Source of the DNA: Candidatus Eisenbacteria bacterium
Lineage (GTDB): Bacteria; Eisenbacteria; RBG-16-71-46; SZUA-252
Length of the DNA: 64,000 nucleotides
NCBI GenBank assembly: GCA_005893275.1
Contig: VBOW01000042.1
Span: forward strand, 1 to 64,000
Direction of reading: 5' to 3'
Made by a program: the position numbers and the translations under genes. The notes under the pieces are model-generated. The model ran no database searches, had not been told where the DNA came from, and worked only from the letters and a program-made list of their open reading frames with translations. This document shows positions 1-64,000 of this stretch, in pieces (positions within the stretch are counted from its first letter, which is position 1; the number at the start of each line of letters is the position of its first letter).

Positions 1-25
1 TCGTCGACCCTGTGGAGGTCATGCC

Positions 26-2698
26 GTGAAAAGGCCCGTTCGGAGCGTGCTCGGAGTTCTCCTCTTTGTCGGTATCGTCCCCTCCGCCTCCATTGCGCGT
101 CCATCCTCGCGCGACCCGGCCCGCGCCCCGCTGTTGCCTACTACCCCCGGGACCTGCCCGGTCCAGGGCCTGATTGCCGTGTCAGGCAACAACTCGGTCT
201 CGCTCTCGTGGCGACCCGAGGGGGCGCCTGGATTTGACCATTATGCTGTGTATCGCTCTACGACGCCGTTTTCCACGGTCGTAGGCCTGACTCCCGTGTC
301 GACATTCCCATCACCAACAGACACGACCTGGGTGGACACGGGACCTACGAATGGGACCACCTACTATTACGCGGTCACCTCCATAGTGAGCGGAGGGCCG
401 GATTGCGGGAACATCTCGAGCGTCGGGCCACGACGGCCCCGCTCCGAGACGGATCTCCAAGTTGTGACAATCTCCCGGCAGCCTCGATTTCCCCGCTTCG
501 ATCCGATCTATTCCACGGTCGCCATGACGGAGCCCTCGGGTTTTGGCCCCTACAATGTAGTGAGGGCGACGGGCCTCGGAGGCGGGCAGACACCATCGAC
601 CCAGCGGTGGCCGAATTTGGGTGACCCGGTCACCTATCTGGCCTCGGTCCGGAATCGCGGCACGAACACCTGGGCGGGAACGATCCACGGGGAGTGGCTG
701 GTCGACGGCGCGGGCATGGCGTTCCCCAACTTGGCGGGCCCGCTAGCGGCGGGGGACCGCCGGACCGCAAGCTTCGTGACTAGCTGGGACGGCCTGTCTC
801 ATGCAATCGAGTTTCGGGTGCTCGACACCGATGCAAGATCCACAAACAACTCGCTATCCATCGACACGAAATCGGTCGCCTTTCTTGCATATGTTGACCG
901 TTCGCACATCGAGGATTTCCGTGACGCCTGGACCCCGCTCTACCCGTTGGCAGCGACTGACGACTTCTTTGACTGGATCAATCGCAGCACCGCGCGCCTC
1001 AATCAGCTATTCGCTAACGGGGGTACCGCAAAGCGCATCCATTACGATGTCTTGGAAGAAGTCCGCGACGGGGATCCGGACCCGAATGTGGCGCGCATCA
1101 ATTTTGCTTCGTTTCCTTTCCGTTTTCATGTCGGCCAGGACAACTTCCGCGCGACGTCCGCGTACTACAACGCTGCCGATGACGTTGATTATGGCTACCT
1201 GCATGAGATGGGTCACCAACTGGGACTGATCGACATCTACCAGATGTCTGTGGCCCCGAGCGGGAACCAAGTCTCTGGGCTTGAATATTCGCCCGCAAAC
1301 GACCTCATGTTCAATGTTAGCCCCTTGATTGGGCCGTCCAGCGCTACTGCGATGACGCACTGGCTCGATGTCGCTCACGGTTACTTCGGGCAATATCTTT
1401 ACCAAATCCCTCGGCGAGTCATCGTGATGTTTCGAAAGTGCGATGGGTCTCCGCTGGTCAACGCATCGGTCAAGCTCTACCAATACTGCGATCGGCCGGG
1501 GCTCGGTCAGGTGCTCACTGCCCAGGTCAAAGCTTCCGGTCTCACAAATGCGCGGGGATATTGGGAGATTCCGAACGTCCAGATCGACACAACGGTCGTG
1601 CCTCCCACATACGCCGGCGACACGCTGCGGGCGAATCCGTGGGGCTATGTGAATATGCTCGGGAATAATGGTGCGCTCCATTTCGAGGTTCAGGCGAACG
1701 GAAGAACGGACTACGCATGGCTGGACATCACGGAGGCAAACGTCGCTTTCTACACCGGCCAAAGGGACTCAGCCTTTTTCCAACGCACGCTCAATATCGG
1801 CCCGGCGGACCTGCGTCTCCGATTCGAGGGAAATCCAACCGCCGAGGGCGGGGAGGCGCCAACCACGGCAACCAATATCGCCTACGAGACAGGCGCATTG
1901 GGTTCCGGCGTCTTCCTTGGACCTGGGAATCAGCTCCAATACGCAGCCGCCTGCAACATCAAAGGCGCCCAGGGGACCGTCCGATTCTGGATCAAACCTC
2001 GCTGGAACGGGAACGATGGACAGGGCCATTTCGCTCTGCGCTTCGGCACGGCGGGTGGAATCCTGATCGGAAAGGATGGCGGTAACTTCTGGCGCATTAT
2101 CTTGAATCGGTATGGAGGTGCCGGAGGCCCCGAACTTGGTGCGGGATTATTTGTGAATGATTGGGTCGCGAACCAGTGGCACCACGTTGCATTCACGTGG
2201 GGGCCGGACACTATAAAGGTCTACGTCGATGGTAGCCTTCGTACGGCCGTATCAGCGCCTGTGCCTCCGCCGTCGGTTAACGCCACCGATCTGCAGCTTG
2301 GCGCTGACGGAGGATCTTCCTATCTCGATGCGGTCATCGACGAAGTCGCGATCAGCGACACGGTGTCGACCGCCGAGGAAATTCGAACCGGTGTAGAGGA
2401 ATCCCCAGCTGACTTTCCCGGGTTCGGGATTCGACTCGGACCGGTGATCCCGAATCCCGCCTGGTCGCGTGTTAACGTGACCTTCGAGTTAGCAAGGCCC
2501 GGTCCCGTTCGCCTGGATATCGTGGACGTCCAGGGGCGCCGGGTCTGTACGCTGGTCAATGCAATACAGGGCGCGGGACCGCATAGTGTCACATGGGACG
2601 GCTTGTCGGGCGGCGTCCAAGTCAGTTCCGGACTTTACTGGTTGGTTGGGAACCACGATGGAAAGAAGGTCTCCAGGAAGCTCGTGCTTATTCGTTAG
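26..2698 (+). CDS. Secreted multidomain HExxH metalloprotease-like protein with FlgD-type tail
   Basis: This 890-residue exported protein starts at a GTG with a GGAGG ribosome site 7 nt upstream and has an N-terminal signal sequence. Residues about 48-130 look like a fibronectin type III domain. A CARDB/adhesion-like region follows. The motif HEMGHQLGLIDIY near residue 393 is a zinc-metalloprotease HExxH site with a further downstream Asp-x-Tyr. A LamG/concanavalin-like domain covers roughly residues 615-800, and the last 80 or so residues form a FlgD-like Ig sorting tail ending in a conserved Arg-Lys-Leu segment. Such tails mark secreted or surface proteins in FCB-type bacteria. The peptidase assignment is inferred from the motif only, and the substrate is unknown. 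G+C is visibly lower here than further downstream. Confidence 0.75.
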   Translation: MKRPVRSVLGVLLFVGIVPSASIARPSSRDPARAPLLPTTPGTCPVQGLIAVSGNNSVSLSWRPEGAPGFDHYAVYRSTTPFSTVVGLTPVSTFPSPTDTTWVDTGPTNGTTYYYAVTSIVSGGPDCGNISSVGPRRPRSETDLQVVTISRQPRFPRFDPIYSTVAMTEPSGFGPYNVVRATGLGGGQTPSTQRWPNLGDPVTYLASVRNRGTNTWAGTIHGEWLVDGAGMAFPNLAGPLAAGDRRTASFVTSWDGLSHAIEFRVLDTDARSTNNSLSIDTKSVAFLAYVDRSHIEDFRDAWTPLYPLAATDDFFDWINRSTARLNQLFANGGTAKRIHYDVLEEVRDGDPDPNVARINFASFPFRFHVGQDNFRATSAYYNAADDVDYGYLHEMGHQLGLIDIYQMSVAPSGNQVSGLEYSPANDLMFNVSPLIGPSSATAMTHWLDVAHGYFGQYLYQIPRRVIVMFRKCDGSPLVNASVKLYQYCDRPGLGQVLTAQVKASGLTNARGYWEIPNVQIDTTVVPPTYAGDTLRANPWGYVNMLGNNGALHFEVQANGRTDYAWLDITEANVAFYTGQRDSAFFQRTLNIGPADLRLRFEGNPTAEGGEAPTTATNIAYETGALGSGVFLGPGNQLQYAAACNIKGAQGTVRFWIKPRWNGNDGQGHFALRFGTAGGILIGKDGGNFWRIILNRYGGAGGPELGAGLFVNDWVANQWHHVAFTWGPDTIKVYVDGSLRTAVSAPVPPPSVNATDLQLGADGGSSYLDAVIDEVAISDTVSTAEEIRTGVEESPADFPGFGIRLGPVIPNPAWSRVNVTFELARPGPVRLDIVDVQGRRVCTLVNAIQGAGPHSVTWDGLSGGVQVSSGLYWLVGNHDGKKVSRKLVLIR

Positions 2699-2702
2699 AA
2701 AT

Positions 2703-2728
2703 TAGGGCTCGCGCGACGCGGCGCCCTA
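2703..2728. terminator. Stem-loop between convergent genes
   Basis: TAGGGC (2703-2708) pairs with GCCCTA (2723-2728), and an inner CGCG/CGCG stem (2710-2713 with 2717-2720) closes a 3-nt loop. It sits where the secreted protein gene and the Omp85 gene converge, and it overlaps the latter's stop codon. There is no U-tract, so a role as a bidirectional terminator or 3'-end stabiliser is inferred. Confidence 0.4.
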
Positions 2729-4066
2729 CGTTCCTGGCGCCGAGGTTGTTCCCCGGAAGGTTTCGCGCCGAGAGCCTTGAAACATCCGATTCACCCGAAT
2801 GCGGACGACCGAGCCCTCCCGGCTCCTGGCGAACTCCACCACGCCCGCAAACCCTCGAGTGCTGGCGAGCCTGAGCCCCACACCATGCGAGAGAGTGACG
2901 TTTCGCAGGGCGACCGCCGTCGGGTCTCCGAACACTTGGCCGACATCCGTGAGGAGGTAGGCATCGAGGGCGGGGCCCAGCACGTCAGAGGACGCCCAGA
3001 TTCCCCAGTGGAATTCCACGTTGGCGAGCGCGATCCCTCGGTCCCGCCAGCGAAGATCCGCATAGCCACGCAACAGGTCTGGCCCACTGTTGGACAGCAG
3101 CCTCTGAAACGCCAGGGGGTCGGATCCCAGGGGTTCCAGATACTGGACAAGCCCGCGGACGGCAAGGAAGCCGACCGAGTCCCCACCGAGCCGCAGGGAT
3201 CCTTGGAGCTCCACGCGAGAGCTCAGAAACGAGGCCTCGTTCCCAATGAAGCTCTTGAGCACGGCCGCCCGCGCGAGCACCAGATCGGGCGGCGCGGATC
3301 GCCCTACATCTTGTTCCGGGCCGATCGCGAGGGAGAAACCAACCTCCGTCCCCACGGAACGACTGTCGTACCCGGAGGGAAGTGACGCGTAGAACCGGGA
3401 AACGAGGGAAGGGGATTCATGGGCTCCAGGATCTTCGGTTTCCACGCCACTGAAGACGAGGTCGACCACCACGTTGGTCACCGATCCGAGCCCCTTGCTT
3501 GCAGAGATACCGAGCCAAGCAGTCTTCTCCCGGTAGAACGCCTCGTTCTCTCTGCGGCTCGCGGGTCCGAGCCCGAAGTAGCGAACGTATGGCTCGACTC
3601 GATAGCCTACGGTTACCTCGGCGCCCGCGTCCCCGTCCGCCACAACCCTCGAGCCGAGGGACACGGAATGGCCGCCTCTCAGGGTGCTCGAGAGACGTAC
3701 CTCGACGCGGCGGTGTGTGCCCAGCGAAGGCTCACGCGATGCAGAGAGTCCGGCGCCCAGGCCGGGAAGGGCTCCGAGACGGGGGATGGGCCCGACGCTG
3801 AACGCGCGCTTCCTCTTGGTCGGGGTGAATCCAGCCCGGGAGAAGAACCCGCGTCGATCAAGGAGATCCAGTGGTGGCCGAATGACTCTTGAGAGAGTCC
3901 CGTGTGAACGAAGGGTCGGTGCTGGTGCTGCCGCCGCCGTCGAATCCATCACCGACGGCGCTTGGGCGAAGCCAAGTCTCGTGCCGTACGCGGCTCCACA
4001 CTGCCAGGCCGCGAGGAAAGCGACCGGGAGAAAGGTTACAAAATGGCCAGCGTGTCTTTTTGCCAT
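2726..4066 (-). CDS. Omp85/BamA-TamA superfamily outer-membrane beta-barrel protein
   Basis: This 446-residue protein has an N-terminal hydrophobic export segment (about residues 8-27) and alternating beta-rich sequence throughout. The region around residues 330-385 carries the bacterial surface antigen (D15) signature: LRGYADLRWRDRG, then an NVEFHWGIW strand, then DVGQVFGD. This is how the C-terminal Omp85 barrel ends in BamA, TamA and ShlB relatives. It is much shorter than BamA (about 800 residues) and shows no POTRA repeats, so it is probably a barrel-only member with an unknown client. The start is an ATG without a clear ribosome site. It lies 30 bp downstream of the Vps62-barrel gene on the same strand and is likely co-transcribed with it. 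Confidence 0.75.
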   Translation of the reverse strand: MAKRHAGHFVTFLPVAFLAAWQCGAAYGTRLGFAQAPSVMDSTAAAAPAPTLRSHGTLSRVIRPPLDLLDRRGFFSRAGFTPTKRKRAFSVGPIPRLGALPGLGAGLSASREPSLGTHRRVEVRLSSTLRGGHSVSLGSRVVADGDAGAEVTVGYRVEPYVRYFGLGPASRRENEAFYREKTAWLGISASKGLGSVTNVVVDLVFSGVETEDPGAHESPSLVSRFYASLPSGYDSRSVGTEVGFSLAIGPEQDVGRSAPPDLVLARAAVLKSFIGNEASFLSSRVELQGSLRLGGDSVGFLAVRGLVQYLEPLGSDPLAFQRLLSNSGPDLLRGYADLRWRDRGIALANVEFHWGIWASSDVLGPALDAYLLTDVGQVFGDPTAVALRNVTLSHGVGLRLASTRGFAGVVEFARSREGSVVRIRVNRMFQGSRRETFRGTTSAPGT

Positions 4067-4096
4067 GCGTTTGCCGGATTCTGGCGGGGGGCCGGC

Positions 4097-6055
4097 CTAA
4101 AATCGGACGTAGTGCCCGACCCAAAGCGTTGCATACCGCAGCCGGTCACCGGCCAGGTTCGCTTCACCGCCCGGACCCGGGGTGTCGAAGTAGCGGAAGT
4201 TCACATCGAGGGCCAGCCTGGGCCTGAGGTAATACTCAACTCCCGCGCTCGCTGTCCAGCCAAGCCCCCAACCGGAGGAGACCAGCTGGTCTCGCTGCGC
4301 CGGCACCCTCACTCGCGACTCCCACCCCGAGGGGCCGCCTCCGATCGTCGCATAGGGACGGAACAGGGCCTCGGGTGCCCGCAGGGCGAAGTTGGCGGTG
4401 ATCGGGTAGACGAAGAGGGCGCCCCCCGCTCCCTCCGTCCGCTTGAATTTCTGGTACCCCCCCACCAGCTCGATTCCTCCGACGCGGAACTTGCCCCAAA
4501 AATTGCGCACGACCGAGATCCCCACGGAGCGGTCATACAGATCCGCGAAGTGACCACCGGGAAACGCCACATTCGAGCCGAGGATGGGGGAACCGAGGCC
4601 CCGCTCGGACCATCCGCTGCGCGGAGCAAGCCCCAGCCGCTCCAGCTCCCGGCGCGCGAGAATACCTCGGGTGTCATGAACGTAACGGGGATGGCGGAAT
4701 ATGTAGAGGTAGTACCAAGGCTGAAACAGATCTTCCAAGAATGAGCGCAGGACGGGGATCCTCCTGACCCGATATGCAGGGTACGTCAAGCCCGGTGCAG
4801 TGCGGTTCCACCCTGCATTGAATGCTGGGCCGAACGGGGCGCGATTCCCGACGTCTGCGAGTTTGACCTCGGAACCGACCGATGGAGCGCTGGGATATCC
4901 CCAGCGAACGGGTAGAAGAAGCCACGCCCATTCGCGCAGCACCTCGGGATGTCGCTGGTAATCGATACGGCTCGGTTCGGGGGTCAAAACAACCCGGAAC
5001 AGACCATGGGGGACGACCCTCAAGGAGTCTTTGTCCGCTCGCGAAACGCTTTCGGTGTGCCCCAGTCCGGCGACCGCTTCCCATTCGCCTGGGTAGGGAA
5101 ATTTTCCGTGCGAGCCCGAATTGCGGTCGCCCGCGAGGATGCGGATCGGGTAATCCAGGATCATATACACTCGGCCCCCGTCGTAAACGACTGGATGGGT
5201 GCGGTCGACGATCTGGGGCCTGTATTCTCCCTGGGGCAGGTTCACGCTTCGGAAGTGGAAGTAATAGTGAACCTCGTCGATTCCCGCGCGATCGGGGGTC
5301 AGCACGACGTTGACGTGCTCCCAATCGCCCTCGTGATTCCCGATGTAATCATTCGTCGGGTAGAAGAACCAATACTGGATGGCCAGTCGATTACGCTCGT
5401 CGAGAAATGGATGAGCGAAAACGGTCGGCTGACGCCACGCAGAACTATCTGCGCCCTGGCGCAGCCGGGCATACGCCCTCCACCATTCCCGCGGGGTTTC
5501 TCCCGGAAAATCGAAGTACCAGACTTCGAGGAGGTCCGGGTCGCTCTCATACCGCGCGCCCATCTCGGTCAGATGCAAGAGGGAATCGGTGTTCAGACCG
5601 TGAAACGGGATGTCCAGGAAGTCCTTGAACTCGTACGGAGCCGCTCTGACCCTGTCGACTCGGAGCGTGTCGGCGAAGAGCATGGGATGGACCGGGATCA
5701 GTTGGTATTTCCGTCCGTGACTGGTCGTGTGATCCCCCCCGGAGAGGACGAGCGTGGGCGCGAATCGCTGGACAAGCGCCTCGAGCCCGGCGCGCCGGGA
5801 TTCGGCAATCCCGTCCCCCTTCTCGCTTTCCTGGGCAGGACCGAAGAGAGAGTCGGCTGCGGCGCGTGAACCGACCAATGGTGGCCTCTGGTCGGGCCGG
5901 ATGATGTCGAGATAGAGACCGCGCTGTCCATGCGTGGACGCGCAGCTCAGAGTCAGGGAGCAGATGACGAGGATGAGAGCGACGGTGAATCGATGCGACG
6001 CGATTCGCGCAGGGGAAATCGCCACGGCCCGCGAATCCGGTTCCGTTCTGCTCAT
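4097..6055 (-). CDS. Vps62-like domain fused to an outer-membrane beta-barrel
   Basis: This is a 652-residue exported protein. I chose the ATG at 6055 over an upstream TTG because GGGGAG lies about 7 nt before it. A hydrophobic segment (about residues 22-38, ending near LTLSCAS) is a signal sequence, but its lipobox is not canonical. Residues about 225-330 contain YWFFYPTNDY and GNHEGDWEHV, the hallmark of Vps62/DUF946 domains. The last 165 or so residues read as an 8-strand opacity/OmpA-type barrel ending in an aromatic residue (HYVRF). The Vps62 fold is known from eukaryotic vacuolar sorting proteins and scattered bacterial proteins of uncertain role. Fusion to a C-terminal barrel would place it at the outer membrane. 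The function is unknown. Confidence 0.7.
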   Translation of the reverse strand: MSRTEPDSRAVAISPARIASHRFTVALILVICSLTLSCASTHGQRGLYLDIIRPDQRPPLVGSRAAADSLFGPAQESEKGDGIAESRRAGLEALVQRFAPTLVLSGGDHTTSHGRKYQLIPVHPMLFADTLRVDRVRAAPYEFKDFLDIPFHGLNTDSLLHLTEMGARYESDPDLLEVWYFDFPGETPREWWRAYARLRQGADSSAWRQPTVFAHPFLDERNRLAIQYWFFYPTNDYIGNHEGDWEHVNVVLTPDRAGIDEVHYYFHFRSVNLPQGEYRPQIVDRTHPVVYDGGRVYMILDYPIRILAGDRNSGSHGKFPYPGEWEAVAGLGHTESVSRADKDSLRVVPHGLFRVVLTPEPSRIDYQRHPEVLREWAWLLLPVRWGYPSAPSVGSEVKLADVGNRAPFGPAFNAGWNRTAPGLTYPAYRVRRIPVLRSFLEDLFQPWYYLYIFRHPRYVHDTRGILARRELERLGLAPRSGWSERGLGSPILGSNVAFPGGHFADLYDRSVGISVVRNFWGKFRVGGIELVGGYQKFKRTEGAGGALFVYPITANFALRAPEALFRPYATIGGGPSGWESRVRVPAQRDQLVSSGWGLGWTASAGVEYYLRPRLALDVNFRYFDTPGPGGEANLAGDRLRYATLWVGHYVRF

Positions 6056-6106
6056 GGCCAAGCTCCCCTCAGCGGGCTGGCAGCACCCGTTAGTACCCCA
6101 AGACCT

Positions 6107-6493
6107 TCATAGTGAGTCCTGCCGTCCCGTACGTGCCGTTGCCGGCAGGCTGCCCATTTGGTAGAACGATGGGGATTTCGAACGGCTGAAATGAGTCACC
6201 GCGAGACTCGGGAAGACGGCGGTGTAGAGAATGCCGTTCTTGGACCCCCAGATCTGTCGTCCGCTGTAGTGCACGAGCCATTGATCCGAGACGCCATGCC
6301 CCAAGACAAGCTCGGTCAGCACGCCCTGTCCGCTCACGTCCGGCGCGTCCTGCGAGATCGCAAAGAACTGGCCGTAGCCTCCTCCGAAACCCAAAATGAA
6401 ACCCTCGCGGTTGCCATCGAACCCGAACGCATCGGAAAACGGAGTGATGAGAACGACCAACGCGAGGAGAAAAGGTATTCGGTGCCGAGGCAT
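6107..6493 (-). CDS. Short exported beta-barrel-like protein, possibly truncated
   Basis: The ORF can be extended upstream, but the convincing start is the ATG at 6493, preceded by GGGAGG and followed by a good signal peptide (PFLLALVVLITPFSDAFG). The mature part has glycine/aromatic beta-strands (LGFGGGYGQFF, then LVHYSGRQIWG) like the first strands of a small outer-membrane barrel. The product is only 128 residues. Its last 16 or so residues (GSLPATARTGRQDSL) do not look barrel-like and lack a terminal aromatic residue. A 3' truncation or frameshift is therefore likely. It may be a decaying gene; this is inference only. Confidence 0.5.
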   Translation of the reverse strand: MPRHRIPFLLALVVLITPFSDAFGFDGNREGFILGFGGGYGQFFAISQDAPDVSGQGVLTELVLGHGVSDQWLVHYSGRQIWGSKNGILYTAVFPSLAVTHFSRSKSPSFYQMGSLPATARTGRQDSL

Positions 6494-6761
6494 GATAGGA
6501 CCTCCCGACTGGTCCAGACGCCGGCAGCTACGGCGCAGGCGGCGGGACGACGCTGCGGCGCCTCTCGCCGCGGAGAGAAGGGTGCGGAACAGCCCGCACT
6601 CGTGCGCCAGCCTATTCCCGCGGTGCCACCTCCTCAAGCGCCGATTTGACCTCTTCCGTTCGCACGATCTGAGGCCTCGTACCCGAATGGCCCGTCTAAT
6701 TCTTGACCGCACCAAGTCGACGATACCTTCGTACAGCTCCCCAATGTTCGGCCGGACTACC

Positions 6762-7445
6762 TCAACCGACCCGTTTGGCGGCACCGAATCCCAACCCCAG
6801 GCCTAGATAAATCTGGAAGTAGGCCGGCTCGACTCTCATGGAGCCGGCGCCAAGCTGTTGCGGCACCCCGAAGGTCTTGAGGAATCGCACTCCACCCTCC
6901 AGCGCCACAGTGTTATGGATGTTGAAGTCGGTTCCGAGCGTGAGGTCCCATCCAAATCCCGTCTCCGTCCGGCTCCGCAGATTCTGCCGGATTTCGTTTT
7001 CGCGATTCGCGTCATCGGGCACTACGACGTCGGTGCTGATGTTGTAGACGACGAGCGCGATATTGGTGCCGACGTGCGGTCGAACGAGGCCACGACCGTG
7101 GGGTCCTATTCGTCCGCCGAGATAGATCCGATAATAGTTTTGGTTGGTTTGCTGCTCGACCCGCAGGCCGGTCTGCTCGTCCTGAAACCCCGTGGTCTGG
7201 CTGAGCATATTCACGACGTCGAACCCTAGGGTGCCGGCGAAGAGATTATGAACCTGCCGGAGCGGAGCAATGACAGCCACGCCTCCACCCCACGAGGGGC
7301 GGCTGAAGCGACTGGCGTCCTGGCCGGTTGGCGTCATCCGCACTCCATAAACCTGGACTTTTCCAGCCGCATTGGCCGTGAGCGGAAATCCCGCGATAAG
7401 AGTCACGCAGAGAAGACCTTGCTTCCAGGCTCGAACGGTACGCAT
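6762..7445 (-). CDS. Outer-membrane beta-barrel family protein
   Basis: This 227-residue protein has an N-terminal signal peptide (about residues 8-27, ending in ANAAG) and amphipathic beta-strand alternation to the C-terminus, which closes with YFQIYLGLGLGFG. The ATG start has GGGAGG 6 nt upstream. It resembles porin-like or opacity-like small barrels, but I recognise no named family. It is 268 bp upstream of the short barrel-like gene on the same strand. The interval 6494-6761 between them shows no convincing coding signal. Confidence 0.6.
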   Translation of the reverse strand: MRTVRAWKQGLLCVTLIAGFPLTANAAGKVQVYGVRMTPTGQDASRFSRPSWGGGVAVIAPLRQVHNLFAGTLGFDVVNMLSQTTGFQDEQTGLRVEQQTNQNYYRIYLGGRIGPHGRGLVRPHVGTNIALVVYNISTDVVVPDDANRENEIRQNLRSRTETGFGWDLTLGTDFNIHNTVALEGGVRFLKTFGVPQQLGAGSMRVEPAYFQIYLGLGLGFGAAKRVG

Positions 7446-7975
7446 GGAATCCTCCCAGTTGGAGTACGGCTCAGCCCAAAGCTAGCGATCCAATGCCAAT
7501 GGGAAAGCGAGCGAGCGAGAGTTTGAGATGAGCTTGAGTCGGGACGACATAACGGCTCGTCACTCCCAGTCGCGGGTCGTCACGCCATGCCGCGCCGCTC
7601 AGGGTGCCATGCTATGCCTTTACAAGCCGCAAGGCTCGTCTTTCATACGAAAGACGAATGTCGCTAACGGGCGAAATCCAGCGCTGGCACGGCGAGCCGC
7701 TTAGGAGTATTGCCCCGATTCTCCCCACGACACGACAGAAGGCAGACCTTCGACCTCCGGCGGACCCTATCGGGCACAATGGAGCGACCTGGACCTGACG
7801 AATTCCCCTGGCGCGCCGGTAGACGTGCCACCAGCGCAGGCGCGACCCGGGGAGGTGCCGCCCCGAGGCTCTACCCGTTCCCGCCGCGATCTCTGAGGAT
7901 TCGCGCGGCCATCACGGTTGCGACTGCTTACGGCCGGATACCGAGGAAGACAATCAGGAGCAGGAAACCGCCTCA
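7446..7975. other. 530-bp stretch without a recognisable gene
   Basis: This gap separates the rho 3' end from the barrel gene 5' end; both are on the minus strand. The short ORFs inside it have no ribosome sites and protein-like composition is absent. It contains a perfect hairpin-forming inverted repeat (7636-7657) and a GAGC-type short repeat near 7505-7520. I found no tRNA, riboswitch or clear promoter. Confidence 0.5.
7636..7657. repeat. Perfect 9-bp inverted repeat, 4-nt loop
   Basis: TCGTCTTTC (7636-7644), loop ATAC, GAAAGACGA (7649-7657). It lies about 320 bp past the rho stop and 190 bp before the barrel gene start. No U-run follows on either strand, so a dyad operator or processing hairpin is as likely as a terminator. 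Confidence 0.55.
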
Positions 7976-9064
7976 TCACCCCACGTGCTTCAGCAGTTCC
8001 TCGTTGGTCGGCCACTGCTCCAGCGCTTTCCGTAACTCTAGGATGGCCTGCTTGGGCGGGAGCCCAAGGGCGTGTCGGCGGAGCCGGTTGATCGCGTCGA
8101 TATCTGCCTTGGAGTAGAGAAGCTCATCCCGCCGCGTCCCGCTCTTGGCGATGCTGATGGCGGGGAAGACCCGCTGCTCAGCAAGGGCGCGGTCGAGAAC
8201 GATCTCGCTGTTTCCAGTCCCCTTGAACTCCTCGAAAATCATATCGTCCATGCGCGAGCCGGTCTCAATCAATGCGGTCGCGAGGACCGTGATCGATCCG
8301 CCATTCTCCACGTTTCGCGCCATTCCGAAGAACTTGCGCGGAATCTCGAGCGCGCGAGAATCCAATCCGCCGCTCATGGTGCGTCCCGAGTCGGAGCCAT
8401 ACGAATTGAATGCGCGGCCCATGCGCGTGAGGCTGTCCACGAGCACTACCACGTGGCGCCCGCACATCAGCTCGCAGCGCACTGTCGCCATGCACATGGT
8501 CGCGAGTTGGACGTGATCCTCCAGCGATTGATCACTGCTGCTTGCGAGCACCTCGGCCGAAACCTTGCGCCGGAAGTGGGTCACTTCCTCGGGTCGCTCA
8601 TCGACGAGCAAGACGATCACGCTGGTGTCCGGCGCGTCGGCGAGGATGGCGGTGGCGAGCTCCTCCAGCAACTGGGTCTTGCCGGCCTTGGGGGGCGAGA
8701 CAATAAGCCCGCGCGTGCCGCGTCCGATGGGCGCGAAGAGATCGATGATGCGGGTCGACACGTTCCCCTCGGTGCCCAGGCGAAAACGCCGGTCAGGATT
8801 CGTGGCCGTCAGCTTGGTGAACGAAGCGCGCTCGCGAAAGGCTTCCGGCTCCAGGCCACAGATCAATTCGACGTTGTCAAGCCGCAGGCCCTGTCTCTCC
8901 GGTCTGGCGGAGCCGGAAACGAGGGCGCCGGAGATCAATTGGAAGCGTTGGATGAGCGCCGCGGGGACAAAGACGTCCTGCCGGCTTGGCGCGAAGGAGC
9001 GAGCGGGGTCGCGTAGAAAGCCGCCGCCCCGCTCGAGGATTTCAAGAACTCCGGAGACGGTCAT
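7976..9064 (-). CDS. rho: Transcription termination factor Rho, N-terminal domain absent
   Basis: This is an RNA-dependent helicase that would terminate transcription. The 362-residue protein begins directly at the cold-shock-like RNA-binding domain (GVLEILERGGGFLR at residues 5-18), whereas typical Rho proteins have about 50 or more residues before it. The ATPase core is intact: P-loop SPPKAGKT near residue 123, LVDERPEEVT, Walker B VVVLVDSLTRMGRAFN, and the FEEFKGTGNSE segment near the R-loop. GGAGGGG precedes the ATG by a few nucleotides, supporting this start. It follows the ICMT-like gene by 21 bp. It may be a divergent paralogue or the sole Rho; the window cannot tell. Confidence 0.88.
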   Translation of the reverse strand: MTVSGVLEILERGGGFLRDPARSFAPSRQDVFVPAALIQRFQLISGALVSGSARPERQGLRLDNVELICGLEPEAFRERASFTKLTATNPDRRFRLGTEGNVSTRIIDLFAPIGRGTRGLIVSPPKAGKTQLLEELATAILADAPDTSVIVLLVDERPEEVTHFRRKVSAEVLASSSDQSLEDHVQLATMCMATVRCELMCGRHVVVLVDSLTRMGRAFNSYGSDSGRTMSGGLDSRALEIPRKFFGMARNVENGGSITVLATALIETGSRMDDMIFEEFKGTGNSEIVLDRALAEQRVFPAISIAKSGTRRDELLYSKADIDAINRLRRHALGLPPKQAILELRKALEQWPTNEELLKHVG

Positions 9065-9085
9065 TGCGCCCCTCCATAATAGCCT

Positions 9086-9661
9086 TCACCACACCCCCGG
9101 GATCAGCCTCTTCGTCTTTCCCATATACGCCCGGTACTTCTCGCCGAGCCCTAGCTGGAGCAGCGCCTCCTCGCGCGGGATCCGTTGCAGGACGCCGATC
9201 ACGATCGGGAGCGTGACGAAGAGAAATCCCGCGGGGCTGCCGAGGATCAGCGGCGGGGCCACCCATTCCAGGATGAAGCCGAGATAAAGGGGATGGCGCA
9301 CGGCTCCGTAGATTCCTTGATCCACGACCTCGTGATCCTTCTCGAGCTGGAGGCGCACGGTGAAGAACCTCCCCAGCGTGCGCTTGGCGATGATCCGGAT
9401 CGCGAACCCCAAAAAACCGATCGCGTAACCCAGAGCCCACTGCGGCCAGGACGGGTTGGCCGGAATACGGTCCAGACTGAGGAGGGTCATCCAGAGAAAC
9501 ATCCCCACGAAGGGCGCGACGAAGAAGAAGAGAAAGGAAAGCCGCTCCTCCCGAGCGCCCTTGCCCCCGGAGCCCAGCCGGAATCGGGTGAACACGAATT
9601 CGACCAGGAGGAAAAGGACGAAATAGGCGTAGTAGGACAGAACGACGAATTTACCGGTCAC
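9086..9661 (-). CDS. Isoprenylcysteine carboxyl methyltransferase-family membrane protein
   Basis: This 191-residue membrane protein of the ICMT/PEMT fold has four to five hydrophobic segments. Its C-terminus carries the SAM-binding signature GIYGAVRHPLYLGF and later EKYRAYMGKTKRLIPGVW. The first ATG would be at 9715, but a GTG at 9661 has GGGAGG 6 nt upstream and gives only an 11-nt overlap with the preceding gene, so I place the start there. Bacterial relatives methylate small lipids or unknown substrates, and no prenylated protein substrate is implied. It is probably co-transcribed with the NRDE gene upstream and rho downstream. Confidence 0.75.
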   Translation of the reverse strand: MTGKFVVLSYYAYFVLFLLVEFVFTRFRLGSGGKGAREERLSFLFFFVAPFVGMFLWMTLLSLDRIPANPSWPQWALGYAIGFLGFAIRIIAKRTLGRFFTVRLQLEKDHEVVDQGIYGAVRHPLYLGFILEWVAPPLILGSPAGFLFVTLPIVIGVLQRIPREEALLQLGLGEKYRAYMGKTKRLIPGVW

Positions 9662-10436
9662 GCGCGTTTCCTCCCGTCTGAAGCAGCGATGAGTAATCGC
9701 GGTATTCCGTGACACACGGCGGCCCGGGCGCGTGGAGGTAACGCGGCCCGCCGCTCATCCCCAACGCCAGCATGCTGCTCGACACGGTGGGGAATAACTC
9801 GCGATGAAGGCACACGGGCGGCGTCCCGCCTTCGCCGTGCGAGCGAAGGTAGCCCGCGATCAATCCGAACGCCTCATCCACCGACCAAGGGCGCCGTTCC
9901 GCGATCTGCTCCAGGAGCCATTTCGTCCTGGGCTCGCTCGGATCGTCGACCTCCCGGTGCGTGATCACGTGCCAGCCGCGGGGGATCGCATGAACGAGGG
10001 GTTCGCTTGGGCCCGCGTGCAGGGCCCAACCTTCACCGTCTACGCCCACGCCGACCAATGTGCAAGGAGCGTAAGGATCGCGCTTCACGAGCCGCAAGGC
10101 GTGGTCGAGATGCGAATCGGCGGCCGCGGAGCCTGCGCCCCCGGGATCCCTGCCGGCCGCGACGTCGAGGCACAGCATCCCACGCGATCGCAACGTCGCG
10201 GGATCCCGCTTGTCACCCGCAACGGGTCTCCGGTTCATGAGCGCGGTCACGAACCGCGCCTCCCGCACGGCGAGCCACGTCCCGCCGGATACGAGGTCCC
10301 GGCCTCCGACCACGCGCGGCGCCTCCACCAGAACGCCGGGATCCGACGAGGGCCGCTTCGGCGATTCGTCGCGGTTCGCCCCCAAAAGCACGGATCCCGG
10401 GCCGAGAATGCCCAGGCCTAGGATCAGCGTGCACAT
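9651..10436 (-). CDS. NRDE/TANGO2-family protein
   Basis: This 261-residue protein opens with MCTLILG, places Cys at position 2, and then has LLGANRDE, GGRDLVSGGTWLAV and ALMNRRP. These are the conserved blocks of the NRDE (TANGO2) family, an Ntn-hydrolase-like fold in which Cys2 can become the N-terminal residue. Members have been linked to heme or lipid handling in eukaryotes; the bacterial role is not established. It lies 42 bp after the citrate synthase gene on the same strand and overlaps the ICMT-like gene by 11 nt. Confidence 0.8.
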   Translation of the reverse strand: MCTLILGLGILGPGSVLLGANRDESPKRPSSDPGVLVEAPRVVGGRDLVSGGTWLAVREARFVTALMNRRPVAGDKRDPATLRSRGMLCLDVAAGRDPGGAGSAAADSHLDHALRLVKRDPYAPCTLVGVGVDGEGWALHAGPSEPLVHAIPRGWHVITHREVDDPSEPRTKWLLEQIAERRPWSVDEAFGLIAGYLRSHGEGGTPPVCLHRELFPTVSSSMLALGMSGGPRYLHAPGPPCVTEYRDYSSLLQTGGNARDR

Positions 10437-10478
10437 CTCGAGGGAGGCCGTGCCGTCAGCGGGAGGAAATCCGCCCCG

Positions 10479-11654
10479 CTACACCCGCTCCTCGATGGGA
10501 ATGTAGCGCTCGTCGTGGGTGCCGGTGTAGATCTGCGACGGGCGATAGATGCGGTTGTCCTCCAGCTGCTCGAGCCAGTGGGCGAGCCATCCAGCCATGC
10601 GCGCGATCGCGAAGACAGGCGTGAAGAGGGACGACGGCATTCCCATCGCCTCGTAGACGACGCCCGAGTAGAAATCGACGTTGGGATAGATCTTCTTCGC
10701 GGCGAGATGCTCCGCGACGACCTTCTCCACTTCCTGGGCGACGGCCAGGAGCGGGTCGGCTCCTCGCTTCGCGATCATCTGCGCCGCGAGCTTTTGGAGC
10801 ACCAGCGCGCGCGGGTCCTTCACTTTGTAGATGCGATGCCCGACACCCATGATCTTCTGTTTGCGCTGGATCAGGTCCTCGATGTAGGGCCGGACCTTTT
10901 CGACATCTCCGATCTGCTGGAGCATGTGGATGACCTGCTCGTTCGCGCCGCCGTGCAGGGGGCCCGTCAGAGCGCCGATGGCGGAGGTCACCACGGTATA
11001 GGGGTCCGCCAGTGTGGATGCGGTTACGCGCCCCGCGAAGGTCGAGGCGTTCATCGAGTGCTCCGCGTGGAGGATGAAGCAGATATCCATGACACGCGCG
11101 ACATCCGCCTCCGGCATTTCACCGTGCACCATGTAGAGGAAGTTCTCGGCGTGGGTCAGATCTTCCTTGGGCGGGATGTACTCCTTGCCGTGGCTCAGGC
11201 GGTGATAGGCCGCGACCAGCGTCGGCGCCTTCGCGATGATCCGGACCGTGGAGTTGTAGCGATCGGTCGGATTCATCGGATCGCGGTCCGGATAGAACAT
11301 CCCGAGCGCTGCGATGGCCGCTTGGAGCGCCTCCATCGGATGACCCGTGTCCGGAAGGCATTTCAATAGATCGATCAGGCGGAAGCGGACGTCGCGGTTC
11401 GTCGCGAGGTCGCGGCTGAATTTCTCCAGCTCCGTCCTGTTGGGAAGCTTGCCCCAGAGGAGAAGGTAGGTCGTCTCCTCGAACGTGCTTCGCTCCGCCA
11501 GGATCTCGATGGGGTACCCGCGGTATTCGAGAATCCCCTGCTCGCCATCGATGAAGCAGATGCTCGAGCGCGCCGCTGGAACATCGGCGAGCCCGGGGAT
11601 GTAGGGGATGGTCGTGTGCCCTTCCGCTGCAGGGGGAGCGGTACGCTCCGTCAT
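10479..11654 (-). CDS. gltA: Citrate synthase
   Basis: This enzyme condenses oxaloacetate and acetyl-CoA to citrate, the entry step of the TCA cycle. The 391-residue length suits the short (non-E. coli) type. Visible motifs include the N-terminal GILEYRGYPIE, HAEHSMNASTFAGR, the catalytic-site loop GPLHGGANE, GVGHRIYK and the late Asp-containing DFYSGV. GGAGG precedes the ATG at 11654. That start overlaps the stop of an 8-codon leader ORF by ATGA, so translation may be coupled. A methylcitrate synthase role cannot be excluded on sequence alone, but no prp genes are nearby. Confidence 0.9.
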   Translation of the reverse strand: MTERTAPPAAEGHTTIPYIPGLADVPAARSSICFIDGEQGILEYRGYPIEILAERSTFEETTYLLLWGKLPNRTELEKFSRDLATNRDVRFRLIDLLKCLPDTGHPMEALQAAIAALGMFYPDRDPMNPTDRYNSTVRIIAKAPTLVAAYHRLSHGKEYIPPKEDLTHAENFLYMVHGEMPEADVARVMDICFILHAEHSMNASTFAGRVTASTLADPYTVVTSAIGALTGPLHGGANEQVIHMLQQIGDVEKVRPYIEDLIQRKQKIMGVGHRIYKVKDPRALVLQKLAAQMIAKRGADPLLAVAQEVEKVVAEHLAAKKIYPNVDFYSGVVYEAMGMPSSLFTPVFAIARMAGWLAHWLEQLEDNRIYRPSQIYTGTHDERYIPIEERV

Positions 11655-11677
11655 ACGATTCCTCCGATGGTGGGCAT
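11651..11677 (-). CDS. Putative 8-residue leader peptide coupled to gltA
   Basis: ATG at 11677 encodes MPTIGGIV and stops at TGA (11653-11651), which overlaps the gltA ATG in an ATGA junction. A strong AAGGAG ribosome site (11685-11690) sits 7 nt upstream, better spaced than expected by chance. The gltA ribosome site lies inside this mini-ORF. It is too short to judge by codon use; a coupling or attenuation role is inference. Confidence 0.4.
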   Translation of the reverse strand: MPTIGGIV

Positions 11678-11724
11678 GAGCATTCTCCTTGTTTGGATGC
11701 TCCGATGCAAGCCGAGGGGCACCC

Positions 11725-12702
11725 CTACCGGCGCATCCGCCCCCCTGGGGCGAGGGCCTGGATACGCTGGATGGAGGCCGGATCGTCCTTCAGGAGTCCG
11801 GCTGGAACCAGCCGCGGCACAAGCTCGACCCACCGGCGGTCGCGGGCGAAGACCTTGCGAAAAATAGGGGTCGCCTCTTTTTCGCGCCCCAGCTGCCACA
11901 TGGAGGCTGCCTGCCAGAAGAGGATCTCATTGTTCCCGGGCGCAAGGCGTGCGCCTTCCGCGTAGGCCTTCATCGCCTCCTCGACCTTTCCCTCCGTGGT
12001 GTATGCGTCCCCTTGGTCCACGTTTCTATAGGCGCGCCAGACTTGGACGAGCCGGCGAAGCTCCGTTATGGGATGAGGGTTATCCTCGACCCGAAGGTCC
12101 ATGATGCGATCCTGCCATGGTTTGTTCGAGCGTTTGCCCTTCACGATCACGATCGCCGCGGACTGCTGCCCTCGAATATCGCCTCCCGCCTTCTGTCCGG
12201 CGTCGAGCGCGGCCAAGAGGCGCGTCGCCAGGTCTCCCTCGGTGCTCTCGTACGCCTTGGCCATCGCGGGCCATACGCGGTCATTCGACATCAGATTCGC
12301 CTGCACGGAGTACTGATTGCCGACCTGATCGCCGGCGGCGGGAATGCACCGCTTGCCGGTGTGGGCCGCGACCTCCCCTCGGGCATCGATCATGCCCACC
12401 TGCCGGACTTCCCGGTTCGGGTCCTGGGCGAGAAGCTCCTCCAGCGTTTGCTTGGCGCCTTTCCCGCTGCTCATCATTTGAAGGCCCCTCGGGCCGTAAC
12501 TCACCTCGATGAGCGATTGTGTCGCGACCGCCCCCACACCGGGCTCAGCCCAGGGAACGATCGGACCCACCGAGAAATAATGTGACTGGACCGCGACCCC
12601 GAGATCTCCTGTTTCAGGATCGCGGGCTACGATCGAAAAAGTGGCCTGTGCGGGCGCTGTGAGAAGGACCAGACCCAGGAGAACTCGTGCCAGGGTGGAC
12701 AT
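11725..12702 (-). CDS. Exported DUF1028-family protein
   Basis: This 325-residue protein has a cleavable signal peptide (residues 1-20) ending just before ATFSIVARD. The DUF1028 core follows to about residue 225: GDLGVAVQSHYFSVG, WAEPGVGAVATQ, then GMIDARGEVAAHTG. Its last 95 or so residues are helical and repeat-like. DUF1028 adopts an Ntn-hydrolase-like fold, but its substrate is unknown. The ATG has GGAGG 6 nt upstream. It is one of three DUF1028 genes in the window (see 49815 and 50941) and is the most diverged, with charged changes in the C-terminal tail. Confidence 0.8.
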   Translation of the reverse strand: MSTLARVLLGLVLLTAPAQATFSIVARDPETGDLGVAVQSHYFSVGPIVPWAEPGVGAVATQSLIEVSYGPRGLQMMSSGKGAKQTLEELLAQDPNREVRQVGMIDARGEVAAHTGKRCIPAAGDQVGNQYSVQANLMSNDRVWPAMAKAYESTEGDLATRLLAALDAGQKAGGDIRGQQSAAIVIVKGKRSNKPWQDRIMDLRVEDNPHPITELRRLVQVWRAYRNVDQGDAYTTEGKVEEAMKAYAEGARLAPGNNEILFWQAASMWQLGREKEATPIFRKVFARDRRWVELVPRLVPAGLLKDDPASIQRIQALAPGGRMRR

Positions 12703-12785
12703 GGGCGCCTCCGTGCCGGGAAAGGAGCTAAGTGCTGGTCAGCTGGAGGGATACTAGGGCTCCGCCGGCCGGCAAGCAAGTTGGA

Positions 12786-12814
12786 TTGACGCGCTTTTGA
12801 GATTCGGGTATGGT
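12786..12814 (+). promoter_or_regulatory. Sigma70-type promoter of the ceramide operon
   Basis: TTGACG (12786-12791), a 17-bp spacer, then TATGGT (12809-12814). Transcription would start near 12821, giving a leader of about 68 nt before the serine palmitoyltransferase start. Confidence 0.5.
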
Positions 12815-12888
12815 GCCCCAGAAGCTCTCGCACCTCGATCCCGGCTCCGAGTCACGAGCGATTCCAGACACCAAAACCCAGGGTACGC

Positions 12889-14133
12889 GTGGATCTATTC
12901 GACAAGTGTAATCGCTTCAAAGAGCACCGCTTGGCGAAGGCCGCTGGCATCTACCCCTATTTTCTCCCGATCGCGGAAAACCACGGGACCGAGGTCACGG
13001 TCGATGGCCGCCGCATCATCATGGCGGGCTCGAATAATTACTTAGGGCTGACGAAGCATCCCAAGGTCATCGCAGCGGCCGACGCAGCGCTCCGCAGCTT
13101 CGGCACATCGAACAACGGCTCCCGATTCCTGAACGGAACGCTCGAGATGCACGTTCAGCTCGAGGAATGCCTCGCCAAATTCACCCGCAAGGAAGCGGCG
13201 CTCGTCTATTCGACCGGCTATCTCACGAATTTGGGCAGCATCTCGGCCTTGATGGAGAAGGGGGACGTGGTGGTGCTCGACAAGGACGCGCATGCCTGCA
13301 TCGTCGACGGCGCGCGATTGAGCCCGGCCGAAGTGAAGCGCTTCCGGCACAACGATGTCCGCGACTTGGAGCGGGTCCTTGAGTCGATCCCGGCGAGAGC
13401 CGGGAAGCTGATCGTCGTGGACGGGCTGTACAGCATGGAAGGGGATATCGCGCCGCTCGCCGAGATCGTGCGGATCGCTCGGAAGTACCATGCCAGGCTC
13501 CTCGTGGACGACGCCCACGGGTTCGGGGTTCTGGGAGCCCGCGGCGCCGGAGCATGCGAGGCACAGGGCGTCGAAGAGCAAGTCGATCTCGTGATGGGGA
13601 CGTTCAGCAAATCCTTTGCGTCCCTCGGCGGCTTCATCGCCGGCCCGCGCGCCGTCATGGATTATCTCCGTCATCACGCGCGCGCGCTCATCTTCAGCGC
13701 GAGTGTCACGCCCGCGAGCGCCGCCGCCGCGCTCGCCTCGCTCGAGATCATCGAGCATGAGCCAGAGCTTCGCACGCGCCTCAAGCAGATCTCGGACAGG
13801 ATGCGGAATGGATTCAGCTCGCTCGGGCTCGACGTAGGAATGGGAAACGGCACGCCGATCGTGCCGATATTCATCGGCGACCGCGTCAAGACCATGCAGG
13901 TCTGGCGGCGGATTCTGGATCGCGGAGTCTTCGTGAACGCGATCGTGGTGCCCGCCGTGCAGCCCGGTCGCGATCTCCTTCGCACCTCGTATATGGCCAC
14001 CCATGAGGATGAACAGCTCGACACCATCCTGCGCATCGTCAAGGAAGTCGACGCGGAGATGGGCCTCGCCATGGCCCCCGCTGCGAACACGACGACGCCC
14101 CCGGGGATGCCGTGGATGTCGTCCCCGTCGTAA
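12889..14133 (+). CDS. spt: Serine palmitoyltransferase (alpha-oxoamine synthase family)
   Basis: This PLP enzyme would condense serine with an acyl thioester to give 3-ketosphinganine, the committed step of sphingolipid synthesis. The 414-residue protein has AGIYPYFLPIE, NGSRFLNGTLEMH, DKDAHACIVDG, the Asp-containing VDDAHGFGVLG and the PLP-lysine motif GTFSKSFASLGGF. The blocks NGSRFLNGTLEMH and FSASVTPASAAAALASLEII match bacterial SPT-type sequences better than BioF or glycine C-acetyltransferase as I know them. The start is a GTG with only a weak CAGGG before it. The two downstream genes, which match ceramide synthase and CerR families, make the SPT reading much stronger than sequence alone. 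Confidence 0.82.
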   Translation: MDLFDKCNRFKEHRLAKAAGIYPYFLPIAENHGTEVTVDGRRIIMAGSNNYLGLTKHPKVIAAADAALRSFGTSNNGSRFLNGTLEMHVQLEECLAKFTRKEAALVYSTGYLTNLGSISALMEKGDVVVLDKDAHACIVDGARLSPAEVKRFRHNDVRDLERVLESIPARAGKLIVVDGLYSMEGDIAPLAEIVRIARKYHARLLVDDAHGFGVLGARGAGACEAQGVEEQVDLVMGTFSKSFASLGGFIAGPRAVMDYLRHHARALIFSASVTPASAAAALASLEIIEHEPELRTRLKQISDRMRNGFSSLGLDVGMGNGTPIVPIFIGDRVKTMQVWRRILDRGVFVNAIVVPAVQPGRDLLRTSYMATHEDEQLDTILRIVKEVDAEMGLAMAPAANTTTPPGMPWMSSPS

Positions 14134-15227
14134 GCCCCAAAGACCTCGCCCGCTTCATCCGTTTTCCCCACTCGATCTACCGCGTCGACCCGCGCTGGGT
14201 GGCGCCGCTCACGTCCGACGAAAGGACGCGGTTCACGCCCGCGAAGAATCCCTTCTTCGAGCACGCCGAGGCCGCCTATTTCATGGCGCGCGACCGCGGC
14301 CGCGACGTTGGACGAATCGCGGCGAGCGTCGACCGAAACTACGACGCGTTCCACGGGGAGCGGCAGGCGGCGTTCGGATTTCTCGAAGCGGAGTCTGCGG
14401 ACGCGGTCGCTGCGCTCCTTCAGGCGGCCGAGCGCTGGGGGCGCGATCGTGGCGCGCGCGTCCTGCGCGGCCCCTTCAATTTCACGACGAACGACGATTG
14501 CGGACTACTGATCCGCGGCTTCGAGCACCCCCCGACGATCCTCATGCCGTACAACCCGCCCACCTACCCGGCCTGGGTGGAGGCTGCCGGGTTCAAGAAG
14601 GCCAAGGACCTCTTCGCGTTCAAGGTCCCGATTCCCGAGATACCGGATCTGGACATCGCCCAAGTCGCGCGGATCGCGCACAAAGTCCGTGAGCGGTTCC
14701 GGGTCCACGTTCGCCCCATCAACATGAAGCGGTTCGGGGAAGAGCTCCAGCGCGTGAAGGAGATCTACAACTCCGCCTGGGACAAGAACTGGGGGTTCGT
14801 TCCGATGACGGACCGGGAGATCGACCACATGGCCGCGCAATTGAAACCCGCCATCGTTCCCGAGCTCGCCCTCTTCGCCGAGATCGACGGCGAAGCGGTC
14901 GGCTTCTCCCTTGCGGTACCGGACGTGAACGTCGCGCTGAAGCCCTTGCGGGGGAGCCTCTTCCCGTTCGGGGTCGCGCGCCTTTTGTGGAAGCTCCCGC
15001 GGATCCGCACCTCGCGGCTGATGGCGTTGGGCGTGAAAACGGGCTATCGCCGCCGCGGTATCGATGCTGCGCTGGTCCATCAGGCCGCGGTCGCATCGAG
15101 AGCCGCCGGCTACATCTGGTGCGAGGTGGGCTGGACCCTCGAGGACAACGACCTCGTGAATCGGCTGATCGAAGCGGTGAACGGCGAGCGCTACAAGACA
15201 TTCCGGATCTACGAGCGGGCGCTGTGA
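14112..15227 (+). CDS. GNAT-family acyltransferase, probable bacterial ceramide synthase
   Basis: This 371-residue protein starts at a GTG that overlaps the end of spt by 22 nt. It belongs to the large GNAT-like family with the blocks IYRVDPRWVAPL, NPFFEHAEAAYFMA, RGPFNFTTNDDCGLL, AWDKNWGFVP and a C-terminal LEDNDLVNRLIEA. In Caulobacter the bacterial ceramide synthase is a GNAT-fold protein encoded with spt and cerR, and it N-acylates the long-chain base. By family and context this gene is the best candidate for that step here. It could instead acylate another amine; the acyl donor is unknown and no acyl carrier protein gene is adjacent. Confidence 0.65.
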   Translation: MDVVPVVSPKDLARFIRFPHSIYRVDPRWVAPLTSDERTRFTPAKNPFFEHAEAAYFMARDRGRDVGRIAASVDRNYDAFHGERQAAFGFLEAESADAVAALLQAAERWGRDRGARVLRGPFNFTTNDDCGLLIRGFEHPPTILMPYNPPTYPAWVEAAGFKKAKDLFAFKVPIPEIPDLDIAQVARIAHKVRERFRVHVRPINMKRFGEELQRVKEIYNSAWDKNWGFVPMTDREIDHMAAQLKPAIVPELALFAEIDGEAVGFSLAVPDVNVALKPLRGSLFPFGVARLLWKLPRIRTSRLMALGVKTGYRRRGIDAALVHQAAVASRAAGYIWCEVGWTLEDNDLVNRLIEAVNGERYKTFRIYERAL

Positions 15228-16210
15228 GCGCTCCGCTGGCGCTCGTGACGGGCGCGTCGGGCTTCGTCGGAAGCCACATCGTGGACGAGCTCATATGCCG
15301 TGGCGCGCGCGTGCGCTGCCTCCTGCGCGCGACGTCCTCTCGGCGATGGCTCGAGGGAAAGCAGGTGGAGTTCGCCGACGGTGACGTATGTCGCCGGGAG
15401 GGCCTCGACGCGGCGGTGAGCGGCGTCGATTGGATCGTGCACGCGGCCGGTCTCACCCACGCCCCGAGCGCGGCGGAGTTCCACCGGGTCAACGTGCGCG
15501 GCACCGAAAGCATCCTCGCCGCCGCGCTCGCCGCTGTCCCTGCGCCGAAGCGCTTCGTCTACATCTCGAGCCAGGCGGCAGCCGGGCCGAGCCGTGACGG
15601 CGCGCCCGTCACCGAGGAGCACCCTCCTCGGCCGGTCTCCACGTACGGCAGCACGAAGCTGGCCGGCGAAACGCTGGTCATGGGCGCCGCGGATCGGCTC
15701 CCGGTCGTGGCCCTCCGCCCGCCGACCGTGTACGGCCCCCGCGAGACGTCGCTGCTCAAGTACTTCCGCGCGGTGAAACACCACATTCGCCCGTCCGTCG
15801 GCGGGGCCCGTCCGTTCAGCGTTGTCTATGCCGAGGATCACGCACGCGCCGTCTGGGCGGCGCTGACCGAGGAGCGGGCCATGGGCAAGATCTATTTCGT
15901 CGGCGGCCCCGATGTCACCACGTATCAAGAGATGGGCAGCGCAATCGCGCGCGCCATGGGCACCTGGGCGGTGTCGGTGCCGATTCCCATGCCCTTGCTC
16001 CAAGCGGGAGCGCTCCTGGGCGAAGTCGCGGGCTTCCTCACGCGCCGCGCGCCGTTTTTCTCCCGGGAGAAGTTCCGCGAGATCGCGGCGGGGGACTGGG
16101 TCGTCAGCTCGCGAAGGATCCGCGTTGAGCTAGGCTGGACGCCCGCGACGCCGCTCGAGGAGGGAGTGCGCGCCACCGCGGCCTGGTATCGGGAAGCGGG
16201 CTGGGTGTAG
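15224..16210 (+). CDS. NAD(P)-dependent epimerase/reductase, CerR-like
   Basis: This is an extended short-chain dehydrogenase of 328 residues. The start is a GTG in a 4-nt GTGA overlap with the acyltransferase stop, which places the nucleotide motif TGASGFVGSH at residues 9-18. Further features are the catalytic YGSTK segment, ALRPPTVYGPRE, and a C-terminal substrate lid. In the Caulobacter ceramide pathway the epimerase-like CerR reduces the 3-keto group of the sphingoid intermediate. Gene order spt-acyltransferase-reductase supports that role here. The sequence alone would fit many sugar epimerase-like proteins. Confidence 0.68.
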   Translation: MSAPLALVTGASGFVGSHIVDELICRGARVRCLLRATSSRRWLEGKQVEFADGDVCRREGLDAAVSGVDWIVHAAGLTHAPSAAEFHRVNVRGTESILAAALAAVPAPKRFVYISSQAAAGPSRDGAPVTEEHPPRPVSTYGSTKLAGETLVMGAADRLPVVALRPPTVYGPRETSLLKYFRAVKHHIRPSVGGARPFSVVYAEDHARAVWAALTEERAMGKIYFVGGPDVTTYQEMGSAIARAMGTWAVSVPIPMPLLQAGALLGEVAGFLTRRAPFFSREKFREIAAGDWVVSSRRIRVELGWTPATPLEEGVRATAAWYREAGWV

Positions 16211-16254
16211 GATCATCCCTCGGAGCGGCAACGCCGGCGCCCTCCGGTGGAGAC

Positions 16255-18795
16255 TTGAACTTGGCTCGGTCCCGCGCCTTCCGCACCCTTCACGCGAATC
16301 GCCTCCTCGGGGCGTTGCTCCTCGGAGCAGCCCTGAGCCTCATCCCCCTCGCCGTCCGCGCCCAGGGCTCGAAGAACGTCACCTTGCTCGCGCACCTGAA
16401 CCAGCACCCCGGGTATTCGGCCTGCTGGAGCTACGTCCACCCAGACGGACGGGAATACGCCATCCTCGGGACGACCGACGGCACGGCGATCGTGAACGTG
16501 ACAAATCCCGCCGCCTCCTACGAGGTGGCGTTCATCCCGGGGCTCGCCTCGCAGTGGCGCGAAATGAAGCAATACCGCACCTACGTCTACGTCTCCACCG
16601 AGGCGCAAGGGGGCGGGATCCAGATCATCGACATGGCGAATCCCGAGAGCCCGGTATTGAGGGGGGTCTACGCCACCGGCATCAACCACGAGCACACGCT
16701 CGAGGTGGACTCGACCCGGGCGCTCCTGTTCTGTAACGGCACCCGACTCAACTCGACCCAGACCGGTATGCGCATCCTCTCGCTCGCGGACCCTGTCAAC
16801 CCGGTGGATCTCGGCGGCTACACCGCCGACTACGTCCACGACTGCTTCCCGCGGGGAGACACGCTGTTCGTGAGCTGCATCTATGGCGGGATCATGCGCG
16901 TGCTGAACATTGCGAACCCGGCCTCGATCACCGAGATCGCATCCTGGACGTATCCCAAGGCCTTCACCCACAGCGCCGAAACTTCGAAGGATGGGAAGTA
17001 TCTCTACGTCTGCGATGAGTTGAACTACGGGACGATGAAAGTCTTCGACATCCACGATCTCCTCGCGCATCCGCAGATCATGGAGATCGCCGTGAATCCG
17101 CTCGCGATCGTCCACAACATCCACGTGAAAGCCGATACCGGATTCGTCGCCTATTACACGGAGGGGATTCGTCTGTTCGATCTCTCCGATCCGGCGCTGC
17201 CTGCGGAGTTCGGGTACTACGACACGTACGCGGGCTACTCCGGAGGCTTTCACGGCGTCTGGGAGATCGCGCCCCGATTCCCGTCGGGCACGTTCGTCGC
17301 GAGCGACATCGGGTCGGGTCTCTATGTGTTCCGCACGAATCCCAACTATGGAATTCTGAAAGTGAGGGTTGTCGATCCATCCATGACTCCTATCCCGGAG
17401 GCCGACGTCACCGCGTTGGGCGAGATGGACTCCACGCGAACCCAGGGCTCGGGCGCCGTGAGGCTCGCACTCAGCCCGGGAAGCCACACGCTCCGGGTGA
17501 AGCGGTTCGGGTGGAAGAGCGCGATCGTCCCCGTGAGCATGACGAAAGGGGCGCACGATTCGGTCCTGGTCGCGCTGCAACCGGAGCCGCTCGCGACGGT
17601 AACCGGCGTGATCCGGCGCAACTCGGACTCGGCGGGGCTCGAGGGCGCGGATCTGGAGATGGAGGACACACCGCTCGAGACGGGCTCGACGTCGGGTGGC
17701 GCCTACACCATGGCCGGCGTGCCCGGGGGCACCTATTCCATGACCTGTGACCGCACGGGATACGTTCCCGTTACCCGGATCACGGCCGTGCAGCCGGGGG
17801 TGAACCGCACCGCGGATTTCACGCTGCTGAGAGCCGCCTGGTACGACTCCTGCGACACCGACAAGGGATGGTCGCTGGGCGCCGCCGGGGACAACGCGGT
17901 CACGGGGCTCTGGGAGCGCGCCGACCCGGTGGGCACCTCGCAGCCGACCGCGGCCCCGGCCGGACGTCTCGCGGCCTCCTTGTACGAGGCGGGGCCGTTA
18001 CATCCGGCGCCGCAGCACGAGGAGCCGCCGGAGGGTACCCTGGGGGCGGGGCCCGTCCAGCCCGAGGACGACCACACGCCCGGTTCGGGCGGGTTCTGCT
18101 TCGTCACCGGGAACAGCGCGCCCGGAAATCCGCCGGCGACGAACGACGTCGATGGCGGGAAGACCACGCTGACAACGCCGCCGCTCGATATGACCGGAAT
18201 GACCGACGCGCGCGTCCACTTCGCCCGATGGTTTTTCATGAACTCGCCGGGGGAGCCCGATTCGTTCCTCATCGACATCTCCGCCGACGGCGTCACGTGG
18301 GTGAAAGTCCGATCGATTCTCACGAGCGAGCCCGCCTGGCGCCACGACACCTTCCGCGTGGGCGACTACATCACGCCCACCTCCACGGTGCGCGTCCGAT
18401 TCACCGCGCAGGACGAGGCTCCGGAAGGAATCGTGGAAGCGGCGGTCGATGACTTCGAGTTCTACGACGCGGCGCTCGCGCCCTCCGGCGCGTCCAAACC
18501 GCCGGGTCCGACGGCGCCGCGGTTGGCGATGAGCGCGCCGCGGCCGAACCCAGCCACGAGGAGCGCGAGCCTGACGCTCACGCTACCGGCGCCGGCGCGC
18601 GCGCGCGTCACGGTCTACGATCTTGCGGGGAAGAAGGTCCGCATGTTGCTCGAGGGAGATGCCGTCGCGGGGCCGACAACGCTCGTGTGGGACGGGAAGG
18701 ACGCCCAAGGTCGGGAAGCCTCCAGCGGCGTGTACTGGATCCGCGCCCAGGCGGGCGGGCACGTCCTCGAGCGAAAGCTCGTGTGGGTGCGGTGA
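16255..18795 (+). CDS. Secreted LVIVD/choice-of-anchor-B repeat protein with FlgD-type tail
   Basis: This 846-residue exported protein starts at TTG, with GGTGGAG 6-12 nt upstream. A signal peptide covers about residues 15-37. Residues 40-365 form a beta-propeller of LVIVD-like repeats: TAIVNVTNPA, IQIIDMANPESP, MRILSLADPVNPV and IRLFDLSDPALP. Two carboxypeptidase-regulatory-like domains follow (about 365-530), then a jelly-roll-like segment, and finally a FlgD-like sorting tail (about 760-846) ending in Arg-Lys-Leu-Val. It lies 44 bp after the ceramide operon and could be read through from it. The function is unknown; surface display or secretion is inferred from the tail. Confidence 0.72.
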   Translation: MNLARSRAFRTLHANRLLGALLLGAALSLIPLAVRAQGSKNVTLLAHLNQHPGYSACWSYVHPDGREYAILGTTDGTAIVNVTNPAASYEVAFIPGLASQWREMKQYRTYVYVSTEAQGGGIQIIDMANPESPVLRGVYATGINHEHTLEVDSTRALLFCNGTRLNSTQTGMRILSLADPVNPVDLGGYTADYVHDCFPRGDTLFVSCIYGGIMRVLNIANPASITEIASWTYPKAFTHSAETSKDGKYLYVCDELNYGTMKVFDIHDLLAHPQIMEIAVNPLAIVHNIHVKADTGFVAYYTEGIRLFDLSDPALPAEFGYYDTYAGYSGGFHGVWEIAPRFPSGTFVASDIGSGLYVFRTNPNYGILKVRVVDPSMTPIPEADVTALGEMDSTRTQGSGAVRLALSPGSHTLRVKRFGWKSAIVPVSMTKGAHDSVLVALQPEPLATVTGVIRRNSDSAGLEGADLEMEDTPLETGSTSGGAYTMAGVPGGTYSMTCDRTGYVPVTRITAVQPGVNRTADFTLLRAAWYDSCDTDKGWSLGAAGDNAVTGLWERADPVGTSQPTAAPAGRLAASLYEAGPLHPAPQHEEPPEGTLGAGPVQPEDDHTPGSGGFCFVTGNSAPGNPPATNDVDGGKTTLTTPPLDMTGMTDARVHFARWFFMNSPGEPDSFLIDISADGVTWVKVRSILTSEPAWRHDTFRVGDYITPTSTVRVRFTAQDEAPEGIVEAAVDDFEFYDAALAPSGASKPPGPTAPRLAMSAPRPNPATRSASLTLTLPAPARARVTVYDLAGKKVRMLLEGDAVAGPTTLVWDGKDAQGREASSGVYWIRAQAGGHVLERKLVWVR

Positions 18796-18813
18796 CTTCG
18801 AGGCGGTACGCCC

Positions 18814-18829
18814 GCGCCCGGCCGGGCGC
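18814..18829. terminator. Perfect 16-nt palindrome between convergent genes
   Basis: GCGCCCGG followed directly by CCGGGCGC, in the 37-bp space between the LVIVD-repeat gene and mlaD. No U-tract follows on either strand. A bidirectional 3'-end hairpin is inferred. Confidence 0.35.
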
Positions 18830-18832
18830 AGG

Positions 18833-19762
18833 CTAGAAGATGCTGAATTTGAAATACTTCTTCGGATTCTTCTCGATCTCCGCCATGAGCCGCTTCATCG
18901 AGGCCATCAGGGCCTTGGTGTCGTCGTAGAGCGTCGAGTCGGAGTAGAGCCTCCCGAACGTTCCATGCCCCGAAGCGATCGCACCTAGAATCGAATCGGC
19001 CCGCGCGGTGCTCGACGCGAGCTTCTGATGGAGCGTGGCGTCGTTCATGAGCTGTGCGATCGTCCCGGGACCGTGCTGCATTTTCTGCGCGAGGCTGTCG
19101 AGGGAGGCCGCCAGCGAGACGAGCTGGTCCGAGACCCGCGATTGGTTCACGTCGATCTTCGTCGCGAGCATGTTCGCGTTCCGGCTCAGCTCGACGAGCT
19201 GCTGATAGAGCCGCTCATCGCTCGCGAGCCGTCCGAGGGTCCCGCGTCCGCTTCCCAGCGCCCGGCCCGCGACGTTCAGGTTTCCAAGCAACACTTCGAG
19301 GCTGTCCGTGATCGACTGGACCTTCTTGAACGCGACCTGGGGATCCGTCGCCGCGGTGACCGCGATCTCCCGATCGTCCCGGATGATGGGTTGGTTCGGA
19401 TCGCCTCCGTTCAGCTCCACGTAGAGCTCCGCCAGGAACCCCACGGACGTGATGCGGGCGGTCGCGCCGATGTGGAGCCGCTCGCGGGTTCCAGGTTTCA
19501 CGCCCAGCTCCACGACCACGTTGTTTCCGCCTCTCTCGAGGGAGATGTCCCGGACGTGCCCCACCGGGACCCCGTTCAGCCGGACGGACGCTCCTTCCTC
19601 GAGGCCGCCGACACTCGAGAACGTGAGATCGATTTTCTCTTCACGCCCGAAGAACTTGAGGCTCCCGGACTGGAAGGTGGCCCACAAGAGAAGCCCGAAC
19701 GCGACGAGCACCCAGAAGCCGATCTGAAGCCTCATGAATGGAACGCGGCCGGTTCGCTTCAA
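18833..19762 (-). CDS. mlaD: MCE/MlaD-family lipid-binding protein
   Basis: This 309-residue single-pass protein has a transmembrane segment near residues 12-28, then the MCE domain (about 40-120) with GGLEEGASVRLNGVPVGHV and SVGFLAELYVEL. A long helical C-terminal region (about 150-290) follows, as in MCE proteins that form rings or tubes. It would be the periplasmic substrate-binding subunit of an Mla-type phospholipid or lipid transporter. I keep the TTG start at 19762, which overlaps the ATPase stop as TTGA; an ATG at 19735 is an alternative. It is the last gene of mlaE-mlaF-mlaD. The downstream mlaC and mlaB genes are absent. Confidence 0.82.
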   Translation of the reverse strand: MKRTGRVPFMRLQIGFWVLVAFGLLLWATFQSGSLKFFGREEKIDLTFSSVGGLEEGASVRLNGVPVGHVRDISLERGGNNVVVELGVKPGTRERLHIGATARITSVGFLAELYVELNGGDPNQPIIRDDREIAVTAATDPQVAFKKVQSITDSLEVLLGNLNVAGRALGSGRGTLGRLASDERLYQQLVELSRNANMLATKIDVNQSRVSDQLVSLAASLDSLAQKMQHGPGTIAQLMNDATLHQKLASSTARADSILGAIASGHGTFGRLYSDSTLYDDTKALMASMKRLMAEIEKNPKKYFKFSIF

Positions 19763-20577
19763 GGATTTCCCCCTGGCTGATGCTGCGGCCCCGGGCCGCC
19801 TACGCCGAGGCCGCGCGTGTCCATCCGCCGGGATGCCGCGGCGACGGCCTTTCGAAACGGCGCGAGAAACTCCCCGATGAACGCGTTGCTCGCCTCCGTC
19901 AGCTCCGCCGGGGTTCCTTCGAAGACGACCATCCCGCGATCGAGGACGGTGACGCGATTTCCCACCTTGAATGCATCGGCAATGTCGTGGGTGACCATGA
20001 TCGAGGTCTTGCCCATGGTATCCCTCAGCTGGACGATCAGGTCGGTGATGCGCTCGGCGCTCTGGGGGTCGAGCCCGGTGGTCGGCTCATCGTAGAGCAG
20101 GACGTCGGGATTGCGGGCGGCGAGGGCGCGGGCGATCGCGACACGGCGTTGCATCCCGCCTGAAAGCTCGTCCGGCATCCGGTCCGCCAGGGCCGGGTCC
20201 AGTCCCACCTGCAGCAGGTAGGTTCGCACCGCCTCCTCGATCTCCACCTCGTCGTGCCCGTCCTCGAGCAGGGTATACCCGATGTTCTCCCCGACCGTCA
20301 TCGAATCAAAGAGCGCCCCCTGTTGGAAGACCATCCCCATCCGCTTTCGGACTTCGCGCATCCGCTCCGGGGTGACCTGCGTAATATCCTCGCCGTCCAC
20401 GACGATGCTCCCCGAGTCCGGCCGCCAAAGTCCGATCAGAAGGCGCAAGATGGTGCTCTTCCCGGAGCCCGAAGGCCCCAGGATGACCCTGGTCTGGCCC
20501 CGTTCCACGTTGAAAGAGACACGGGTCAGGATGGGGCGGTCGTCGATCGAGAAGCTGACGTCCCGGAACTCGATCAT
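19759..20577 (-). CDS. mlaF: ABC transporter ATPase, MlaF-type
   Basis: This 272-residue ATPase energises the MCE lipid transporter with the MlaE permease. It has Walker A GPSGSGKST (residues 34-42), FQQGALFDSMTVGEN (a Q-loop segment typical of MlaF), signature LSGGMQ (138-143), Walker B LLYDEP (160-165) and the switch histidine in VTHD. The ATG at 20577 lies 5 nt after the mlaE stop. The reading frame runs on upstream inside mlaE, but that extension has no family resemblance. The C-terminal 20 residues are Gly/Pro-rich and look like a free tail. Confidence 0.88.
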   Translation of the reverse strand: MIEFRDVSFSIDDRPILTRVSFNVERGQTRVILGPSGSGKSTILRLLIGLWRPDSGSIVVDGEDITQVTPERMREVRKRMGMVFQQGALFDSMTVGENIGYTLLEDGHDEVEIEEAVRTYLLQVGLDPALADRMPDELSGGMQRRVAIARALAARNPDVLLYDEPTTGLDPQSAERITDLIVQLRDTMGKTSIMVTHDIADAFKVGNRVTVLDRGMVVFEGTPAELTEASNAFIGEFLAPFRKAVAAASRRMDTRGLGVGGPGPQHQPGGNP

Positions 20578-20582
20578 CGGGC

Positions 20583-21362
20583 TCACCAGCCCAGTACCCG
20601 GAAGATCAGCTTCGTGGAGATGAAGTCGGTGACCAAGATTCCCACCGAGGAAATCACGACCGATTGGGTCGTGGCCACGCCGACCCCCTTGGCGCCCCCC
20701 GCCGAGGTGAGACCCTTCCAGCAGGCGACCGTGGTGATGAGGACCGCGAAGAAAACCGGCTTGATCATCCCCACCAGGAGGTTGGTCGGCGTGAGATACT
20801 TCGCCACGCCGTTGTAGTAGGACTGGAACGTCACGTGGTAGCCCAGGCCGACGAAGCCCCCGCCGATCACGCTCAGCGCGTCTCCCACGACCGTGAGCAC
20901 GGGGAGCGCGATCCAAAGCCCGATCATGCGTGGAGCGACGAGCCGCTTCAGCGGATCGGTCCCGAACGCGACCAGCGCGTCGATCTGATCGCTCGATTTC
21001 ATCGCTCCCAGCTCCGCCGTGATTCCCGCGGACATCCGCGAAGCCACCACGATTCCGGTGAGCACCGGACCGAGGGCGCGCACGGACGAGATGACCATGA
21101 AATGGCCCAGCTCCGATTTCGCGCCGGTCTTCGCCAGCTCCCGCGCGAGCTGGATCGCGAGCGCCTGCCCGGCCACAAGCGCCGAGAACATCACGATGAA
21201 CATGGATCCGATCATCGCGAAGTGGACCTGTTCCAGGATCTCGTGTTTGTAATAGGGAGGGAAAAAGGCGGAGCGGATCACCGAGACGCAGAACAGGGTC
21301 ACATCCTGGACGGTTTCCAGGATGCGGCGGACTCGGTTGCCTACCGCAGCCAGAGCTTCCAC
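20583..21362 (-). CDS. mlaE: MlaE-family ABC transporter permease
   Basis: This 259-residue polytopic inner-membrane protein has five to six hydrophobic segments and the MlaE core: the ALVAGQALAIQLARELAKTGA stretch, RMSAGITAELGAMKSSDQIDAL with the conserved EQIDAL-type element, and later GLGYHVTFQSYYNGV. It is the permease of the MCE lipid transporter. The start is a GTG at 21362 with no ribosome site. A TATACT box lies 6 nt upstream, so the transcript may be leaderless. The gene before it on this strand, the fatty-acid hydroxylase, ends in a proper intrinsic terminator, so mlaEFD seems to be its own unit. Confidence 0.84.
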   Translation of the reverse strand: MEALAAVGNRVRRILETVQDVTLFCVSVIRSAFFPPYYKHEILEQVHFAMIGSMFIVMFSALVAGQALAIQLARELAKTGAKSELGHFMVISSVRALGPVLTGIVVASRMSAGITAELGAMKSSDQIDALVAFGTDPLKRLVAPRMIGLWIALPVLTVVGDALSVIGGGFVGLGYHVTFQSYYNGVAKYLTPTNLLVGMIKPVFFAVLITTVACWKGLTSAGGAKGVGVATTQSVVISSVGILVTDFISTKLIFRVLGW

Positions 21363-21368
21363 GGCGAC

Positions 21369-21374
21369 AGTATA
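21369..21374 (-). promoter_or_regulatory. TATACT -10 box immediately before mlaE
   Basis: TATACT on the minus strand ends 6 nt before the mlaE GTG, as expected for a leaderless transcript. No good -35 is visible 16-18 bp upstream; a 10-nt palindrome GATCGCGATC (21383-21392) occupies part of the spacer. Confidence 0.35.
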
Positions 21375-21402
21375 GGACTTCGGATCGCGATCTGCTGGAA
21401 TG

Positions 21403-21429
21403 AAAAAGGGCCCGCGATTCGACGGACCC
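21403..21429 (-). terminator. Intrinsic terminator after the fatty-acid hydroxylase
   Basis: On the minus strand GGGTCCG (21429-21423) pairs with CGGGCCC (21414-21408) across an 8-nt loop, with one G-U pair, followed at once by TTTTT (21407-21403). This is a textbook Rho-independent terminator, placed 26 bp after the hydroxylase stop. Confidence 0.75.
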
Positions 21430-21454
21430 GTGCGGACCCGGCTGCCTCGGGCGC

Positions 21455-22111
21455 TCAGGATTCCTTCGGCTTCGTGCGGAAGACCACATCCCAAACCGGC
21501 GAGCTGACGCCGAAGCCGTGGTTCGGGTTCTTGTAGTGGTGCCTCAGGTGATAACGCTTGAGGTACTTGAGAAACCCCCACCGCATGGAGAGGTGATGCT
21601 CCGCATAATGCAACATGTCGTACGCAAGATAGCCCGTGAGAAAGCCCGAGAACGCGGGCCCGCTCAAGCGGGGCAGACCGAGGATCGTCCCCACGGTCAG
21701 GCGGAACAGACCATAGAAGAGAAACGAGAGCGGGATGCTCAGGATGGGCGGCATCACCAGCCTGGTCTTGCACTGTGGCTGCTCGTGGTGCACGCCATGG
21801 ATCAGATACCAGACGCGCTGGAGCCACGGTTGGCTCGGCTCGTAATGGAACACGAACCGATGAAGGAAATACTCGCTCAAGGACCAGACAAGAATCCCGG
21901 CCGCGTACGCCGCGAATACCAGAAACAACGCCGCCTTCGACCCGCCCTCTAGGATCGCCCGGATCAAGAAGAAGAGAACGACCGGCGCGAAGAGCAGCAA
22001 GACCACCGCGGGGTGGATGTGCGTGAAGAACTCCAGGAAATCGGACTTGAAGAGACGGATTGGTGTTTCGGCGTGATTGATGGGCAGGTTCGCGTACGTG
22101 GTCTTTGCCAT
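21455..22111 (-). CDS. Fatty-acid 2-hydroxylase (ceramide hydroxylase-like, FA2H/Scs7 family)
   Basis: This 218-residue di-iron membrane oxygenase of the fatty acid hydroxylase superfamily has four hydrophobic spans. The histidine clusters are HRFVFH (84-89), HGVHH (105-109), HYAEHH (168-173) and HLRHH (188-192). The spacing and the C-terminal HHYKNPNHGFGVSSPVWDVVF closely follow eukaryotic FA2H/Scs7, which 2-hydroxylate the N-acyl chain of ceramides. With a ceramide operon 5 kb away and MCE genes next door, hydroxylation of a ceramide or its fatty acid is a reasonable inference. It is monocistronic, with a terminator directly after it. Other long-chain substrates remain possible. Confidence 0.78.
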   Translation of the reverse strand: MAKTTYANLPINHAETPIRLFKSDFLEFFTHIHPAVVLLLFAPVVLFFLIRAILEGGSKAALFLVFAAYAAGILVWSLSEYFLHRFVFHYEPSQPWLQRVWYLIHGVHHEQPQCKTRLVMPPILSIPLSFLFYGLFRLTVGTILGLPRLSGPAFSGFLTGYLAYDMLHYAEHHLSMRWGFLKYLKRYHLRHHYKNPNHGFGVSSPVWDVVFRTKPKES

Positions 22112-22213
22112 GGCCTCCTTGCTCCTACAATGGCGCCTTGCGCCGTGTGTTCGGGCCGAAGGGGCGCAATTCTACGGAGTGGCGTCCTTCGAGTCAACGA
22201 CGCCGAAAACCTG

Positions 22214-22219
22214 TATCAT
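22214..22219 (+). promoter_or_regulatory. TATCAT -10-like box just before queE
   Basis: TATCAT ends 6 nt before the queE GTG, which has no ribosome site, so a leaderless start is possible. The -35 match is poor. Confidence 0.25.
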
Positions 22220-22225
22220 CGGCGC

Positions 22226-22912
22226 GTGCAAGGCTTGCCTAGCTTTAGAATTAACGAGATCTTCCTCTCGGTCCAGGGAGAGGGTTTGCACGTGGGGGAA
22301 CGCACCGTTTTCGTGCGGTTCTACGGCTGTGTGCTCCGCTGCGTTTGGTGCGATCAGCCCGAGGCGCTCGCCCACACGGGCGTGGGCGAGTACGTCCACC
22401 TGAGCCCAGAAGAGGTTAGGGATCGGGTGCTCGCATATCCTTTTACGCGGCGGGTTTGCCTCACCGGCGGGGAACCCGTCATCGCGCCGACCCCGGGGCT
22501 CCTGTGGCTCGTTCGCGAGCTCAAGAATTCGGGCTATTGGGTCTCGATCGAGACGAGCGGCGCGCGCGTGGTCGAGGAGCTCTTCGACTGGATCGACTTC
22601 TGGACGGTGGCCCCCAAAGGAACAAGCGCCGAGACGTTCGAGGGGGATGTCGTGGAGGCGCAGGTGCCCACGCTCAGGCGATACCAGGCGCTTCCCGACT
22701 CGCGGCGGCAATTCAAATTCGTGATCCAGACCCGGGAGGACGTGGCGGATGCCGTGCGCATCCTGGACGAGCTCGAGTATCGCGGGGCGATCGTGCTGCA
22801 GCCGGAGCACGATCGCGGCGACGGACGCCGGGTCTTCGAATGGTGGCCCTGGGATCGCTATCCGGAGGCGCGCCTCATTCCGCAGACCCACAAGATCGTG
22901 GGGCTGCGCTGA
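22226..22912 (+). CDS. queE: 7-carboxy-7-deazaguanine synthase
   Basis: This radical SAM enzyme converts 6-carboxy-tetrahydropterin to CDG in queuosine (7-deazaguanine) synthesis. It has 228 residues from the GTG at 22226. Features are RINEIFLSVQGEG, the cluster motif CVLRCVWC (Cys35, Cys39, Cys42; CX3CX2C), LTGGEP and a C-terminal LIPQTHKI as in QueE. The frame is open further upstream but crosses the divergent hydroxylase gene, so the GTG just before the conserved region is preferred. Its stop overlaps the queD start (TGATG). Confidence 0.88.
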   Translation: MQGLPSFRINEIFLSVQGEGLHVGERTVFVRFYGCVLRCVWCDQPEALAHTGVGEYVHLSPEEVRDRVLAYPFTRRVCLTGGEPVIAPTPGLLWLVRELKNSGYWVSIETSGARVVEELFDWIDFWTVAPKGTSAETFEGDVVEAQVPTLRRYQALPDSRRQFKFVIQTREDVADAVRILDELEYRGAIVLQPEHDRGDGRRVFEWWPWDRYPEARLIPQTHKIVGLR

Positions 22913-23274
22913 TGCGTGTCCGCCTGACGAAGGATTTCACCTTCGAGGCCGCGCACCTTCTCCCCAAGGCACCGGAGGGTCACAAGTGCCGGAGGCTCCA
23001 CGGGCACTCCTTCCGGGTCGAGGTCACGGTCGAGGGAGAGGTGGACCCTGAGACCGGCTGGCTTATCGACTACGGGCTGATTCGCGACCGCGTGGAGCCG
23101 GTCCGGGCGCAGCTCGATCACTACTACTTGAACGAGGTGCCCGGGCTCTCGAACGCGACCTCCGAGAATCTCGCGAGGTGGATCTGGGAGAAGCTCAAAC
23201 CCGCGCTCCCTTCGCTCACCGCGGTCACGATCCACGAGACCTGCGAAGCGCGGTGCCAGTATGAGGGGCGGTGA
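22912..23274 (+). CDS. queD: 6-carboxy-5,6,7,8-tetrahydropterin synthase
   Basis: QueD makes 6-carboxy-tetrahydropterin from dihydroneopterin triphosphate, the step before QueE. The 120-residue length is typical. Zinc ligands are visible as His15, His30 and His32, and the catalytic Cys is Cys26 in HKCRRLHGHSF. The late Cys-Glu-Ala-Arg segment (TIHETCEARC) matches the family. The ATG shares one base with the queE TGA. queC and queF are not in the window. Confidence 0.9.
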   Translation: MRVRLTKDFTFEAAHLLPKAPEGHKCRRLHGHSFRVEVTVEGEVDPETGWLIDYGLIRDRVEPVRAQLDHYYLNEVPGLSNATSENLARWIWEKLKPALPSLTAVTIHETCEARCQYEGR

Positions 23275-23340
23275 GGGTACGCGCGGCGGACGCCTTGGCG
23301 TGGCGCCGGGGGAAGGGCTAGGCTGCGCGGGGCGCGCCCT

Positions 23341-24711
23341 TCACCGTGCCGCGTGGAGCAGCCACCCCGCCACGCGGTCCGCGTCCTCCACGATCGATCC
23401 CACCGACACGCCGCGATACGCGCTTCCGGCGAGGTAGAGCCCGGGGAACGACCCCAGGCGCTTCATCGCCGCCGCGACCCGCTCGCGGTGCCCGAGCGTG
23501 TACTGCGGTATGGCGTTCTCCTGACGCTTGACCCACGTCTTGTCGGGTCCTCCCTTGAGCCCGATCGCGCGGTCCAGGGCCTGACAGGCGAGCCCGATGA
23601 GCTGCGCGTCCGGAAGCGTGACCAGGTCGGGGCGCTCGACGCCTCCCAGAATCGCCCGCACCAGGAAGAATCCCTTCGGCGCGCGTCCGGGAAAGAGGTT
23701 GGATTCGAAGACCGCGCCCAAGATCGAAAGGTCCTCGCCGGGCGCGACCAGGAATCCGTAGCCGTCGGGCTTCGACCGGAACGCCTCGTCGCGAAACGCG
23801 AGCGCGACCACCGTGACCCCGGTGCACGGGATCTCGCGCACAGCCTTCGCGGCTTCGATGTCAAGATCGCGTAGGAGGGCCGCGGCGTCGGGAGCCGGGG
23901 TCGCGACTACGACCGCGTCGAAGCTCCGCGACTCACCGCTCGCGAATCGAACGGTGAACGGGGTCGGAGCGGCATACTCGGGCACGCGGCTCAGCTGGAG
24001 CGCCGGCATCCCGAGCCTGAGCGAGGGACCGAGCGATTCCGCGAGCCTCTCCATGAGAGAGCCCATGCCGCGCGCGAGGGTCCAGAGCGTTCTCCGCTCT
24101 CGCCCGCCCCGGCGTCGCCCCTTCGCCATCGCGACAGCGAGCGAGCGGTGCTTCCGCTCCATCTCGCGCATCCGTGGAAACGCTGCATCCACCGAGAGCT
24201 TCTTCGAATCCCCCGCGTAGACCCCGCGGACGAAGGCGCCGAGCATGACGCGCGCGGCCTCCTCGCCGATGTGACGTGAGGCGAACGCGTGAACCGATTC
24301 CTCGCGGGGCACGCGCTCGGCCAGGAGCGGCTCGGCGAGAACGCGCAGGCGCCCTCCCGGCGTGAGCGCGGAGAATCCGACCACGGAGGCAGGCGCGCTT
24401 GGAACGAGGTGGAGGCGCCCCCTCGAGAAGATGTAACGCCGCGCCGCGTCCGCCGACGCCTCGAGGCGTTCCCCATCCAGGCCCAGCTCCGTGATGAGCG
24501 AGCGGGCCGGACCCGGGCCGGTTTGAAAGGCGTCGGCCGCCCACTCGATCAAGAACCCGCCCGCCTCGGTGCTCTGGATGCGTCCGCCGGCGCGCGGCCC
24601 CGCTTCGAAGACCTCGAGCTCGAGGGGAGCGCCGCCGCGCGAAGTCTCGCGCCTCAGGGCATGCGCCACCGTAAGCCCGGCGATCCCGGCTCCGAGGATC
24701 GCGACCCGCAT
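23341..24711 (-). CDS. hemY: Protoporphyrinogen (or coproporphyrinogen) oxidase, HemY type
   Basis: This FAD-dependent oxidase aromatises the porphyrinogen ring in the last steps of heme synthesis. The 456-residue protein opens with the dinucleotide-binding GAGIAGLTVAHALRR, then FEAGPRAGGRI, and a C-terminal GLYLAGSAYRGVSVGSIVEDAD that completes the FAD site. With HemN present the substrate is probably protoporphyrinogen IX; HemY-type enzymes that act on coproporphyrinogen belong to pathways with HemQ, which is not seen here. It is the last gene of the heme operon, and its ATG shares one base with the hemH TGA. It uses O2, whereas HemN does not. Confidence 0.86.
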   Translation of the reverse strand: MRVAILGAGIAGLTVAHALRRETSRGGAPLELEVFEAGPRAGGRIQSTEAGGFLIEWAADAFQTGPGPARSLITELGLDGERLEASADAARRYIFSRGRLHLVPSAPASVVGFSALTPGGRLRVLAEPLLAERVPREESVHAFASRHIGEEAARVMLGAFVRGVYAGDSKKLSVDAAFPRMREMERKHRSLAVAMAKGRRRGGRERRTLWTLARGMGSLMERLAESLGPSLRLGMPALQLSRVPEYAAPTPFTVRFASGESRSFDAVVVATPAPDAAALLRDLDIEAAKAVREIPCTGVTVVALAFRDEAFRSKPDGYGFLVAPGEDLSILGAVFESNLFPGRAPKGFFLVRAILGGVERPDLVTLPDAQLIGLACQALDRAIGLKGGPDKTWVKRQENAIPQYTLGHRERVAAAMKRLGSFPGLYLAGSAYRGVSVGSIVEDADRVAGWLLHAAR

Positions 24712-25670
24712 CAGCCTAGCTTGGGCTCGACCAGATCGGCGAGCGCGTCGAGGAACGGGGGGAAGTCGTTCAGCGATTCCACCCGCCGGAAGTTTGAAAT
24801 GCCGAGCGCTCGGGCCTGATCGGCATAGAGCATGTCGATCTCGTACAGGGTTTCGATGTGGTCCGAGACGAAGCTGATCGGCAGCACGAGAACGTCCTTC
24901 ACGCCGGTGCGCGCCAGCGCGCGAATCACCTCATCGGTGCTCGGGCCGATCCATTCCACCGGGCCCACGCGGCTCTGGTATCCGAGCACGTGCGGAAGCT
25001 CCGGCAAGCGAGCGAGGACGCCTTCCATCGTGATCCGGACGTGCTCGCAGTAGAGATCGCCTGCCTCGATGAAATGCTTCGGCAATCCGTGCGCGCTCAC
25101 AAGGAGCGTGGGGCGGGCGGCCGGCGCGAATCGCGCGAGCGCCTCTTGGACCCGGAGCGCCCAGGCGTTCAGGTAGCCCGGGTGGTCGTACCACGTGTCG
25201 ATGCGGTCGAGCGGCTGCTTCGTACCCCGCCGCTTCATCACCCGCAGAAGCTCTCCAACGCTCGAACCGGTCGTCGCCATCGAGTAGTGCGGATAGAGCG
25301 TTAGCGCCACGAGCCGCCCCACTCCGGCGCGCTCCAGCTCCACCAGAGCTTCCTCGGTCGAGGGATTCCAGTATCGCATCGCCATGGCAAAGGCGACGTC
25401 GTGCCCTCGCTCGCGAAGCCTCTCGACGATGCCGCGTCCCTGGAGCGTGGTCCACCGGACGATCGGAGAACCCCCTCCGATCCTGGCGTAGTTCTCCCGC
25501 ACCTCTTGTGTGCGCTTCCGCGCGATCACGCGGCCGATGAAGGCCTGGCCGATCGCGCCTCCCGGAAGGCAGATGATCTCACGATCGGTGAAGAGCCGCG
25601 TGAGGAACGGGCGCACCGCGTCGAGCGTGTCGGGGCCGCCCAGGTTGAGCAGAAGAATCCCCGTCTTCAG
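24711..25670 (-). CDS. hemH: Ferrochelatase
   Basis: HemH inserts Fe2+ into the porphyrin as the terminal step. The 319-residue protein begins ...TGILLLNLGGPD, and has the catalytic SAHGLPKHFIEAGD and the metal-site SFVSDHIETLYEID. No ATG, GTG or TTG lies near the conserved N-terminus. The best start is a CTG at 25670 in a CTGA overlap with the hemN stop, which mirrors the GTGA junctions elsewhere in this operon. The frame is open for 1 kb upstream inside hemN, but that segment is not ferrochelatase-like. Confidence 0.87.
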   Translation of the reverse strand: MKTGILLLNLGGPDTLDAVRPFLTRLFTDREIICLPGGAIGQAFIGRVIARKRTQEVRENYARIGGGSPIVRWTTLQGRGIVERLRERGHDVAFAMAMRYWNPSTEEALVELERAGVGRLVALTLYPHYSMATTGSSVGELLRVMKRRGTKQPLDRIDTWYDHPGYLNAWALRVQEALARFAPAARPTLLVSAHGLPKHFIEAGDLYCEHVRITMEGVLARLPELPHVLGYQSRVGPVEWIGPSTDEVIRALARTGVKDVLVLPISFVSDHIETLYEIDMLYADQARALGISNFRRVESLNDFPPFLDALADLVEPKLG

Positions 25671-27058
25671 ACCGTGCGCGAGAAAATCGGCTTCTCGCCC
25701 TCGTGGCGTTTCAGATAGGCGTCGAAAGCCATACAGATGTTCCGCACGAAAAGCCGGCCCGGGCCGGCGACCTCGATCGCGTCCGGCGTGCGGGTCACGA
25801 ACCCGTTCGAGCCCGGCCCCTCGTCCAGCTCGAGGAGCGATTCTCTGAAGTAGGACGCGAAGTCGATCCCGTGCGCGCGCTCGACTGCCCGGACATCCAG
25901 GTAGAAGTTGCACATGAGGCTCTGGATCACGTCGCGACGGATCTCGTCGTCTTTGCTCCGCTCGAACCCCCGCTCGATCGGCGGCCGGCCCCGGTCTAGG
26001 GCCTCCTTGTAACGATTGAGCTTCTTGGTGTTCTGCGCGAAGGCGCCGCCCAGGTCGCCGATGGCCGAGACGCCGAACCCCACAAAGTCCTTGGCGGGAT
26101 GGGTCGTGTATCCCATGAAATTCCGATAGAGGGTGCGCTCGCGAGCCGCCCGGGCCAGGGAATCGGTTTCGAGCGCGAAGTGATCCATCCCGATCTGCTG
26201 GTATCCAGCGCCGGTGAAAAGCTCGTGCGCGATGCCGAAGAGCTCGAGCTTCACCTCGCGCTGGGGAAGATCCTCCAGGTGGATCGCCTTCTGATGGGCC
26301 TTGATCCAGGGCACGAAGGCGTAGGAATAAACCGCCACACGGTCCGGCCGCAGCTCCAACGCGAGCTGGATCGTCTTGCGGAATGATGCCGGGGTCTGCT
26401 GCGGCAGCCCGTAGATGAAGTCGAAGTTGATCGATTCGATCCCGAGACCGCGCAGGTGTTCGTGAAGGTCCTTCGTCTGGTTGAACGTCTGATACCGATT
26501 CACCGCCGCCTGGACGTCCGAATCGAAGTCCTGGACTCCCATGGAGATCCGGTTGAAGCCCAGGCGCTTGAGGAGCTCCGCCTGCCGGTGGGTCGTCACG
26601 CGTGGATCGACCTCGACCGCGATCTCGGCGCCCGGCTCGAACGTGAATCGGTCCGCGAAGGATTTCCAAACGCGCTCCATCTCCTCGAGCGAGAGATAGG
26701 TGGGCGTGCCGCCGCCCCAGTGGTACTGGACGAGGCGGGTGCGCCTCCCGAGCCGCGTTGAGACCAGCGCCACTTCGCGCTCCAAGTCCGCAATGTAGCC
26801 GGCGGCGACCCCCGGCCTCTGCGTGATGATCACGTTACAGCCGCAGAAGCTGCACCGCTCACGGCAAAAAGGAAGGTGGACGTAGACCGAGAGCGGCTGC
26901 TCCGGGTTGGAGGCCGCCTGGTCGAGCTTCTCGAAGTATCGCTCCGGCGTGAAGCCCTCGTGGAACTCGACCGCCGTGGGATACGAGGTGTAGCGAGGGC
27001 CGGCGCGGTCGTACTTGGCGAGGAGGTCCGCGGTGACGGAGGCGATCGACGGGTTCAC
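25667..27058 (-). CDS. hemN: Oxygen-independent coproporphyrinogen III oxidase
   Basis: This radical SAM enzyme decarboxylates coproporphyrinogen III to protoporphyrinogen IX without oxygen. It has 463 residues from a GTG at 27058 that overlaps the hemE TGA (GTGA). The N-terminus YDRAGPRYTSYPTA and the cluster motif CRERCSFCGC (CX3CX2CXC) are those of true HemN rather than HemW. GGGTPTYL, NFDFIYGLPQQT and a C-terminal HemN domain follow. hemF is absent, so this is the only coproporphyrinogen oxidase in the operon. Confidence 0.92.
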   Translation of the reverse strand: MNPSIASVTADLLAKYDRAGPRYTSYPTAVEFHEGFTPERYFEKLDQAASNPEQPLSVYVHLPFCRERCSFCGCNVIITQRPGVAAGYIADLEREVALVSTRLGRRTRLVQYHWGGGTPTYLSLEEMERVWKSFADRFTFEPGAEIAVEVDPRVTTHRQAELLKRLGFNRISMGVQDFDSDVQAAVNRYQTFNQTKDLHEHLRGLGIESINFDFIYGLPQQTPASFRKTIQLALELRPDRVAVYSYAFVPWIKAHQKAIHLEDLPQREVKLELFGIAHELFTGAGYQQIGMDHFALETDSLARAARERTLYRNFMGYTTHPAKDFVGFGVSAIGDLGGAFAQNTKKLNRYKEALDRGRPPIERGFERSKDDEIRRDVIQSLMCNFYLDVRAVERAHGIDFASYFRESLLELDEGPGSNGFVTRTPDAIEVAGPGRLFVRNICMAFDAYLKRHEGEKPIFSRTV

Positions 27059-28113
27059 AGGACTCTCCGCGCCGCATCCCGATGACGCCTCACCGTGCTC
27101 ACGAGGAGGGCGACGTTCTCGACGGGGGTTTCGGGGTAGATGCCGTGCCCGAGGTTGAAGATGAAGCCGGGGCGTCCGCCGTTCTCTCGCAGGACCGCCT
27201 CGGCGCGCGTCACGACCTGCTCGGGAGAGCCCACGAGGACGGCGGGGTCGAGATTTCCCTGGACGCTCCGGGAGCCTCCCAAGATCGCTCGCGCCTGGCT
27301 CAAGGAAACGCGGTAATCCAGGCCGATCACGTCGGCGTGAATGGCGCGCATCGCGTCGAGCTGCCCGTTCGAGGAAGCCAGCGCGAAATAGATCGTCGGG
27401 GCGTTTTTCGGCATCGCGCGGAGGACGCGGTCCGCGGGCGCCGCGGCCGAGCGGGTGAATTCCGCGGGCGGAAGCCAACCGGCCTGGGTGTCGAAAAGCA
27501 TCACCGCGTCCACACCCGCGGCGATCTGTTCCTTCAAGTAGTCGATGGTCGCGTCGGCGAGCAGGTCCAGCAGCTCGGCGAATCCCGCCGGATCCCGGGA
27601 GACGAAGCTGCGCGTGAGCACGAGGTCCTTCGACCCGTTCGCGTCGATGAGGTAGGACGCGAGCGTGAAGGGCGCGCCGGCGAAACCGATCAGCGGGACC
27701 CGCCCCTGGAGGCGCTCCTTCACCGCCTTGATGACGGGACGGAGGTGCGGCATCGAGGAAGGGCCGCGCCACTCGAGCGTCGCGATGTCGCGACGCTGGC
27801 TGATGCGGGTGCCCATCTTCGGCCCGGGGTCGAACTCGATCGGAACGCCCATGGCCATGAGAGGGATCAGGATGTCCGAGAAGAGAATCGCGGCGTCGAA
27901 GGCGAAGCGTTCGATCGGCTGCGCGGTCACCTCCGCGCACAATTCTGGCGTGCGGCAGATCTCGAGGAAGGCGTGCTTCTCACGGATCGCGCGGTACTCG
28001 GGCAGGTAGCGGCCGGCCTGCCGCATGATCCAGATCGGCGTCTCCGAGACGGGCTCGTTCCTGCAGGCGCGCAGAAACGAGTACGCCGGGGCTAAGGATG
28101 GTCCTTGGGGCAT
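27055..28113 (-). CDS. hemE: Uroporphyrinogen decarboxylase
   Basis: HemE removes four acetate carboxyls from uroporphyrinogen III. The 352-residue protein has the signature PIWIMRQAGRYLPEYR near the N-terminus, FSDILIPLMAMG with the catalytic Asp, GFAGAPFTLASYLI, FDTQAGWL and FNLGHGIYPETPVENV. The ATG start lies within the end of hemL (22-nt overlap), with AGGGAC upstream. It is the seventh gene of the operon. Confidence 0.92.
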   Translation of the reverse strand: MPQGPSLAPAYSFLRACRNEPVSETPIWIMRQAGRYLPEYRAIREKHAFLEICRTPELCAEVTAQPIERFAFDAAILFSDILIPLMAMGVPIEFDPGPKMGTRISQRRDIATLEWRGPSSMPHLRPVIKAVKERLQGRVPLIGFAGAPFTLASYLIDANGSKDLVLTRSFVSRDPAGFAELLDLLADATIDYLKEQIAAGVDAVMLFDTQAGWLPPAEFTRSAAAPADRVLRAMPKNAPTIYFALASSNGQLDAMRAIHADVIGLDYRVSLSQARAILGGSRSVQGNLDPAVLVGSPEQVVTRAEAVLRENGGRPGFIFNLGHGIYPETPVENVALLVSTVRRHRDAARRVL

Positions 28114-29420
28114 GAGAGTCCCTCGATGGCCTCATCGGCCGCCTCGAGCGTGCGATCGAGCTCCGTCTCCCGGTGCGCGTCCGAGAGAAACGCGCTCTCC
28201 CAGGCCGACGGCGGAAGAAAAATCCCGCGCTCGAGCATCGATCGGAAAAATTGTGCGTACTCCTCCTTGGAAGCGCGGCGCGCATCTTCCACGGAGGAGA
28301 CCGGGTCCACGCCGAAAAAGATGGTCCACATCGATCCGATCGCGTTGACGACGCCGCGGACCTTCCGACGGGTCAGGATCTCCTGGAGCCCCGCGGCGAG
28401 AAGCGTTGTGCGCGCTTCGACACGGCGGAAGATCGCCGGATCGCTCTCCAGGTGGGCGAGCGTCGCGTTCCCCGCGGACATCGCGAGCGGGTTCCCGGAA
28501 TAGGTTCCCGCCTGGTAGACGGGGCCCTCCGGGGCGACGAGCTTCATGAGATCGGCGCGCCCGCCGAAGGCGGCGACGGGAAGCCCCCCGCCGATCACTT
28601 TCCCCAGCGCGACGAGATCGGGGGTGACCCCGTAGCGCTCGGCCGCGCCGCCTCGGGCGACGCGGAAGCCCGACATGACCTCGTCGAACACGAGCAGGGC
28701 GCCGTGGTGGTCACAGAGGCCCCTGAGCCCCCCGAGAAAGCCGGGTTTCGGCGGGATCACGCCCATGTTTCCCACGACCGGCTCCACGAGGACCGCCGCG
28801 ATCCGCTCCGGCTCGCGCGCGAACGCCCTTTCCACCGAGTCCAGGTCGTTGAAAATGGCGACCCGCGTTTCCGCGGCCACCGACGCGGGGACACCGGCCG
28901 AGTCGGGCACGCCGAACGTCGTGAGTCCCGAGCCGCCCCGTATGAGAAACGCGTCCGCGTGTCCATGATAGGCGCCATCGAATTTGATGAACCCCTCCCG
29001 CCGGGTCGCCGCGCGCGCCACGCGAATCGCCGCCATCGTCGCTTCGGTTCCGGTCGAGACGAAGCGCAGGCGCTCGGCGGCCGGATAGAAACGCCGCACC
29101 CGCTCGGCAAGCTCGATTTCGAGCTGGGTCGATAGGCCGTAGAGCACGCCGTTCCGAACCTGCCGCTCGACGACCGGGACCACGGCCGGGTGCGCGTGTC
29201 CCAGGAGGAGGGGTCCCCAGCCGAGGACGTAGTCCAGAAGCTCGTTCCCGTCCGCGTCTTTGAGATAGGCGCCCTGGGCCGAAGCGATGATCCGCGGCCT
29301 GCCTCCGACGGCGAGAAACGCGCGAACGGGGGAGTTCACCCCGCCGGGAAACAATCCCAGCGCGCGCTCGTGGAGCGTGTCGCTCTTCCTCGTCGCCGGC
29401 AGGGCGCGGGTCTCCTTCAT
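28092..29420 (-). CDS. hemL: Glutamate-1-semialdehyde 2,1-aminomutase
   Basis: This PLP enzyme converts glutamate-1-semialdehyde to 5-aminolevulinate, partner of HemA in the C5 pathway. It has 442 residues from an ATG at 29420 with GGAG 7 nt upstream; an upstream in-frame ATG at 29477 falls inside hemB and is less likely. Motifs are FPGGVNSPVRAF, the gatekeeper-like STGTEATMAAIR, FDGAYHGHAD, LVFDEVMSGFRV and the PLP lysine in ALGKVIGGGLPVAAFGG. It follows hemB by 13 bp and overlaps hemE. Confidence 0.92.
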   Translation of the reverse strand: MKETRALPATRKSDTLHERALGLFPGGVNSPVRAFLAVGGRPRIIASAQGAYLKDADGNELLDYVLGWGPLLLGHAHPAVVPVVERQVRNGVLYGLSTQLEIELAERVRRFYPAAERLRFVSTGTEATMAAIRVARAATRREGFIKFDGAYHGHADAFLIRGGSGLTTFGVPDSAGVPASVAAETRVAIFNDLDSVERAFAREPERIAAVLVEPVVGNMGVIPPKPGFLGGLRGLCDHHGALLVFDEVMSGFRVARGGAAERYGVTPDLVALGKVIGGGLPVAAFGGRADLMKLVAPEGPVYQAGTYSGNPLAMSAGNATLAHLESDPAIFRRVEARTTLLAAGLQEILTRRKVRGVVNAIGSMWTIFFGVDPVSSVEDARRASKEEYAQFFRSMLERGIFLPPSAWESAFLSDAHRETELDRTLEAADEAIEGLSCPKDHP

Positions 29421-29433
29421 CGCGGGGCTCCGT

Positions 29434-30417
29434 TCATCTCTTGCTCCCACCCAGAACCGGCGCGATCTCTTCCGCAAAGTACGTGATGATGATGTCGGCG
29501 CCCGCTCGGCGGATCGCGGTGAGCGACTCGAGCGCGACGCGCTCGCCGTCGAGCCAGCCCAGCTGGGCGGCCGCCTTGACCATCGCGAATTCGCCCGAAA
29601 CGTTGTACGCCACGACCGGAACCTGGAAGCGGTCCTTCACGCGGCGGATCACGTCGAGGTAGGGAAGCGCGGGCTTCACCATCACCGCGTCCGCGCCCTC
29701 CTCGAGGTCGAGGGCGACCTCTCGGAGCGCCTCGTCCGAATTCGCCGGATCCATCTGGTAGCCGCGACGATCTCCGAACCGCGGCGCTGATTCCGCCGCT
29801 TCCCGGAAGGGTCCGTAGAATCCGCTGGCGTACTTCGCGGAGTAGGCGACGATGGGCGTATCCGCATGACCGGCGCCGTCGAGCGCCTTTCGGATCGCGC
29901 CGACCCGGCCGTCCATCATGTCGCTGGGCGCCACGATGTCCGCGCCCGCCGCGGCGTAGGTGACCGCAGCGCGCGCCAGGAGGGGAAGCGTGCGGTCGTT
30001 GTCGACTTGACCGTCCCTCACGACGCCGCAGTGGCCGTGATCGGTGTACTCGCACAGGCAGACGTCGGCCCAGAGCAAGATCTCGGGCGCCTCCGACTTG
30101 ATCGCGCGGAATGCGCGCGGGACGATCCCGTCGGGATCGTAGGCCTCGCGTCCTTCGGCATCCTTCGCCGCGGGTATCCCGAAGAGGATGAGGCCGCCCA
30201 CGCCGAGAGAGGCGAGCTTTTTCGCCTTGTCCACCGCGTGGTCTATGGAGATCTGGGCATGTCCCGGCATGGAGGCGATCGGCCGCTTCACCCGCTCTCC
30301 ATGACAGACGAAGAGCGGCGCCACGAGGTTTCGCGGGGTGAGCGAGGTCTCGCGCACGAGCTGGCGGAGCGCCTCGGTGCCGCGAAGACGGCGCATGCGC
30401 GTCGCGGGGAAGCTCAC
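29434..30417 (-). CDS. hemB: Delta-aminolevulinic acid dehydratase (porphobilinogen synthase)
   Basis: HemB condenses two 5-aminolevulinates to porphobilinogen. The 327-residue protein starts at GTG in a GTGA overlap with hemD. The zinc-type metal site is visible as [14 protein letters not shown] with three cysteines. The active-site lysines lie in [15 protein letters not shown] and [14 protein letters not shown] Zn-dependent rather than Mg-dependent enzyme is expected. Confidence 0.93.
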
Positions 30418-31193
30418 CTCGGTCCTCCGGAGAGGCTCTGGAGCGCCTCGAGCGCATAGCGGTCGAAGGGGACCACGCCCTCAGGATGGAGTACCCGTCG
30501 GTAGCCGCGCTCCTCGAGCGCCTGCGCCGTCGTCGCCCCCCGCGCGATTGCCGTGGCGCTCTCGCGCAGCCTTTTCCGCGCCCCGGCCGAGAGGAGCCGC
30601 TCGAGCGCATCCACCCCCGAGGGGCTGAAGAAGGCCGCCGCGACCGCCCCGGCCTCCTTGAGCGCCGCCTCGAGCCCGTCGACGTCGGCATCGAGGAATC
30701 GCGTGCGGTACACCTCGAGGAGCTCCACGTCGATGCCCCCGCCCCGGAGGCCGTCCGAAAGATCGGGAAGGGAGCGGTCGCCGTGAAGAAAGACGACGCG
30801 TTTCACACCGTCCCCTGCGGCCCGCCGCGCGATGAACCGCGCCAGCCCCGAGGCACCCGCACTCTCACTTGGGGTGAGGGGCCTCAGGCCGCCCAGCTGC
30901 TGGATCGGTGCAGCGCTCTCTTCTCCGACCGCGTACATGGGGACGCGCGCGAGCTTCTCGCGATGGCGCGGGAACGCCGCGCGCGCGAGCGAGTCCGCCG
31001 CGCGCCGGCTGGTCCAAGCGAGCGCGGTCGCATCGGGCATCGCCGCGATCAAATCGGCGAGCGACCTGGAATCCGCTCCCGGTTCGGTCGCGAGGAGCGC
31101 TACCCGGACCACTTCGAATCCCATGGCGGATGCCTCCAAGGCAAGCCGGTCGTCCGTCGGGTCCATGCGGCTGAGGAAGAACATCGGGCTCAC
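30414..31193 (-). CDS. hemD: Uroporphyrinogen-III synthase
   Basis: HemD closes and inverts ring D of hydroxymethylbilane to give uroporphyrinogen III. This family has low sequence conservation. The 259-residue protein shows the expected two-lobed pattern: [13 protein letters not shown] in the first lobe and [15 protein letters not shown] near the end, followed by an Ala-Ile-Ala-Arg-Gly-Ala-Thr-Thr-type segment. The GTG start overlaps the hemC stop (GTGA), and position between hemC and hemB supports the call. Confidence 0.85.
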
Positions 31194-32110
31194 GGAAACC
31201 TCTCCATGCTGCGCACCTCATCGAGAATCGGACGCGCTCCCTGCCCCAGCATGGCGATCGCGAGCGCACGCCCCAGATCCGCGGGGGCACCGAGCGGTCC
31301 CGAGGCGCTCATCCGCACCGACGGCCTGCCGTCCGGATGCCCGACATAGGCCGTCAATTCAAGGGTGCCGTTCTTGGCGCGCGCCCGAGCCCCCACCGGG
31401 ATCAGGCAGCCGCCGCCGAGCCCCTCCAGCAACGCGCGCTCGGCCGTGGCCTCGGCCGCCGCGTCGTCGTCGTTCAGCCGCTCGATGGCCGCCGCGGTCG
31501 TCCCGTCCCCCGCGCGGATTTGGATCGCGAGGATGCCTTGCCCCGGCGCGGGGAGCATCACCGAATCCTCGAGCATCTGGGTGGCTCGGTCGACGAGCTT
31601 CAAGCGGTGAAGCCCTGCGGCCGCGACGATGATCCCGTCCAGGTGGCCCCCCTCGAGCCGCGCCAGGCGCGTCGGCACGTTGCCCCGCAGGTCCTGAACG
31701 CGGAGGTCGGGTCGATGGGCGAGGATCTGCGAGCGCCGCCTCAGGGACGAGGTTCCTATGGACGCTCCCGAGCGCAGCCGCTCCAGGGGAAGATCCTCAC
31801 GGCTCACGAGCGCGTCTCTCGGATCGTCCCGGGCGAGCATGGCCCCCAGTTTCAAACCGGGCCGCTCGCCGGTGGGAAGATCCTTGAGGGAGTGCACCGC
31901 GATATCGATCTCGTTCCGGAGCAACGCCTCCTCGATTTCCTTGGTGAAAACACCCTTGCCACCGATCCGAGCCAGGGCGGCATTCGGCTGGAGATCGCCC
32001 AACGTCTTGATGATGACGAGCCGGTGTTCCCTGGGGTCGCCCGGGAGGGACGCGCGCACCTGCTCGCTCTGCGCGAGCGCGAGCGCGCTACCGCGGGTCC
32101 CGATCCTCAT
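31190..32110 (-). CDS. hemC: Hydroxymethylbilane synthase (porphobilinogen deaminase)
   Basis: HemC polymerises four porphobilinogens. The 306-residue protein has RIGTRGSALALAQ at the N-terminus, GGKGVFTKEIEEAL, AVHSLKDLPT with the catalytic Asp region, GTSSLRRRSQ, and GGGCLIPVGA carrying the cysteine that anchors the dipyrromethane cofactor. The start overlaps the end of hemA by 23 nt. Confidence 0.93.
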   Translation of the reverse strand: MRIGTRGSALALAQSEQVRASLPGDPREHRLVIIKTLGDLQPNAALARIGGKGVFTKEIEEALLRNEIDIAVHSLKDLPTGERPGLKLGAMLARDDPRDALVSREDLPLERLRSGASIGTSSLRRRSQILAHRPDLRVQDLRGNVPTRLARLEGGHLDGIIVAAAGLHRLKLVDRATQMLEDSVMLPAPGQGILAIQIRAGDGTTAAAIERLNDDDAAAEATAERALLEGLGGGCLIPVGARARAKNGTLELTAYVGHPDGRPSVRMSASGPLGAPADLGRALAIAMLGQGARPILDEVRSMERFP

Positions 32111-33404
32111 TCGGTTCCTCCTCGCGGCCGATTCCGAAAAGCTCGCGCACGGCGTCGATCCGCCGGAGCCCCTGGCCGCCGTCCTCGCCGGCTCGGTTCA
32201 GCCGAGTGGTGGGGCGGTGGAGCAGCTTCTGCACGATCGCGCGGGTCAGCGACTCGAGCGCGGGGTGATCCTCGGGGCGGAAGCGCCCGCGATGGCGCTC
32301 CAGCTCCTCCTGCGCGATCCGCTCGAAGTGGCCCCGGAACGCGGTGACCGTCGGCTTCAGCTCGAGCGAGCCGTACCAGCGCATGAACCGGCGTACTTCG
32401 TCGTCGATGATCGTCTCCACCTTGGGGACCTCGGCGCGGCGCTGTTCCAAGCTCTGGGCGACGATCGCGGCCAAGGCGTCCAGGTCGTGCAGGAAGACGT
32501 TGGGGAGCCTGGCCGCCAGCGGGTCGACATCGCGTGGCACGGCCAGATCCAGCAGGAGGAGGGGGCGGTTTTTTCGAATCTTCATGGCGGCCCGAACCGC
32601 GGCCTCCATGACGATGAAGCCCGGGGCCGCGGTCGCGCAGACGACGATATCCGCCCCCGGGAGAACCACCGGGATCGCTTCGAGGCTCACGACGCGCGCG
32701 GCCGCGTGAGCCGCCATCGATTCGGCGCGCCCGCGGTTGCGCGCCGCGATGGTGAACTGTCCCACGCCCGCGTCCACCAGGTGGCACATCGCGAGCCCGG
32801 CCATCTCACCCGATCCGATGACGAGCGCCCGCTTTGTGCCGAGGTGCCCGAGCACCTTCGCGGCCAGATTCACGGCGGCGTACACGGACGAGATGGGACC
32901 ACGCCCGATCCCCGTTTCGGTCCGGGCGCGTTTCGCGCAGCGAAGCGCGGCGTCGAGGAGCCGCTCGGTGACCGGCCCCGAGCCGCCGGAACGCGCGGCC
33001 AGGGTGAGCGCGTCTTTGACCTGACCCACGATCTGGGGCTCCCCAAGAACCTGGGAATTGAGCCCGCACGCGACCCGGAAGAGATGCCGCACCGAGTCGG
33101 GCTCGCGGTAGGCGTAGAGCCTGTGCCCCCTCGCGCCCAGATCCATGCCCTTGATCTCGCGCAGGAGGTCGTTCACGAAGAGGGGAAGATCCGCCACCGC
33201 GGCGCCCCGCGCGTAGACCTCCGTGCGGTTGCACGTGGAAAGGATCATCGCCTCTTCCGCGCCCGCGCGATCGCGCAATACATGGATCGCGCGCCCGACT
33301 TCCTCCTCGTTCATGACGAGCGCGTCGCGGATCTCGAGCGGCGAGGTCTCGTGGTTGAGACCGACGCACAGGAAATCGAGCGAAGCTTCGGTTGCCTTTG
33401 CCAA
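32088..33404 (-). CDS. hemA: Glutamyl-tRNA reductase
   Basis: HemA reduces glutamyl-tRNA to glutamate-1-semialdehyde, the first committed step. I place the start at a TTG (33404) with GGGGAG about 5 nt upstream, giving 438 residues and putting FLCVGLNHETSP at the N-terminus. Catalytic Cys58 lies in ILSTCNRTEVYA. The NADPH site is VIGSGEMAGLAMCHL, and a C-terminal dimerisation domain follows. The frame runs on upstream into the ccsA/hemX gene without family resemblance. A short Asp/Glu/Arg-rich tail overlaps hemC. Confidence 0.9.
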   Translation of the reverse strand: MAKATEASLDFLCVGLNHETSPLEIRDALVMNEEEVGRAIHVLRDRAGAEEAMILSTCNRTEVYARGAAVADLPLFVNDLLREIKGMDLGARGHRLYAYREPDSVRHLFRVACGLNSQVLGEPQIVGQVKDALTLAARSGGSGPVTERLLDAALRCAKRARTETGIGRGPISSVYAAVNLAAKVLGHLGTKRALVIGSGEMAGLAMCHLVDAGVGQFTIAARNRGRAESMAAHAAARVVSLEAIPVVLPGADIVVCATAAPGFIVMEAAVRAAMKIRKNRPLLLLDLAVPRDVDPLAARLPNVFLHDLDALAAIVAQSLEQRRAEVPKVETIIDDEVRRFMRWYGSLELKPTVTAFRGHFERIAQEELERHRGRFRPEDHPALESLTRAIVQKLLHRPTTRLNRAGEDGGQGLRRIDAVRELFGIGREEEPNEDRDPR

Positions 33405-33414
33405 AGGCGCTCCC

Positions 33415-34236
33415 CTAGCGGAAGGAGTGGAAGGAGTGGAAGAAGAGATCCACCGCGACCCGCGACAGGAGCAGCGTGGTGAATCCGATGAGCGACATGT
33501 AGATCGCGCGTGGTCCTCGCCAGCCGAAGCGGTGATAGGCCAGGACCGAGAACGCGAAAATGCACCACACGAAAAGCGTGAGCCAGATCTTCGGATCGAA
33601 GAGGGATCCGGTCCCCGAGCGCTGGAGCCAGCCCACGCCCAGTGCGATCGCCAGCGTGAGAAGCACAAGCCCCCCTCCCGCCGCGCGGATGTTCATCTGC
33701 CCGAGCGCTTCGAGCGGCGGCATACGGCGGAAGAAAAAGGAGAAGCGGTTCGCCTTGATGTCCCGATAGAGGATCAAGAAGAGGACGCCGTAAATCGCGG
33801 AAACCGCGAAGGCGCTGTATCCCAGGACCGCGGTCAGCGTGTGAAGCTCGAACCAAAACGGCCGGAGCGGGACCGGGTCCGGGGTGGTCTGGGTCCCGTA
33901 CGCCGAGGAGACGATCTGGATCAGAAAGACGAAGGGCAGGACGAAGACGCCGGTCGTCCTGATTCCCTCCCGCGCCTCGACGTAGAGATAGACGACCGCC
34001 ATCGAAAGCCCCGTGGCGGAGAGGAAGTCATAGACCGACGCGAGCGGCAAGTGCCCCTCGAGCACGCCTCGGACCGAGAGGTAGAGAATATGCACGAGAA
34101 CTGCCGCGCGGAGCGCGAACGGACCCAAGCGGCCTCCCGCGCCGCCCTCGTGCGCGTAGGCGCGCGCGTAGGCCGCGACCGAGAGCGCGTAAAGCACTGG
34201 CAGCAGGGTTGTTAAGAGAGGGAGCAGGGATTGCAT
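33415..34236 (-). CDS. CcsA/HemX-family membrane protein
   Basis: This 273-residue integral membrane protein has about eight hydrophobic spans and belongs to the cytochrome c biogenesis CcsA/CcmF-related family. WFELHTLTAVLGYSAFAVSAIYGVL carries a conserved histidine, and a tryptophan-containing loop precedes the last spans. A hemX-like gene often precedes hemA, and in Bacillus HemX lowers HemA protein level. A c-type cytochrome maturation role is the alternative. It is the first gene of the heme operon, 10 bp before hemA. The 3' end contains an imperfect 9-bp tandem repeat encoding HSFHSF. Confidence 0.75.
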   Translation of the reverse strand: MQSLLPLLTTLLPVLYALSVAAYARAYAHEGGAGGRLGPFALRAAVLVHILYLSVRGVLEGHLPLASVYDFLSATGLSMAVVYLYVEAREGIRTTGVFVLPFVFLIQIVSSAYGTQTTPDPVPLRPFWFELHTLTAVLGYSAFAVSAIYGVLFLILYRDIKANRFSFFFRRMPPLEALGQMNIRAAGGGLVLLTLAIALGVGWLQRSGTGSLFDPKIWLTLFVWCIFAFSVLAYHRFGWRGPRAIYMSLIGFTTLLLSRVAVDLFFHSFHSFR

Positions 34237-34269
34237 GTGTGGATGCCCGGCCTCCTCGACCGGTCCTTC

Positions 34270-34298
34270 ATTGTCGCCCGGACGCGCCCGGGTTTCAA
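34270..34298 (-). promoter_or_regulatory. Candidate promoter of the heme operon
   Basis: TTGAAA (34298-34293), a 17-bp spacer, and GACAAT (34275-34270) on the minus strand, 33 bp before the first operon gene. The -10 is only a 4/6 match. Confidence 0.35.
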
Positions 34299-34322
34299 GG
34301 GGGCGGGACGTCGAGGGGCGGT

Positions 34323-34799
34323 CTAGAACCAGTCCGCGTTGGGCGGCTTCTTCCCGAGGAGCCTCAGGACCACCTGTAATTGGCCCTGATGGCGCAGCTC
34401 GTGCGTGAAAACGTGGGTCAAGATCTCCTCGACGGTCAGACGGATGCTGCTCCCGTCGGCGCCTTTGACCTCGCGGGTCTCGTCCAGCTTCCCCGGCATG
34501 TATTCCGCGAGCACCGCGCGCGTCTCGCCAGCCACCTCGTTACCCCGGGCGCGGGTCAAGGAGGGCGTGGCGTAGAGTCGCTGGATCTCGGCGTCGCCAA
34601 CCGAGGCGTACTTCTTGCCCAAGATGTCCTCGAGCATCCACGATCTTTCGACCTCGATGATGTGGGCGAAAATCTTTTGCATGGACCGCCAGGAGAATTC
34701 GAACTCCCGCTTCCACTCCTCGGGGGTAACCTTCTCGGCGGCACCCAGGAGCGTGCGCCGCGCCTTCCACGTCTCCTCGAAGTAGTTACTCAGATCCAT
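34323..34799 (-). CDS. DinB-family protein
   Basis: This 158-residue four-helix-bundle protein has the DinB/YfiT metal triad visible as His46 (FAHIIEVE), His133 and His137 (FTHELRHQGQL). Families with this fold include bacillithiol and mycothiol transferases and many uncharacterised enzymes; it is unrelated to DNA polymerase IV. AGGAG precedes the ATG. It lies 8 bp after the redoxin gene and is probably co-transcribed, which fits a thiol-related role but does not prove one. Confidence 0.82.
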   Translation of the reverse strand: MDLSNYFEETWKARRTLLGAAEKVTPEEWKREFEFSWRSMQKIFAHIIEVERSWMLEDILGKKYASVGDAEIQRLYATPSLTRARGNEVAGETRAVLAEYMPGKLDETREVKGADGSSIRLTVEEILTHVFTHELRHQGQLQVVLRLLGKKPPNADWF

Positions 34800-34807
34800 T
34801 CGCGCTC

Positions 34808-35926
34808 CTAAAGGCGGTCGAAGCTGGTGAGGCAGCGGTTTCCGAAGGTGAACGAGTTGATCGCGACGCCCGGATCGGTCGCGAACAGGCGAAGCTCGTG
34901 TTGCCCCGTGTCCTCCCCCTGAATCGCGTAGTACATTCGCCCCTCGCGGACGTCGATGTAGGTTCGTCCGCGCGCGTCCGCCTTGACGTCGACGCCCCGG
35001 CGGGCGCCCGGCACCGGCTGCCCGTCGCGGGTTAAGTATACGCGCGATGCGGCTCCTCCACGTTTCGGGTTCATGACCACGTACACCTCGCGGGCGAGAT
35101 AGGACATGCCTACGTAGTCTTTGAGATCCGTGGTGCTCCGAGCATGCTCGAAGTCGTCGGGGTTGTTCTTCCAGAGGCCGTGCGCGAAAAAGCCCCGTTT
35201 CACGGGGCGCGGCCCGCTCGCGTACCGAACCGACTTCCCGGGCTGGAAACCTTCAGGGTTGGCGATTTCCCCTCCCCAGCGCGATCCACGGGAGGTGCCG
35301 ACATACGTCTCCTCCGACATGCTCCCGCATCGCGTCGGGTCGAAGTCGTTGGAATCCGGGGGGATCACCCATGCGGCGGGGAAGGTAACTTTGGGATTCG
35401 TCTTCCTCAATTCTTCGCGGATCTGCCGCTCCAGCTCCCCGTAGGCACCCTCGCCCGCGTGGTGGCGTGAGATGATGCCCCTCGAATCGATCAGGAACTT
35501 GTTCGGCCACGAGTTGCTGTCGTAGGCGCGCCAGATGGAGAAATCGCTGTCCACCACAACGGGCCAGGGGATGCGCTGCCGACTGGTTCCGATCGAGACG
35601 TTTTCAGCCTTGTAGGCGAAATCGAATTCGGGCGCGTGAACACCTATGATCTCGAAGCCGTAGGGTTTGTACCGCGAGTACATGCGTTTGAGCGCGGGAA
35701 GGGTTCGGATGCAGTTGATGCAGGTGTACTCCCAAAAATCGACCAGCACGACCTTGCCCTTCAGTTCCTGCTTGAGCGAGAGCGGGCGCGTGTTGATCCA
35801 GACGTGGTTTCCGGCGAAGTCGGGCGCGGGAGTGCCCGGGGTCAGCTCGGCCCCGGTGCGCGGAGACGCCGCGAATGAAATGACCACAGCGCCAAGCGCC
35901 GCGAATAGGATGCTTCGTTTCGTCAC
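34808..35926 (-). CDS. Exported thioredoxin-like protein, DipZ C-terminal type
   Basis: It has 372 residues from a GTG at 35926 with GGAGG 5 nt upstream. A signal sequence covers about residues 4-24. The redoxin domain (about 30-180) has the motif DFWEYTCINCIRTLP, whose CINC site and preceding Glu-Tyr-Thr are typical of DipZ/NHL-type redoxins. The C-terminal 190 residues resemble the carbohydrate-binding-like domain that follows the thioredoxin domain in DipZ, but the CcdA membrane domain of DipZ is missing. A periplasmic thiol-disulfide role is inferred. A terminator-like hairpin lies inside the gene (35187-35208). Confidence 0.78.
   Translation of the reverse strand: MTKRSILFAALGAVVISFAASPRTGAELTPGTPAPDFAGNHVWINTRPLSLKQELKGKVVLVDFWEYTCINCIRTLPALKRMYSRYKPYGFEIIGVHAPEFDFAYKAENVSIGTSRQRIPWPVVVDSDFSIWRAYDSNSWPNKFLIDSRGIISRHHAGEGAYGELERQIREELRKTNPKVTFPAAWVIPPDSNDFDPTRCGSMSEETYVGTSRGSRWGGEIANPEGFQPGKSVRYASGPRPVKRGFFAHGLWKNNPDDFEHARSTTDLKDYVGMSYLAREVYVVMNPKRGGAASRVYLTRDGQPVPGARRGVDVKADARGRTYIDVREGRMYYAIQGEDTGQHELRLFATDPGVAINSFTFGNRCLTSFDRL
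35187..35208 (-). terminator. Terminator-like hairpin inside the redoxin gene
   Basis: On the minus strand GCCCCG, a 5-nt loop and CGGGGC (35208-35192) are followed by TTTTT (35191-35187). It encodes the Pro-Val-Lys-Arg-Gly-Phe-Phe stretch of the redoxin protein. Coding constraint alone could give this, so activity is uncertain. Confidence 0.35.
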
Positions 35927-35995
35927 GGGACCTCCGGGGGGATGTGCATTGCGGCAGCGAACTTGGTTGGGAGTATACGCGGGCGAGGAGCCCTT

Positions 35996-36757
35996 GTGAC
36001 GAAACCCGCACGGCGGCGACCCCCTCCCCAGGCCATTCAAGCGGCGGCCTCGGCACGGAGCGAGGGCCCCGCGCTCATCTCACGCGACGTGATTGCGTGC
36101 GAGCGATGCCCGCGGCTCCGCGCCTACTGCGCCGGAATCGCACGGGAGAAGCGCAAGGCACACCGGGAGGAGGAGTACTGGGGCAAGCCGGTGCCGGGGT
36201 TCGGCGATCCCGAAGCGTGGCTCCTCATCGTCGGGCTCGCGCCGGGGGCCCACGGGTCGAATCGCACCGGCAGGATGTTCACCGGGGATCGCTCGGGAGA
36301 ATGGCTCTACGGAGAACTGTATCGCCAAGGGCTCGCCGGCTCGCCGCACTCCCGTCACGCGGACGACGGCCTCGCCCTGCGCGGCGTTTACATCACGGCG
36401 GCCGCCCGCTGCGCGCCGCCCGGGAACAAGCCCACTTCGGAAGAGCTGAACAACTGCCGTGAATACCTGGTCCGCGAAATGATGGCCCTTCGAAACGTGC
36501 GGATCCGGCTCGCGCTCGGGCGGATCGCGTTCGACGCGATCTTGAAAGCCCGGCGCGAGCTGGGACGGACCGAGCTCAAACCCCGGCCCGAGTTCGCGCA
36601 CGCGGCCTCTAGGTCCCTGCCGGAGGGCGGCTTCCTTCTCTCCTCCTACCACCCGAGCCAGCAGAACACGAGCACGGGCAAGCTCACGGCCGCGATGTGG
36701 CGCGCCGTTTTCGAGAAGGCGCGGGCGCTGGCGGGCACCGGATCGGTTCGCGTATAG
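35996..36757 (+). CDS. Family 5 uracil-DNA glycosylase (UDGb type)
   Basis: This DNA repair enzyme excises uracil and deaminated bases. It has 253 residues from a GTG at 35996 with AGGAG 5 nt upstream. The iron-sulfur cluster cysteines are in ACERCPRLRAYC and later in RCAPPGNKPT and NNCREYL. YWGKPVPGFGDPEAWLLIVGLAPGAHGSNRTGRMFTGDRSG is the family-5 signature region, and LSSYHPSQQN is the C-terminal catalytic-site loop. It is transcribed divergently from the redoxin gene across a 69-bp gap. Confidence 0.87.
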   Translation: MTKPARRRPPPQAIQAAASARSEGPALISRDVIACERCPRLRAYCAGIAREKRKAHREEEYWGKPVPGFGDPEAWLLIVGLAPGAHGSNRTGRMFTGDRSGEWLYGELYRQGLAGSPHSRHADDGLALRGVYITAAARCAPPGNKPTSEELNNCREYLVREMMALRNVRIRLALGRIAFDAILKARRELGRTELKPRPEFAHAASRSLPEGGFLLSSYHPSQQNTSTGKLTAAMWRAVFEKARALAGTGSVRV

Positions 36758-36764
36758 TCGGCGC

Positions 36765-37190
36765 GTGACGGTTCTCTTTCTCTGCCGGCAGAACGCCGGC
36801 CGCAGCCAGATGGCCCACGCCTTCTTCGAGAGCCTGGCGCCGGATCACGCCGCACTCTCGGGGGGATCCGAGCCTGCCGCCTCGGTGCATCCATCGGTCG
36901 TTTCGGCCATGCGGGAGGTCGCGATCGATCTCTCGGGCCGGATCCCTCGCCGCGTGGACCGGGCGATGCTCGAGCGCGCCGACCTCGTCATCTCGATGGG
37001 CTGCGACGATCCGGCGGTCTGCGACGATCCGGGTCGAAAGGTCGAGGATTGGGCCATAGAAGATCCGGCGAAGAAACCGATCGAGGACGTGCGGCGAATC
37101 CGCGATCAGGTCCGAGCGCGCGTGGAAGCGCTCGTCGCGAGGCTTCGGGCAGGCGAGGGCGCGCCGCCGGCCGGGCGCCCGGCGAGGTAG
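36765..37190 (+). CDS. ArsC-like low-molecular-weight phosphatase / arsenate reductase
   Basis: This 141-residue protein has the P-loop CRQNAGRS (Cys7 to Arg13, CX5R). Two more cysteines (Cys80, Cys86, in ISMGCDDPAVC) are placed like the redox relay Cys82/Cys89 of thioredoxin-coupled ArsC. EDWAIEDPAKK corresponds to the Asp-Pro loop. Arsenate reductase is likely, with protein-tyrosine phosphatase as alternative. No arsR or arsB is adjacent. The GTG start lies 7 bp after the glycosylase stop. Confidence 0.75.
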   Translation: MTVLFLCRQNAGRSQMAHAFFESLAPDHAALSGGSEPAASVHPSVVSAMREVAIDLSGRIPRRVDRAMLERADLVISMGCDDPAVCDDPGRKVEDWAIEDPAKKPIEDVRRIRDQVRARVEALVARLRAGEGAPPAGRPAR

Positions 37191-37194
37191 TCCC

Positions 37195-38208
37195 GTGCGC
37201 GCCATCGTGCTCCGCCGTCCGGGCCCGCCGTCGAACCTTCGCGTCGAAGAGATCCCCGACCCGGTCGCGCGTCCCGGTGAGATCCTGATCCAGGTCAGGG
37301 CCGCCGGCGTGAATTTCGCCGACGTCCTCGCGCGCCAAGGTCTCTACCCGGACGCGCCGGAGCGCCCGTTCGTCCCCGGGTTCGAGACGGGCGGCGAAGT
37401 GCTGGCGCTCGGTGAGGGCGTGAACGGGTTCCGGGTGGGCCAGCGCGTGCTCGCGTATCACCGGTCGGGCGGTTACGCGGAACGGGTGGCCGTCCCCGCC
37501 GCCAACGTGCACGCGATTCCGGATTCCCTCGGCACGCAATCGGCCGTCGTGCTCCCACTCAACTACGGGACCGCCTACGTGGCGCTCTACCGGACCGGCC
37601 CGGTGGAGCCCGGGATGCGGCTCTTCCTCCACGCGGCCGCGGGCGGCGTCGGGCTCGCCGCGATCGACCTCGCGCGCCGCGTGGGGCTCGAGATCGTCGG
37701 AGCCGCGAGCTCCCACTTCAAGCGCGAGCGCCTCCAGAGCGAGGGCGTGAAGCACGTCGTGGATTCGAGGCGGGTTCACGTGGACCGGGTCGCGCGCACC
37801 CTCTACGGCAGGAATGGCGGGTTCGACATCATCGTCGACTCGGTGGGCGGGCGTTCGATCGGGCAAGGCGTTCGCGCGCTTCGGCCCGGCGGAAGGCTCG
37901 TGAGCTGCGGGGTTGCGAGCATTTCGAAGCGGGGCATTCTGGGCGCGCTCGGGCTCCTGTTCTCGACGCCCAAGATCGATCCGCTCCAAATGCTGCGCAG
38001 AAGCCGTGGGTTCTACGGCCTCAATCTCGCGCGGCTGATGGGCGATCCGGCGCTCGTGCGTGAAGTGCTCGGCGAGCTGATCCGCCTTGCGGAGGCGAAG
38101 GAAATCCACCCGGAACCGGGACGCGTCCTGCAACTCGAGGAGGTCGCCACGGCGCATCATCTCCTCGAGAGGCGGCGCAACGTCGGGAAGATCGTGCTGC
38201 GTGTCTAG
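37195..38208 (+). CDS. NADPH:quinone reductase-like zinc-independent MDR oxidoreductase
   Basis: This 337-residue medium-chain reductase of the quinone oxidoreductase/VAT-1 subgroup has AAGVNFADVLARQG, FVPGFETGGEV, the NADPH site HAAAGGVGLAAIDLA, and VDSVGGRSIGQGVRAL. Zinc ligands of alcohol dehydrogenases are missing. The GTG has GAGG upstream and lies 4 bp after the ArsC-like stop, so the three genes 35996-38208 probably form an operon. The substrate is unknown. Confidence 0.82.
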   Translation: MRAIVLRRPGPPSNLRVEEIPDPVARPGEILIQVRAAGVNFADVLARQGLYPDAPERPFVPGFETGGEVLALGEGVNGFRVGQRVLAYHRSGGYAERVAVPAANVHAIPDSLGTQSAVVLPLNYGTAYVALYRTGPVEPGMRLFLHAAAGGVGLAAIDLARRVGLEIVGAASSHFKRERLQSEGVKHVVDSRRVHVDRVARTLYGRNGGFDIIVDSVGGRSIGQGVRALRPGGRLVSCGVASISKRGILGALGLLFSTPKIDPLQMLRRSRGFYGLNLARLMGDPALVREVLGELIRLAEAKEIHPEPGRVLQLEEVATAHHLLERRRNVGKIVLRV

Positions 38209-38212
38209 ATAG

Positions 38213-39073
38213 CTACCGGCTCGCCACGGGCGTGACGAGCCGCTTCAAGTCCGAGAGGACCTCCGGCCAGCCCAGGGCATAATTCCTCCGCGCGTCCGGC
38301 CCGCGTCCCGCATCGATGCGCTCGAATCCCGAGTGCGAGATCATGAGCGACGTGCCGTCCTGCTCCGGCTCGAGCGCGAAGAGCACCTCGGTCGGCGCCC
38401 CCCAGCCCTCGCCGATCCATTCCCAGGAGAGCCTGAGCTTCGATTCCGCCACGATCTCCTGAACAAACCCCTGCTCGATGACATCCTGCCCGCGATAGCG
38501 CGACCGGAATCGGAAGGCGCCCCCCGCCTGCGCCTCGAACTGCTCCACATTGGCGACCCACTTGGAGAGCCCCGAAGGAGTCGACAGAACCGGCCAGAGG
38601 TCCGCTGCCGTGCGAGGCAAGACAGCGCGCATCGTGACCGGATGAGTTCCTCCCCATTCAGGGGAGGGGAGCTTCTCGTCGGCGAGTCTCTTGAGCGCGT
38701 CGAGAGACTCCCGCCAGAAGAGCCTGGCGTGGTCGCGCTCCTCGCGGCTGCGGAGGCTGTCGTGCGTGACCGTCAGTCTCGAGCCGGGACCGTCCCCCGT
38801 CAGCCGCCACGTCACGTGGCTCTCCGGGTCGAAGTCGAATAGCCGCCACGCGAACTCGAGCCTCACGGGGGGAACGGCCGAGATCACGCGCCCGCGAAAG
38901 ACGTCGCCGTTCCACGTCTTGAGTGTGAGGGGGCCCTCGCGGGCAAGGTTGAGCTCCGCCGCGCCGATCCAACCCGCGAGTCCATCGGGAACCGTGAGGC
39001 AGGGCCATATCGCGGATACCGGCGACTGGAACGAGCGGAAGTGGGTGAACGCGGTGGGTTCCATGGGGGGCAT
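38213..39073 (-). CDS. Protein with two tandem SRPBCC (AHSA1/START-like) domains
   Basis: This 286-residue protein is made of two similar halves. Each opens with a strand-helix and Trp-Pro-x-Leu-x-x-Pro-x-Gly-Leu segment (AIWPCLTVPDGLAGWIG and DLWPVLSTPSGLSKWVA), then beta strands and a long C-terminal helix (FWRESLDALKRL; GWPEVLSDLKRL). This is a duplicated AHSA1 fold that binds hydrophobic ligands. The start is uncertain: ATG at 39073 is chosen, with alternatives at 39064 and a TTG at 39124, none with a clear ribosome site. The function is unknown. Confidence 0.72.
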   Translation of the reverse strand: MPPMEPTAFTHFRSFQSPVSAIWPCLTVPDGLAGWIGAAELNLAREGPLTLKTWNGDVFRGRVISAVPPVRLEFAWRLFDFDPESHVTWRLTGDGPGSRLTVTHDSLRSREERDHARLFWRESLDALKRLADEKLPSPEWGGTHPVTMRAVLPRTAADLWPVLSTPSGLSKWVANVEQFEAQAGGAFRFRSRYRGQDVIEQGFVQEIVAESKLRLSWEWIGEGWGAPTEVLFALEPEQDGTSLMISHSGFERIDAGRGPDARRNYALGWPEVLSDLKRLVTPVASR

Positions 39074-39141
39074 CGTAGCCCATGGGACGGTGGCTCGAAC
39101 ATGGCCCGTGATCGCATCAAGCAAATAATCACGGGACCCGC

Positions 39142-39170
39142 TTGACTTTCACCTTTTATTCACCTATACT
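39142..39170 (+). promoter_or_regulatory. Near-consensus sigma70 promoter of the lexA cassette
   Basis: TTGACT (39142-39147), exactly 17 bp, TATACT (39165-39170). Transcription would start near 39177, leaving a leader of about 168 nt that contains a GGGCGCC/GGGCGCCC stem before the lexA start. It is the best promoter match in the window. Confidence 0.72.
39148..39164 (+). promoter_or_regulatory. TTCACC direct repeat in the promoter spacer (candidate LexA operator)
   Basis: TTCACC at 39148-39153 and again at 39159-39164, 11 bp apart, about one helical turn, filling the space between -35 and -10. A repressor bound here would block the promoter. Direct-repeat LexA sites exist in some phyla; assignment to this LexA is inferred from position. 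Confidence 0.4.
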
Positions 39171-39344
39171 GTTGTTTCGGTTCGCAGGGCGCGCATCGCG
39201 TACCGCCTGGCGAACAGGGGGTCCCGGACGGCTGCTAACAGGGCGCCATGCGGCCGCCCCGGGGCGCCCACCTTGCGGGTCACGCTACGGCGCCGCCGCG
39301 CCATCGCCATCGCTGGGGGCGCGCGGGGCCACGGGGGAAACCTC

Positions 39345-39986
39345 ATGCTCACGCCGCGCCAGTATGCGGCCTATGAATTCATCGCCGGATTCCTCGAGCG
39401 TTGGGGGTTCGCCCCATCCTACGAGGAGATCCGCCGCCATTTAGGGCTTCGATCGCTCAACGCGGTGGCGAAGCTGATCGCGCAGCTCCGCCGCCGGGGC
39501 GCTTTGGCTCCCTCTCCCTTGAATGCCAAGCGGAGCCTCACCCCTCTGGCGTGGGGAAGGGCGCGCTCGGGGCGCGTCGGCCGGCCCGTGCGAGGGGCGG
39601 AGCGCGCCGCCGCGACAATTCCGCTTCTCGGTGTGGTCGCAGCGGGAGAACCCATCGAGGCGATTGAGAACCCCGAGCCGGTCGAGGTGCCGCCATCCCT
39701 CCTGGGTCCCGGGGAGCGCTACGCGCTGCGTGTGCGCGGGGACTCGATGATCGAGGACGGAATCCACGACGGGGATCTCATCGTCGTGCGCCGCGCGCTC
39801 GAGGCGGACGACGGCCGCACCGTCGTCGCCGTCGTGGACGGCGAGGCTACGCTCAAGCGCTTCTACCGCCACGGCGCCCAGGTCGAGCTTCGCGCCGCGA
39901 ACGCCGCGCTTCGGCCGATGCAATTCCCGGCCTCGCGAGTCCAGATCCGCGGCATCCTGATCGGGCTCCTGCGCCGCTATTCCTGA
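39345..39986 (+). CDS. lexA: LexA-family SOS repressor
   Basis: This 213-residue repressor starts at an ATG with GGGGGA about 6-7 nt upstream. The N-terminal winged helix (LTPRQYAAYEFIAGFLERWG, then PSYEEIRRHLGL) binds DNA. The cleavage site Ala100-Gly101 (VVAAGEP) and the Ser134 (GDSMIEDG) and Lys171 (EATLKRFY) dyad are intact, so RecA-stimulated self-cleavage should work. It heads an imuB-dnaE2 cassette, which it probably represses. It may be a cassette-specific LexA rather than the genome's only one. Confidence 0.9.
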   Translation: MLTPRQYAAYEFIAGFLERWGFAPSYEEIRRHLGLRSLNAVAKLIAQLRRRGALAPSPLNAKRSLTPLAWGRARSGRVGRPVRGAERAAATIPLLGVVAAGEPIEAIENPEPVEVPPSLLGPGERYALRVRGDSMIEDGIHDGDLIVVRRALEADDGRTVVAVVDGEATLKRFYRHGAQVELRAANAALRPMQFPASRVQIRGILIGLLRRYS

Positions 39987-40009
39987 GGCAGCGGCCCGCC
40001 GTTCTTGCC

Positions 40010-41242
40010 ATGGAACGCACGATTCTCCACGTCGCGATCGACTCGTTTCCCATCCAAGCGGAGCGGCTCCGCTGCCCGAAGCTCGCGGGCCGCCCGCTCG
40101 CGCTCGTTCCGAGCGAGTCTCCGCGACCGCACGTCATCATGCCCTCGCGCGAGGCGTGCGAGGCGGGGGTCACGCGGGGGACGCCGCTCGTGCTGGCGCG
40201 GCGCCTGTGCCGGGATCTTGTCGCGCTCCCGATCGACCGCGCCTATTACGGCGGGATCGGGGAGTCGATCTTCGGGCGCCTGGCTCCATTCGCGCCCGTT
40301 GTCGAACCCGCGGGCGGACCGGGGAGCGGCTCGTCGGAAAGCGGCCGCTTCTTTCTCGACCTGACCGGGGTCGCGCGCACCCATTCCGAAGCGCGGGACC
40401 GCGCCGCGCGCGCAGGAAGCGACGTGGAATCCTCCTTCGGGCTCCATCCGACCCTCGGCGTGGCGGTGAACAAGCTCGTGAGCCGGGTCGCGGCACAAGT
40501 CGTGGCGCCCGACGGGGATCTCGTCGATGTTTCCGCCGGAAGCGAGGCATCGTTTCTGGCCCCGCTTTCCGTCCACATGCTCCCCGCGGCGCGGGGAGCC
40601 GAGGTGGCGCCACGGCTCGATCTTCTCAGCGTCCGCTTCGTCCGTGAGGTTCAGGCTCTCTCGCCTGCGCATCTGGCACGCGCGTTCGGCAAGGCCGGGC
40701 TTCTTCTCTGGAGGCAGGCGCGCGGCATGGACTCGACGCCCGTGCGGGCGCCCGCGTTTCGTCCTCACGTCACGGCCGAGGAGACGCTCGCGTGTGAGAC
40801 GAACGATCGCCGCGCGCTCGCCGCGCACGCGGCGCGGCTGGCGGCCGAGGTGGGCGCGGGGCTCCGGGCACGCGGCGAAGAGGCTCGGTGGCTCATGCTC
40901 GCGGTGGACTACGCGGACGGCCGGGGCGCCCGGGCGAGGCGGACCTTCGCGCGGCCGCCGCTCGGGAGCGCAGAGCTTCGCGCCGCGGTGGCGGAGCTGC
41001 TCGGGCGCGCTCTCACGCGGCGCGTGAGGGTGCGCAGGCTCAGGCTCGACGCCCGGGGGATCGCGCGCGGGGCGACGCAGCTCCCCCTGTGGGACGTCCA
41101 GCCTGAGGAGGGCCCGGGATCGCGCGCGGCGGCTCTCGAGTCGACGATCGACGGCGCACGCGAGCGTTTCGGAGCAGAGGCGCTCGTTCCCGCCGCTTGG
41201 ATGCTGCATGGCCTCACGATTCGCCCATCTGCACGTTCATAG
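40010..41242 (+). CDS. imuB: ImuB-like Y-family polymerase homologue, probably inactive
   Basis: This 410-residue protein is the scaffold of the mutasome with DnaE2. The Y-family fold is recognisable: first acidic residue Asp11 (HVAIDSF), SREACEAGVTRGTPL, and a thumb/little-finger order. In the block before FLDLTG, the catalytic Asp-Glu pair of active polymerases appears to be Gly-Arg (ESGRFFLDLTG). A beta-clamp motif QLPLW is at residues 357-361. A non-catalytic ImuB that binds the clamp and DnaE2 is the expected role. It starts 23 bp after lexA, and its 3' end overlaps dnaE2 by 35 nt. Confidence 0.82.
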   Translation: MERTILHVAIDSFPIQAERLRCPKLAGRPLALVPSESPRPHVIMPSREACEAGVTRGTPLVLARRLCRDLVALPIDRAYYGGIGESIFGRLAPFAPVVEPAGGPGSGSSESGRFFLDLTGVARTHSEARDRAARAGSDVESSFGLHPTLGVAVNKLVSRVAAQVVAPDGDLVDVSAGSEASFLAPLSVHMLPAARGAEVAPRLDLLSVRFVREVQALSPAHLARAFGKAGLLLWRQARGMDSTPVRAPAFRPHVTAEETLACETNDRRALAAHAARLAAEVGAGLRARGEEARWLMLAVDYADGRGARARRTFARPPLGSAELRAAVAELLGRALTRRVRVRRLRLDARGIARGATQLPLWDVQPEEGPGSRAAALESTIDGARERFGAEALVPAAWMLHGLTIRPSARS

Positions 41243-44219
41243 CCACTACTCGCTCATGCGAGGTGCCGACACGATCGAAGCGCTCGCCCAGGCGGCGCGC
41301 GGGCGCGGCATGGATCGCTTCGCGCTCACCGACACGAACGCGCTCTACGGTTTTGTCTTCTACCGGCAGATCTGCGAGGAGCGGGGCCTCAAGCCGATCG
41401 CGGGTGCCGAGGTCGTATCCGCGTCCGGGGCCACCCCCGATCGCGCGGGGGCGGCGCCCGATCGCGCGGTGCTTCTCGCGCGGGGCCGCGAGGGCTACCG
41501 CTCACTCTGCCGCGTCCTCACCGCGCGGCATCTCGATCCCGATTTCTCGCTCGCCCGGGCGGTCCGCGAGAACGCAGCATCGCTCCTGCTCCTGAGCGGG
41601 CAGCGCAGCCTTCTCTCGGTCTTGCGCGACGCGCTCCCGGTCTACGCGGAGCTCGTCCCGGGACGGGACGACCGCGGGCTCCTCCGCTGGGCCCGCGGCG
41701 AGGGGATCGCGTGCGTCGCGACGAACGACGTCCACTTCGTCCACCGCGAGGGACACCGCCTCCACCACACGCTCCGCGCGATCGCGCGGAACGCGACGCT
41801 CGACCGCGTCCCGCTCGACGACCTCGCCGAGCCCGATCGCACGTTCCTGAGCGCCGAGGAAATGGAGGAGCGGTTTCCCCACGCGCCCGAGGCGATCGAG
41901 AACGCGGGGCGGCTGGCCGAGGAATGCGCGGTCGATTGGTCGATGGGGCGGACCGTTTTCCCGTCCTATCCGCTCGAGCGGGGGGACGCCTTCGAGATCC
42001 TCCGCGCGCGCTGCGAGGCGGGGATCCTGCACCGATACGGGCGCGATCCGGACCCCGCGGTCCGCGCCCGCTTGGACCGAGAGCTCGCGGTCATCGGAGA
42101 CAAGGGTTTCGCGGACTACTTTCTCATCGTGGAAGCGATCACCTCACGCACGCCGCGGATCTGTGGGCGCGGATCGGGCGCCGCGAGCATCGTGGCCTAC
42201 CTCCTGGGCATCACGCACGTCGATCCCGTGCGCCACAACCTCTTCTTCGAGCGCTTCCTCTCGCCGGAGCGCAAGGACCCGCCCGACATCGACGTCGATT
42301 TCGCGTGGGACGAGCGCGATCAGATCCAGCTCGACGTCTTACAGGAAAATGGCGCGCCCGTGCGCGCGGCGATGGTCGCGAACCACGTCGGGTTCCGGTC
42401 GAGAGCCGCGATCCACGAAATCGCGAAGGTCTACGGCCTCCCGGAGGAGGAGATCCGCAACGTGACGAAGCGGCTCAAGCATTTCTGGGGGCTCGAGGAT
42501 CCGATCGAGCGCCTCGACGGCCACCCGCGATTCCGCGACGTGGACTTCGAGCCTCCCTGGCCCGAGATTCTCGCGCAGGCCATCGCGCTGGAGGGCCATC
42601 CGCGCCATCTCTCGGTGCACAGTGGGGGGATCGTGCTCGTGCCCGACTCGCTCGCCGACCACGTCCCGGTCGAGATCGCTCCCAAGGGAGTGCCGATCGT
42701 CCAATGGGAGAAAGACCAGGTCGAAGACTACGGCCTCGTGAAAATGGACCTCCTGGGGAACCGCTCGCTCGCGGTGATCCGCGACGCGCTCTTGGCCGTG
42801 GCCCGCAACACCGGGCGCGAGATCGACGAGCGGACGTGGAACCCGATCGACGATCCCGATACCCGGCGACTCGTCGCGGAGGGGGACACGCTCGGGTGCT
42901 TCTATGCGGAATCCCCCTCGATGCGCCAGCTTCAGCGAAAGGCGGGCGTCGGCGACTTCGACCACCTCGTCATCCATTCCTCCATCATCCGCCCCGCCGC
43001 GAACCGCTACATCCGGGAGTACGTGAGGCGGCTCCAAGGGGGCGCCTACGACCCGATCCATCCCGCGCTCCAGCATACGCTCGACGAGACCTACGGCATC
43101 ATGGTGTACCAGGAGGACGTGACCAAGGTCTCCATGGAGATGGCGGGGTTCACGCTCGCCCATGCGGAGGGGTTACGCAAGGCGCTCGGGCACAAGCGGC
43201 CCGTGAAGCCGCTCCGCGCCTATCAGGAGGAGTTCTTCGCGGGCGCTGCCGAGCGGGGCGTCGACCGGCCGGTGGTGGAACAGGTTTGGGAGATGATCCT
43301 GAGCTTCGCCGGCTATTCCTTTTGCAAGCCGCACAGCGCCTCCTACGCGCTCGTGTCGTTTCGCTCGGCGTGGCTCCGCGCGCACTTCCCTGCGGAGTTC
43401 ATGGCCGCGGTGATTTCGAATCAGGGTGGCTACTACTCCACGTTCGCCTACGTCTCCGAAGCACGCCGCATGGGCCTCCGCGTCCTTCCACCCGATGTGA
43501 ACGCGAGCGCGCGCGAGTACACCGGGAGGGGCCGCGAGCTTCGCGTGGGGCTGATGCAGCTCAAAGGATTCCATGCGGAGGCGGCTGGCGCGCTCCTCGG
43601 GGAGCGCGCGCGCGGAGGGCCGTTCGCCTCCTTCGCGGAGCTGAGACGCCGCGTCGCCCTGCACCTTTCGGATGCGGAGCTGCTTGTCAAATCGGGGGCG
43701 TGTGATTCGATCGGGGAGGGGAGGACGCGGCCGGAGCTTCTGTGGGAGCTTTACCTGGGATTGGGGGCGAACGGACGCCCCGGCGCCACGGGCGACCTCT
43801 TCGCGCCCGAGCCGGTGAATGCGCCCCACGCCCAGGCCTACGACCGGGCCACCGTACTCCGGCACGAGGTGGAGACCCTCGGCTTTCTGCTCAGCGCGCA
43901 CCCGCTCGAGCCCTTCGAGCGCGCCCTCAAGACCCGAGGCGTGATCCGCGCCTGCGACCTCTCCCGCCACGCCGGACAGCGCGTCCGGGTCGGAGGTTGG
44001 TTCGTCACATCGAAGCCCGTCCAGACCAAAGACCATGAGCCGATGGAGTTCCTCTCCTTCGAGGACACGACCGCGCTCTACGACGCGACCCTGTTCCCGG
44101 GCGCGTACCGGCGCTTCTGCCACCTGCTGACGGCCTCGCGTCCCTTCGTGCTGGAGGGGCGCGTAGAGGAGGACATGGGGGTGTGCACGCTCGTGGTGGA
44201 GGGGCTGGCGCGCCTCTGA
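41208..44219 (+). CDS. dnaE2: Error-prone DNA polymerase III alpha subunit
   Basis: This translesion polymerase of the C family acts with ImuB. The 1003-residue length fits DnaE2 rather than DnaE1 (about 1160). The PHP domain opens with HLHVHSHYSLMRGADTIE, and the palm aspartates are in DPPDIDVDFAWDERDQI near residue 360. Helix-hairpin-helix and OB-like regions follow (RVRVGGWFVTSKPVQTKDHEPMEF, typical of DnaE2 ends). The ATG lies within the end of imuB. The last gene of the cassette; no imuA is present. Confidence 0.92.
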   Translation: MASRFAHLHVHSHYSLMRGADTIEALAQAARGRGMDRFALTDTNALYGFVFYRQICEERGLKPIAGAEVVSASGATPDRAGAAPDRAVLLARGREGYRSLCRVLTARHLDPDFSLARAVRENAASLLLLSGQRSLLSVLRDALPVYAELVPGRDDRGLLRWARGEGIACVATNDVHFVHREGHRLHHTLRAIARNATLDRVPLDDLAEPDRTFLSAEEMEERFPHAPEAIENAGRLAEECAVDWSMGRTVFPSYPLERGDAFEILRARCEAGILHRYGRDPDPAVRARLDRELAVIGDKGFADYFLIVEAITSRTPRICGRGSGAASIVAYLLGITHVDPVRHNLFFERFLSPERKDPPDIDVDFAWDERDQIQLDVLQENGAPVRAAMVANHVGFRSRAAIHEIAKVYGLPEEEIRNVTKRLKHFWGLEDPIERLDGHPRFRDVDFEPPWPEILAQAIALEGHPRHLSVHSGGIVLVPDSLADHVPVEIAPKGVPIVQWEKDQVEDYGLVKMDLLGNRSLAVIRDALLAVARNTGREIDERTWNPIDDPDTRRLVAEGDTLGCFYAESPSMRQLQRKAGVGDFDHLVIHSSIIRPAANRYIREYVRRLQGGAYDPIHPALQHTLDETYGIMVYQEDVTKVSMEMAGFTLAHAEGLRKALGHKRPVKPLRAYQEEFFAGAAERGVDRPVVEQVWEMILSFAGYSFCKPHSASYALVSFRSAWLRAHFPAEFMAAVISNQGGYYSTFAYVSEARRMGLRVLPPDVNASAREYTGRGRELRVGLMQLKGFHAEAAGALLGERARGGPFASFAELRRRVALHLSDAELLVKSGACDSIGEGRTRPELLWELYLGLGANGRPGATGDLFAPEPVNAPHAQAYDRATVLRHEVETLGFLLSAHPLEPFERALKTRGVIRACDLSRHAGQRVRVGGWFVTSKPVQTKDHEPMEFLSFEDTTALYDATLFPGAYRRFCHLLTASRPFVLEGRVEEDMGVCTLVVEGLARL

Positions 44220-44223
44220 GATC

Positions 44224-44245
44224 GGTCAACCTTATTGGGTTGACC
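44224..44245. promoter_or_regulatory. Inverted repeat IR1 upstream of the SatD-like gene
   Basis: GGTCAACC (44224-44231), 6-nt spacer, GGTTGACC (44238-44245): a perfect 8-bp dyad. It starts 4 nt after the dnaE2 stop and shares its half-site with IR2, so it looks like one of a pair of operators. It could also act as a 3'-end hairpin for dnaE2, but no T-run follows. Confidence 0.6.
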
Positions 44246-44285
44246 TTCAATGAGTCAATCTATATTGGGATTGTAACCGCATAAG

Positions 44286-44313
44286 TTATTGTTGTTTATT
44301 GCATTAATAATAC
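44286..44313 (+). promoter_or_regulatory. Candidate promoter of the SatD-like operon
   Basis: TTATTG (44286-44291), 16-bp spacer, TAATAC (44308-44313), in an AT-rich strip of about 32% G+C. It lies between IR1 and IR2, so regulator binding at the repeats could control it. Confidence 0.4.
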
Positions 44314-44323
44314 AACAAAAAAA

Positions 44324-44346
44324 GGTTGACTACCAATAAGTCAACC
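44324..44346. promoter_or_regulatory. Inverted repeat IR2 at the SatD-like gene start
   Basis: GGTTGACT (44324-44331), 7-nt spacer, AGTCAACC (44339-44346), ending 4 nt before the ATG at 44351. It has the same GGTTGAC core as IR1. A degenerate half-site AGTCAATC lies at 44253-44260. Confidence 0.6.
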
Positions 44347-44350
44347 TATT

Positions 44351-45019
44351 ATGGTTGTACATATGCCGACTCTCTATGTAGGGGTCATTGGCGACATCGT
44401 TAGATCACGGCAGATCGCGCCGCACGCGCGGAGCGCTCTTCAGCGTCGAATAGGGCGAACTCTCCAGCAGATAAACAGCCACTTTGCCCTTTCGCTCGCG
44501 GCGAAGTTTCTGATAACGATCGGGGATGAGTTTCAAGGTCTCCTTCGAGACCCCGTCGCTATACCCGACCTCGTTCGGGAGCTGGAGATGAATCTACCGA
44601 ATACAAGTCTAAGGCTCGGAATTGGCCGGGGAGCTCTCTACACAGACCTTGGGGAGTACGCGATCGGCATGGATGGCCCCGCTTGGTATGCAGCGAGGGG
44701 AGCCCTGGAGGACGCGAGGGCCAGCCGCCGCTTTGGGGGTGTGTTCGTTGGCTTCGGCCCAAAAGAGGACCAGGTACTAAACGGTATGGCCCGAGTGCTC
44801 CACCACGTTCGCTCACGATTGACGATGAAGCAGCGTGAATTGCTCGAGGCATTGCTTCAGGATGAAACGCAAGCGGAGATCGCGACACGTGAAGGTATCA
44901 GTAAGCAGGCCGTGAGCAAGCGGGCTCGAGCCGGAGGCCTCGAAGCATACAGGGAGGCCGAGGCCGCCTGGAAGTTGGTCCTGGCTGCCACCAAGCAGCG
45001 TTCCCCCTCCCAGGAATGA
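44351..45019 (+). CDS. SatD-family protein with C-terminal helix-turn-helix
   Basis: This 222-residue protein has SatD-family blocks: YVGVIGDIVRS at the N-terminus (Asp15), TIGDEFQGLL (57-65), LRLGIGRGALYT (88-99) and IGMDGPAWYAARGAL (105-119). The C-terminus holds a helix-turn-helix (TQAEIATREGISKQAVSKRA, about 173-192). The first four blocks resemble, in order and spacing, the metal-Asp, GDxxxx, GIxxG and AAR elements of class III nucleotide cyclases; this resemblance is my inference. SatD is known from the sat (acid tolerance) operon of streptococci beside the membrane protein SatE. An alternative ATG lies at 44363. The codons look less G+C-rich than neighbours. Confidence 0.72.
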   Translation: MVVHMPTLYVGVIGDIVRSRQIAPHARSALQRRIGRTLQQINSHFALSLAAKFLITIGDEFQGLLRDPVAIPDLVRELEMNLPNTSLRLGIGRGALYTDLGEYAIGMDGPAWYAARGALEDARASRRFGGVFVGFGPKEDQVLNGMARVLHHVRSRLTMKQRELLEALLQDETQAEIATREGISKQAVSKRARAGGLEAYREAEAAWKLVLAATKQRSPSQE

Positions 45020-45840
45020 CTCCAGATCCGATCTGGCCGGCAGGCCCAACGGAGCTGACGCTTTGGGCGCAGCTCATTTCGGTATGGATCATCGCAAGCT
45101 ACGCTATCGCGCCGAACTGCGTGCCCGAGCGGGGGAGGATCGAGGGGCCAGCTCAAAAGATAGCCAAGTTGCTGGCCGCCAGCGCCTTCGCGGGCTGCCT
45201 CGGGTGGCTGCTCCCGCCTGCCGGAACAGATGCTCGTGCACGCGTGCTGCTTCTTGTCGCGTTTGCCGTTTTCGTTCTTGGCACAGGATTGATACGTCAA
45301 AGGCTGATGAGCGTTCGCGGCGGCGACGGCTTCCTGGCGGAGCTTGAGATAGGAGCCAACGTTGGTCTGCTAGCGGTCAGCGCCCTGGTTATCGGTTTCG
45401 GTGGGACCGGTTGGACAGCCACGGAAACCGTTGTGCAATCAGGCAAGGTCACGGCGATCGTTTGCGTAATCGCCGTGGTCGTGGCCGTTTTCAGGTTCGG
45501 TACATATGTTGTCCGCGGCGTCCTCAATAAGACCGGTGCAATCCCGCCGCGCGAACCCGAAGGTGGCTCGGGGTCCCTCCCGAGCACGACCGAGCTCAGC
45601 CGGGGGCGCAGCATTGGGAATTTGGAACGATTGCTGATGATCGTGGCGATCGTTGTCGGCCGTTATGAAGTGCTCGGATTCCTGGTTGCTGCCAAAGGTC
45701 TCATTCGTTCTCGTGAGTTTGAAAACAGAGCCTTCGCCGAGTACTTCATCTTGGGGACCCTCGCAAGCACAACCGTGGCGCTCGTGGTTGGGATCGCGCT
45801 CAGGGTAAGTGTCCGGTATTTCTGGGGCCTGGAAGGGTAG
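45016..45840 (+). CDS. Polytopic membrane protein paired with SatD
   Basis: This 274-residue protein starts at an ATG in an ATGA overlap with the SatD-like stop, with AGGA upstream. It has about six to seven hydrophobic spans. The C-terminal part (IGNLERLLMIVAIVVGRYEVLGFLV, then an Ala-Lys-Gly-Leu-Ile-Arg segment and AEYFILGTLASTTVAL) matches the end of membrane proteins that accompany SatD in other bacteria (DUF3307/SatE-like). The N-terminal half is not obviously DUF3307. No enzymatic motif is visible. Obligate pairing suggests a partner or effector for SatD. Confidence 0.65.
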   Translation: MTPDPIWPAGPTELTLWAQLISVWIIASYAIAPNCVPERGRIEGPAQKIAKLLAASAFAGCLGWLLPPAGTDARARVLLLVAFAVFVLGTGLIRQRLMSVRGGDGFLAELEIGANVGLLAVSALVIGFGGTGWTATETVVQSGKVTAIVCVIAVVVAVFRFGTYVVRGVLNKTGAIPPREPEGGSGSLPSTTELSRGRSIGNLERLLMIVAIVVGRYEVLGFLVAAKGLIRSREFENRAFAEYFILGTLASTTVALVVGIALRVSVRYFWGLEG

Positions 45841-45869
45841 CCACTTCGGCGTAGTCTCGCGTGGAGACG

Positions 45870-45908
45870 GCGGGGTCCAGCGTTCCTCCTCCGTCCGCTG
45901 AACCCCGC
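45870..45908. terminator. Long hairpin between convergent genes
   Basis: GCGGGGT-C-CAGCG (45870-45882) pairs with CGCTG-A-ACCCCGC (45896-45908): 12 pairs with one C-A mismatch and a 13-nt loop. It separates the SatD operon from the DUF2330 gene. There is no U-tract on either side; a bidirectional terminator is inferred. Confidence 0.5.
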
Positions 45909-45918
45909 GGCACCCCTG

Positions 45919-47301
45919 CTACTTGCCCATGACCTTCCAAATTCGCTCCCACCAAGTCGCCGTTTCGTACGCCGTAGACCAATCCGCGGCGGCCCCCATT
46001 CGGTCGCGAACGTCGTCGATCCGAGCACCCGTGAGATCGCAGTAGTTTTCCGCTTCCTTCTTGCGGCGTCCCCAGACGGTTCGGTTGTATGCGGCCATCT
46101 GTGGGCACTCGTCGGTTCCTCGATACGGATGGTGGATCACGTAGCGCGCCTGCCAGTTTTCCCGGTCGGCGGTCACCTGAAACTGGAGATCTTCCGGGAA
46201 GTGCCCGGCGTCGTATCGCAGGTGGAGCCTCGTCAGGACCGCCTGCCCGGGATCCGGTGTGGTCGTCGAAATCCAAAACGCTCCCAGCGATCGTAGCTCC
46301 TCCGCGGTGAGATAAGGGGCGGTGCATGGATCGCATGAAGGGGCGTTCGGGGCGACGTTCCAGCAGTATTCGAGAAACACTGCCTTTCCGCCCTCACGCT
46401 CGTGCTGCTTATTGAAGAGCTTGCGGTAGAAGTCCGGAAAGTCGGGCTTCACGAACTCGGGCACGTCGCTTCCGGTCGGCAAACGGACCGTGCGGTAGTT
46501 GGTGGTCTCCATTCGTCCGGCTCGTGTGAGCGTGAACACGAACATCTCTTGCGATCCTTGCGCGTTCACCATCCCGAGGCGCAGCGGCAGCATGAGCTTC
46601 GGGGATTCGTACGCCACCTGGATGGGGCGCAGGTAGGTGTAGCCGAGCCGTTTCTGCTCTCCCAAGTCCACCTTGGCCACGAAGAAGAACATGCCCTGCC
46701 TGATGTAGCTCCGGAGGGCCCGTGAAGCGCCCTCCGGAATCTGATAGCCATTCTGATGCAACCAACGCTCGAGCGCGCGTCCCTCGTCGGCAGACAAGAT
46801 GAGGATGTCGTACTCGTCGACCTTGTAGCGGGCTTCAACCCGGACGTCGCCCAATGCATTCATAGCCATGACCTGCATCGTCGAGGAATCCTTCCTTCTG
46901 ATGAGAGACTGGGCCCCGCCTCTCATGCGCAGTTCCTCCGGACACGGATTCGGATCCCAGTACTCCACCAGCCTCGGCACGGAATACGCGTCCAGGTGAT
47001 CCACCCAGCCGTTCTCCCCCACGTGGACCTGCTCCTTCTTGAGCACGACCGGCACCGGGATGACCACCGCGAACTCCTTGGGATCCCCCTTGAAGTCGCT
47101 CGCCATGGTGAGGACGGTCCGGTTCCCGTCGCGCACGAGCACGACTTTGGACGATTGGTTGTAGAGCTTGGCATCGCCCTGGGCGACGTAGAAACCGCAG
47201 AAGGCGAGGGCGCCTGGAGCGGCGGCCAGGAGCGGCAGAAGAAGGAAGGGGACCCCGGCCAGGGTTGGGCGGATTCGATCCGCGAGATAGGTCCGATTCA
47301 T
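45919..47301 (-). CDS. Exported DUF2330-family protein (paralogue 1)
   Basis: It has 460 residues from an ATG at 47301 with GGAGG about 8-12 nt upstream; an earlier in-frame start at 47343 is less likely. A signal peptide (to about residue 34) ends before FCGFYVAQGDAKLYNQSSKVV, the opening block of DUF2330. VIPVPVVLKKEQVHVG, RLVEYWDPNPC, YDILILSADEGRALERWL and TNYRTVRLPTG follow. Several cysteines (including a CDPC pair) suggest disulfides in the periplasm. DUF2330 has no known function. It is highly similar along its length to the next gene, so the two arose by duplication. Confidence 0.8.
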   Translation of the reverse strand: MNRTYLADRIRPTLAGVPFLLLPLLAAAPGALAFCGFYVAQGDAKLYNQSSKVVLVRDGNRTVLTMASDFKGDPKEFAVVIPVPVVLKKEQVHVGENGWVDHLDAYSVPRLVEYWDPNPCPEELRMRGGAQSLIRRKDSSTMQVMAMNALGDVRVEARYKVDEYDILILSADEGRALERWLHQNGYQIPEGASRALRSYIRQGMFFFVAKVDLGEQKRLGYTYLRPIQVAYESPKLMLPLRLGMVNAQGSQEMFVFTLTRAGRMETTNYRTVRLPTGSDVPEFVKPDFPDFYRKLFNKQHEREGGKAVFLEYCWNVAPNAPSCDPCTAPYLTAEELRSLGAFWISTTTPDPGQAVLTRLHLRYDAGHFPEDLQFQVTADRENWQARYVIHHPYRGTDECPQMAAYNRTVWGRRKKEAENYCDLTGARIDDVRDRMGAAADWSTAYETATWWERIWKVMGK

Positions 47302-47333
47302 GACACGAGCCTCCGAAATCCAGCGGGTGGAGA

Positions 47334-47365
47334 GGGGGCTCAAGGGAGAGGGGGCTCAAGGGAGA
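47334..47365. repeat. Two perfect copies of a 16-bp tandem repeat
   Basis: GGGGGCTCAAGGGAGA occurs at 47334-47349 and 47350-47365, followed by a partial third unit (GGGGAGAGGGA). It lies in the 168-bp gap between the two DUF2330 genes. Apart from this I see no feature in the gap. Confidence 0.85.
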
Positions 47366-47469
47366 GGGGAGAGGGATGGGGAGGACTGCCGGCCGGCGCC
47401 GTGTGAGCGGAGTCGTCTGCGCCGACTCCCATCACGCTACACCCAGCGCCGGCCAAGTCCAATGTGAAA

Positions 47470-48819
47470 TCAGTTCTTCCACATCTGGTCCCACCAGGGG
47501 AACGGCTTGTCCGGATCATCGGACCAGCCCCCGCCCATCTTTCTCCGGATCGAAGCAATGTCCCACCCGGTGAGCGAGGCCAGGGTCTCGGCCTCCTTCA
47601 CGCGGCGCTCCCGGACGCTCCGGTGATACTCGCGGATGCCGGGGCAGGAGCCTTCCCCCTTCCACGGATGCCGAAGCACGTACCGCGCTTGGAAATTGCT
47701 CTGGTCGGATGTCTCCTGAAAGACCAGGTCCTCCGGGAAATGCCGCGCGTCGTACCGCACGTGAAGGCGGGTGATGAACGTGGTCTGGGGAACCGGCTGG
47801 GGCGGGTTCGAGCCGGACGCGGGCGAGGCGACCCAGAACGTCCCGAGGCTCCGCAGCTCGTCCGCGGAGAGCGGGTCCGCCGCGCAGGGATCACACCAGC
47901 TCATGTTCCAGGCGTACTCGAGGAACACGGCCTCACGATTTTCCTTCTCGACTTGCTGGGTGAACATCGCGCGATAGAAGCGCGGGAAGTCATCCTTCAC
48001 GTACTCCGGTATGTCCATGCCCTCGGGGAGCCGGACGGTGCGGTAGTTGGTCGTCTCGACGCGACCGTTCTTCGTGATCGCGAAGACGAAGAGCTCCTGC
48101 GGCCCATCCGCGTTCGCCATACCGAGCCTGAGCGGGAGCATGAACTTCGCCGATTCGTATGCGACCTGGATCGGGCGCAGGTAGGAGAAGCCCAGCCGCT
48201 TCTGTTCGCCCAGGTTCACCTTCGCGACGAAAAATTTCATGCCCTGGCGGAGGTAGCTCCCGAGGACGCGCCGGGCGCCGGGCGGGACGGAGTAGCCGTT
48301 CTCCAGGAGCCATGTCTCGAGCCCGCCGCTTTGCTTCGCGGAGAGGATCAAGATGTCGTATTCGCCGACCGTGTAGCGGGCTTCGATCCGGACTCCGAGC
48401 GATCGTTCGCGCGCGGAGTTCATCGCGTCGGCGGCCTTCCGCGCCATCCCCTGCGCCATGGGCGCGGACTCCAGCGCTTCGTACCGCATGCAAGGGTCTG
48501 GATCGAAATACTCGACCAGACGCGGGGCCGAGTAGGCGTCGAGGTGCTCCAGGACCGCCCGATCGCCCACGTGGATCTGACCCCGGGCAAGGACGGTCGG
48601 TACGGGAACCACGATCGCGAACTCCGACGGCTCCCCGCTGTAGTCGTTGGCCATGGTGAGCACGGTCCGATCTCCGTCCCGCACCATGACGACCTTTGAG
48701 GCGTGGTTGAAGAGCTTCGCGTTCCCCTGCGCGACATAGAAGCCGCAGAAACTATGCCCCGGTTGGGCCCAGAGCAGGGCGATCCAAAGCAGGCTGCCGG
48801 AGAGAAGAAGGCGCTTCAT
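47470..48819 (-). CDS. Exported DUF2330-family protein (paralogue 2)
   Basis: It has 449 residues from an ATG at 48819 with AAGGAG 6 nt upstream. A signal peptide covers residues 1-22, then FCGFYVAQGNAKLFNHASKVV, VVPVPTVLARGQIHVG, RLVEYFDPDPC, YDILILSAKQSGGLETWL and TNYRTVRLPEG. Nearly every block has a counterpart in the gene at 45919. The gene start lies inside the last 68 nt of the RnfD-like gene on the same strand, an unusually long overlap that suggests coupled expression. Confidence 0.8.
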   Translation of the reverse strand: MKRLLLSGSLLWIALLWAQPGHSFCGFYVAQGNAKLFNHASKVVMVRDGDRTVLTMANDYSGEPSEFAIVVPVPTVLARGQIHVGDRAVLEHLDAYSAPRLVEYFDPDPCMRYEALESAPMAQGMARKAADAMNSARERSLGVRIEARYTVGEYDILILSAKQSGGLETWLLENGYSVPPGARRVLGSYLRQGMKFFVAKVNLGEQKRLGFSYLRPIQVAYESAKFMLPLRLGMANADGPQELFVFAITKNGRVETTNYRTVRLPEGMDIPEYVKDDFPRFYRAMFTQQVEKENREAVFLEYAWNMSWCDPCAADPLSADELRSLGTFWVASPASGSNPPQPVPQTTFITRLHVRYDARHFPEDLVFQETSDQSNFQARYVLRHPWKGEGSCPGIREYHRSVRERRVKEAETLASLTGWDIASIRRKMGGGWSDDPDKPFPWWDQMWKN

Positions 48820-49657
48820 CGAGTACTCCTTCGGGTTGGGGTTTCGAACGCACACGATTCCATTCGTATCGTGGTCCGGGCAAGAGCCGATCGATGAGAG
48901 GCACGGCCATCGACCAGAGCGCGAGGGACCACAGGATTCCATTCGTGCGGTACAGGCCGAACTGGATGAAGCCGGCGAAGGCCGTGACGAGAACCGCGAA
49001 GAGGATCCTCCCGGCGCGCGAGTTCGGCGTGGTCTTGGGATCGGAGATCATGAAGAAGGCGAAGAGGAGCAGCGCCCCGCTCTCCAGCCGATGGATGGGC
49101 ACCTCCCACCGCTGCATGGCCCAGAACGCGCGGCCGAACTGGAGGGCCGCGAAGGAAATCAGAAACGCGTACGTCACGTCGCTGCGGGCGGCCCGGTTCA
49201 CGACGAGGCCGCCGAGACAGGCCATCAGAAATCCAAAGTAGGCGACGCTGCCCCACTGCCCCGGTGAAACCCAGATGGGTGCGCCCAGGAGCATCAGGAA
49301 CACGAGCCCGATATTCGTCGGGTTGAAGATGTGCTTGCCCTTCCATCGGACCAGGAACTTGCTCGCGATCGTCACGACGGCGGCCAGGATGGCCAGCGCC
49401 GCGAAGTTCGTGCGCAGGAGGAGGCAAAGCGAGAGCCCCGAGATGAGGGCGCTCTTGGGGTCGAACTTCGGGAGCCGCCAGAGCTTGGTGCACACGTACT
49501 GTGTCAGGAGGGCGGTCGAAAGGAGGAGGGCGGCGCGGCCGGGCGTGATGTCGAAATGGAGCCAGCCCAGGCCGTAAATCAAGAGGCCGGACAGGACGGT
49601 GATCTGGTAAATCCTTGGATCGAGGGGGGGCCTGGGTCTTGAGGAATCAGCACGCAT
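48752..49657 (-). CDS. RnfD/NqrB-like integral membrane protein
   Basis: It has 301 residues from an ATG at 49657 with AGGAGAGG 4 nt upstream. There are about eight hydrophobic spans and the family blocks DPRIYQITVLSGLL, FDPKSALISGLSLCLLLRT, KHIFNPTNIGLVFLMLLG, WVSPGQWGS and FFMISDPKTTPNSRAGRI. These resemble subunit D of Rnf/Nqr complexes and UnbU-type proteins. No other rnf or nqr gene is present, so a stand-alone membrane protein is likely, with unknown electron or flavin role. The Ser-Asp-Pro-Lys-Thr-Thr-Pro region corresponds to the conserved, flavin-proximal segment of the family. Confidence 0.72.
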   Translation of the reverse strand: MRADSSRPRPPLDPRIYQITVLSGLLIYGLGWLHFDITPGRAALLLSTALLTQYVCTKLWRLPKFDPKSALISGLSLCLLLRTNFAALAILAAVVTIASKFLVRWKGKHIFNPTNIGLVFLMLLGAPIWVSPGQWGSVAYFGFLMACLGGLVVNRAARSDVTYAFLISFAALQFGRAFWAMQRWEVPIHRLESGALLLFAFFMISDPKTTPNSRAGRILFAVLVTAFAGFIQFGLYRTNGILWSLALWSMAVPLIDRLLPGPRYEWNRVRSKPQPEGVLDEAPSSLRQPALDRPALGPTGA

Positions 49658-49814
49658 GGTGCCTCTCCTACGCCCGGCCCGGCGGGTGTATTCCAAGGAT
49701 CCTACTTGGCCGGCGTTGACCGCAAGGGCAAATTCGGGGAGACTCGCCGCGTGGCACCGGTTAGGAGCTACCCTGACCTGGCTCGGCACCCAACCGATCA
49801 GCCGAGGAGAAGAG

Positions 49815-50933
49815 ATGAGTCACCTCCACATTCCACGGACGGCCGGATCCCGGATCGGAGCGAGCCTCGCCGTGCTCGTTTGGCTCGGCGTTTCGGGCGC
49901 CTCGCCTGCCACCGCCGCATCGGATCGCGGCACCTTCTCGATCGTCGCCTACGACTCGGTTACGCAGGAGATGGGCGTCGCGGTTCAGTCCAAGTACTTC
50001 AGCGTTGGGACCGATGTTCCATGGGCCGAGGCGGGCGTCGGGGCTGTCGCGACGCAGGCGCGCGTCGATCCTTCCTTCGGGCTCAAGGCGCTCGGTCTCC
50101 TCCGTACCGGTTTGAGAGCGGCGGATGTGCTGCGCGCCCTGGCCGCGACCGACTCGGTGTGGGATTCGCGCCAGCTCGGAATTGTGGATGCGCGCGGGGG
50201 CGTCGCGAACTGGACGGGGAGCAAGTGCCTCGACTGGGCGGGCGGCGAGGCGGGCGCCGATTTCGTCTGCCAGGGAAATATCCTGGCCGGCCCGGCGGTC
50301 GTGTCCGGGATGGCGAAAGCGTACCGCGAGAGCAAGGGGGAGATGGCGGAGCGCCTCCTCGCGGCGCTCGATGCGGCGCAGGCCGCGGGGGGCGACAAGC
50401 GGGGCATGCAGTCCGCGGCGCTCCTCGTGGTTCGCCCGAACGCGACGCGGCCTCAGTTCACGCAGCGATACATCGATCTTCGCGTGGAGGACCACAAGAC
50501 CCCCATCAAGGAGCTGAGGCGCCTGCTCGAGATCCAGGAGGGGTTCCACGGCGCGGACAACCACCTCTTCTACGCCGACCAGTACGAGGCCGCGGGACGC
50601 GCGGACCTGGCGACGCGCGAACGCGAGCGCGTGGCGGAGACCCTGCGCCGCGCCCTCGGACGGGGGGAGCGGGATGCCTCGATGCTGAACGGGCTCGCCT
50701 GGGCCTGCGCGACCCACGATCTTTATCTCGAGGACGCGCTCAAGGCCGCCGAGCGTGCCGCGTCGCTCGAGCCCAGGAACGTGGACATCCTGGACACGCT
50801 CGCGGAGGTCTATTTCCGTCACGGAAACCCGGCGAAGGCGATCGAGGTCGAATCCCGGGCCGCCTCGATCGACCCGAAGAGCCAGTATCTGAAAGACCAG
50901 ATCGAGCGCTTCCGCAGGGGCGGCGGAGGATAG
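49815..50933 (+). CDS. Exported DUF1028 protein with C-terminal TPR-like tail
   Basis: It has 372 residues from an ATG at 49815 with GAGGAGAAG just upstream; an in-frame ATG at 49656 lies inside the divergent gene's start and is rejected. A signal peptide covers about residues 10-35, then GTFSIVAYDSVTQEMGVAVQSKYFSVG, WAEAGVGAVATQARVD, GIVDARGGVANWTG and QSAALLVVRP. The tail (about 260-372) includes TPR-like helices (LNGLAWACATHDLYLEDALKAAERAASLEP, DILDTLAEVYFRHGNPAKAIE). The domain has an Ntn-hydrolase-like fold with unknown substrate. It forms a tandem pair with the next gene. Confidence 0.82.
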   Translation: MSHLHIPRTAGSRIGASLAVLVWLGVSGASPATAASDRGTFSIVAYDSVTQEMGVAVQSKYFSVGTDVPWAEAGVGAVATQARVDPSFGLKALGLLRTGLRAADVLRALAATDSVWDSRQLGIVDARGGVANWTGSKCLDWAGGEAGADFVCQGNILAGPAVVSGMAKAYRESKGEMAERLLAALDAAQAAGGDKRGMQSAALLVVRPNATRPQFTQRYIDLRVEDHKTPIKELRRLLEIQEGFHGADNHLFYADQYEAAGRADLATRERERVAETLRRALGRGERDASMLNGLAWACATHDLYLEDALKAAERAASLEPRNVDILDTLAEVYFRHGNPAKAIEVESRAASIDPKSQYLKDQIERFRRGGGG

Positions 50934-50940
50934 GCTCCCC

Positions 50941-52017
50941 ATGAGCGCTCGAGCCTTCCCTGTCATCGCGATGGTGGCGGCCGCCGCGCTCGCGGCGTGC
51001 GCCCATCCGGCCTGGGCCACCTTTTCCATCGTCGCGTACGACTCGGTCACGCAGGAGCTGGGCGTCGCGGTCCAATCGCGGGCGTTCAGCGTGGGGATGG
51101 CCGTTCCCTGGGCCGAGGCGGGCGTGGGCGCGATTGCCACCCAGGCCTCGACCAACGAGTCCTTCGGCCCGATGGGGCTCACGCTTCTCCGCGCGGGGAA
51201 ACCGGCTCCGGAGGCGATGCGCACACTGCTCGCCGCCGATTCCGGGAGCGCGCACCGGCAGATCGGAATCGTGGACGCCCGGGGCAGGAGCGCCAATTTC
51301 ACCGGGAAGCTTTGCTCCGATTGGGCGGGAGGCATCACCGGGCCGGGCTATGCGATCCAAGGGAACATCCTGGCGGGGGAGGCCGTTGTACAGGGGATGC
51401 AGCGGGCGTATCTCGGGACCCAGGGGGAGCTGGCGGAGCGGCTCCTGGCCGCGCTCCAGGCGGCGCAGGCCGCGGGGGGCGACCGCCGGGGCATGGAATC
51501 CGCGGCGCTCGTCGTCGTGCGGCCGAGCGACCAGTATCCGGAATACCGGACGCGCTACGTGGACCTGCGCGTCGAGGATCACAGGGACCCCATCAACGAG
51601 CTGATCCGCGTCTATCGCCTCCTCGAGGGGCAGCGGCTCGCCGAGGCCCACATTCGCTACGCCGAGGCCTACGACAAGGCCGGCCGCGCGGATCTCGCGC
51701 GGGTCGAGCGGGACCGGGTCGCCGAGTCGCTCGCGCACGCGCTGGCGCGGAAGGACGTGGATGCCTCCACGCTGAACGGGCTCGCCTGGATCTGCGCCAC
51801 GAACAACGTGCACCTCGTCGAGGCGCTTCAGGCCGCCGAACGCGCCGCCGCGCTCGAGCCGAAGAGCGCTGAGATACTCGACACGCTCGCCGAGGTCCAC
51901 TACCGTAGCGGGAACGCCGCCAAGGCGATCGAAGTGGAAAGCCGGGCGCTTTCCTACGCGCCCAACGATCAATATTTGAAAGAGCAAATCAACCGGTTCA
52001 AGAACGGAAGCAAATAG
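50941..52017 (+). CDS. Exported DUF1028 protein with TPR-like tail (tandem copy)
   Basis: This 358-residue protein starts at an ATG 7 bp after the previous DUF1028 gene. The signal segment contains LAAC, which could be a lipobox, but signal peptidase I cleavage before TFSIVAYDS is also possible. Core and tail parallel the previous gene almost block for block (AYDSVTQELGVAVQSRAFSVG; GIVDARGRSANFTG; LNGLAWICATNNVHLVEALQAAERAAALEP). It arose by tandem duplication. The shared tail with TPR-like repeats distinguishes this pair from the copy at 11725. Confidence 0.82.
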   Translation: MSARAFPVIAMVAAAALAACAHPAWATFSIVAYDSVTQELGVAVQSRAFSVGMAVPWAEAGVGAIATQASTNESFGPMGLTLLRAGKPAPEAMRTLLAADSGSAHRQIGIVDARGRSANFTGKLCSDWAGGITGPGYAIQGNILAGEAVVQGMQRAYLGTQGELAERLLAALQAAQAAGGDRRGMESAALVVVRPSDQYPEYRTRYVDLRVEDHRDPINELIRVYRLLEGQRLAEAHIRYAEAYDKAGRADLARVERDRVAESLAHALARKDVDASTLNGLAWICATNNVHLVEALQAAERAAALEPKSAEILDTLAEVHYRSGNAAKAIEVESRALSYAPNDQYLKEQINRFKNGSK

Positions 52018-52034
52018 TCCAGCGGAGACAACCC

Positions 52035-54152
52035 ATGCCCGAACGAAGCCCGGTTACGCCCGAGACCCTGCTCGATCTCCAGTTCATCGACGGTGTCGCG
52101 CTCTCGCCCGATGGGAGCCGCGTCGTCTACCAGGTTCGCTCGATCGATTCCGAAAAGGACGCGTATGAATCGCACCTCTGGCTCGTTCCGATGCGGGGCG
52201 GCGAGCCGCGCCGTCTCACGTTCGGCGAGCACAAGAACGGGGGCCCCGCGTGGAGTCCGGACGGGAAGTCGATCGCGTTCGTGTCGGATCGCCGGGATAA
52301 GAAGGCGCAGATTTACCGGCTTTCGCTCGAGGGAGGCGAAGCGGAACGGCTGACCGATCTCGACGGGGTGGTCGGCGGGCTCTCGTGGTCCCCGGACGCC
52401 TCGAAGCTGGCGTTCACCTATCGTGCGAACGATCCGCCCGAAACGGGACATCTCCCGGGCTCGATCGCCGCGAAGAATGCGGCCCAGGCCCAGGCCGACA
52501 AGAAAGATCCGAAGCCGCCGACGTTTCGGCACCTGACGCGGCTCCATTACAAGGAGGATGGCCAGGGATTCCTGCCGAAATCGCGGTTCCATGTCCACGT
52601 CTTCGAGATCGCAACGGGTGAGCTGCGGGCCCTCACGAGGGGTGAATGGGACCACGGGACCCCGGCATGGTCCCCCGACGGGAAATGGCTCGTCGTCCCG
52701 GCGAATCGCCTGCCCGATGCCGACTACCATGCGACGACCATGGACCTATGGCTCCTCCCGTCATCCGGTGGGGAGCCGCGGAACCTCACGCCGGAGCCGG
52801 GCATGGCCTTGGCTCCCGCGTGGTCGCCCGACGGCTCCCAGATCGCCTACCTGGGAAACGATGACGAGACCGACGCGTGGGGCGTGAAGAACGTGCACGT
52901 GTGGATCGTCTCGCCCGCCGGGGGCCCCGCTCGCGACCTCACCCCGGATTTCGATCGGAGCGGGCTCGACTTGATGGGGACCGATCTTCGGGACTTCCAC
53001 GAGCCAGGGCAGCCTGTCTGGTCGCCCGACGGAGCGACGATTTATTTCTCCGCGAGCGACGAGGGCTCGACCCATCTATTCGCCGTTTCCTCGAAAGGCG
53101 GAGCCCCGCGCCGGGTCACATCGGGCGGGCTCGCGCTCCTCGCGGTGCAGGGCTGCGCTGGAACGAAGGATCTCGCGGTGGTCCGGTGCGATCACACCGA
53201 CGCCGGAACGGTCGCGCGACTCGACCCGACGACCGGGGCCATGACGCCGCTGGCTCGCCCGACGGCCAAGCTTTTCGACACCCTCGCGGTGGGGACGCCC
53301 GAAGAGCTCTGGGTCGACATGCCCGAAGGGCACAGGGTCCAGTGCTGGATGCTCAAACCGCCGAAGTCCGGCGCGCCAAAGGGCGCTCCGAAGGGAAAGC
53401 ACCCTATGGTGCTCGAGATCCACGGGGGACCGAGGATCCAGTACGGCGCCTGCTTCTTTCATGAGTTCCAGGTTCTCGCGAGCGCGGGGTTCTACGTCCT
53501 CTTCTCGAACCCACGGGGCGCCCAAGGGTACGGCGAGGCCTTCACGCGGGCGATCGTGCAGGATTGGGGCGGCCCCGATTACGAGGACCTGATGCGCGTC
53601 GTGGACGAAGCGCTCCGCCGCTACCCCGAGATCGATCCCGAACGCCTCGGGGTCACGGGAGGCTCCTACGGTGGATACATGACGAACTGGATCGTGGGGC
53701 ACACCGATCGCTTCAAGGCGGCGGCGACCCAGCGGAGCGTCGTCGACCTGAAAACGCTCCTTCTCGCCGGCGATTTCAGCGACGACGCCGTGCCCGAGTT
53801 CGGGGATCAGCCTTGGAGGGATTCCGCCGACTATCGCAGGATGTCCCCCATCACCTACGTGGAAAACATCAAGACGCCCCTTCTGATCCTGCACAGCCTG
53901 GAGGACCACCGCTGCCCCGTGGAGGAAGCGGAGCAGCTCTACACCTCGCTCAAGCTGCTGCGCCGCGACGTGGAAATGGTGCTCTTCCCCGGCGAAAGCC
54001 ACGGGTTATCGCGCGGCGGCACGCCCTCACGACGCCTCGCGCGGCTCCATTTCATCCGCGAGTGGTTCGTGCGGCATCTGAAGCCGGAGCCCGCGGACAC
54101 GGCTGCAAGGGCGCCCGTGGCGGCGGAGCCGGCGATGGCGAAAGCAAAGTGA
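52035..54152 (+). CDS. S9C-type prolyl oligopeptidase / acylaminoacyl peptidase
   Basis: This 705-residue cytosolic serine peptidase has an N-terminal beta-propeller (about 20-420) built of WD40-like TolB repeats (PAWSPDGKSIAFVSDRR, LSWSPDASKLAF, PVWSPDGATIYF). The C-terminal alpha/beta-hydrolase domain has the triad Ser544 (GGSYGGY), Asp624 (HSLEDHR) and His656 (GESHGLS). It probably removes residues from small peptides. There is no signal peptide. The ATG lies 17 bp after the DUF1028 pair, and the next gene begins directly at its stop. Confidence 0.9.
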   Translation: MPERSPVTPETLLDLQFIDGVALSPDGSRVVYQVRSIDSEKDAYESHLWLVPMRGGEPRRLTFGEHKNGGPAWSPDGKSIAFVSDRRDKKAQIYRLSLEGGEAERLTDLDGVVGGLSWSPDASKLAFTYRANDPPETGHLPGSIAAKNAAQAQADKKDPKPPTFRHLTRLHYKEDGQGFLPKSRFHVHVFEIATGELRALTRGEWDHGTPAWSPDGKWLVVPANRLPDADYHATTMDLWLLPSSGGEPRNLTPEPGMALAPAWSPDGSQIAYLGNDDETDAWGVKNVHVWIVSPAGGPARDLTPDFDRSGLDLMGTDLRDFHEPGQPVWSPDGATIYFSASDEGSTHLFAVSSKGGAPRRVTSGGLALLAVQGCAGTKDLAVVRCDHTDAGTVARLDPTTGAMTPLARPTAKLFDTLAVGTPEELWVDMPEGHRVQCWMLKPPKSGAPKGAPKGKHPMVLEIHGGPRIQYGACFFHEFQVLASAGFYVLFSNPRGAQGYGEAFTRAIVQDWGGPDYEDLMRVVDEALRRYPEIDPERLGVTGGSYGGYMTNWIVGHTDRFKAAATQRSVVDLKTLLLAGDFSDDAVPEFGDQPWRDSADYRRMSPITYVENIKTPLLILHSLEDHRCPVEEAEQLYTSLKLLRRDVEMVLFPGESHGLSRGGTPSRRLARLHFIREWFVRHLKPEPADTAARAPVAAEPAMAKAK

Positions 54153-54962
54153 GTGGAGCTTAGCGGTCGCTCGATCCTCCTCACAGGCGCCACGGGTGGG
54201 ATCGGCCGACGGACCGCCCAGCTCCTGGCGCGGGGCGGGGCCAAGCTCACGCTCTTTGCCCGCAGACAGGGGCCGCTCGAAACCCTCCGTTCTTCCATTG
54301 AATCCTCAGGGGGCTCGGCGATCGCGGTGGCGGGAGACGTGCGCCGCCTCCCCGACGCGGAGCGCGCCGTGGCCGAGGCGGTCGGGAGGTTCGGCGGGCT
54401 GGACGCCGTCGTGAACAACGCCGGCATCGGCATGCTCGCCTCGCTCGCCGAGGCATCCGACGGCAGCGTGGCGGAGCTCCTCGAGGTGAACGTCCTCGGC
54501 ACCTTTCGGGTAACCCGAGCCGCGTATCCCAAGCTCTCCGAGGGCACGAAGGACGGCGTTCGTAGGGTCATCGTCAACGTGGCGAGCTTCGCCGGAAAAG
54601 TGGGGGTGCCGTACTATTCTTTCTACAGCGCCTCCAAGTTCGGTCTCGTGGGGATGACGGAGGCGTGGCGGCGGGAGCTTCGGCCCCGCGGCATCGACGT
54701 GGTGCTCGTGATCCCGGCGGCGGTCGAGACGGAGTTTCTGGCCCGGCTCGATCGAAACCGGGCGCTCGGGTTGGGCCCGGCGGGCACCGTACTCGAACCA
54801 GAGGAGGTTGCGCGGGCGATCGTGGGCGCGCTTCGGCGCCCCAGACCCGAAATCTACATTCCGCGCCGAAACCGATGGATCGGGCTTCTGAACGTCCTAT
54901 CTCCGCGCCTGTCGGACCGGATCGTAAACCGCCTCTTCCGCTACCCCGGGAGGCCGGAGTGA
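54153..54962 (+). CDS. Short-chain dehydrogenase/reductase
   Basis: This 269-residue classical SDR has the nucleotide site TGATGGIGRR (residues 11-20), NNAGIGML, the Ser in VNVASFAGKVG and the catalytic YSASK. The C-terminal 45 residues extend beyond the core, with basic and hydrophobic stretches that could touch the membrane. The GTG start follows the peptidase TGA without a gap. The substrate is unknown; a lipid or ketone is plausible, given the patatin gene coupled downstream. Confidence 0.83.
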   Translation: MELSGRSILLTGATGGIGRRTAQLLARGGAKLTLFARRQGPLETLRSSIESSGGSAIAVAGDVRRLPDAERAVAEAVGRFGGLDAVVNNAGIGMLASLAEASDGSVAELLEVNVLGTFRVTRAAYPKLSEGTKDGVRRVIVNVASFAGKVGVPYYSFYSASKFGLVGMTEAWRRELRPRGIDVVLVIPAAVETEFLARLDRNRALGLGPAGTVLEPEEVARAIVGALRRPRPEIYIPRRNRWIGLLNVLSPRLSDRIVNRLFRYPGRPE

Positions 54963-56071
54963 TTCCGTCCGCCCCGGAAGGCGGAAAAATCGCCCTCGGC
55001 CTGACCGGCGGCGGCATGACCGGCGCCTTCTACGAGATCGGCTGCCTGGCGGCGCTCGACGATTTTCTCGGGTTTGATTTTTCGAGCACGGGCTTCCACA
55101 TCTACATGGGCGTGAGCGCGGGGGCCTCCGTCGCCTCGCTCCTCGCCAAGGGGGTGCCGGCCCGAAAAATCTACTGGGGGCTTCTGCACGGCTCGGAGCC
55201 CTCCCTCGAGTTCAAGCGCGGGGATTTCTACATGGCGAATCGCTGGGCCATCGTGAAATCCGTGTTCGCGACCGTGGCCTCGGTCCCCGGGTTCTTCCTC
55301 AAGAGTATCCGGCTGCGCCAGCACCCTTCACCTTTCGAGTTCATGCATCACATCGAAGAGCGCCTGCCACCCGGCCTGTTTGCGTTGGACAACTACCAGC
55401 GGTTCTTCGCCCAGCTGCTCGAAGCCTTCGGCAAGACCGATTCCTTCACAGGTCTGGCCCGCGAGCTCTACATCCCCGCGACCGACCTCGATCTGGGCAC
55501 GAGACGGATCTTCTCGAATACCGATGAAGACCAGGTTCCGATCTCCCACGCCGTCGCCGCCTCTTCCGCCATCCCCCTCTTTTTCCGGCCGGTTCGGATC
55601 CAGGGACGCGACTTCATCGACGGCTCCACCGGCCGGGTCGCGCACATCGACGTGGCGATCAAAGCCGGCGCGTCCACGATCCTGATCATCAACCCGCTGC
55701 TCAATATCATGAACGACCGCAGCTCGGTCTGCATTCCGCGGAGCGACGGGAAGTGCGCGAGGATCGTAGAGAAGGGCATGTCCTTCGTCCAGGACCAGGC
55801 ATCGCGGATCGAGACGCGGACGCGCCTGGACGGTGAGATCCGGCGCGCCCAAGCGGAGTTTCCGCAAGTAAAGATCTATCGGATCGAGCCCTCGTCGGCC
55901 GAGGTGATGATGTTCCTCCATCCGACCATGAGCTACTCCGAGCGCGAGCAGATCCTGCGATACGGGTATACCTCGATGACCTCGGTCCTGAAGCGCAGGC
56001 GCGCGGTCATCGAAGAGCTGATGCAGTTTCATGGACTGAACCCTTCGGATGAGGCCTCCGTCGCCGAATGA
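54959..56071 (+). CDS. Patatin-like phospholipase
   Basis: It has 370 residues from a GTG in a GTGA overlap with the SDR stop, with GGGAGG 5-6 nt upstream. The oxyanion-hole block is LGLTGGGMTGAF, with Thr where Arg or Lys is usual. The nucleophile is Ser53 in GVSAG, and the dyad Asp221 is in IDGSTG. It is likely a lipid acyl hydrolase of the inner-membrane or cytosolic type. A C-terminal extension after the catalytic domain (about 270-370) has no recognised domain. The frame runs on upstream inside the SDR gene, without family resemblance. Confidence 0.83.
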   Translation: MIPSAPEGGKIALGLTGGGMTGAFYEIGCLAALDDFLGFDFSSTGFHIYMGVSAGASVASLLAKGVPARKIYWGLLHGSEPSLEFKRGDFYMANRWAIVKSVFATVASVPGFFLKSIRLRQHPSPFEFMHHIEERLPPGLFALDNYQRFFAQLLEAFGKTDSFTGLARELYIPATDLDLGTRRIFSNTDEDQVPISHAVAASSAIPLFFRPVRIQGRDFIDGSTGRVAHIDVAIKAGASTILIINPLLNIMNDRSSVCIPRSDGKCARIVEKGMSFVQDQASRIETRTRLDGEIRRAQAEFPQVKIYRIEPSSAEVMMFLHPTMSYSEREQILRYGYTSMTSVLKRRRAVIEELMQFHGLNPSDEASVAE

Positions 56072-56976
56072 TCCATAACCCGCTCAAGAGCCGGCTGAAC
56101 CGCGGCGAGCTGATCCTCCTGGACGGGGCCCTCGGCACCGAGCTCGAGCGGCGGCAGATCCCGACCCCGCTCCCGCTCTGGAGCGCGCAGGCCCTTTTCG
56201 ATTCTCCCGATACCGTGCGCTCGATCCACCAGGATTACGTGCGTGCGGGAGCCGATATCCTCACCGCGAATACGTTCCGGGCGACGCCGCGGACGCTGGC
56301 GAAGGCGGGGCGCGCGGGGGATGCCGAGCGCATGGTGGCGCGTGCGGTCGCGCTCGCGCGGGAGGCCGCGGATCGGGCGCGGGGAGCGCGTGAGATCCTG
56401 ATCGCGGGCGCCCTGGCACCCCTCGAGGATTGCTACCGGCCCGATCTCGCGCCCGACCCCGCCTTGGCCGAACGCGAGCACGCGGAGCAGGCGGTCCGGC
56501 TCACGCGCGCCGGCGTCGATCTCCTTCTGATCGAAACGATGAACTCGACGGCCGAGGCCAAAGCGGCGCTCCGCGGAGCCAAGGCTTCGGGTCTCCCGGT
56601 GCTCGTGAGCTTCATCTGCAAGAGCGCCACGGAAATCTTGAACGGGGAATCGCTTGCGGATGCCGTTGGCGCGGTCGAGCCGTTCAAACCCGACGTCATC
56701 CTGGTGAATTGCACGGCGCCGGACATGGTTGCGGGTTGCTTGGGAGAGATGGCGCGCTCGACGCGAACGCCCATCGGCTGCTACCCGAACGCGGGCGCGC
56801 CGGACATGGCGCATGGGACGTGGCTCTTCGATCCCGCGTGGACCCCCGAGAAATTCGCGGAGGCCGCCGCCACATGGGTGGCGCGGGGAGCCCAGGTCAT
56901 CGGCGGGTGCTGCGGGGTCGGACCGGATCACATCCGAGCGCTCCGGGAGGCACTGCCTCCCGTGCTCGTCGAGTAG
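56068..56976 (+). CDS. Homocysteine S-methyltransferase family protein
   Basis: This 302-residue TIM-barrel enzyme is a relative of the MetH N-terminal domain and of BHMT/MmuM. It has LLDGALGTELERR, GADILTANTFRATP, and the zinc cysteines in VNCTAP and IGGCCG. It transfers a methyl group to homocysteine from an unidentified donor such as S-methylmethionine or betaine. The ATG overlaps the patatin stop (ATGA). Confidence 0.87.
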   Translation: MIHNPLKSRLNRGELILLDGALGTELERRQIPTPLPLWSAQALFDSPDTVRSIHQDYVRAGADILTANTFRATPRTLAKAGRAGDAERMVARAVALAREAADRARGAREILIAGALAPLEDCYRPDLAPDPALAEREHAEQAVRLTRAGVDLLLIETMNSTAEAKAALRGAKASGLPVLVSFICKSATEILNGESLADAVGAVEPFKPDVILVNCTAPDMVAGCLGEMARSTRTPIGCYPNAGAPDMAHGTWLFDPAWTPEKFAEAAATWVARGAQVIGGCCGVGPDHIRALREALPPVLVE

Positions 56977-56978
56977 CG

Positions 56979-58478
56979 TTGCCACCGCAATCCGCTCCCG
57001 AGGCCGCCGGCCCGGCCGCGGCGCCGCCGCTCCGCCCTGCGGCGAGCCTGATTCTCATCTCGCGAACGCCCAAGCTGCGCGTGCTCTGGGTGCGCCGCGC
57101 CGAGGCGAATCCATTCCTCGGCGGCTTTCATTCCTTCCCGGGCGGGAGGATGTCGCCCGAAGACGGCCCGACCGACGGGGAGGAGGCGCTCGAGCTGGCA
57201 ATGATCCGCTGCGCCGTGCGCGAGACGTTCGAGGAAACAGGGATCTTCGTGGGCGTGAACGGGCCGAAACCGGACCAGGCCGCGCGGCGCCTCCTGAGGG
57301 AGCAGGTGCTGAACGGCAACGCCGAATTCTGGCCCTCCATCGAACGGATCGGGCTTTCGCTGGACCGCGCGGCGTTCCGGATGTCGGGCCGGTGGGTCAC
57401 GCCCCCTTTCAGCCGCACGCGTTTCGACACAATGTTCTTCGTTTCCGAGCTCGAGCAGCCGGAATCTCCCGATGTCTGGCCGGGGGAGCTCAGCTCGGGC
57501 GAGTGGGTCGAGCCGGATCGGGCGCTCAGGCTCTGGGAGGAAGACCGCGTGACGCTCGCGATGCCCACGCTCCACGCGATTCGGGTGATCGGGGAGGGGG
57601 CCGACGATCTTCCGGCCCGGCTTCGCGCGGTACCGGAGGCGAACGGCGTGCCCTCGCGCCATGTGATCCTGCACCCGGGCATCGTGATGGTGCCGCTCCG
57701 CACCGAGACGCTCGCGCCGGCGACCCACACGAACGCGGCCGTGATCGGAGACGCCGAGATCGTGATCGTGGATCCGGGCACGGCGGATTCGGGCGAGCTC
57801 GAGGCTCTCTACGAGGTGGTGGACGGCGCGACCGCGCGCGGGGGAAAGGTCACCGCAGTGCTCCTCACCCACCGTCACAAAGACCACGTTTCGGGGGCCG
57901 ACGCCGTCCGCGCGCGCTACGGCGCGCCGGTCTGGGGCCACGGCCTGATCTCGGATCGGGTGCGGCTCGATCGCGAGCTAAGGGACGGTGACCGCATCGA
58001 GCTCAAGGGGCCCCATCGACGCCGGGTGCTGGCGCTCCATACGCCCGGGCACTCGCGCTCCCATATCGCGTTCTTCGAGGAGCGGTCGCGAACGCTCTGC
58101 GCGGGAGATCTCGTCTCGACGCTGGGAACGGTCGTCGTGGATCCTCCCGACGGGAACATGAGCGATTACCTGCGCTCGCTCGATCGGCTCAGGGAGCTTC
58201 AGGCGACCGCGCTCATCCCGGGGCACGGTCCGCCAAGCCGGGGCGTGGACCATCTGCTCGCAGCCCTGCTGGAGCACCGTCGGATGCGGGAAGCGCGGAT
58301 TCTAAGCGCGTTGAAAGGCGGGCCCATGACGGAGGAGGCCCTGCGTGAGGAGGTCTATCGGGACACGCCGGGAGCCCCGCCCGCGCTCGCCGCGAGGACC
58401 CTCGAGGCGCACCTGGAGCGCCTGGTCGAGGAAGGGCGTATCCGGAAGGACTCCGGACGCGTGATGCTGGCGAAATAG
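56979..58478 (+). CDS. NUDIX hydrolase fused to LACTB2-like metallo-beta-lactamase
   Basis: This 499-residue two-enzyme protein probably starts at a TTG at 56979, 2 nt after the previous stop; there is no ribosome site, so it may depend on coupling. The N-terminal half has a NUDIX domain with GGR...RETFEETGIF (about 54-90). The C-terminal half (about 225-430) has the MBL zinc motif THRHKDH (near 297-303), HTPGHSRSH and PGHGPP, followed by a winged-helix-like end, as in LACTB2-type hydrolases. The combination suggests sequential hydrolysis of nucleotide or CoA-type metabolites, or RNA processing. Which is not shown. Confidence 0.82.
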   Translation: MPPQSAPEAAGPAAAPPLRPAASLILISRTPKLRVLWVRRAEANPFLGGFHSFPGGRMSPEDGPTDGEEALELAMIRCAVRETFEETGIFVGVNGPKPDQAARRLLREQVLNGNAEFWPSIERIGLSLDRAAFRMSGRWVTPPFSRTRFDTMFFVSELEQPESPDVWPGELSSGEWVEPDRALRLWEEDRVTLAMPTLHAIRVIGEGADDLPARLRAVPEANGVPSRHVILHPGIVMVPLRTETLAPATHTNAAVIGDAEIVIVDPGTADSGELEALYEVVDGATARGGKVTAVLLTHRHKDHVSGADAVRARYGAPVWGHGLISDRVRLDRELRDGDRIELKGPHRRRVLALHTPGHSRSHIAFFEERSRTLCAGDLVSTLGTVVVDPPDGNMSDYLRSLDRLRELQATALIPGHGPPSRGVDHLLAALLEHRRMREARILSALKGGPMTEEALREEVYRDTPGAPPALAARTLEAHLERLVEEGRIRKDSGRVMLAK

Positions 58479-58492
58479 CGCCCGCACGGGCG
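58479..58492. terminator. Small GC hairpin between convergent genes
   Basis: CGCCCGCACGGGCG, a 5-bp stem with 4-nt loop, sits right after the NUDIX-MBL stop and 29 bp before the end of the E1 gene. It is weak and has no U-tract. Confidence 0.25.
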
Positions 58493-58520
58493 GCTGCGGC
58501 GCCGGCGTCGCGGGGATGAA

Positions 58521-60629
58521 TTAGTACGCGGCCAGCTCCCGCAGGACGCGCTCGATGCGGTCCACCTGGGGCAGGATCGCGTCCTCGAGCGCGGGAGCGT
58601 ACCCGACCGGCGTGTCCAAGGCCCCGACCCGCCGCACCGGGGCGTCGAGCGAATCGAAAAGATCCTCGGCGATGCGGGCCGCGATCTCCCCGCCGAATCC
58701 TCCCGTGAGGGCGTCCTCGTGGAGGACGAGCACCCGCGACGTCTTCCGGACCGATTTCGCGATGGCATCCATGTCGAGGGGCTGGATCGTGCGCAGGTCG
58801 AGCACTTCGACGTCGCGCCCGTCCGCCTGGAGGCGTTGTGCCGCGAGGAGGGCGCGATTCACGGTGGCACCCCACGTCACGACCGTGATGTCTTTTCCCT
58901 CGCGCGCGAGGCGCGCTTTCCCAAAGGGGATCATGTATTCCGGTCCGGGATACGCTCCCTTGGCGAAGGGCTGGCGGTAGATGTGCTTGTGCTCGAGGAA
59001 GAACACGGGATCGTCGCAGCGGATCGCGGTCCGAAGCAGTCCGTTCGCGTCTTGGGCGGTGGAGGGAAAAACGACCCGGAGCCCGGGGCAGTGGGCGAAG
59101 ATGCTCTCTCCGCTCTGGCTATGGTAAATCGAGCCTCCCTGGAGGTAGCCACCGATCGGAACCCGCACCACCACGGGGCAGGAGAAGGCGCCGTTCGAGC
59201 GCCACCGGAGCATCGTCATCTCATTTCGAATCTGCATCATCGCCGGCCAGATGAAATCGAAGAACTGGATTTCGACCACCGGCTTGATCCCACGGGTCGC
59301 CATTCCGATCGCGCGTCCGATGATGTTCGCCTCGGCGAGGGGGGAGTTGAAGACGCGGTCTTTGCCGAACTGTTTCTGGAGGCCGTGCGTCACCTTGAAC
59401 ACGCCCCCCTTCCCGGGGACATGAGCCAGGGCCTCCTCGCGCGTCGCGTCGGCAACGTCTTCGCCGAAGAGGACGATTCTCGGATCCCGCGCCATTTCAT
59501 CGCGCAGGCAGCGGTTGATCAGCGTCACCATCGTTTCCGGCCCACCCTCGAGCTTGGGCGCGGTCTCGAAGGCCCGTCCGGTCGGATCCACAGTGGGGGA
59601 GTAGACGTGATGGAGCGCCGTGTGCGGCTCGGGCTGCGGCGACTTGAGCGCTTCCGCTTCGGCCTTCGCGATCGCCGCCGCGACCTCCTTCTGGACCCCT
59701 TCGATCATCTCGGGCGTGGCGAAGCCTTCCCGAATGAGGAATTGCGGATAGGTCTGGACCGGATCGCGCTTCGCTTCGGCTTCACGCTCCGCGGGGGGTT
59801 TGTAGGAGAGCTCGTCGTCCGACATCGAGTGGCCGTACGGCCGTACGACCAGTGCGTGCACCAGCACCGGCCCCTTGCGGGCGCGCAAATGCGCCACCGC
59901 TTCGGTCATGGTCTTGTAGGAAGCGACCGGGTCGGTGCCGTCCACCTTCATGATGCGAAGCCCCGGGATCGCGCTCAGGCAGCGGGCGATGTCGCTTCCG
60001 GGGGTCTGCACCTCGACGGGGACCGAGATCGCGTACTGGTTGTCGGTGATCAGGAAAAGGACCGGGACCTTGTTCGTGGCCGCGGTGGTGAGCGCCTCCC
60101 AGAACTCACCCTGGCTCGTCGTGCCCTCTCCCGACGAGACGTAGACCACCTCGTCCTCATGAAACGGAGGGCGATTCTGGATATCGCGCAGGATCGAGAG
60201 GAACCGGCCCCCCTCGGAGCACCCCACCGCTTGGAGGAACTGGGTTCCCGTCGGGCTGGATTGCGAGACCACGTTCGCGCGCTTCAGGCCCCAGTGCGCC
60301 GGCATTTGACGGCCCCCCGAGTTCGGGTCCGCCGACGCCGCGACCGCCTGGTAGAGCATTTCGGTGGGAGTCATGCCGAGCGTCAGCATCAGCGCCCGGT
60401 CGCGGTAGTACGGATAGAACCAATCGTATCCGCTCCGCAGGGCCTTGCCCGCCGCGACGAGAACCGCTTCGTGTCCCGCGCCGCTGATCTGGAAGAAGGT
60501 GAGGTTCTGCTTCTTGAGCTTGATCTCCTCGTCGTCCATGCGCCTCGAGAGAAGGATCAGCCGGTACATGTCCAGAAGCTCGGTGCGGTTCAAACCGTGG
60601 ATCGTCTCTTTCTCGACTTGGAGCGCCAC
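58521..60629 (-). CDS. Fused E1 alpha-beta subunit of a 2-oxoacid dehydrogenase
   Basis: This 702-residue protein starts at a GTG with GAGGAGG upstream. Residues about 1-350 are an E1 alpha subunit: [12 protein letters not shown], and the thiamine-diphosphate motif [14 protein letters not shown] ending in NQYAIS. Residues about 365-702 are an E1 beta subunit ([46 protein letters not shown]). The fused form is closest to branched-chain 2-oxoacid or related dehydrogenases. It decarboxylates the oxoacid and acylates E2. No E2 or E3 gene is nearby, so the complex is completed elsewhere. Confidence 0.88.
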
Positions 60630-60673
60630 GCGAAGACCTCCTCGAAGGCGGGATTTGGTGCTTGAGCAGGTAG

Positions 60674-60702
60674 ATTATAGCGGAGACACTCGTCCTCGAA
60701 AA
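60674..60702 (-). promoter_or_regulatory. Candidate promoter of the E1 gene
   Basis: A perfect TATAAT (60679-60674 on the minus strand) with a weak TTTTCG 17 bp upstream. The start would be near 60667, with a leader of about 38 nt before the GTG. Confidence 0.4.
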
Positions 60703-60739
60703 CGCTGGAATTGCCCGCGCGTGAAAGAGGAATCAGCCC

Positions 60740-61381
60740 ATGGAACCGACCGTCCCCGCCGCTCGTCGAGTCAGCCCGGTCGAATTCCGGGGCCCCGCGG
60801 GAAGGATCGAAGGACTCTGGTCGGATCCCGGCCGCGGCCTTCCTTCCGCCGTCATTGCCCATCCCCATCCCGCGCACGGGGGCTCGATGCACAGCAAGGT
60901 GGTGTACACCCTCTATCGCGTCCTCGATCAGGCGGGACACCCCACGCTGCGATTCAATTTTCGCGGGGTCGGTGGGAGCGAGGGCGCCTACTCCGGATGG
61001 AACGAGGAGACGGGAGACATGGCCGCGGCGGCGGCGTTCGCGAGGAAGCGGACCGCACGGCGCGAGCTATGGGGCGCGGGGTTTTCTTTCGGGGCGTGGA
61101 TCGGGCTTCAGTGGGCGCTCGGGGATCCGGACGTCGAGCGCTTCATCGCGCTCGGGCTCGCGGCGGAGGACCGCGCGTTCGATTTCCTGGACCGGGTGCC
61201 CTGGCCGCTGGCGATCGTCCAGGGGGAGCGCGACCAGTACGGGAGCCCGGCCGCGCTCGCCGAGCTCACGCGAAAATGGGAGCGGACCGGCAGGGTCACC
61301 GTGAAAATCATAAGGGGGGCGGACCATTTCTTCACCGGAAAGCTGGCGGAGCTCAAGCAAGCGCTCGAGGAGATTCTATGA
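60740..61381 (+). CDS. Small alpha/beta hydrolase
   Basis: This 213-residue hydrolase has AVIAHPHPAHGGSMHSKVVYTL (a helix-turn with oxyanion residues), FNFRGVGGSEG, nucleophile Ser in GFSFGAWIG, Asp in VQGERDQYGS and His in GADHFFTG. It belongs to the dienelactone-hydrolase-like group often annotated as alpha/beta hydrolase without known substrate. It overlaps the next gene by ATGA, so the pair is co-translated. Confidence 0.83.
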   Translation: MEPTVPAARRVSPVEFRGPAGRIEGLWSDPGRGLPSAVIAHPHPAHGGSMHSKVVYTLYRVLDQAGHPTLRFNFRGVGGSEGAYSGWNEETGDMAAAAAFARKRTARRELWGAGFSFGAWIGLQWALGDPDVERFIALGLAAEDRAFDFLDRVPWPLAIVQGERDQYGSPAALAELTRKWERTGRVTVKIIRGADHFFTGKLAELKQALEEIL

Positions 61382-62109
61382 ACGGGAGTGGAGCCAGGGA
61401 TAAGGCCGCGGTCGTGACGGGCAGCACGAAGGGGATCGGCCGGGCCGTCGCGGAAGGGTTGCTGGAGGCGGGAGCCAGGGTGGCGATCTCCGCTCGGAAC
61501 GCCGACGAGGTCGCAGCCGCGGCGAAGGAATTGGAGCGGGGGTATCCGGGGCGCGTTTTCGCGCGTCCTTGCGATGTGCGCCGTGAGGACCAGGTTGCGG
61601 CGCTCTTCACCGAGACGGAACGCGCGTTCGGAGGCTTGGACATTCTCGTCAACAACGCGGGAATCGGTCTCTTTCGGAATCTCGAGGAGATGTCGCTCGA
61701 GGAATGGAACAGCGTGATCGAGACGAACCTCACGGGCGTATTCCTCTGCTCGCGCGCGGCGATACCGCGCATGAGGAGGAAGGGAGGGGGGTACATCTTC
61801 AATATATCCAGCCTCGCGGGGAAAAACGCGTTTCCTTCCGCGACCGCGTACAACGCGTCGAAGTTCGGCCTCAATGGAATGAGCGAAGCGCTGATGCAGG
61901 AAGTCCGATACGACGGGATCAAGGTGAGCTACCTCATGCCCGGCAGCGTGGCGACACATTTCGGCGGAACTGCGCCCGGTCCCGACGACGAGTGGAAGAT
62001 CCGGCCGCGCGACATCGCACGCATCGTCCTCGACCTCCTGAACCAGGATCCGCGGACGCTTCCGAGCGCGGTCGAGATCCGACCGTCGAGGCCCCCTAGG
62101 AAGGGCTGA
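61378..62109 (+). CDS. Short-chain dehydrogenase, FabG-like
   Basis: It has 243 residues from an ATG in an ATGA overlap with the hydrolase. The classical SDR motifs are TGSTKGIGRAVAEGL, NNAGIGLF, FNISSLAGKN with the catalytic Ser, and YNASKFG. It probably reduces a 3-oxo or keto group with NADPH. The frame is open far upstream inside the hydrolase gene, but that part is not SDR. Its last 14 nt overlap the permease 3' end on the opposite strand. Confidence 0.86.
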   Translation: MNGSGARDKAAVVTGSTKGIGRAVAEGLLEAGARVAISARNADEVAAAAKELERGYPGRVFARPCDVRREDQVAALFTETERAFGGLDILVNNAGIGLFRNLEEMSLEEWNSVIETNLTGVFLCSRAAIPRMRRKGGGYIFNISSLAGKNAFPSATAYNASKFGLNGMSEALMQEVRYDGIKVSYLMPGSVATHFGGTAPGPDDEWKIRPRDIARIVLDLLNQDPRTLPSAVEIRPSRPPRKG

Positions 62110-63025
62110 AGAATCCAGCCACGACGCCCAGGAGGGTCGAGCCGGCGACGATGAGCGCAAGGTAGGCCAGGGCCGCCCGGGGACCGATCCACTTCCCGAC
62201 GACCCCGAGGGTCGGGATGTTCACGATCGGGACCGCGAGCATCATCGCGGTCGCAGGTCCGAAGCCCATGCCCTTGGAGAGGAGCTCCTTCACGAGCGGC
62301 AGCTCGGCCCCGGAGCAGAAGTAGAAGGGAATGCCGCTGATCGAAGCAAGCAGGGAGCCGACCGTGGTCCTCTGGCCGTAGAGGATATGCACCCAGTGCC
62401 CGGGCACGAGCACGTCGACGACCGCCGCGAGCGCCAAGCTCACCAAGACCCACGGAGCGTACTCCCGCAGCTGGCCCAGGAAACAGCCCCAGACGGAACG
62501 GAGGCGGGATGTCACGCCCACAGGCTTGAGCCCGAGCGTATCGCCGTACATCGCCGCGCTCTCGTCCCTTCCCGCCACGGGTTCCAAGGAGCGCGCGTCC
62601 GCACCCCGGAGCACGAAGACGCTCGCATAGCCCGCCAAGAGGCCCAGCGCGACGGAAGCCAAGAGCCGGACACCCAGCCAGGTGGCCCCGATCAGCTTCC
62701 AGGTCAAGAGCAGCACCGGAATGCTCACCGCGGCTCCGGCGGTCAGAAACCCGAACGTGTGCTTGAGGTCGCCGCCGCGTCGGCGCAGCGCGACCGCAAG
62801 CGGGACCATTCCGCACGTACAAAGAGGGATCAGCGCGCCGACCACAGCCGCCAGAAACATCGTTCCCGGGTTCTTTCCCGTGAGGAATCGTGCGATGAAC
62901 CGCTGGGAGACGAACTCCTCGATGAGCGCTCCGACGAGGAGCGCGACCAGGAAGAGAGGGACGATTTCCACGGCCGAATCGAGAAACACGCGGCCTATCG
63001 CGGCGACCGCCGTCTGAATCTCCAT
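62096..63025 (-). CDS. Permease of the ArsP/DUF318 family
   Basis: This 309-residue inner-membrane protein is made of two similar halves. The first has GALIPLCTCGMVPLAVALRRRG with a Cys-Thr-Cys pair, and the second has SISGIPFYFCSGAELPLVKEL followed by a Gly-Pro-Ala-Thr-Ala segment. The family includes ArsP organoarsenical exporters and many uncharacterised permeases. About eight to nine spans are visible. Residues about 140-195 form a polar loop. The ArsC-like gene is 25 kb away, so an arsenic role is unproven. Confidence 0.78.
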   Translation of the reverse strand: MEIQTAVAAIGRVFLDSAVEIVPLFLVALLVGALIEEFVSQRFIARFLTGKNPGTMFLAAVVGALIPLCTCGMVPLAVALRRRGGDLKHTFGFLTAGAAVSIPVLLLTWKLIGATWLGVRLLASVALGLLAGYASVFVLRGADARSLEPVAGRDESAAMYGDTLGLKPVGVTSRLRSVWGCFLGQLREYAPWVLVSLALAAVVDVLVPGHWVHILYGQRTTVGSLLASISGIPFYFCSGAELPLVKELLSKGMGFGPATAMMLAVPIVNIPTLGVVGKWIGPRAALAYLALIVAGSTLLGVVAGFFSPS

Positions 63026-63053
63026 CGCCCCATTCTACCTTCTCGGCTCATCC

Positions 63054-63083
63054 TTGACACGCCTCCCCGCGGTCGTAGAGGAT
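63054..63083 (+). promoter_or_regulatory. Consensus -35 upstream of the M1 aminopeptidase
   Basis: A perfect TTGACA (63054-63059) is followed at 18 bp by GAGGAT (63078-63083), a weak -10. The gene starts at 63114. Confidence 0.3.
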
Positions 63084-63113
63084 TCCGAGCTTGCCCCGGA
63101 CCCGGAGGTCTGA

Positions 63114-64000
63114 ATGGCTTTGCGTGATCTTTTGTACCATCCGCTCTTCTTGGGAAGGCGAGCCGCACCGGAGACGCCTCCGTTCGATCCTTTTCCCCCG
63201 TCGGGTCGAAAGCCATGGAAGGGTGAGCCCAAGCCCCGTCGCGATCTCGAATTTCACGTGCGGCACTACAAAGTCGTCCTCGACGTTGATCTCGAATCTC
63301 GCGAGCTCCGCGGCCGGGCCTCCCTCACCCTCGAAGCGATTCGGGACGGGATTCGCGAGGCCGTTTTGGACGCGGGCGAGCTGAACATCGCATCGGTCGC
63401 CGTTGCGGGGAGGGCGGCGCGGCACGAAACCGAAGGGGAGAAGCTCCGGGTTCACCTTCCGAGGTCGCTCGGGGTCGGGCGCCGGGCCACGATCGATATC
63501 GCCTATTCCACCCGGCCCCGCAAAGGATTCTTCTTCGTCGGCCCGACCGAAGCCGAATCGGACCGTCACGTCGCGGGTTGGTCGCAGGGCCAGGCGGACG
63601 ACACCCATTGGTGGATTCCCTGCCTCGAGAGTACGGAGAGCCGCGCGACCCTCGAGATGATCGCCACCGTTCCCCAGGGCTACCGCGCGATCGGAAACGG
63701 CAGGCTGATCGGGCGCCGCGTAAACGCGCGCCGGAAGACGGTGACCTATCACTGGCGCCAGGACACAGCCCACCCGGCGTATCTGATCTCTCTCGTGGTC
63801 GGGAAATTCGTCGAGCTTCGCGACCGGGCGGGGAAGGTTCCGCTTCATGGATACGTCCCGCGGGGGCGCGAAGCGCAGGGGCGCGAGCTTTTCCGCAAGA
63901 CACCGACCATGATCGAGTCCTTCGCCAAGGTTTTCGGATACGCCTACCCCTACCCGAAGTACGCCCAGTCCACCGTCTTCGATTTCACCTTCGGGGGCAT
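63114..64000 (+). CDS. M1-family aminopeptidase, N-terminal part (cut by window end)
   Basis: The ORF is open to the window edge (295 codons plus 2 nt seen). The ATG has GGAGG 4-5 nt upstream. YKVVLDVDLESRELRGRASLTLEAI is the start of the M1 N-terminal beta domain. FVGPTEAESDRHVAGWSQGQADDTHWWIPCLE and ATVPQGYRAIGNGRL follow the family order. The sequence breaks off at FTFGG plus two bases of the next codon, where the substrate-binding GAMEN-type motif is expected. The zinc HExxH site would lie beyond the window. There is no signal peptide. Confidence 0.85.
   Translation, partial: MALRDLLYHPLFLGRRAAPETPPFDPFPPSGRKPWKGEPKPRRDLEFHVRHYKVVLDVDLESRELRGRASLTLEAIRDGIREAVLDAGELNIASVAVAGRAARHETEGEKLRVHLPRSLGVGRRATIDIAYSTRPRKGFFFVGPTEAESDRHVAGWSQGQADDTHWWIPCLESTESRATLEMIATVPQGYRAIGNGRLIGRRVNARRKTVTYHWRQDTAHPAYLISLVVGKFVELRDRAGKVPLHGYVPRGREAQGRELFRKTPTMIESFAKVFGYAYPYPKYAQSTVFDFTFGG

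Follow-up and report, generated by a model that had tools for sequence, protein, structure and literature searches.

The sat operon of Streptococcus mutans comprises satC-satD-satE together with ylxM-ffh, and its sat genes have been tied to acid tolerance and to ffh, as cited in PMC12077213. In S. pyogenes, satD is present in 178 of 249 genomes, is essential in the Tn-seq strains tested and is the only accessory gene of the species that scores essential by Tn-seq (PMC11323703). For two decades the name SatD has stood for no function, with acid tolerance or virulence copied from one annotation to the next, and the literature that we searched gives no function for SatD or for DUF3307. The placement of SatD in the cyclase superfamily, its helix-turn-helix (HTH) and its near-obligatory membrane partner lead to a specific, testable mechanism: we give an even chance to the reading that SatD is a repressor which regulates its own expression, binds metal and nucleotide and holds a membrane effector in check.

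The satD-partner pair studied here is an isolated two-gene unit in the window (the whole stretch of 64,000 nucleotides that was analyzed, from contig 42 of a 2.88 Mb genome). The satD reading frame runs from 44351 to 45019 on the forward strand (222 aa), and alignment favors the in-frame ATG at 44363 as its start; SatD residue numbers count from there, and Asp15, Asp59 and Arg116 of an earlier note on this DNA are D11, D55 and R112. Against PF16264 the protein scores 110 bits (gathering cut-off 29) and covers profile positions 1-209 of 211. As that note had seen, the membrane protein is joined to satD by ATGA, with its start codon inside the satD stop codon. The G+C content is 0.47 across the promoter and the start of satD versus 0.66-0.71 in the upstream gene, among 47 genomes from the phylum only 4 have SatD, three further genomes from the genus have none, and plasmid copies exist in haloarchaea, Arthrobacter and Sphingomonas. 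The low G+C, the sporadic occurrence and the plasmid copies together point to a mobile module. Immediately 5' of the satD promoter (40010-44219, forward strand) a Y-family polymerase-like gene with IMS domains overlaps a gene for a DnaE-type alpha subunit, a pair that can be likened to the ImuB-DnaE2 mutagenesis cassette. On the strand opposite satD, two DUF2330 genes stand in tandem (45919-48942) and are followed by an NQR2/RnfD-type gene (48752-49789).

Table 1. Features of the satD locus, in positions of the window unless residues are given.
Feature	Position	Strand	Basis
Probable operator A, palindrome GGTCAACC-N6-GGTTGACC	44224..44245		perfect 8-6-8 inverted repeat
Probable operator B, imperfect copy GTCAATC-N7-GGATTGTAAC	44254..44277		by inspection; direct repeat family D1
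Probable operator C, palindrome AGGTTGACT-N7-AGTCAACCT	44323..44347		perfect 9-7-9 arms; direct repeat family D1
Probable operator D, GTCAACC-N6-GGTTGTA	44340..44359		2 mismatches to consensus; overlaps first ATG
satD	44363..45019 (alternative ATG 44351)	+	PF16264 E=1.5e-31; AlphaFold2 pLDDT 95.7; Foldseek to class III cyclases
satD domains	residues ~1-150 class III cyclase-like; ~152-200 C-terminal HTH	+	HTH: Sigma70_r4-type matches
D11 codon, putative first metal Asp (DIVRS; cognate of cyclase DIxGS)	44393..44395	+	80/80 in A3; aligned to cyclase Asp
D55 codon, putative second metal Asp (TIGDEFQ)	44525..44527	+	conservation and cyclase alignment
R112 codon (AAR; positional cognate of class III cyclase transition-state Arg)	44696..44698	+	80/80 in A3
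Membrane partner	45016..45840	+	274 aa, ~6-7 TM helices; ATGA overlap with satD
Conserved C-terminal partner domain (GxxIGxLER...AAKxxxR...EYxLxGTLxS)	45589..45837	+	residues ~192-274

An AlphaFold2 model of SatD, built from an 80-sequence alignment (A3), reached a mean pLDDT of 95.7 and a pTM of 0.90. It follows the b-a-b-b-a-b-a order of the cyclase/GGDEF palm and then continues into a helical HTH part. In a Foldseek search of the PDB, the 12 best matches were all class III adenylyl/guanylyl cyclases (E 5.5e-5 to 3.4e-4, prob 1.00, TM-score by target 0.50-0.57), led by Ma1120, Rv1900c and a eukaryotic guanylate cyclase, each at prob 1.00; Cas10/Cmr2, PleD and the Pycsar cUMP synthase 7r65 (E=3e-3) came after them. 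With hhalign, an enlarged SatD alignment matched an alignment built from class III cyclases of the same phylum at 83.8% (E=7.9e-6); among the controls, the accepted relation between cyclase and GGDEF reached 69% when these small alignments were used, and reversed or unrelated ones stayed below 1%. The register equates D11 with the Asp of DI, GDEF with GDA and RLGIG with RVGI of the cyclases. The SatD sequence had no significant match in the PDB, and the PF00211 profile of class III cyclases did not match the window SatD. Model and fold search place a cyclase palm in SatD, which on its predicted structure is a divergent, not a close, relative, because the TM-scores by target exceed 0.5 only modestly.

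Because A3 had been retrieved with a TxGDEFQ pattern, which biases conservation at residues 52-58, its invariant positions (D11, S15, R23, Q27, T52, G54-D55-E56-F57-Q58, G88, G90, T94, D104, G105 and R112) were supplemented by a second sample, collected with the Pfam model alone and no motif from the classes or phyla of several relatives, bacterial and archaeal. D11 and D55 are nearly universal in this sample too, and are kept even in distant relatives from Vibrio, Salinivibrio and Segatella. Conserved and in register, they appear to reproduce the two metal aspartates of a class III cyclase. Position R-4, Asn in cyclases, is Y, F, L or W in the SatD family, and the Lys of the cyclase K-T-I-G-D is replaced by I, V, L or M in 80 of 80 SatDs. 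R112 is replaced in several lineages, including partner-bearing ones; the family as a whole does not hold the transition-state Asn and Arg of class III cyclases, the Arg being present in the window. Since Asn and Lys are replaced family-wide and R112 in several lineages, the metal pair, not the full cyclization machinery, is by these alignments the common denominator of the family. An early impression that SatDs without R112 have no partner was wrong: the partner lies upstream in loci L196, L206 and L208-L211 and on the opposite strand in L181, and no association was found between R112 and partner presence. In L163, L164 and L207 the Asp seems to be lost, but these ORFs are cut or split, and the three loci were left out of the counts.

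The earlier note had recognized a cyclase-like order of motifs in SatD (VIGDI, TIGDEFQG, RLGIGRGAL and IGMDGPAWYAARGAL) and a C-terminal HTH. All four motifs are in the reading frame, Foldseek and hhalign argue against a chance resemblance, and the HTH has both Sigma70_r4-type matches and a helical counterpart in the model. The note had named two outcomes that would speak against it, a fold unrelated to cyclases and non-conservation of the two aspartates; adenylyl/guanylyl cyclases are the best PDB matches, and D11 and D55 are near-invariant. It had asked whether the Arg of AAR is invariant as well, which does not hold across lineages, and its own doubts about the transition-state Asn and the substrate Lys were well placed. 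What remains of its nucleotide-signaling reading is the cyclase fold, the metal aspartates, the membrane coupling and the HTH, while the missing Asn and Lys and the loss of R112 in several partner-bearing lineages count against the enzymatic part.

In a sample not selected by motif, the partner is adjacent in 79 of 82 SatDs that have both aspartates and known flanks, versus 0 of 10 Asp-lost SatDs (Fisher 4e-11, uncorrected for kinship). In a tree from which the active-site columns were left out, the 10 Asp-lost loci represent four independent losses; in compared pairs the partner was lost along with the Asp in 3.6 of 4 on average and the opposite direction was never seen. With four independent losses and a sign test of p=0.125, we regard the link between Asp loss and partner absence as suggestive. 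The coupling spans haloarchaea to streptococci, and the partner is near-obligatory for SatD. When the partner was used as a query on plasmids, SatD lay directly upstream in all six new records that were opened, four of which were annotated as hypothetical only. In the motif-selected set the two genes overlap by 4 nt in 24 loci and by 8 nt in 25, and the partners at L041 and L063 are apparently broken.

Several variants of SatD were seen in the survey. The SatD-like proteins of L242-L245 (Sphingomonas, Segatella, Vibrio, Salinivibrio) carry a cyclase-like GD[IL]V.ST and are annotated as hypothetical only. Loci L224-L229 and L234 form a clade of stand-alone SatDs that are without both aspartates, with the HTH match retained in L224; several have a PHP-type gene nearby, and an intact pair is present as well in several of these genomes. 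At L163, L164, L167 and L168 a second, short SatD (133-143 aa, without HTH) sits beside a full SatD-partner pair, on the opposite strand, where it meets the partner gene end to end; a heterodimer or dominant-negative form is possible. L086 (the gene of L129) and L157 have a SatD with a long C-terminal extension, in frames of 556 and 737 aa, that is TPR-like by eye only in L086.

The membrane partner of the window had no match in Pfam, NCBIfam or PADLOC. A C-terminal membrane domain is common to all partners compared, with G197, G201, E204, R205, K227, R231, Y243, G247 and S251 invariant in the partner alignment (A4), and in L143-145, L166 and L173-175 the partner consists of hardly anything else (~115-165 aa). 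DUF3307-type N-terminal residues are found in about three quarters of 69 partners compared and are absent from the window lineage. PF11750 (DUF3307) matches the N-terminal part of 13 of 21 aligned partners, whereas the window partner has no match and the common C-terminal domain lies outside DUF3307. The idea that DUF3307 forms the partner's functional core was rejected, because the C-terminal domain persists in the window and in several other lineages that are without DUF3307. AlphaFold2 modeled the C-terminal part at ~95 pLDDT, a fold search against the PDB gave no match below E=0.8, and no nucleotide-binding domain was recognizable in the partner, including by match to cyclic-nucleotide-binding domains.

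The sequence 5' of satD (44220-44350) is a promoter with palindromic repeats, which the earlier note did not mention. Probable operator C overlaps a -35-like hexamer, TTGACT, at 44326, and the operator consensus occurs within the window at satD only, besides two weak matches with 3 mismatches. Other lineages have repeated palindromes of their own at the same place (GTCACCC in L015, GGCTAA in L032, GGCGAAC in haloarchaea). Repeated 8-mers, scored at p<=0.05 by shuffling, are significant in 39 of 87 satD upstreams versus 15 of 133 neighboring-gene upstreams (Fisher 2.4e-8), and about half of the satD upstreams have no detectable repeat. Where the half-sites are of the GTTGAC type, the recognition helices are mostly related, such as ISKQAVSK (window) and ISRQAVSK (L012). 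The palindromes vary by lineage yet stay at satD, as an autoregulator predicts, and are likely operators to which SatD would bind. An HTH together with repeated palindromes at its own promoter is what would be expected of a one-component autoregulator.

The mechanism that we propose builds on these features. The N-terminal cyclase-fold domain would bind metal and nucleotide via the two conserved aspartates, and SatD would repress the promoter common to both genes through the repeated palindromes. It would probably also restrain the partner via the nucleotide site, with release when the status of the nucleotide or of the membrane, or the level of SatD, changes, and an unrestrained partner would presumably be harmful. 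The S. pyogenes pattern, in which a gene is absent in some strains and not losable where present, resembles that of a repressor or antitoxin and by this analogy favors restraint by SatD over activation. The proposed mechanism could explain why satD-carrying S. pyogenes strains seem unable to lose the gene; satD, accessory yet lethal to lose where carried, may belong to a membrane switch under nucleotide control. Essentiality in one species could also reflect polarity or gene-clustering artefacts. Viable nonpolar sat mutants of S. mutans were reportedly obtained by Kremer in 2001. Beyond one species, the pair is a candidate nucleotide-controlled membrane system in both prokaryotic domains. It is rather doubtful that a DNA-binding SatD produces or turns over a nucleotide signal and that this signal gates the partner, as an effector of a new class that occurs across both domains and has mostly escaped annotation in Pseudomonadota and Bacteroidota.

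A Pycsar-like arrangement, in which SatD would be an active nucleotidyl cyclase, or a related enzyme that converts NTPs, with a product that opens or activates the partner, and the HTH would only limit expression, accords with the cyclase fold and its metal aspartates, with Asp loss only where the partner is absent, with the presence of 7r65 among the Foldseek matches and with a Sphingomonas insulae plasmid (L242, 1287-5297) on which the SatD-DUF3307 pair adjoins an annotated Pycsar effector and cyclase operon. We consider it unlikely: Asn and Lys are absent family-wide, R112 is lost in several partner-bearing lineages, the partner has neither a recognizable nucleotide-binding domain nor a fold match, and an activating enzyme ought to be lost without harm, whereas satD reportedly scores as essential, which makes this reading less likely. 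The missing Asn and Lys would be explained if SatD were an ordinary one-component repressor whose palm serves only as a scaffold for dimerization or sensing, and if the partner were a housekeeping membrane protein for secretion or for acid or osmotic adaptation. The neighbors of SatD, heterogeneous and mostly of housekeeping type, would fit as well, as would the tie of the S. mutans genes to acid tolerance and ffh. This is quite unlikely in our view, since near-invariance of D11, S15, D55 and GDE across archaea and bacteria is not expected of a scaffold, and Asp and partner vanish together while the HTH match is still present in L224.

Restraint by direct contact is the premise of a strict addiction module, with the partner a membrane toxin and SatD an antitoxin whose contact is tuned by the nucleotide site. 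A mobile, sporadic distribution in the phylum and on plasmids, overlapping genes, autoregulation, essentiality where present and an Agrobacterium plasmid copy that adjoins an antitoxin and an MNT-HEPN gene all agree with it, but typical membrane toxins are much smaller and less well conserved than the partner, and the pair is chromosomal in many Firmicutes, which makes such a module improbable to us. The idea that these pairs sit in defense islands, a survey suggested by the earlier note, was not borne out: among 134 neighboring genes of 38 loci no defense family recurred, PADLOC matches were only scattered and Pfam gave mixed housekeeping genes, the two plasmid copies just named being the ones beside defense-type genes. 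No phage or viral record carrying the pair was found. A defense role of the SatD pair as a rule is unsupported.

SatD and its partner can be compared with several described systems. As a full-length member of PF16264, the window SatD shares domain order and type of downstream partner with streptococcal L068 and L073, whereas the window pair, compared with the S. mutans operon, stands alone behind its own palindromic promoter and its partner lacks the DUF3307 residues that most relatives have. Class III cyclases (PF00211; Ma1120, Rv1900c) have the same fold, motif order (DI...GD...RxGI...R) and metal Asp pair; SatD differs in being without the transition-state Asn and substrate Lys, in an Arg that is not universal and in its HTH. 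Pycsar (PycC and PycTM) likewise combines a cyclase-fold protein with a membrane protein, but SatD has an HTH and probable operators, its loci are generally without a defense-gene neighborhood, and the comparison gave no cyclic-nucleotide-binding part in the partner and no significant PADLOC match. Mycobacterial CHD-LuxR regulators of the Rv0386 type, like SatD, join a cyclase homology domain to a DNA-binding HTH (PMC3466318), whereas SatD is short, has a sigma-4-like HTH and comes with a membrane partner.

Follow-up and report, generated by a model that had tools for sequence, protein, structure and literature searches.

A putative SatD operator made of phased half-sites upstream of a satD-membrane protein gene pair in Candidatus Eisenbacteria

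The AT-rich strip between dnaE2 and satD in the window (the whole 64,000-nucleotide stretch of contig VBOW01000042.1 analysed here) is probably the autoregulatory operator of a two-gene operon encoding SatD and a membrane protein. The half-site array, its phasing, its co-variation with the SatD recognition helix, the predicted fold and the gene pair were all computed directly; occupancy by SatD dimers, their cooperativity, repression, a nucleotide ligand and the role of the membrane protein are what we infer.

The AT-rich strip contains a repeated half-site block

The strip lies between dnaE2, which ends at 44219, and satD. The G+C content of positions 44220-44350 is 32.8% compared to 65.9% for the whole window, and no 130-bp stretch of the window is lower than this (0.328). 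The initial annotation had put the drop at about 32%, in agreement with this value, and its proviso that such a composition might simply be usual for intergenic DNA does not hold, as the other intergenic gaps of the window have a G+C content of 0.56-0.83. Both of the dyads it described were read directly in the sequence, GGTCAACC-N6-GGTTGACC at 44224-44245 and GGTTGACT-N7-AGTCAACC at 44324-44346, and the degenerate AGTCAATC was found between them. These elements are parts of a larger arrangement in which the strip consists of two copies of one block of four half-sites, offset by 86 bp. The half-sites are GGTTGAC or GGTTGTA and degenerate forms of these in alternating orientation, and those at 44269, 44311 and 44353 had been overlooked. 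The features of the strip and of the two genes that follow it are:

44225..44275, plus strand: candidate operator block A, with its first half-site starting 5 bp past the dnaE2 stop codon
44225, minus strand: block A half-site 1, GTCAACC
44238, plus strand: block A half-site 2, GGTTGAC
44254, minus strand: block A half-site 3, GTCAATC
44269, plus strand: block A half-site 4, GATTGTA
44276..44310, no strand: AT-rich spacer separating blocks A and B
44311..44359, plus strand: candidate operator block B, overlapping the candidate satD start codon at 44351
44311, minus strand: block B half-site 1, TACAACA
44324, plus strand: block B half-site 2, GGTTGAC
44340, minus strand: block B half-site 3, GTCAACC
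44353, plus strand: block B half-site 4, GGTTGTA
44351..45019, plus strand: satD (PF16264, E=1.5e-31), with a predicted palm/nucleotidyl-cyclase-fold N-terminal domain and a C-terminal helix-turn-helix (HTH)
45016..45840, plus strand: gene of the partner membrane protein, overlapping satD by 4 bp

In both blocks the half-sites follow each other in steps of approximately 13 and 16 bp with alternating orientation. Three of the four same-orientation pairs (block A half-sites 1-3, block B half-sites 1-3 and 2-4) have a distance of 29 bp, and the remaining pair has one of 31 bp. Block B as a whole is quasi-palindromic, with two 21-nt arms that are 86% complementary and flank a 7-nt centre. The strip contains four perfect 7+7 inverted repeats (spacer 4-10) where 0.15 were expected, a count reached in 9 of 5000 dinucleotide shuffles; for 8+8 arms the corresponding figure was 7 of 5000. 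A search of the 2.88-Mb genome for the exact dyad gave a single occurrence, in this strip, and allowing one mismatch added no more than the second dyad of the strip. As would be expected of autoregulation, the sites are found upstream of satD itself and nowhere else in the genome.

A promoter had also been placed between the dyads, but it is at best a candidate, since the matches in consensus scans agreed at only 9 of 12 positions and none of them lay between the dyads on the plus strand. Inspection of the sequence revealed no obvious ribosome-binding site at either satD start, 44351 or the alternative ATG at 44363. On the minus strand the second dyad (44347-44323) reads as a terminator-like hairpin followed by TTTTTT; no obvious minus-strand gene reads into this hairpin.

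Phased arrays upstream of satD across the family

Relatives of SatD were retrieved by searching with an alignment of closer SatD members; a search with the SatD sequence of the window alone returned no relatives. The family sample comprised 80 of at least 543 relatives from bacterial and archaeal genomes, together with several from plasmids and from the phylum of the window itself. Phage records and viral contigs yielded none.

Perfect 7+7 inverted repeats (spacer 5-9) were present in 63% of 87 SatD upstream regions compared to 13% of 537 other upstream regions from the same loci, and two or more such repeats in 49% and 7%, respectively. An identical half-site 6-mer was repeated in the same orientation at exactly 29 bp in 45 of 83 SatD upstream regions (54%), drawn from many phyla of bacteria and archaea, and in 31 of 511 controls (6%; Fisher 1.3e-24). 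At other distances the recurrence in SatD upstream regions was 24% (28 bp) and 2% (31 bp), with a second same-orientation peak at 57-58 bp, and recurrence in the opposite orientation was seen at 12-17 and 41-45 bp. By the medians of 50 loci, the array extends from about -120 to -36 relative to the start of the gene. Exact recurrence at 28-30 bp was absent from 24 of the 83 regions (about 29%) of this first set. In a set fetched later, 28/29-bp phasing was seen in 12 of 19 regions, and recurrence at adjacent distances in 2 of 19 and 0 of 19, once a divergent archaeal clade (L133-L142, L144, L145, L147-L155) had been set apart post hoc, after inspection; in that clade the phasing was seen in only 5 of 21. 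Several members of the clade have apparent extra residues in the HTH region. In Streptococcus macacae (L042) a stretch with the promoter-like TATAATAGACATT is repeated at 29 bp upstream of satD.

The expectation that GGTTGAC dyads would precede SatD orthologues was therefore borne out for the architecture, which is conserved, but not for the exact sequence: GGTTGA/GGTTGT is kept only in gammaproteobacterial, one fusobacterial and some haloarchaeal SatD upstream regions. A Pfam scan of the neighbours of satD gave no recurrent context, the commonest family being present at 4 of 91 loci. A consistent defence context was considered and rejected, as the matches among the neighbours were scattered (helicase-, TnpB- and restriction-like).

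Half-site sequence and the SatD recognition helix

Judged from the sequences compared, the half-site varies with the SatD recognition helix rather than with taxonomy. Helices of the form S..SE[SA]L occur with the half-site GTTCGC/TTCGGC, SEATVSK with CTTAGC/TTAGCC, AVYKN and QAVSK with GGTTGA/GGTTGT, the clostridial STVQK with GAATAA/TATAGC, and STVARRL with GCATAA. Within Eisenbacteria alone there are three SatD helix types, where SPSVISES is paired with TTCGGC, SEATVSK with CTTAGC and SKQAVSK with GGTTGAC. Haloarchaea with an SKSTVSES helix have GTTCGCC, and Natronosalvus with RQQAVSK has GGTTGTA.

These helix groups were defined post hoc, when both the helix and half-site columns had already been seen, and the later-fetched set was therefore used as a test. 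All four independent members of that set which belong to the predefined helix groups have the predicted half-site, in a test that is small and in which one helix pattern was widened by a final L/I needed by one of the four matching members. The partial correlation between helix identity and half-site similarity, with N-domain identity and GC controlled, was 0.129 (0 of 500 permutations); for pairs with N-domain identity below 40% it was not significant (57 of 500 permutations). The earlier suggestion that the C-terminal HTH of SatD may be an autoregulator is well supported by the 29-bp-phased arrays before satD in many phyla and from this co-variation of half-site and helix.

The co-variation also bears on two other explanations of the repeats. 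According to the first, the inverted repeats would be RNA hairpins (a dnaE2 terminator, or a satD attenuator or riboregulator) and not protein-binding DNA. The transcript does fold better than shuffled sequences (z -4.45), there is the T run behind the minus-strand hairpin noted above, and Rfam gave a weak match of 25.7 bits against a gathering score of 50. However, that sole match is under the curated score, the first dyad has no T run after it on the plus strand, and hairpins leave unexplained both the direct 29-bp recurrence and the co-variation with the SatD helix, so we regard this explanation as improbable. The identity of the Rfam match, STnc390, was rejected as its score is below the curated cut-off and the match is accounted for by the inverted repeat.

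We consider it equally improbable that the binder is not SatD but a different regulator encoded in the genome, such as one of envelope stress or of the SOS response. SatD as the binder is something that we infer from sequence, and the operon adjoins a lexA-Y-family polymerase-dnaE2 cassette. Against such a regulator, the dyad is absent elsewhere in the genome, the same architecture precedes satD in unrelated genomes with different neighbours, and the half-site tracks the SatD helix.

SatD and its membrane partner

The SatD protein of the window is a full-length member of PF16264 (110.1 bits, cut-off 29), covering profile positions 1-209 of 211. The AlphaFold2 model (pLDDT 95.6, pTM 0.90) places the three helices of the C-terminal HTH at residues 159-169, 174-181 and 185-194, and the HTH region gave weak matches to HTH models, sigma-70 region 4 among them. 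When the model was compared to the PDB with Foldseek, the nearest structures were class III guanylate/adenylyl cyclases, Cas10-type Cmr2 and GGDEF domains (E 1.6e-4 to 1e-3, probability 0.98-1.00), with moderate target TM scores of about 0.4-0.56. Against viral structures the top matches were mainly GGDEF/cyclase-like proteins. We predict with high confidence that the N-terminal domain has a palm/class III nucleotidyl-cyclase fold joined to an HTH.

Across 74 SatD sequences three residues never vary, namely D15 (in a GDI motif), D59 (in a GDEFQ motif) and R116. In a profile comparison (hhalign) the two Asp motifs align with those of cyclases, with E 0.002 and a probability of only 13%. Four residues ahead of the conserved Arg, at the usual position of the catalytic Asn, the members inspected have an aromatic residue (Trp in the window protein), so that catalysis is not implied for SatD. 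The PADLOC matches to SatD were weak and lay in the HTH region.

The partner is a multi-helix membrane protein which matches no Pfam model and whose structural model has no fold match in the PDB. It carries the C-terminal motif GxLER...AAKxxxR...FAEYxLxGTLxS of DUF3307-containing SatD partners. A membrane partner is present in most SatD relatives with available downstream sequence, and 39 of 48 aligned partners match DUF3307 (PF11750). The gene pair is best read as a two-gene nucleotide-sensing/membrane module.

Proposed mechanism

Using its C-terminal HTH, SatD would bind as a dimer to each dyad, a pair of 7-bp half-sites. With adjacent dyads 29 bp apart and the block duplicated, several dimers could sit side by side and bind cooperatively, and they may also bridge blocks A and B across 86 bp. 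Occupancy by SatD would most likely repress the operon, because block B extends into the satD start. The palm/cyclase-like domain would most likely sense, or make, a nucleotide, because it has a predicted palm/class III cyclase/GGDEF fold in which both metal-binding Asp positions are invariant. Such a nucleotide would loosen the array, and SatD and its multi-helix membrane partner would then be expressed.

A bolder proposal, which we hold tentatively and think unlikely as a whole, is that SatD is a DNA-bound nucleotide cyclase or sensor whose palm-fold dimers are ranged in a 29-bp-phased array on the satD promoter, so that a change in nucleotide dissolves the array and turns on the membrane effector. 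If true, DNA-bound SatD would be a new one-component nucleotide-signalling switch with a spread over bacteria and archaea, and it might serve in the response to stress or phage.

Comparison with known systems

The mentions of SatD in the open literature searched, which need not be the whole literature, are confined to lists of genes and tables of annotations, where it is entered as a protein of DNA binding or acid tolerance (PMC12005413, PMC5786311, PMC10210942). We found no description there of a SatD operator, fold or ligand, and no paper joining SatD with "nucleotidyl cyclase".

The window SatD resembles most of its relatives in PF16264 in having a C-terminal HTH and being followed by a membrane protein gene. 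Its partner shares the C-terminal motif described above with DUF3307-containing partners but does not reach the Pfam model (PF11750). The predicted fold and the order of the metal-binding Asp motifs are those of class III cyclase, GGDEF and Cas10 palm domains, from which SatD differs by the fusion of this domain to an HTH; in addition, at the position four residues ahead of the conserved Arg, typical class III cyclases have Asn and not an aromatic residue. In layout, though not in family, the closest counterpart is the Panoptes optSE antiphage operon (PMC12657218), which likewise has two genes for a palm-fold protein and a transmembrane protein. In contrast to SatD, OptS is described in that paper with no mention of an HTH, and OptE belongs to the S-2TMbeta proteins, where the SatD partner is a helical DUF3307-type protein lacking a PDB fold match. 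The satD-partner pair is not an mCpol synthase with an S-2TMbeta effector, and the loci around satD showed no consistent defence context.

SatD is an uncharacterised family spread across several bacterial phyla and archaea. The phased array and helix-dependent half-site offer a ready DNA target and a predicted specificity code, in addition to a predicted nucleotide-type sensor domain, and SatD binding, ligand and function are therefore directly testable. A constant 29-bp spacing with changing site sequence also provides an unusually clean natural series for the evolution of HTH recognition.

Origin and surroundings of the module

The composition of the strip had been taken to suggest recent acquisition. 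Of 47 genomes of the phylum, 4 encode SatD, as does 1 of the 4 from the genus, and in a congener dnaE2 and DUF2330 meet at the same junction with the module absent; such a distribution is compatible with gain by transfer or with loss in the other genomes. The GC3 values of satD (0.64) and the partner (0.68) are also below those of most genes of the window. However, SatD upstream regions in GC-rich genomes average 0.50 GC compared to 0.64 for controls, and the AT-rich strip is for this reason no evidence of foreign origin. Low GC upstream is a trait of the family, and composition alone was rejected as proof of recent acquisition, while the congener and GC3 values give the original suggestion partial support. 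The same two observations would favour the view that the strip is no more than foreign DNA rich in A+T, or intergenic sequence of the ordinary kind, in which palindromes arose by chance. We think this very improbable given that the strip has more palindromes than shuffled sequences, that G+C is high in the remaining intergenic gaps of the window and that the layout is kept from phylum to phylum, and the comparative data contradict it.

Directly upstream of the satD module, positions 39273-44219 hold genes for a lexA-like repressor, a Y-family (ImuB-like) polymerase and dnaE2, a cassette of the SOS mutasome type. Two tandem DUF2330 genes lie on the minus strand at 45919-48942, and two tandem DUF1028 genes with TPR-like C-termini are found at 49656-52017.
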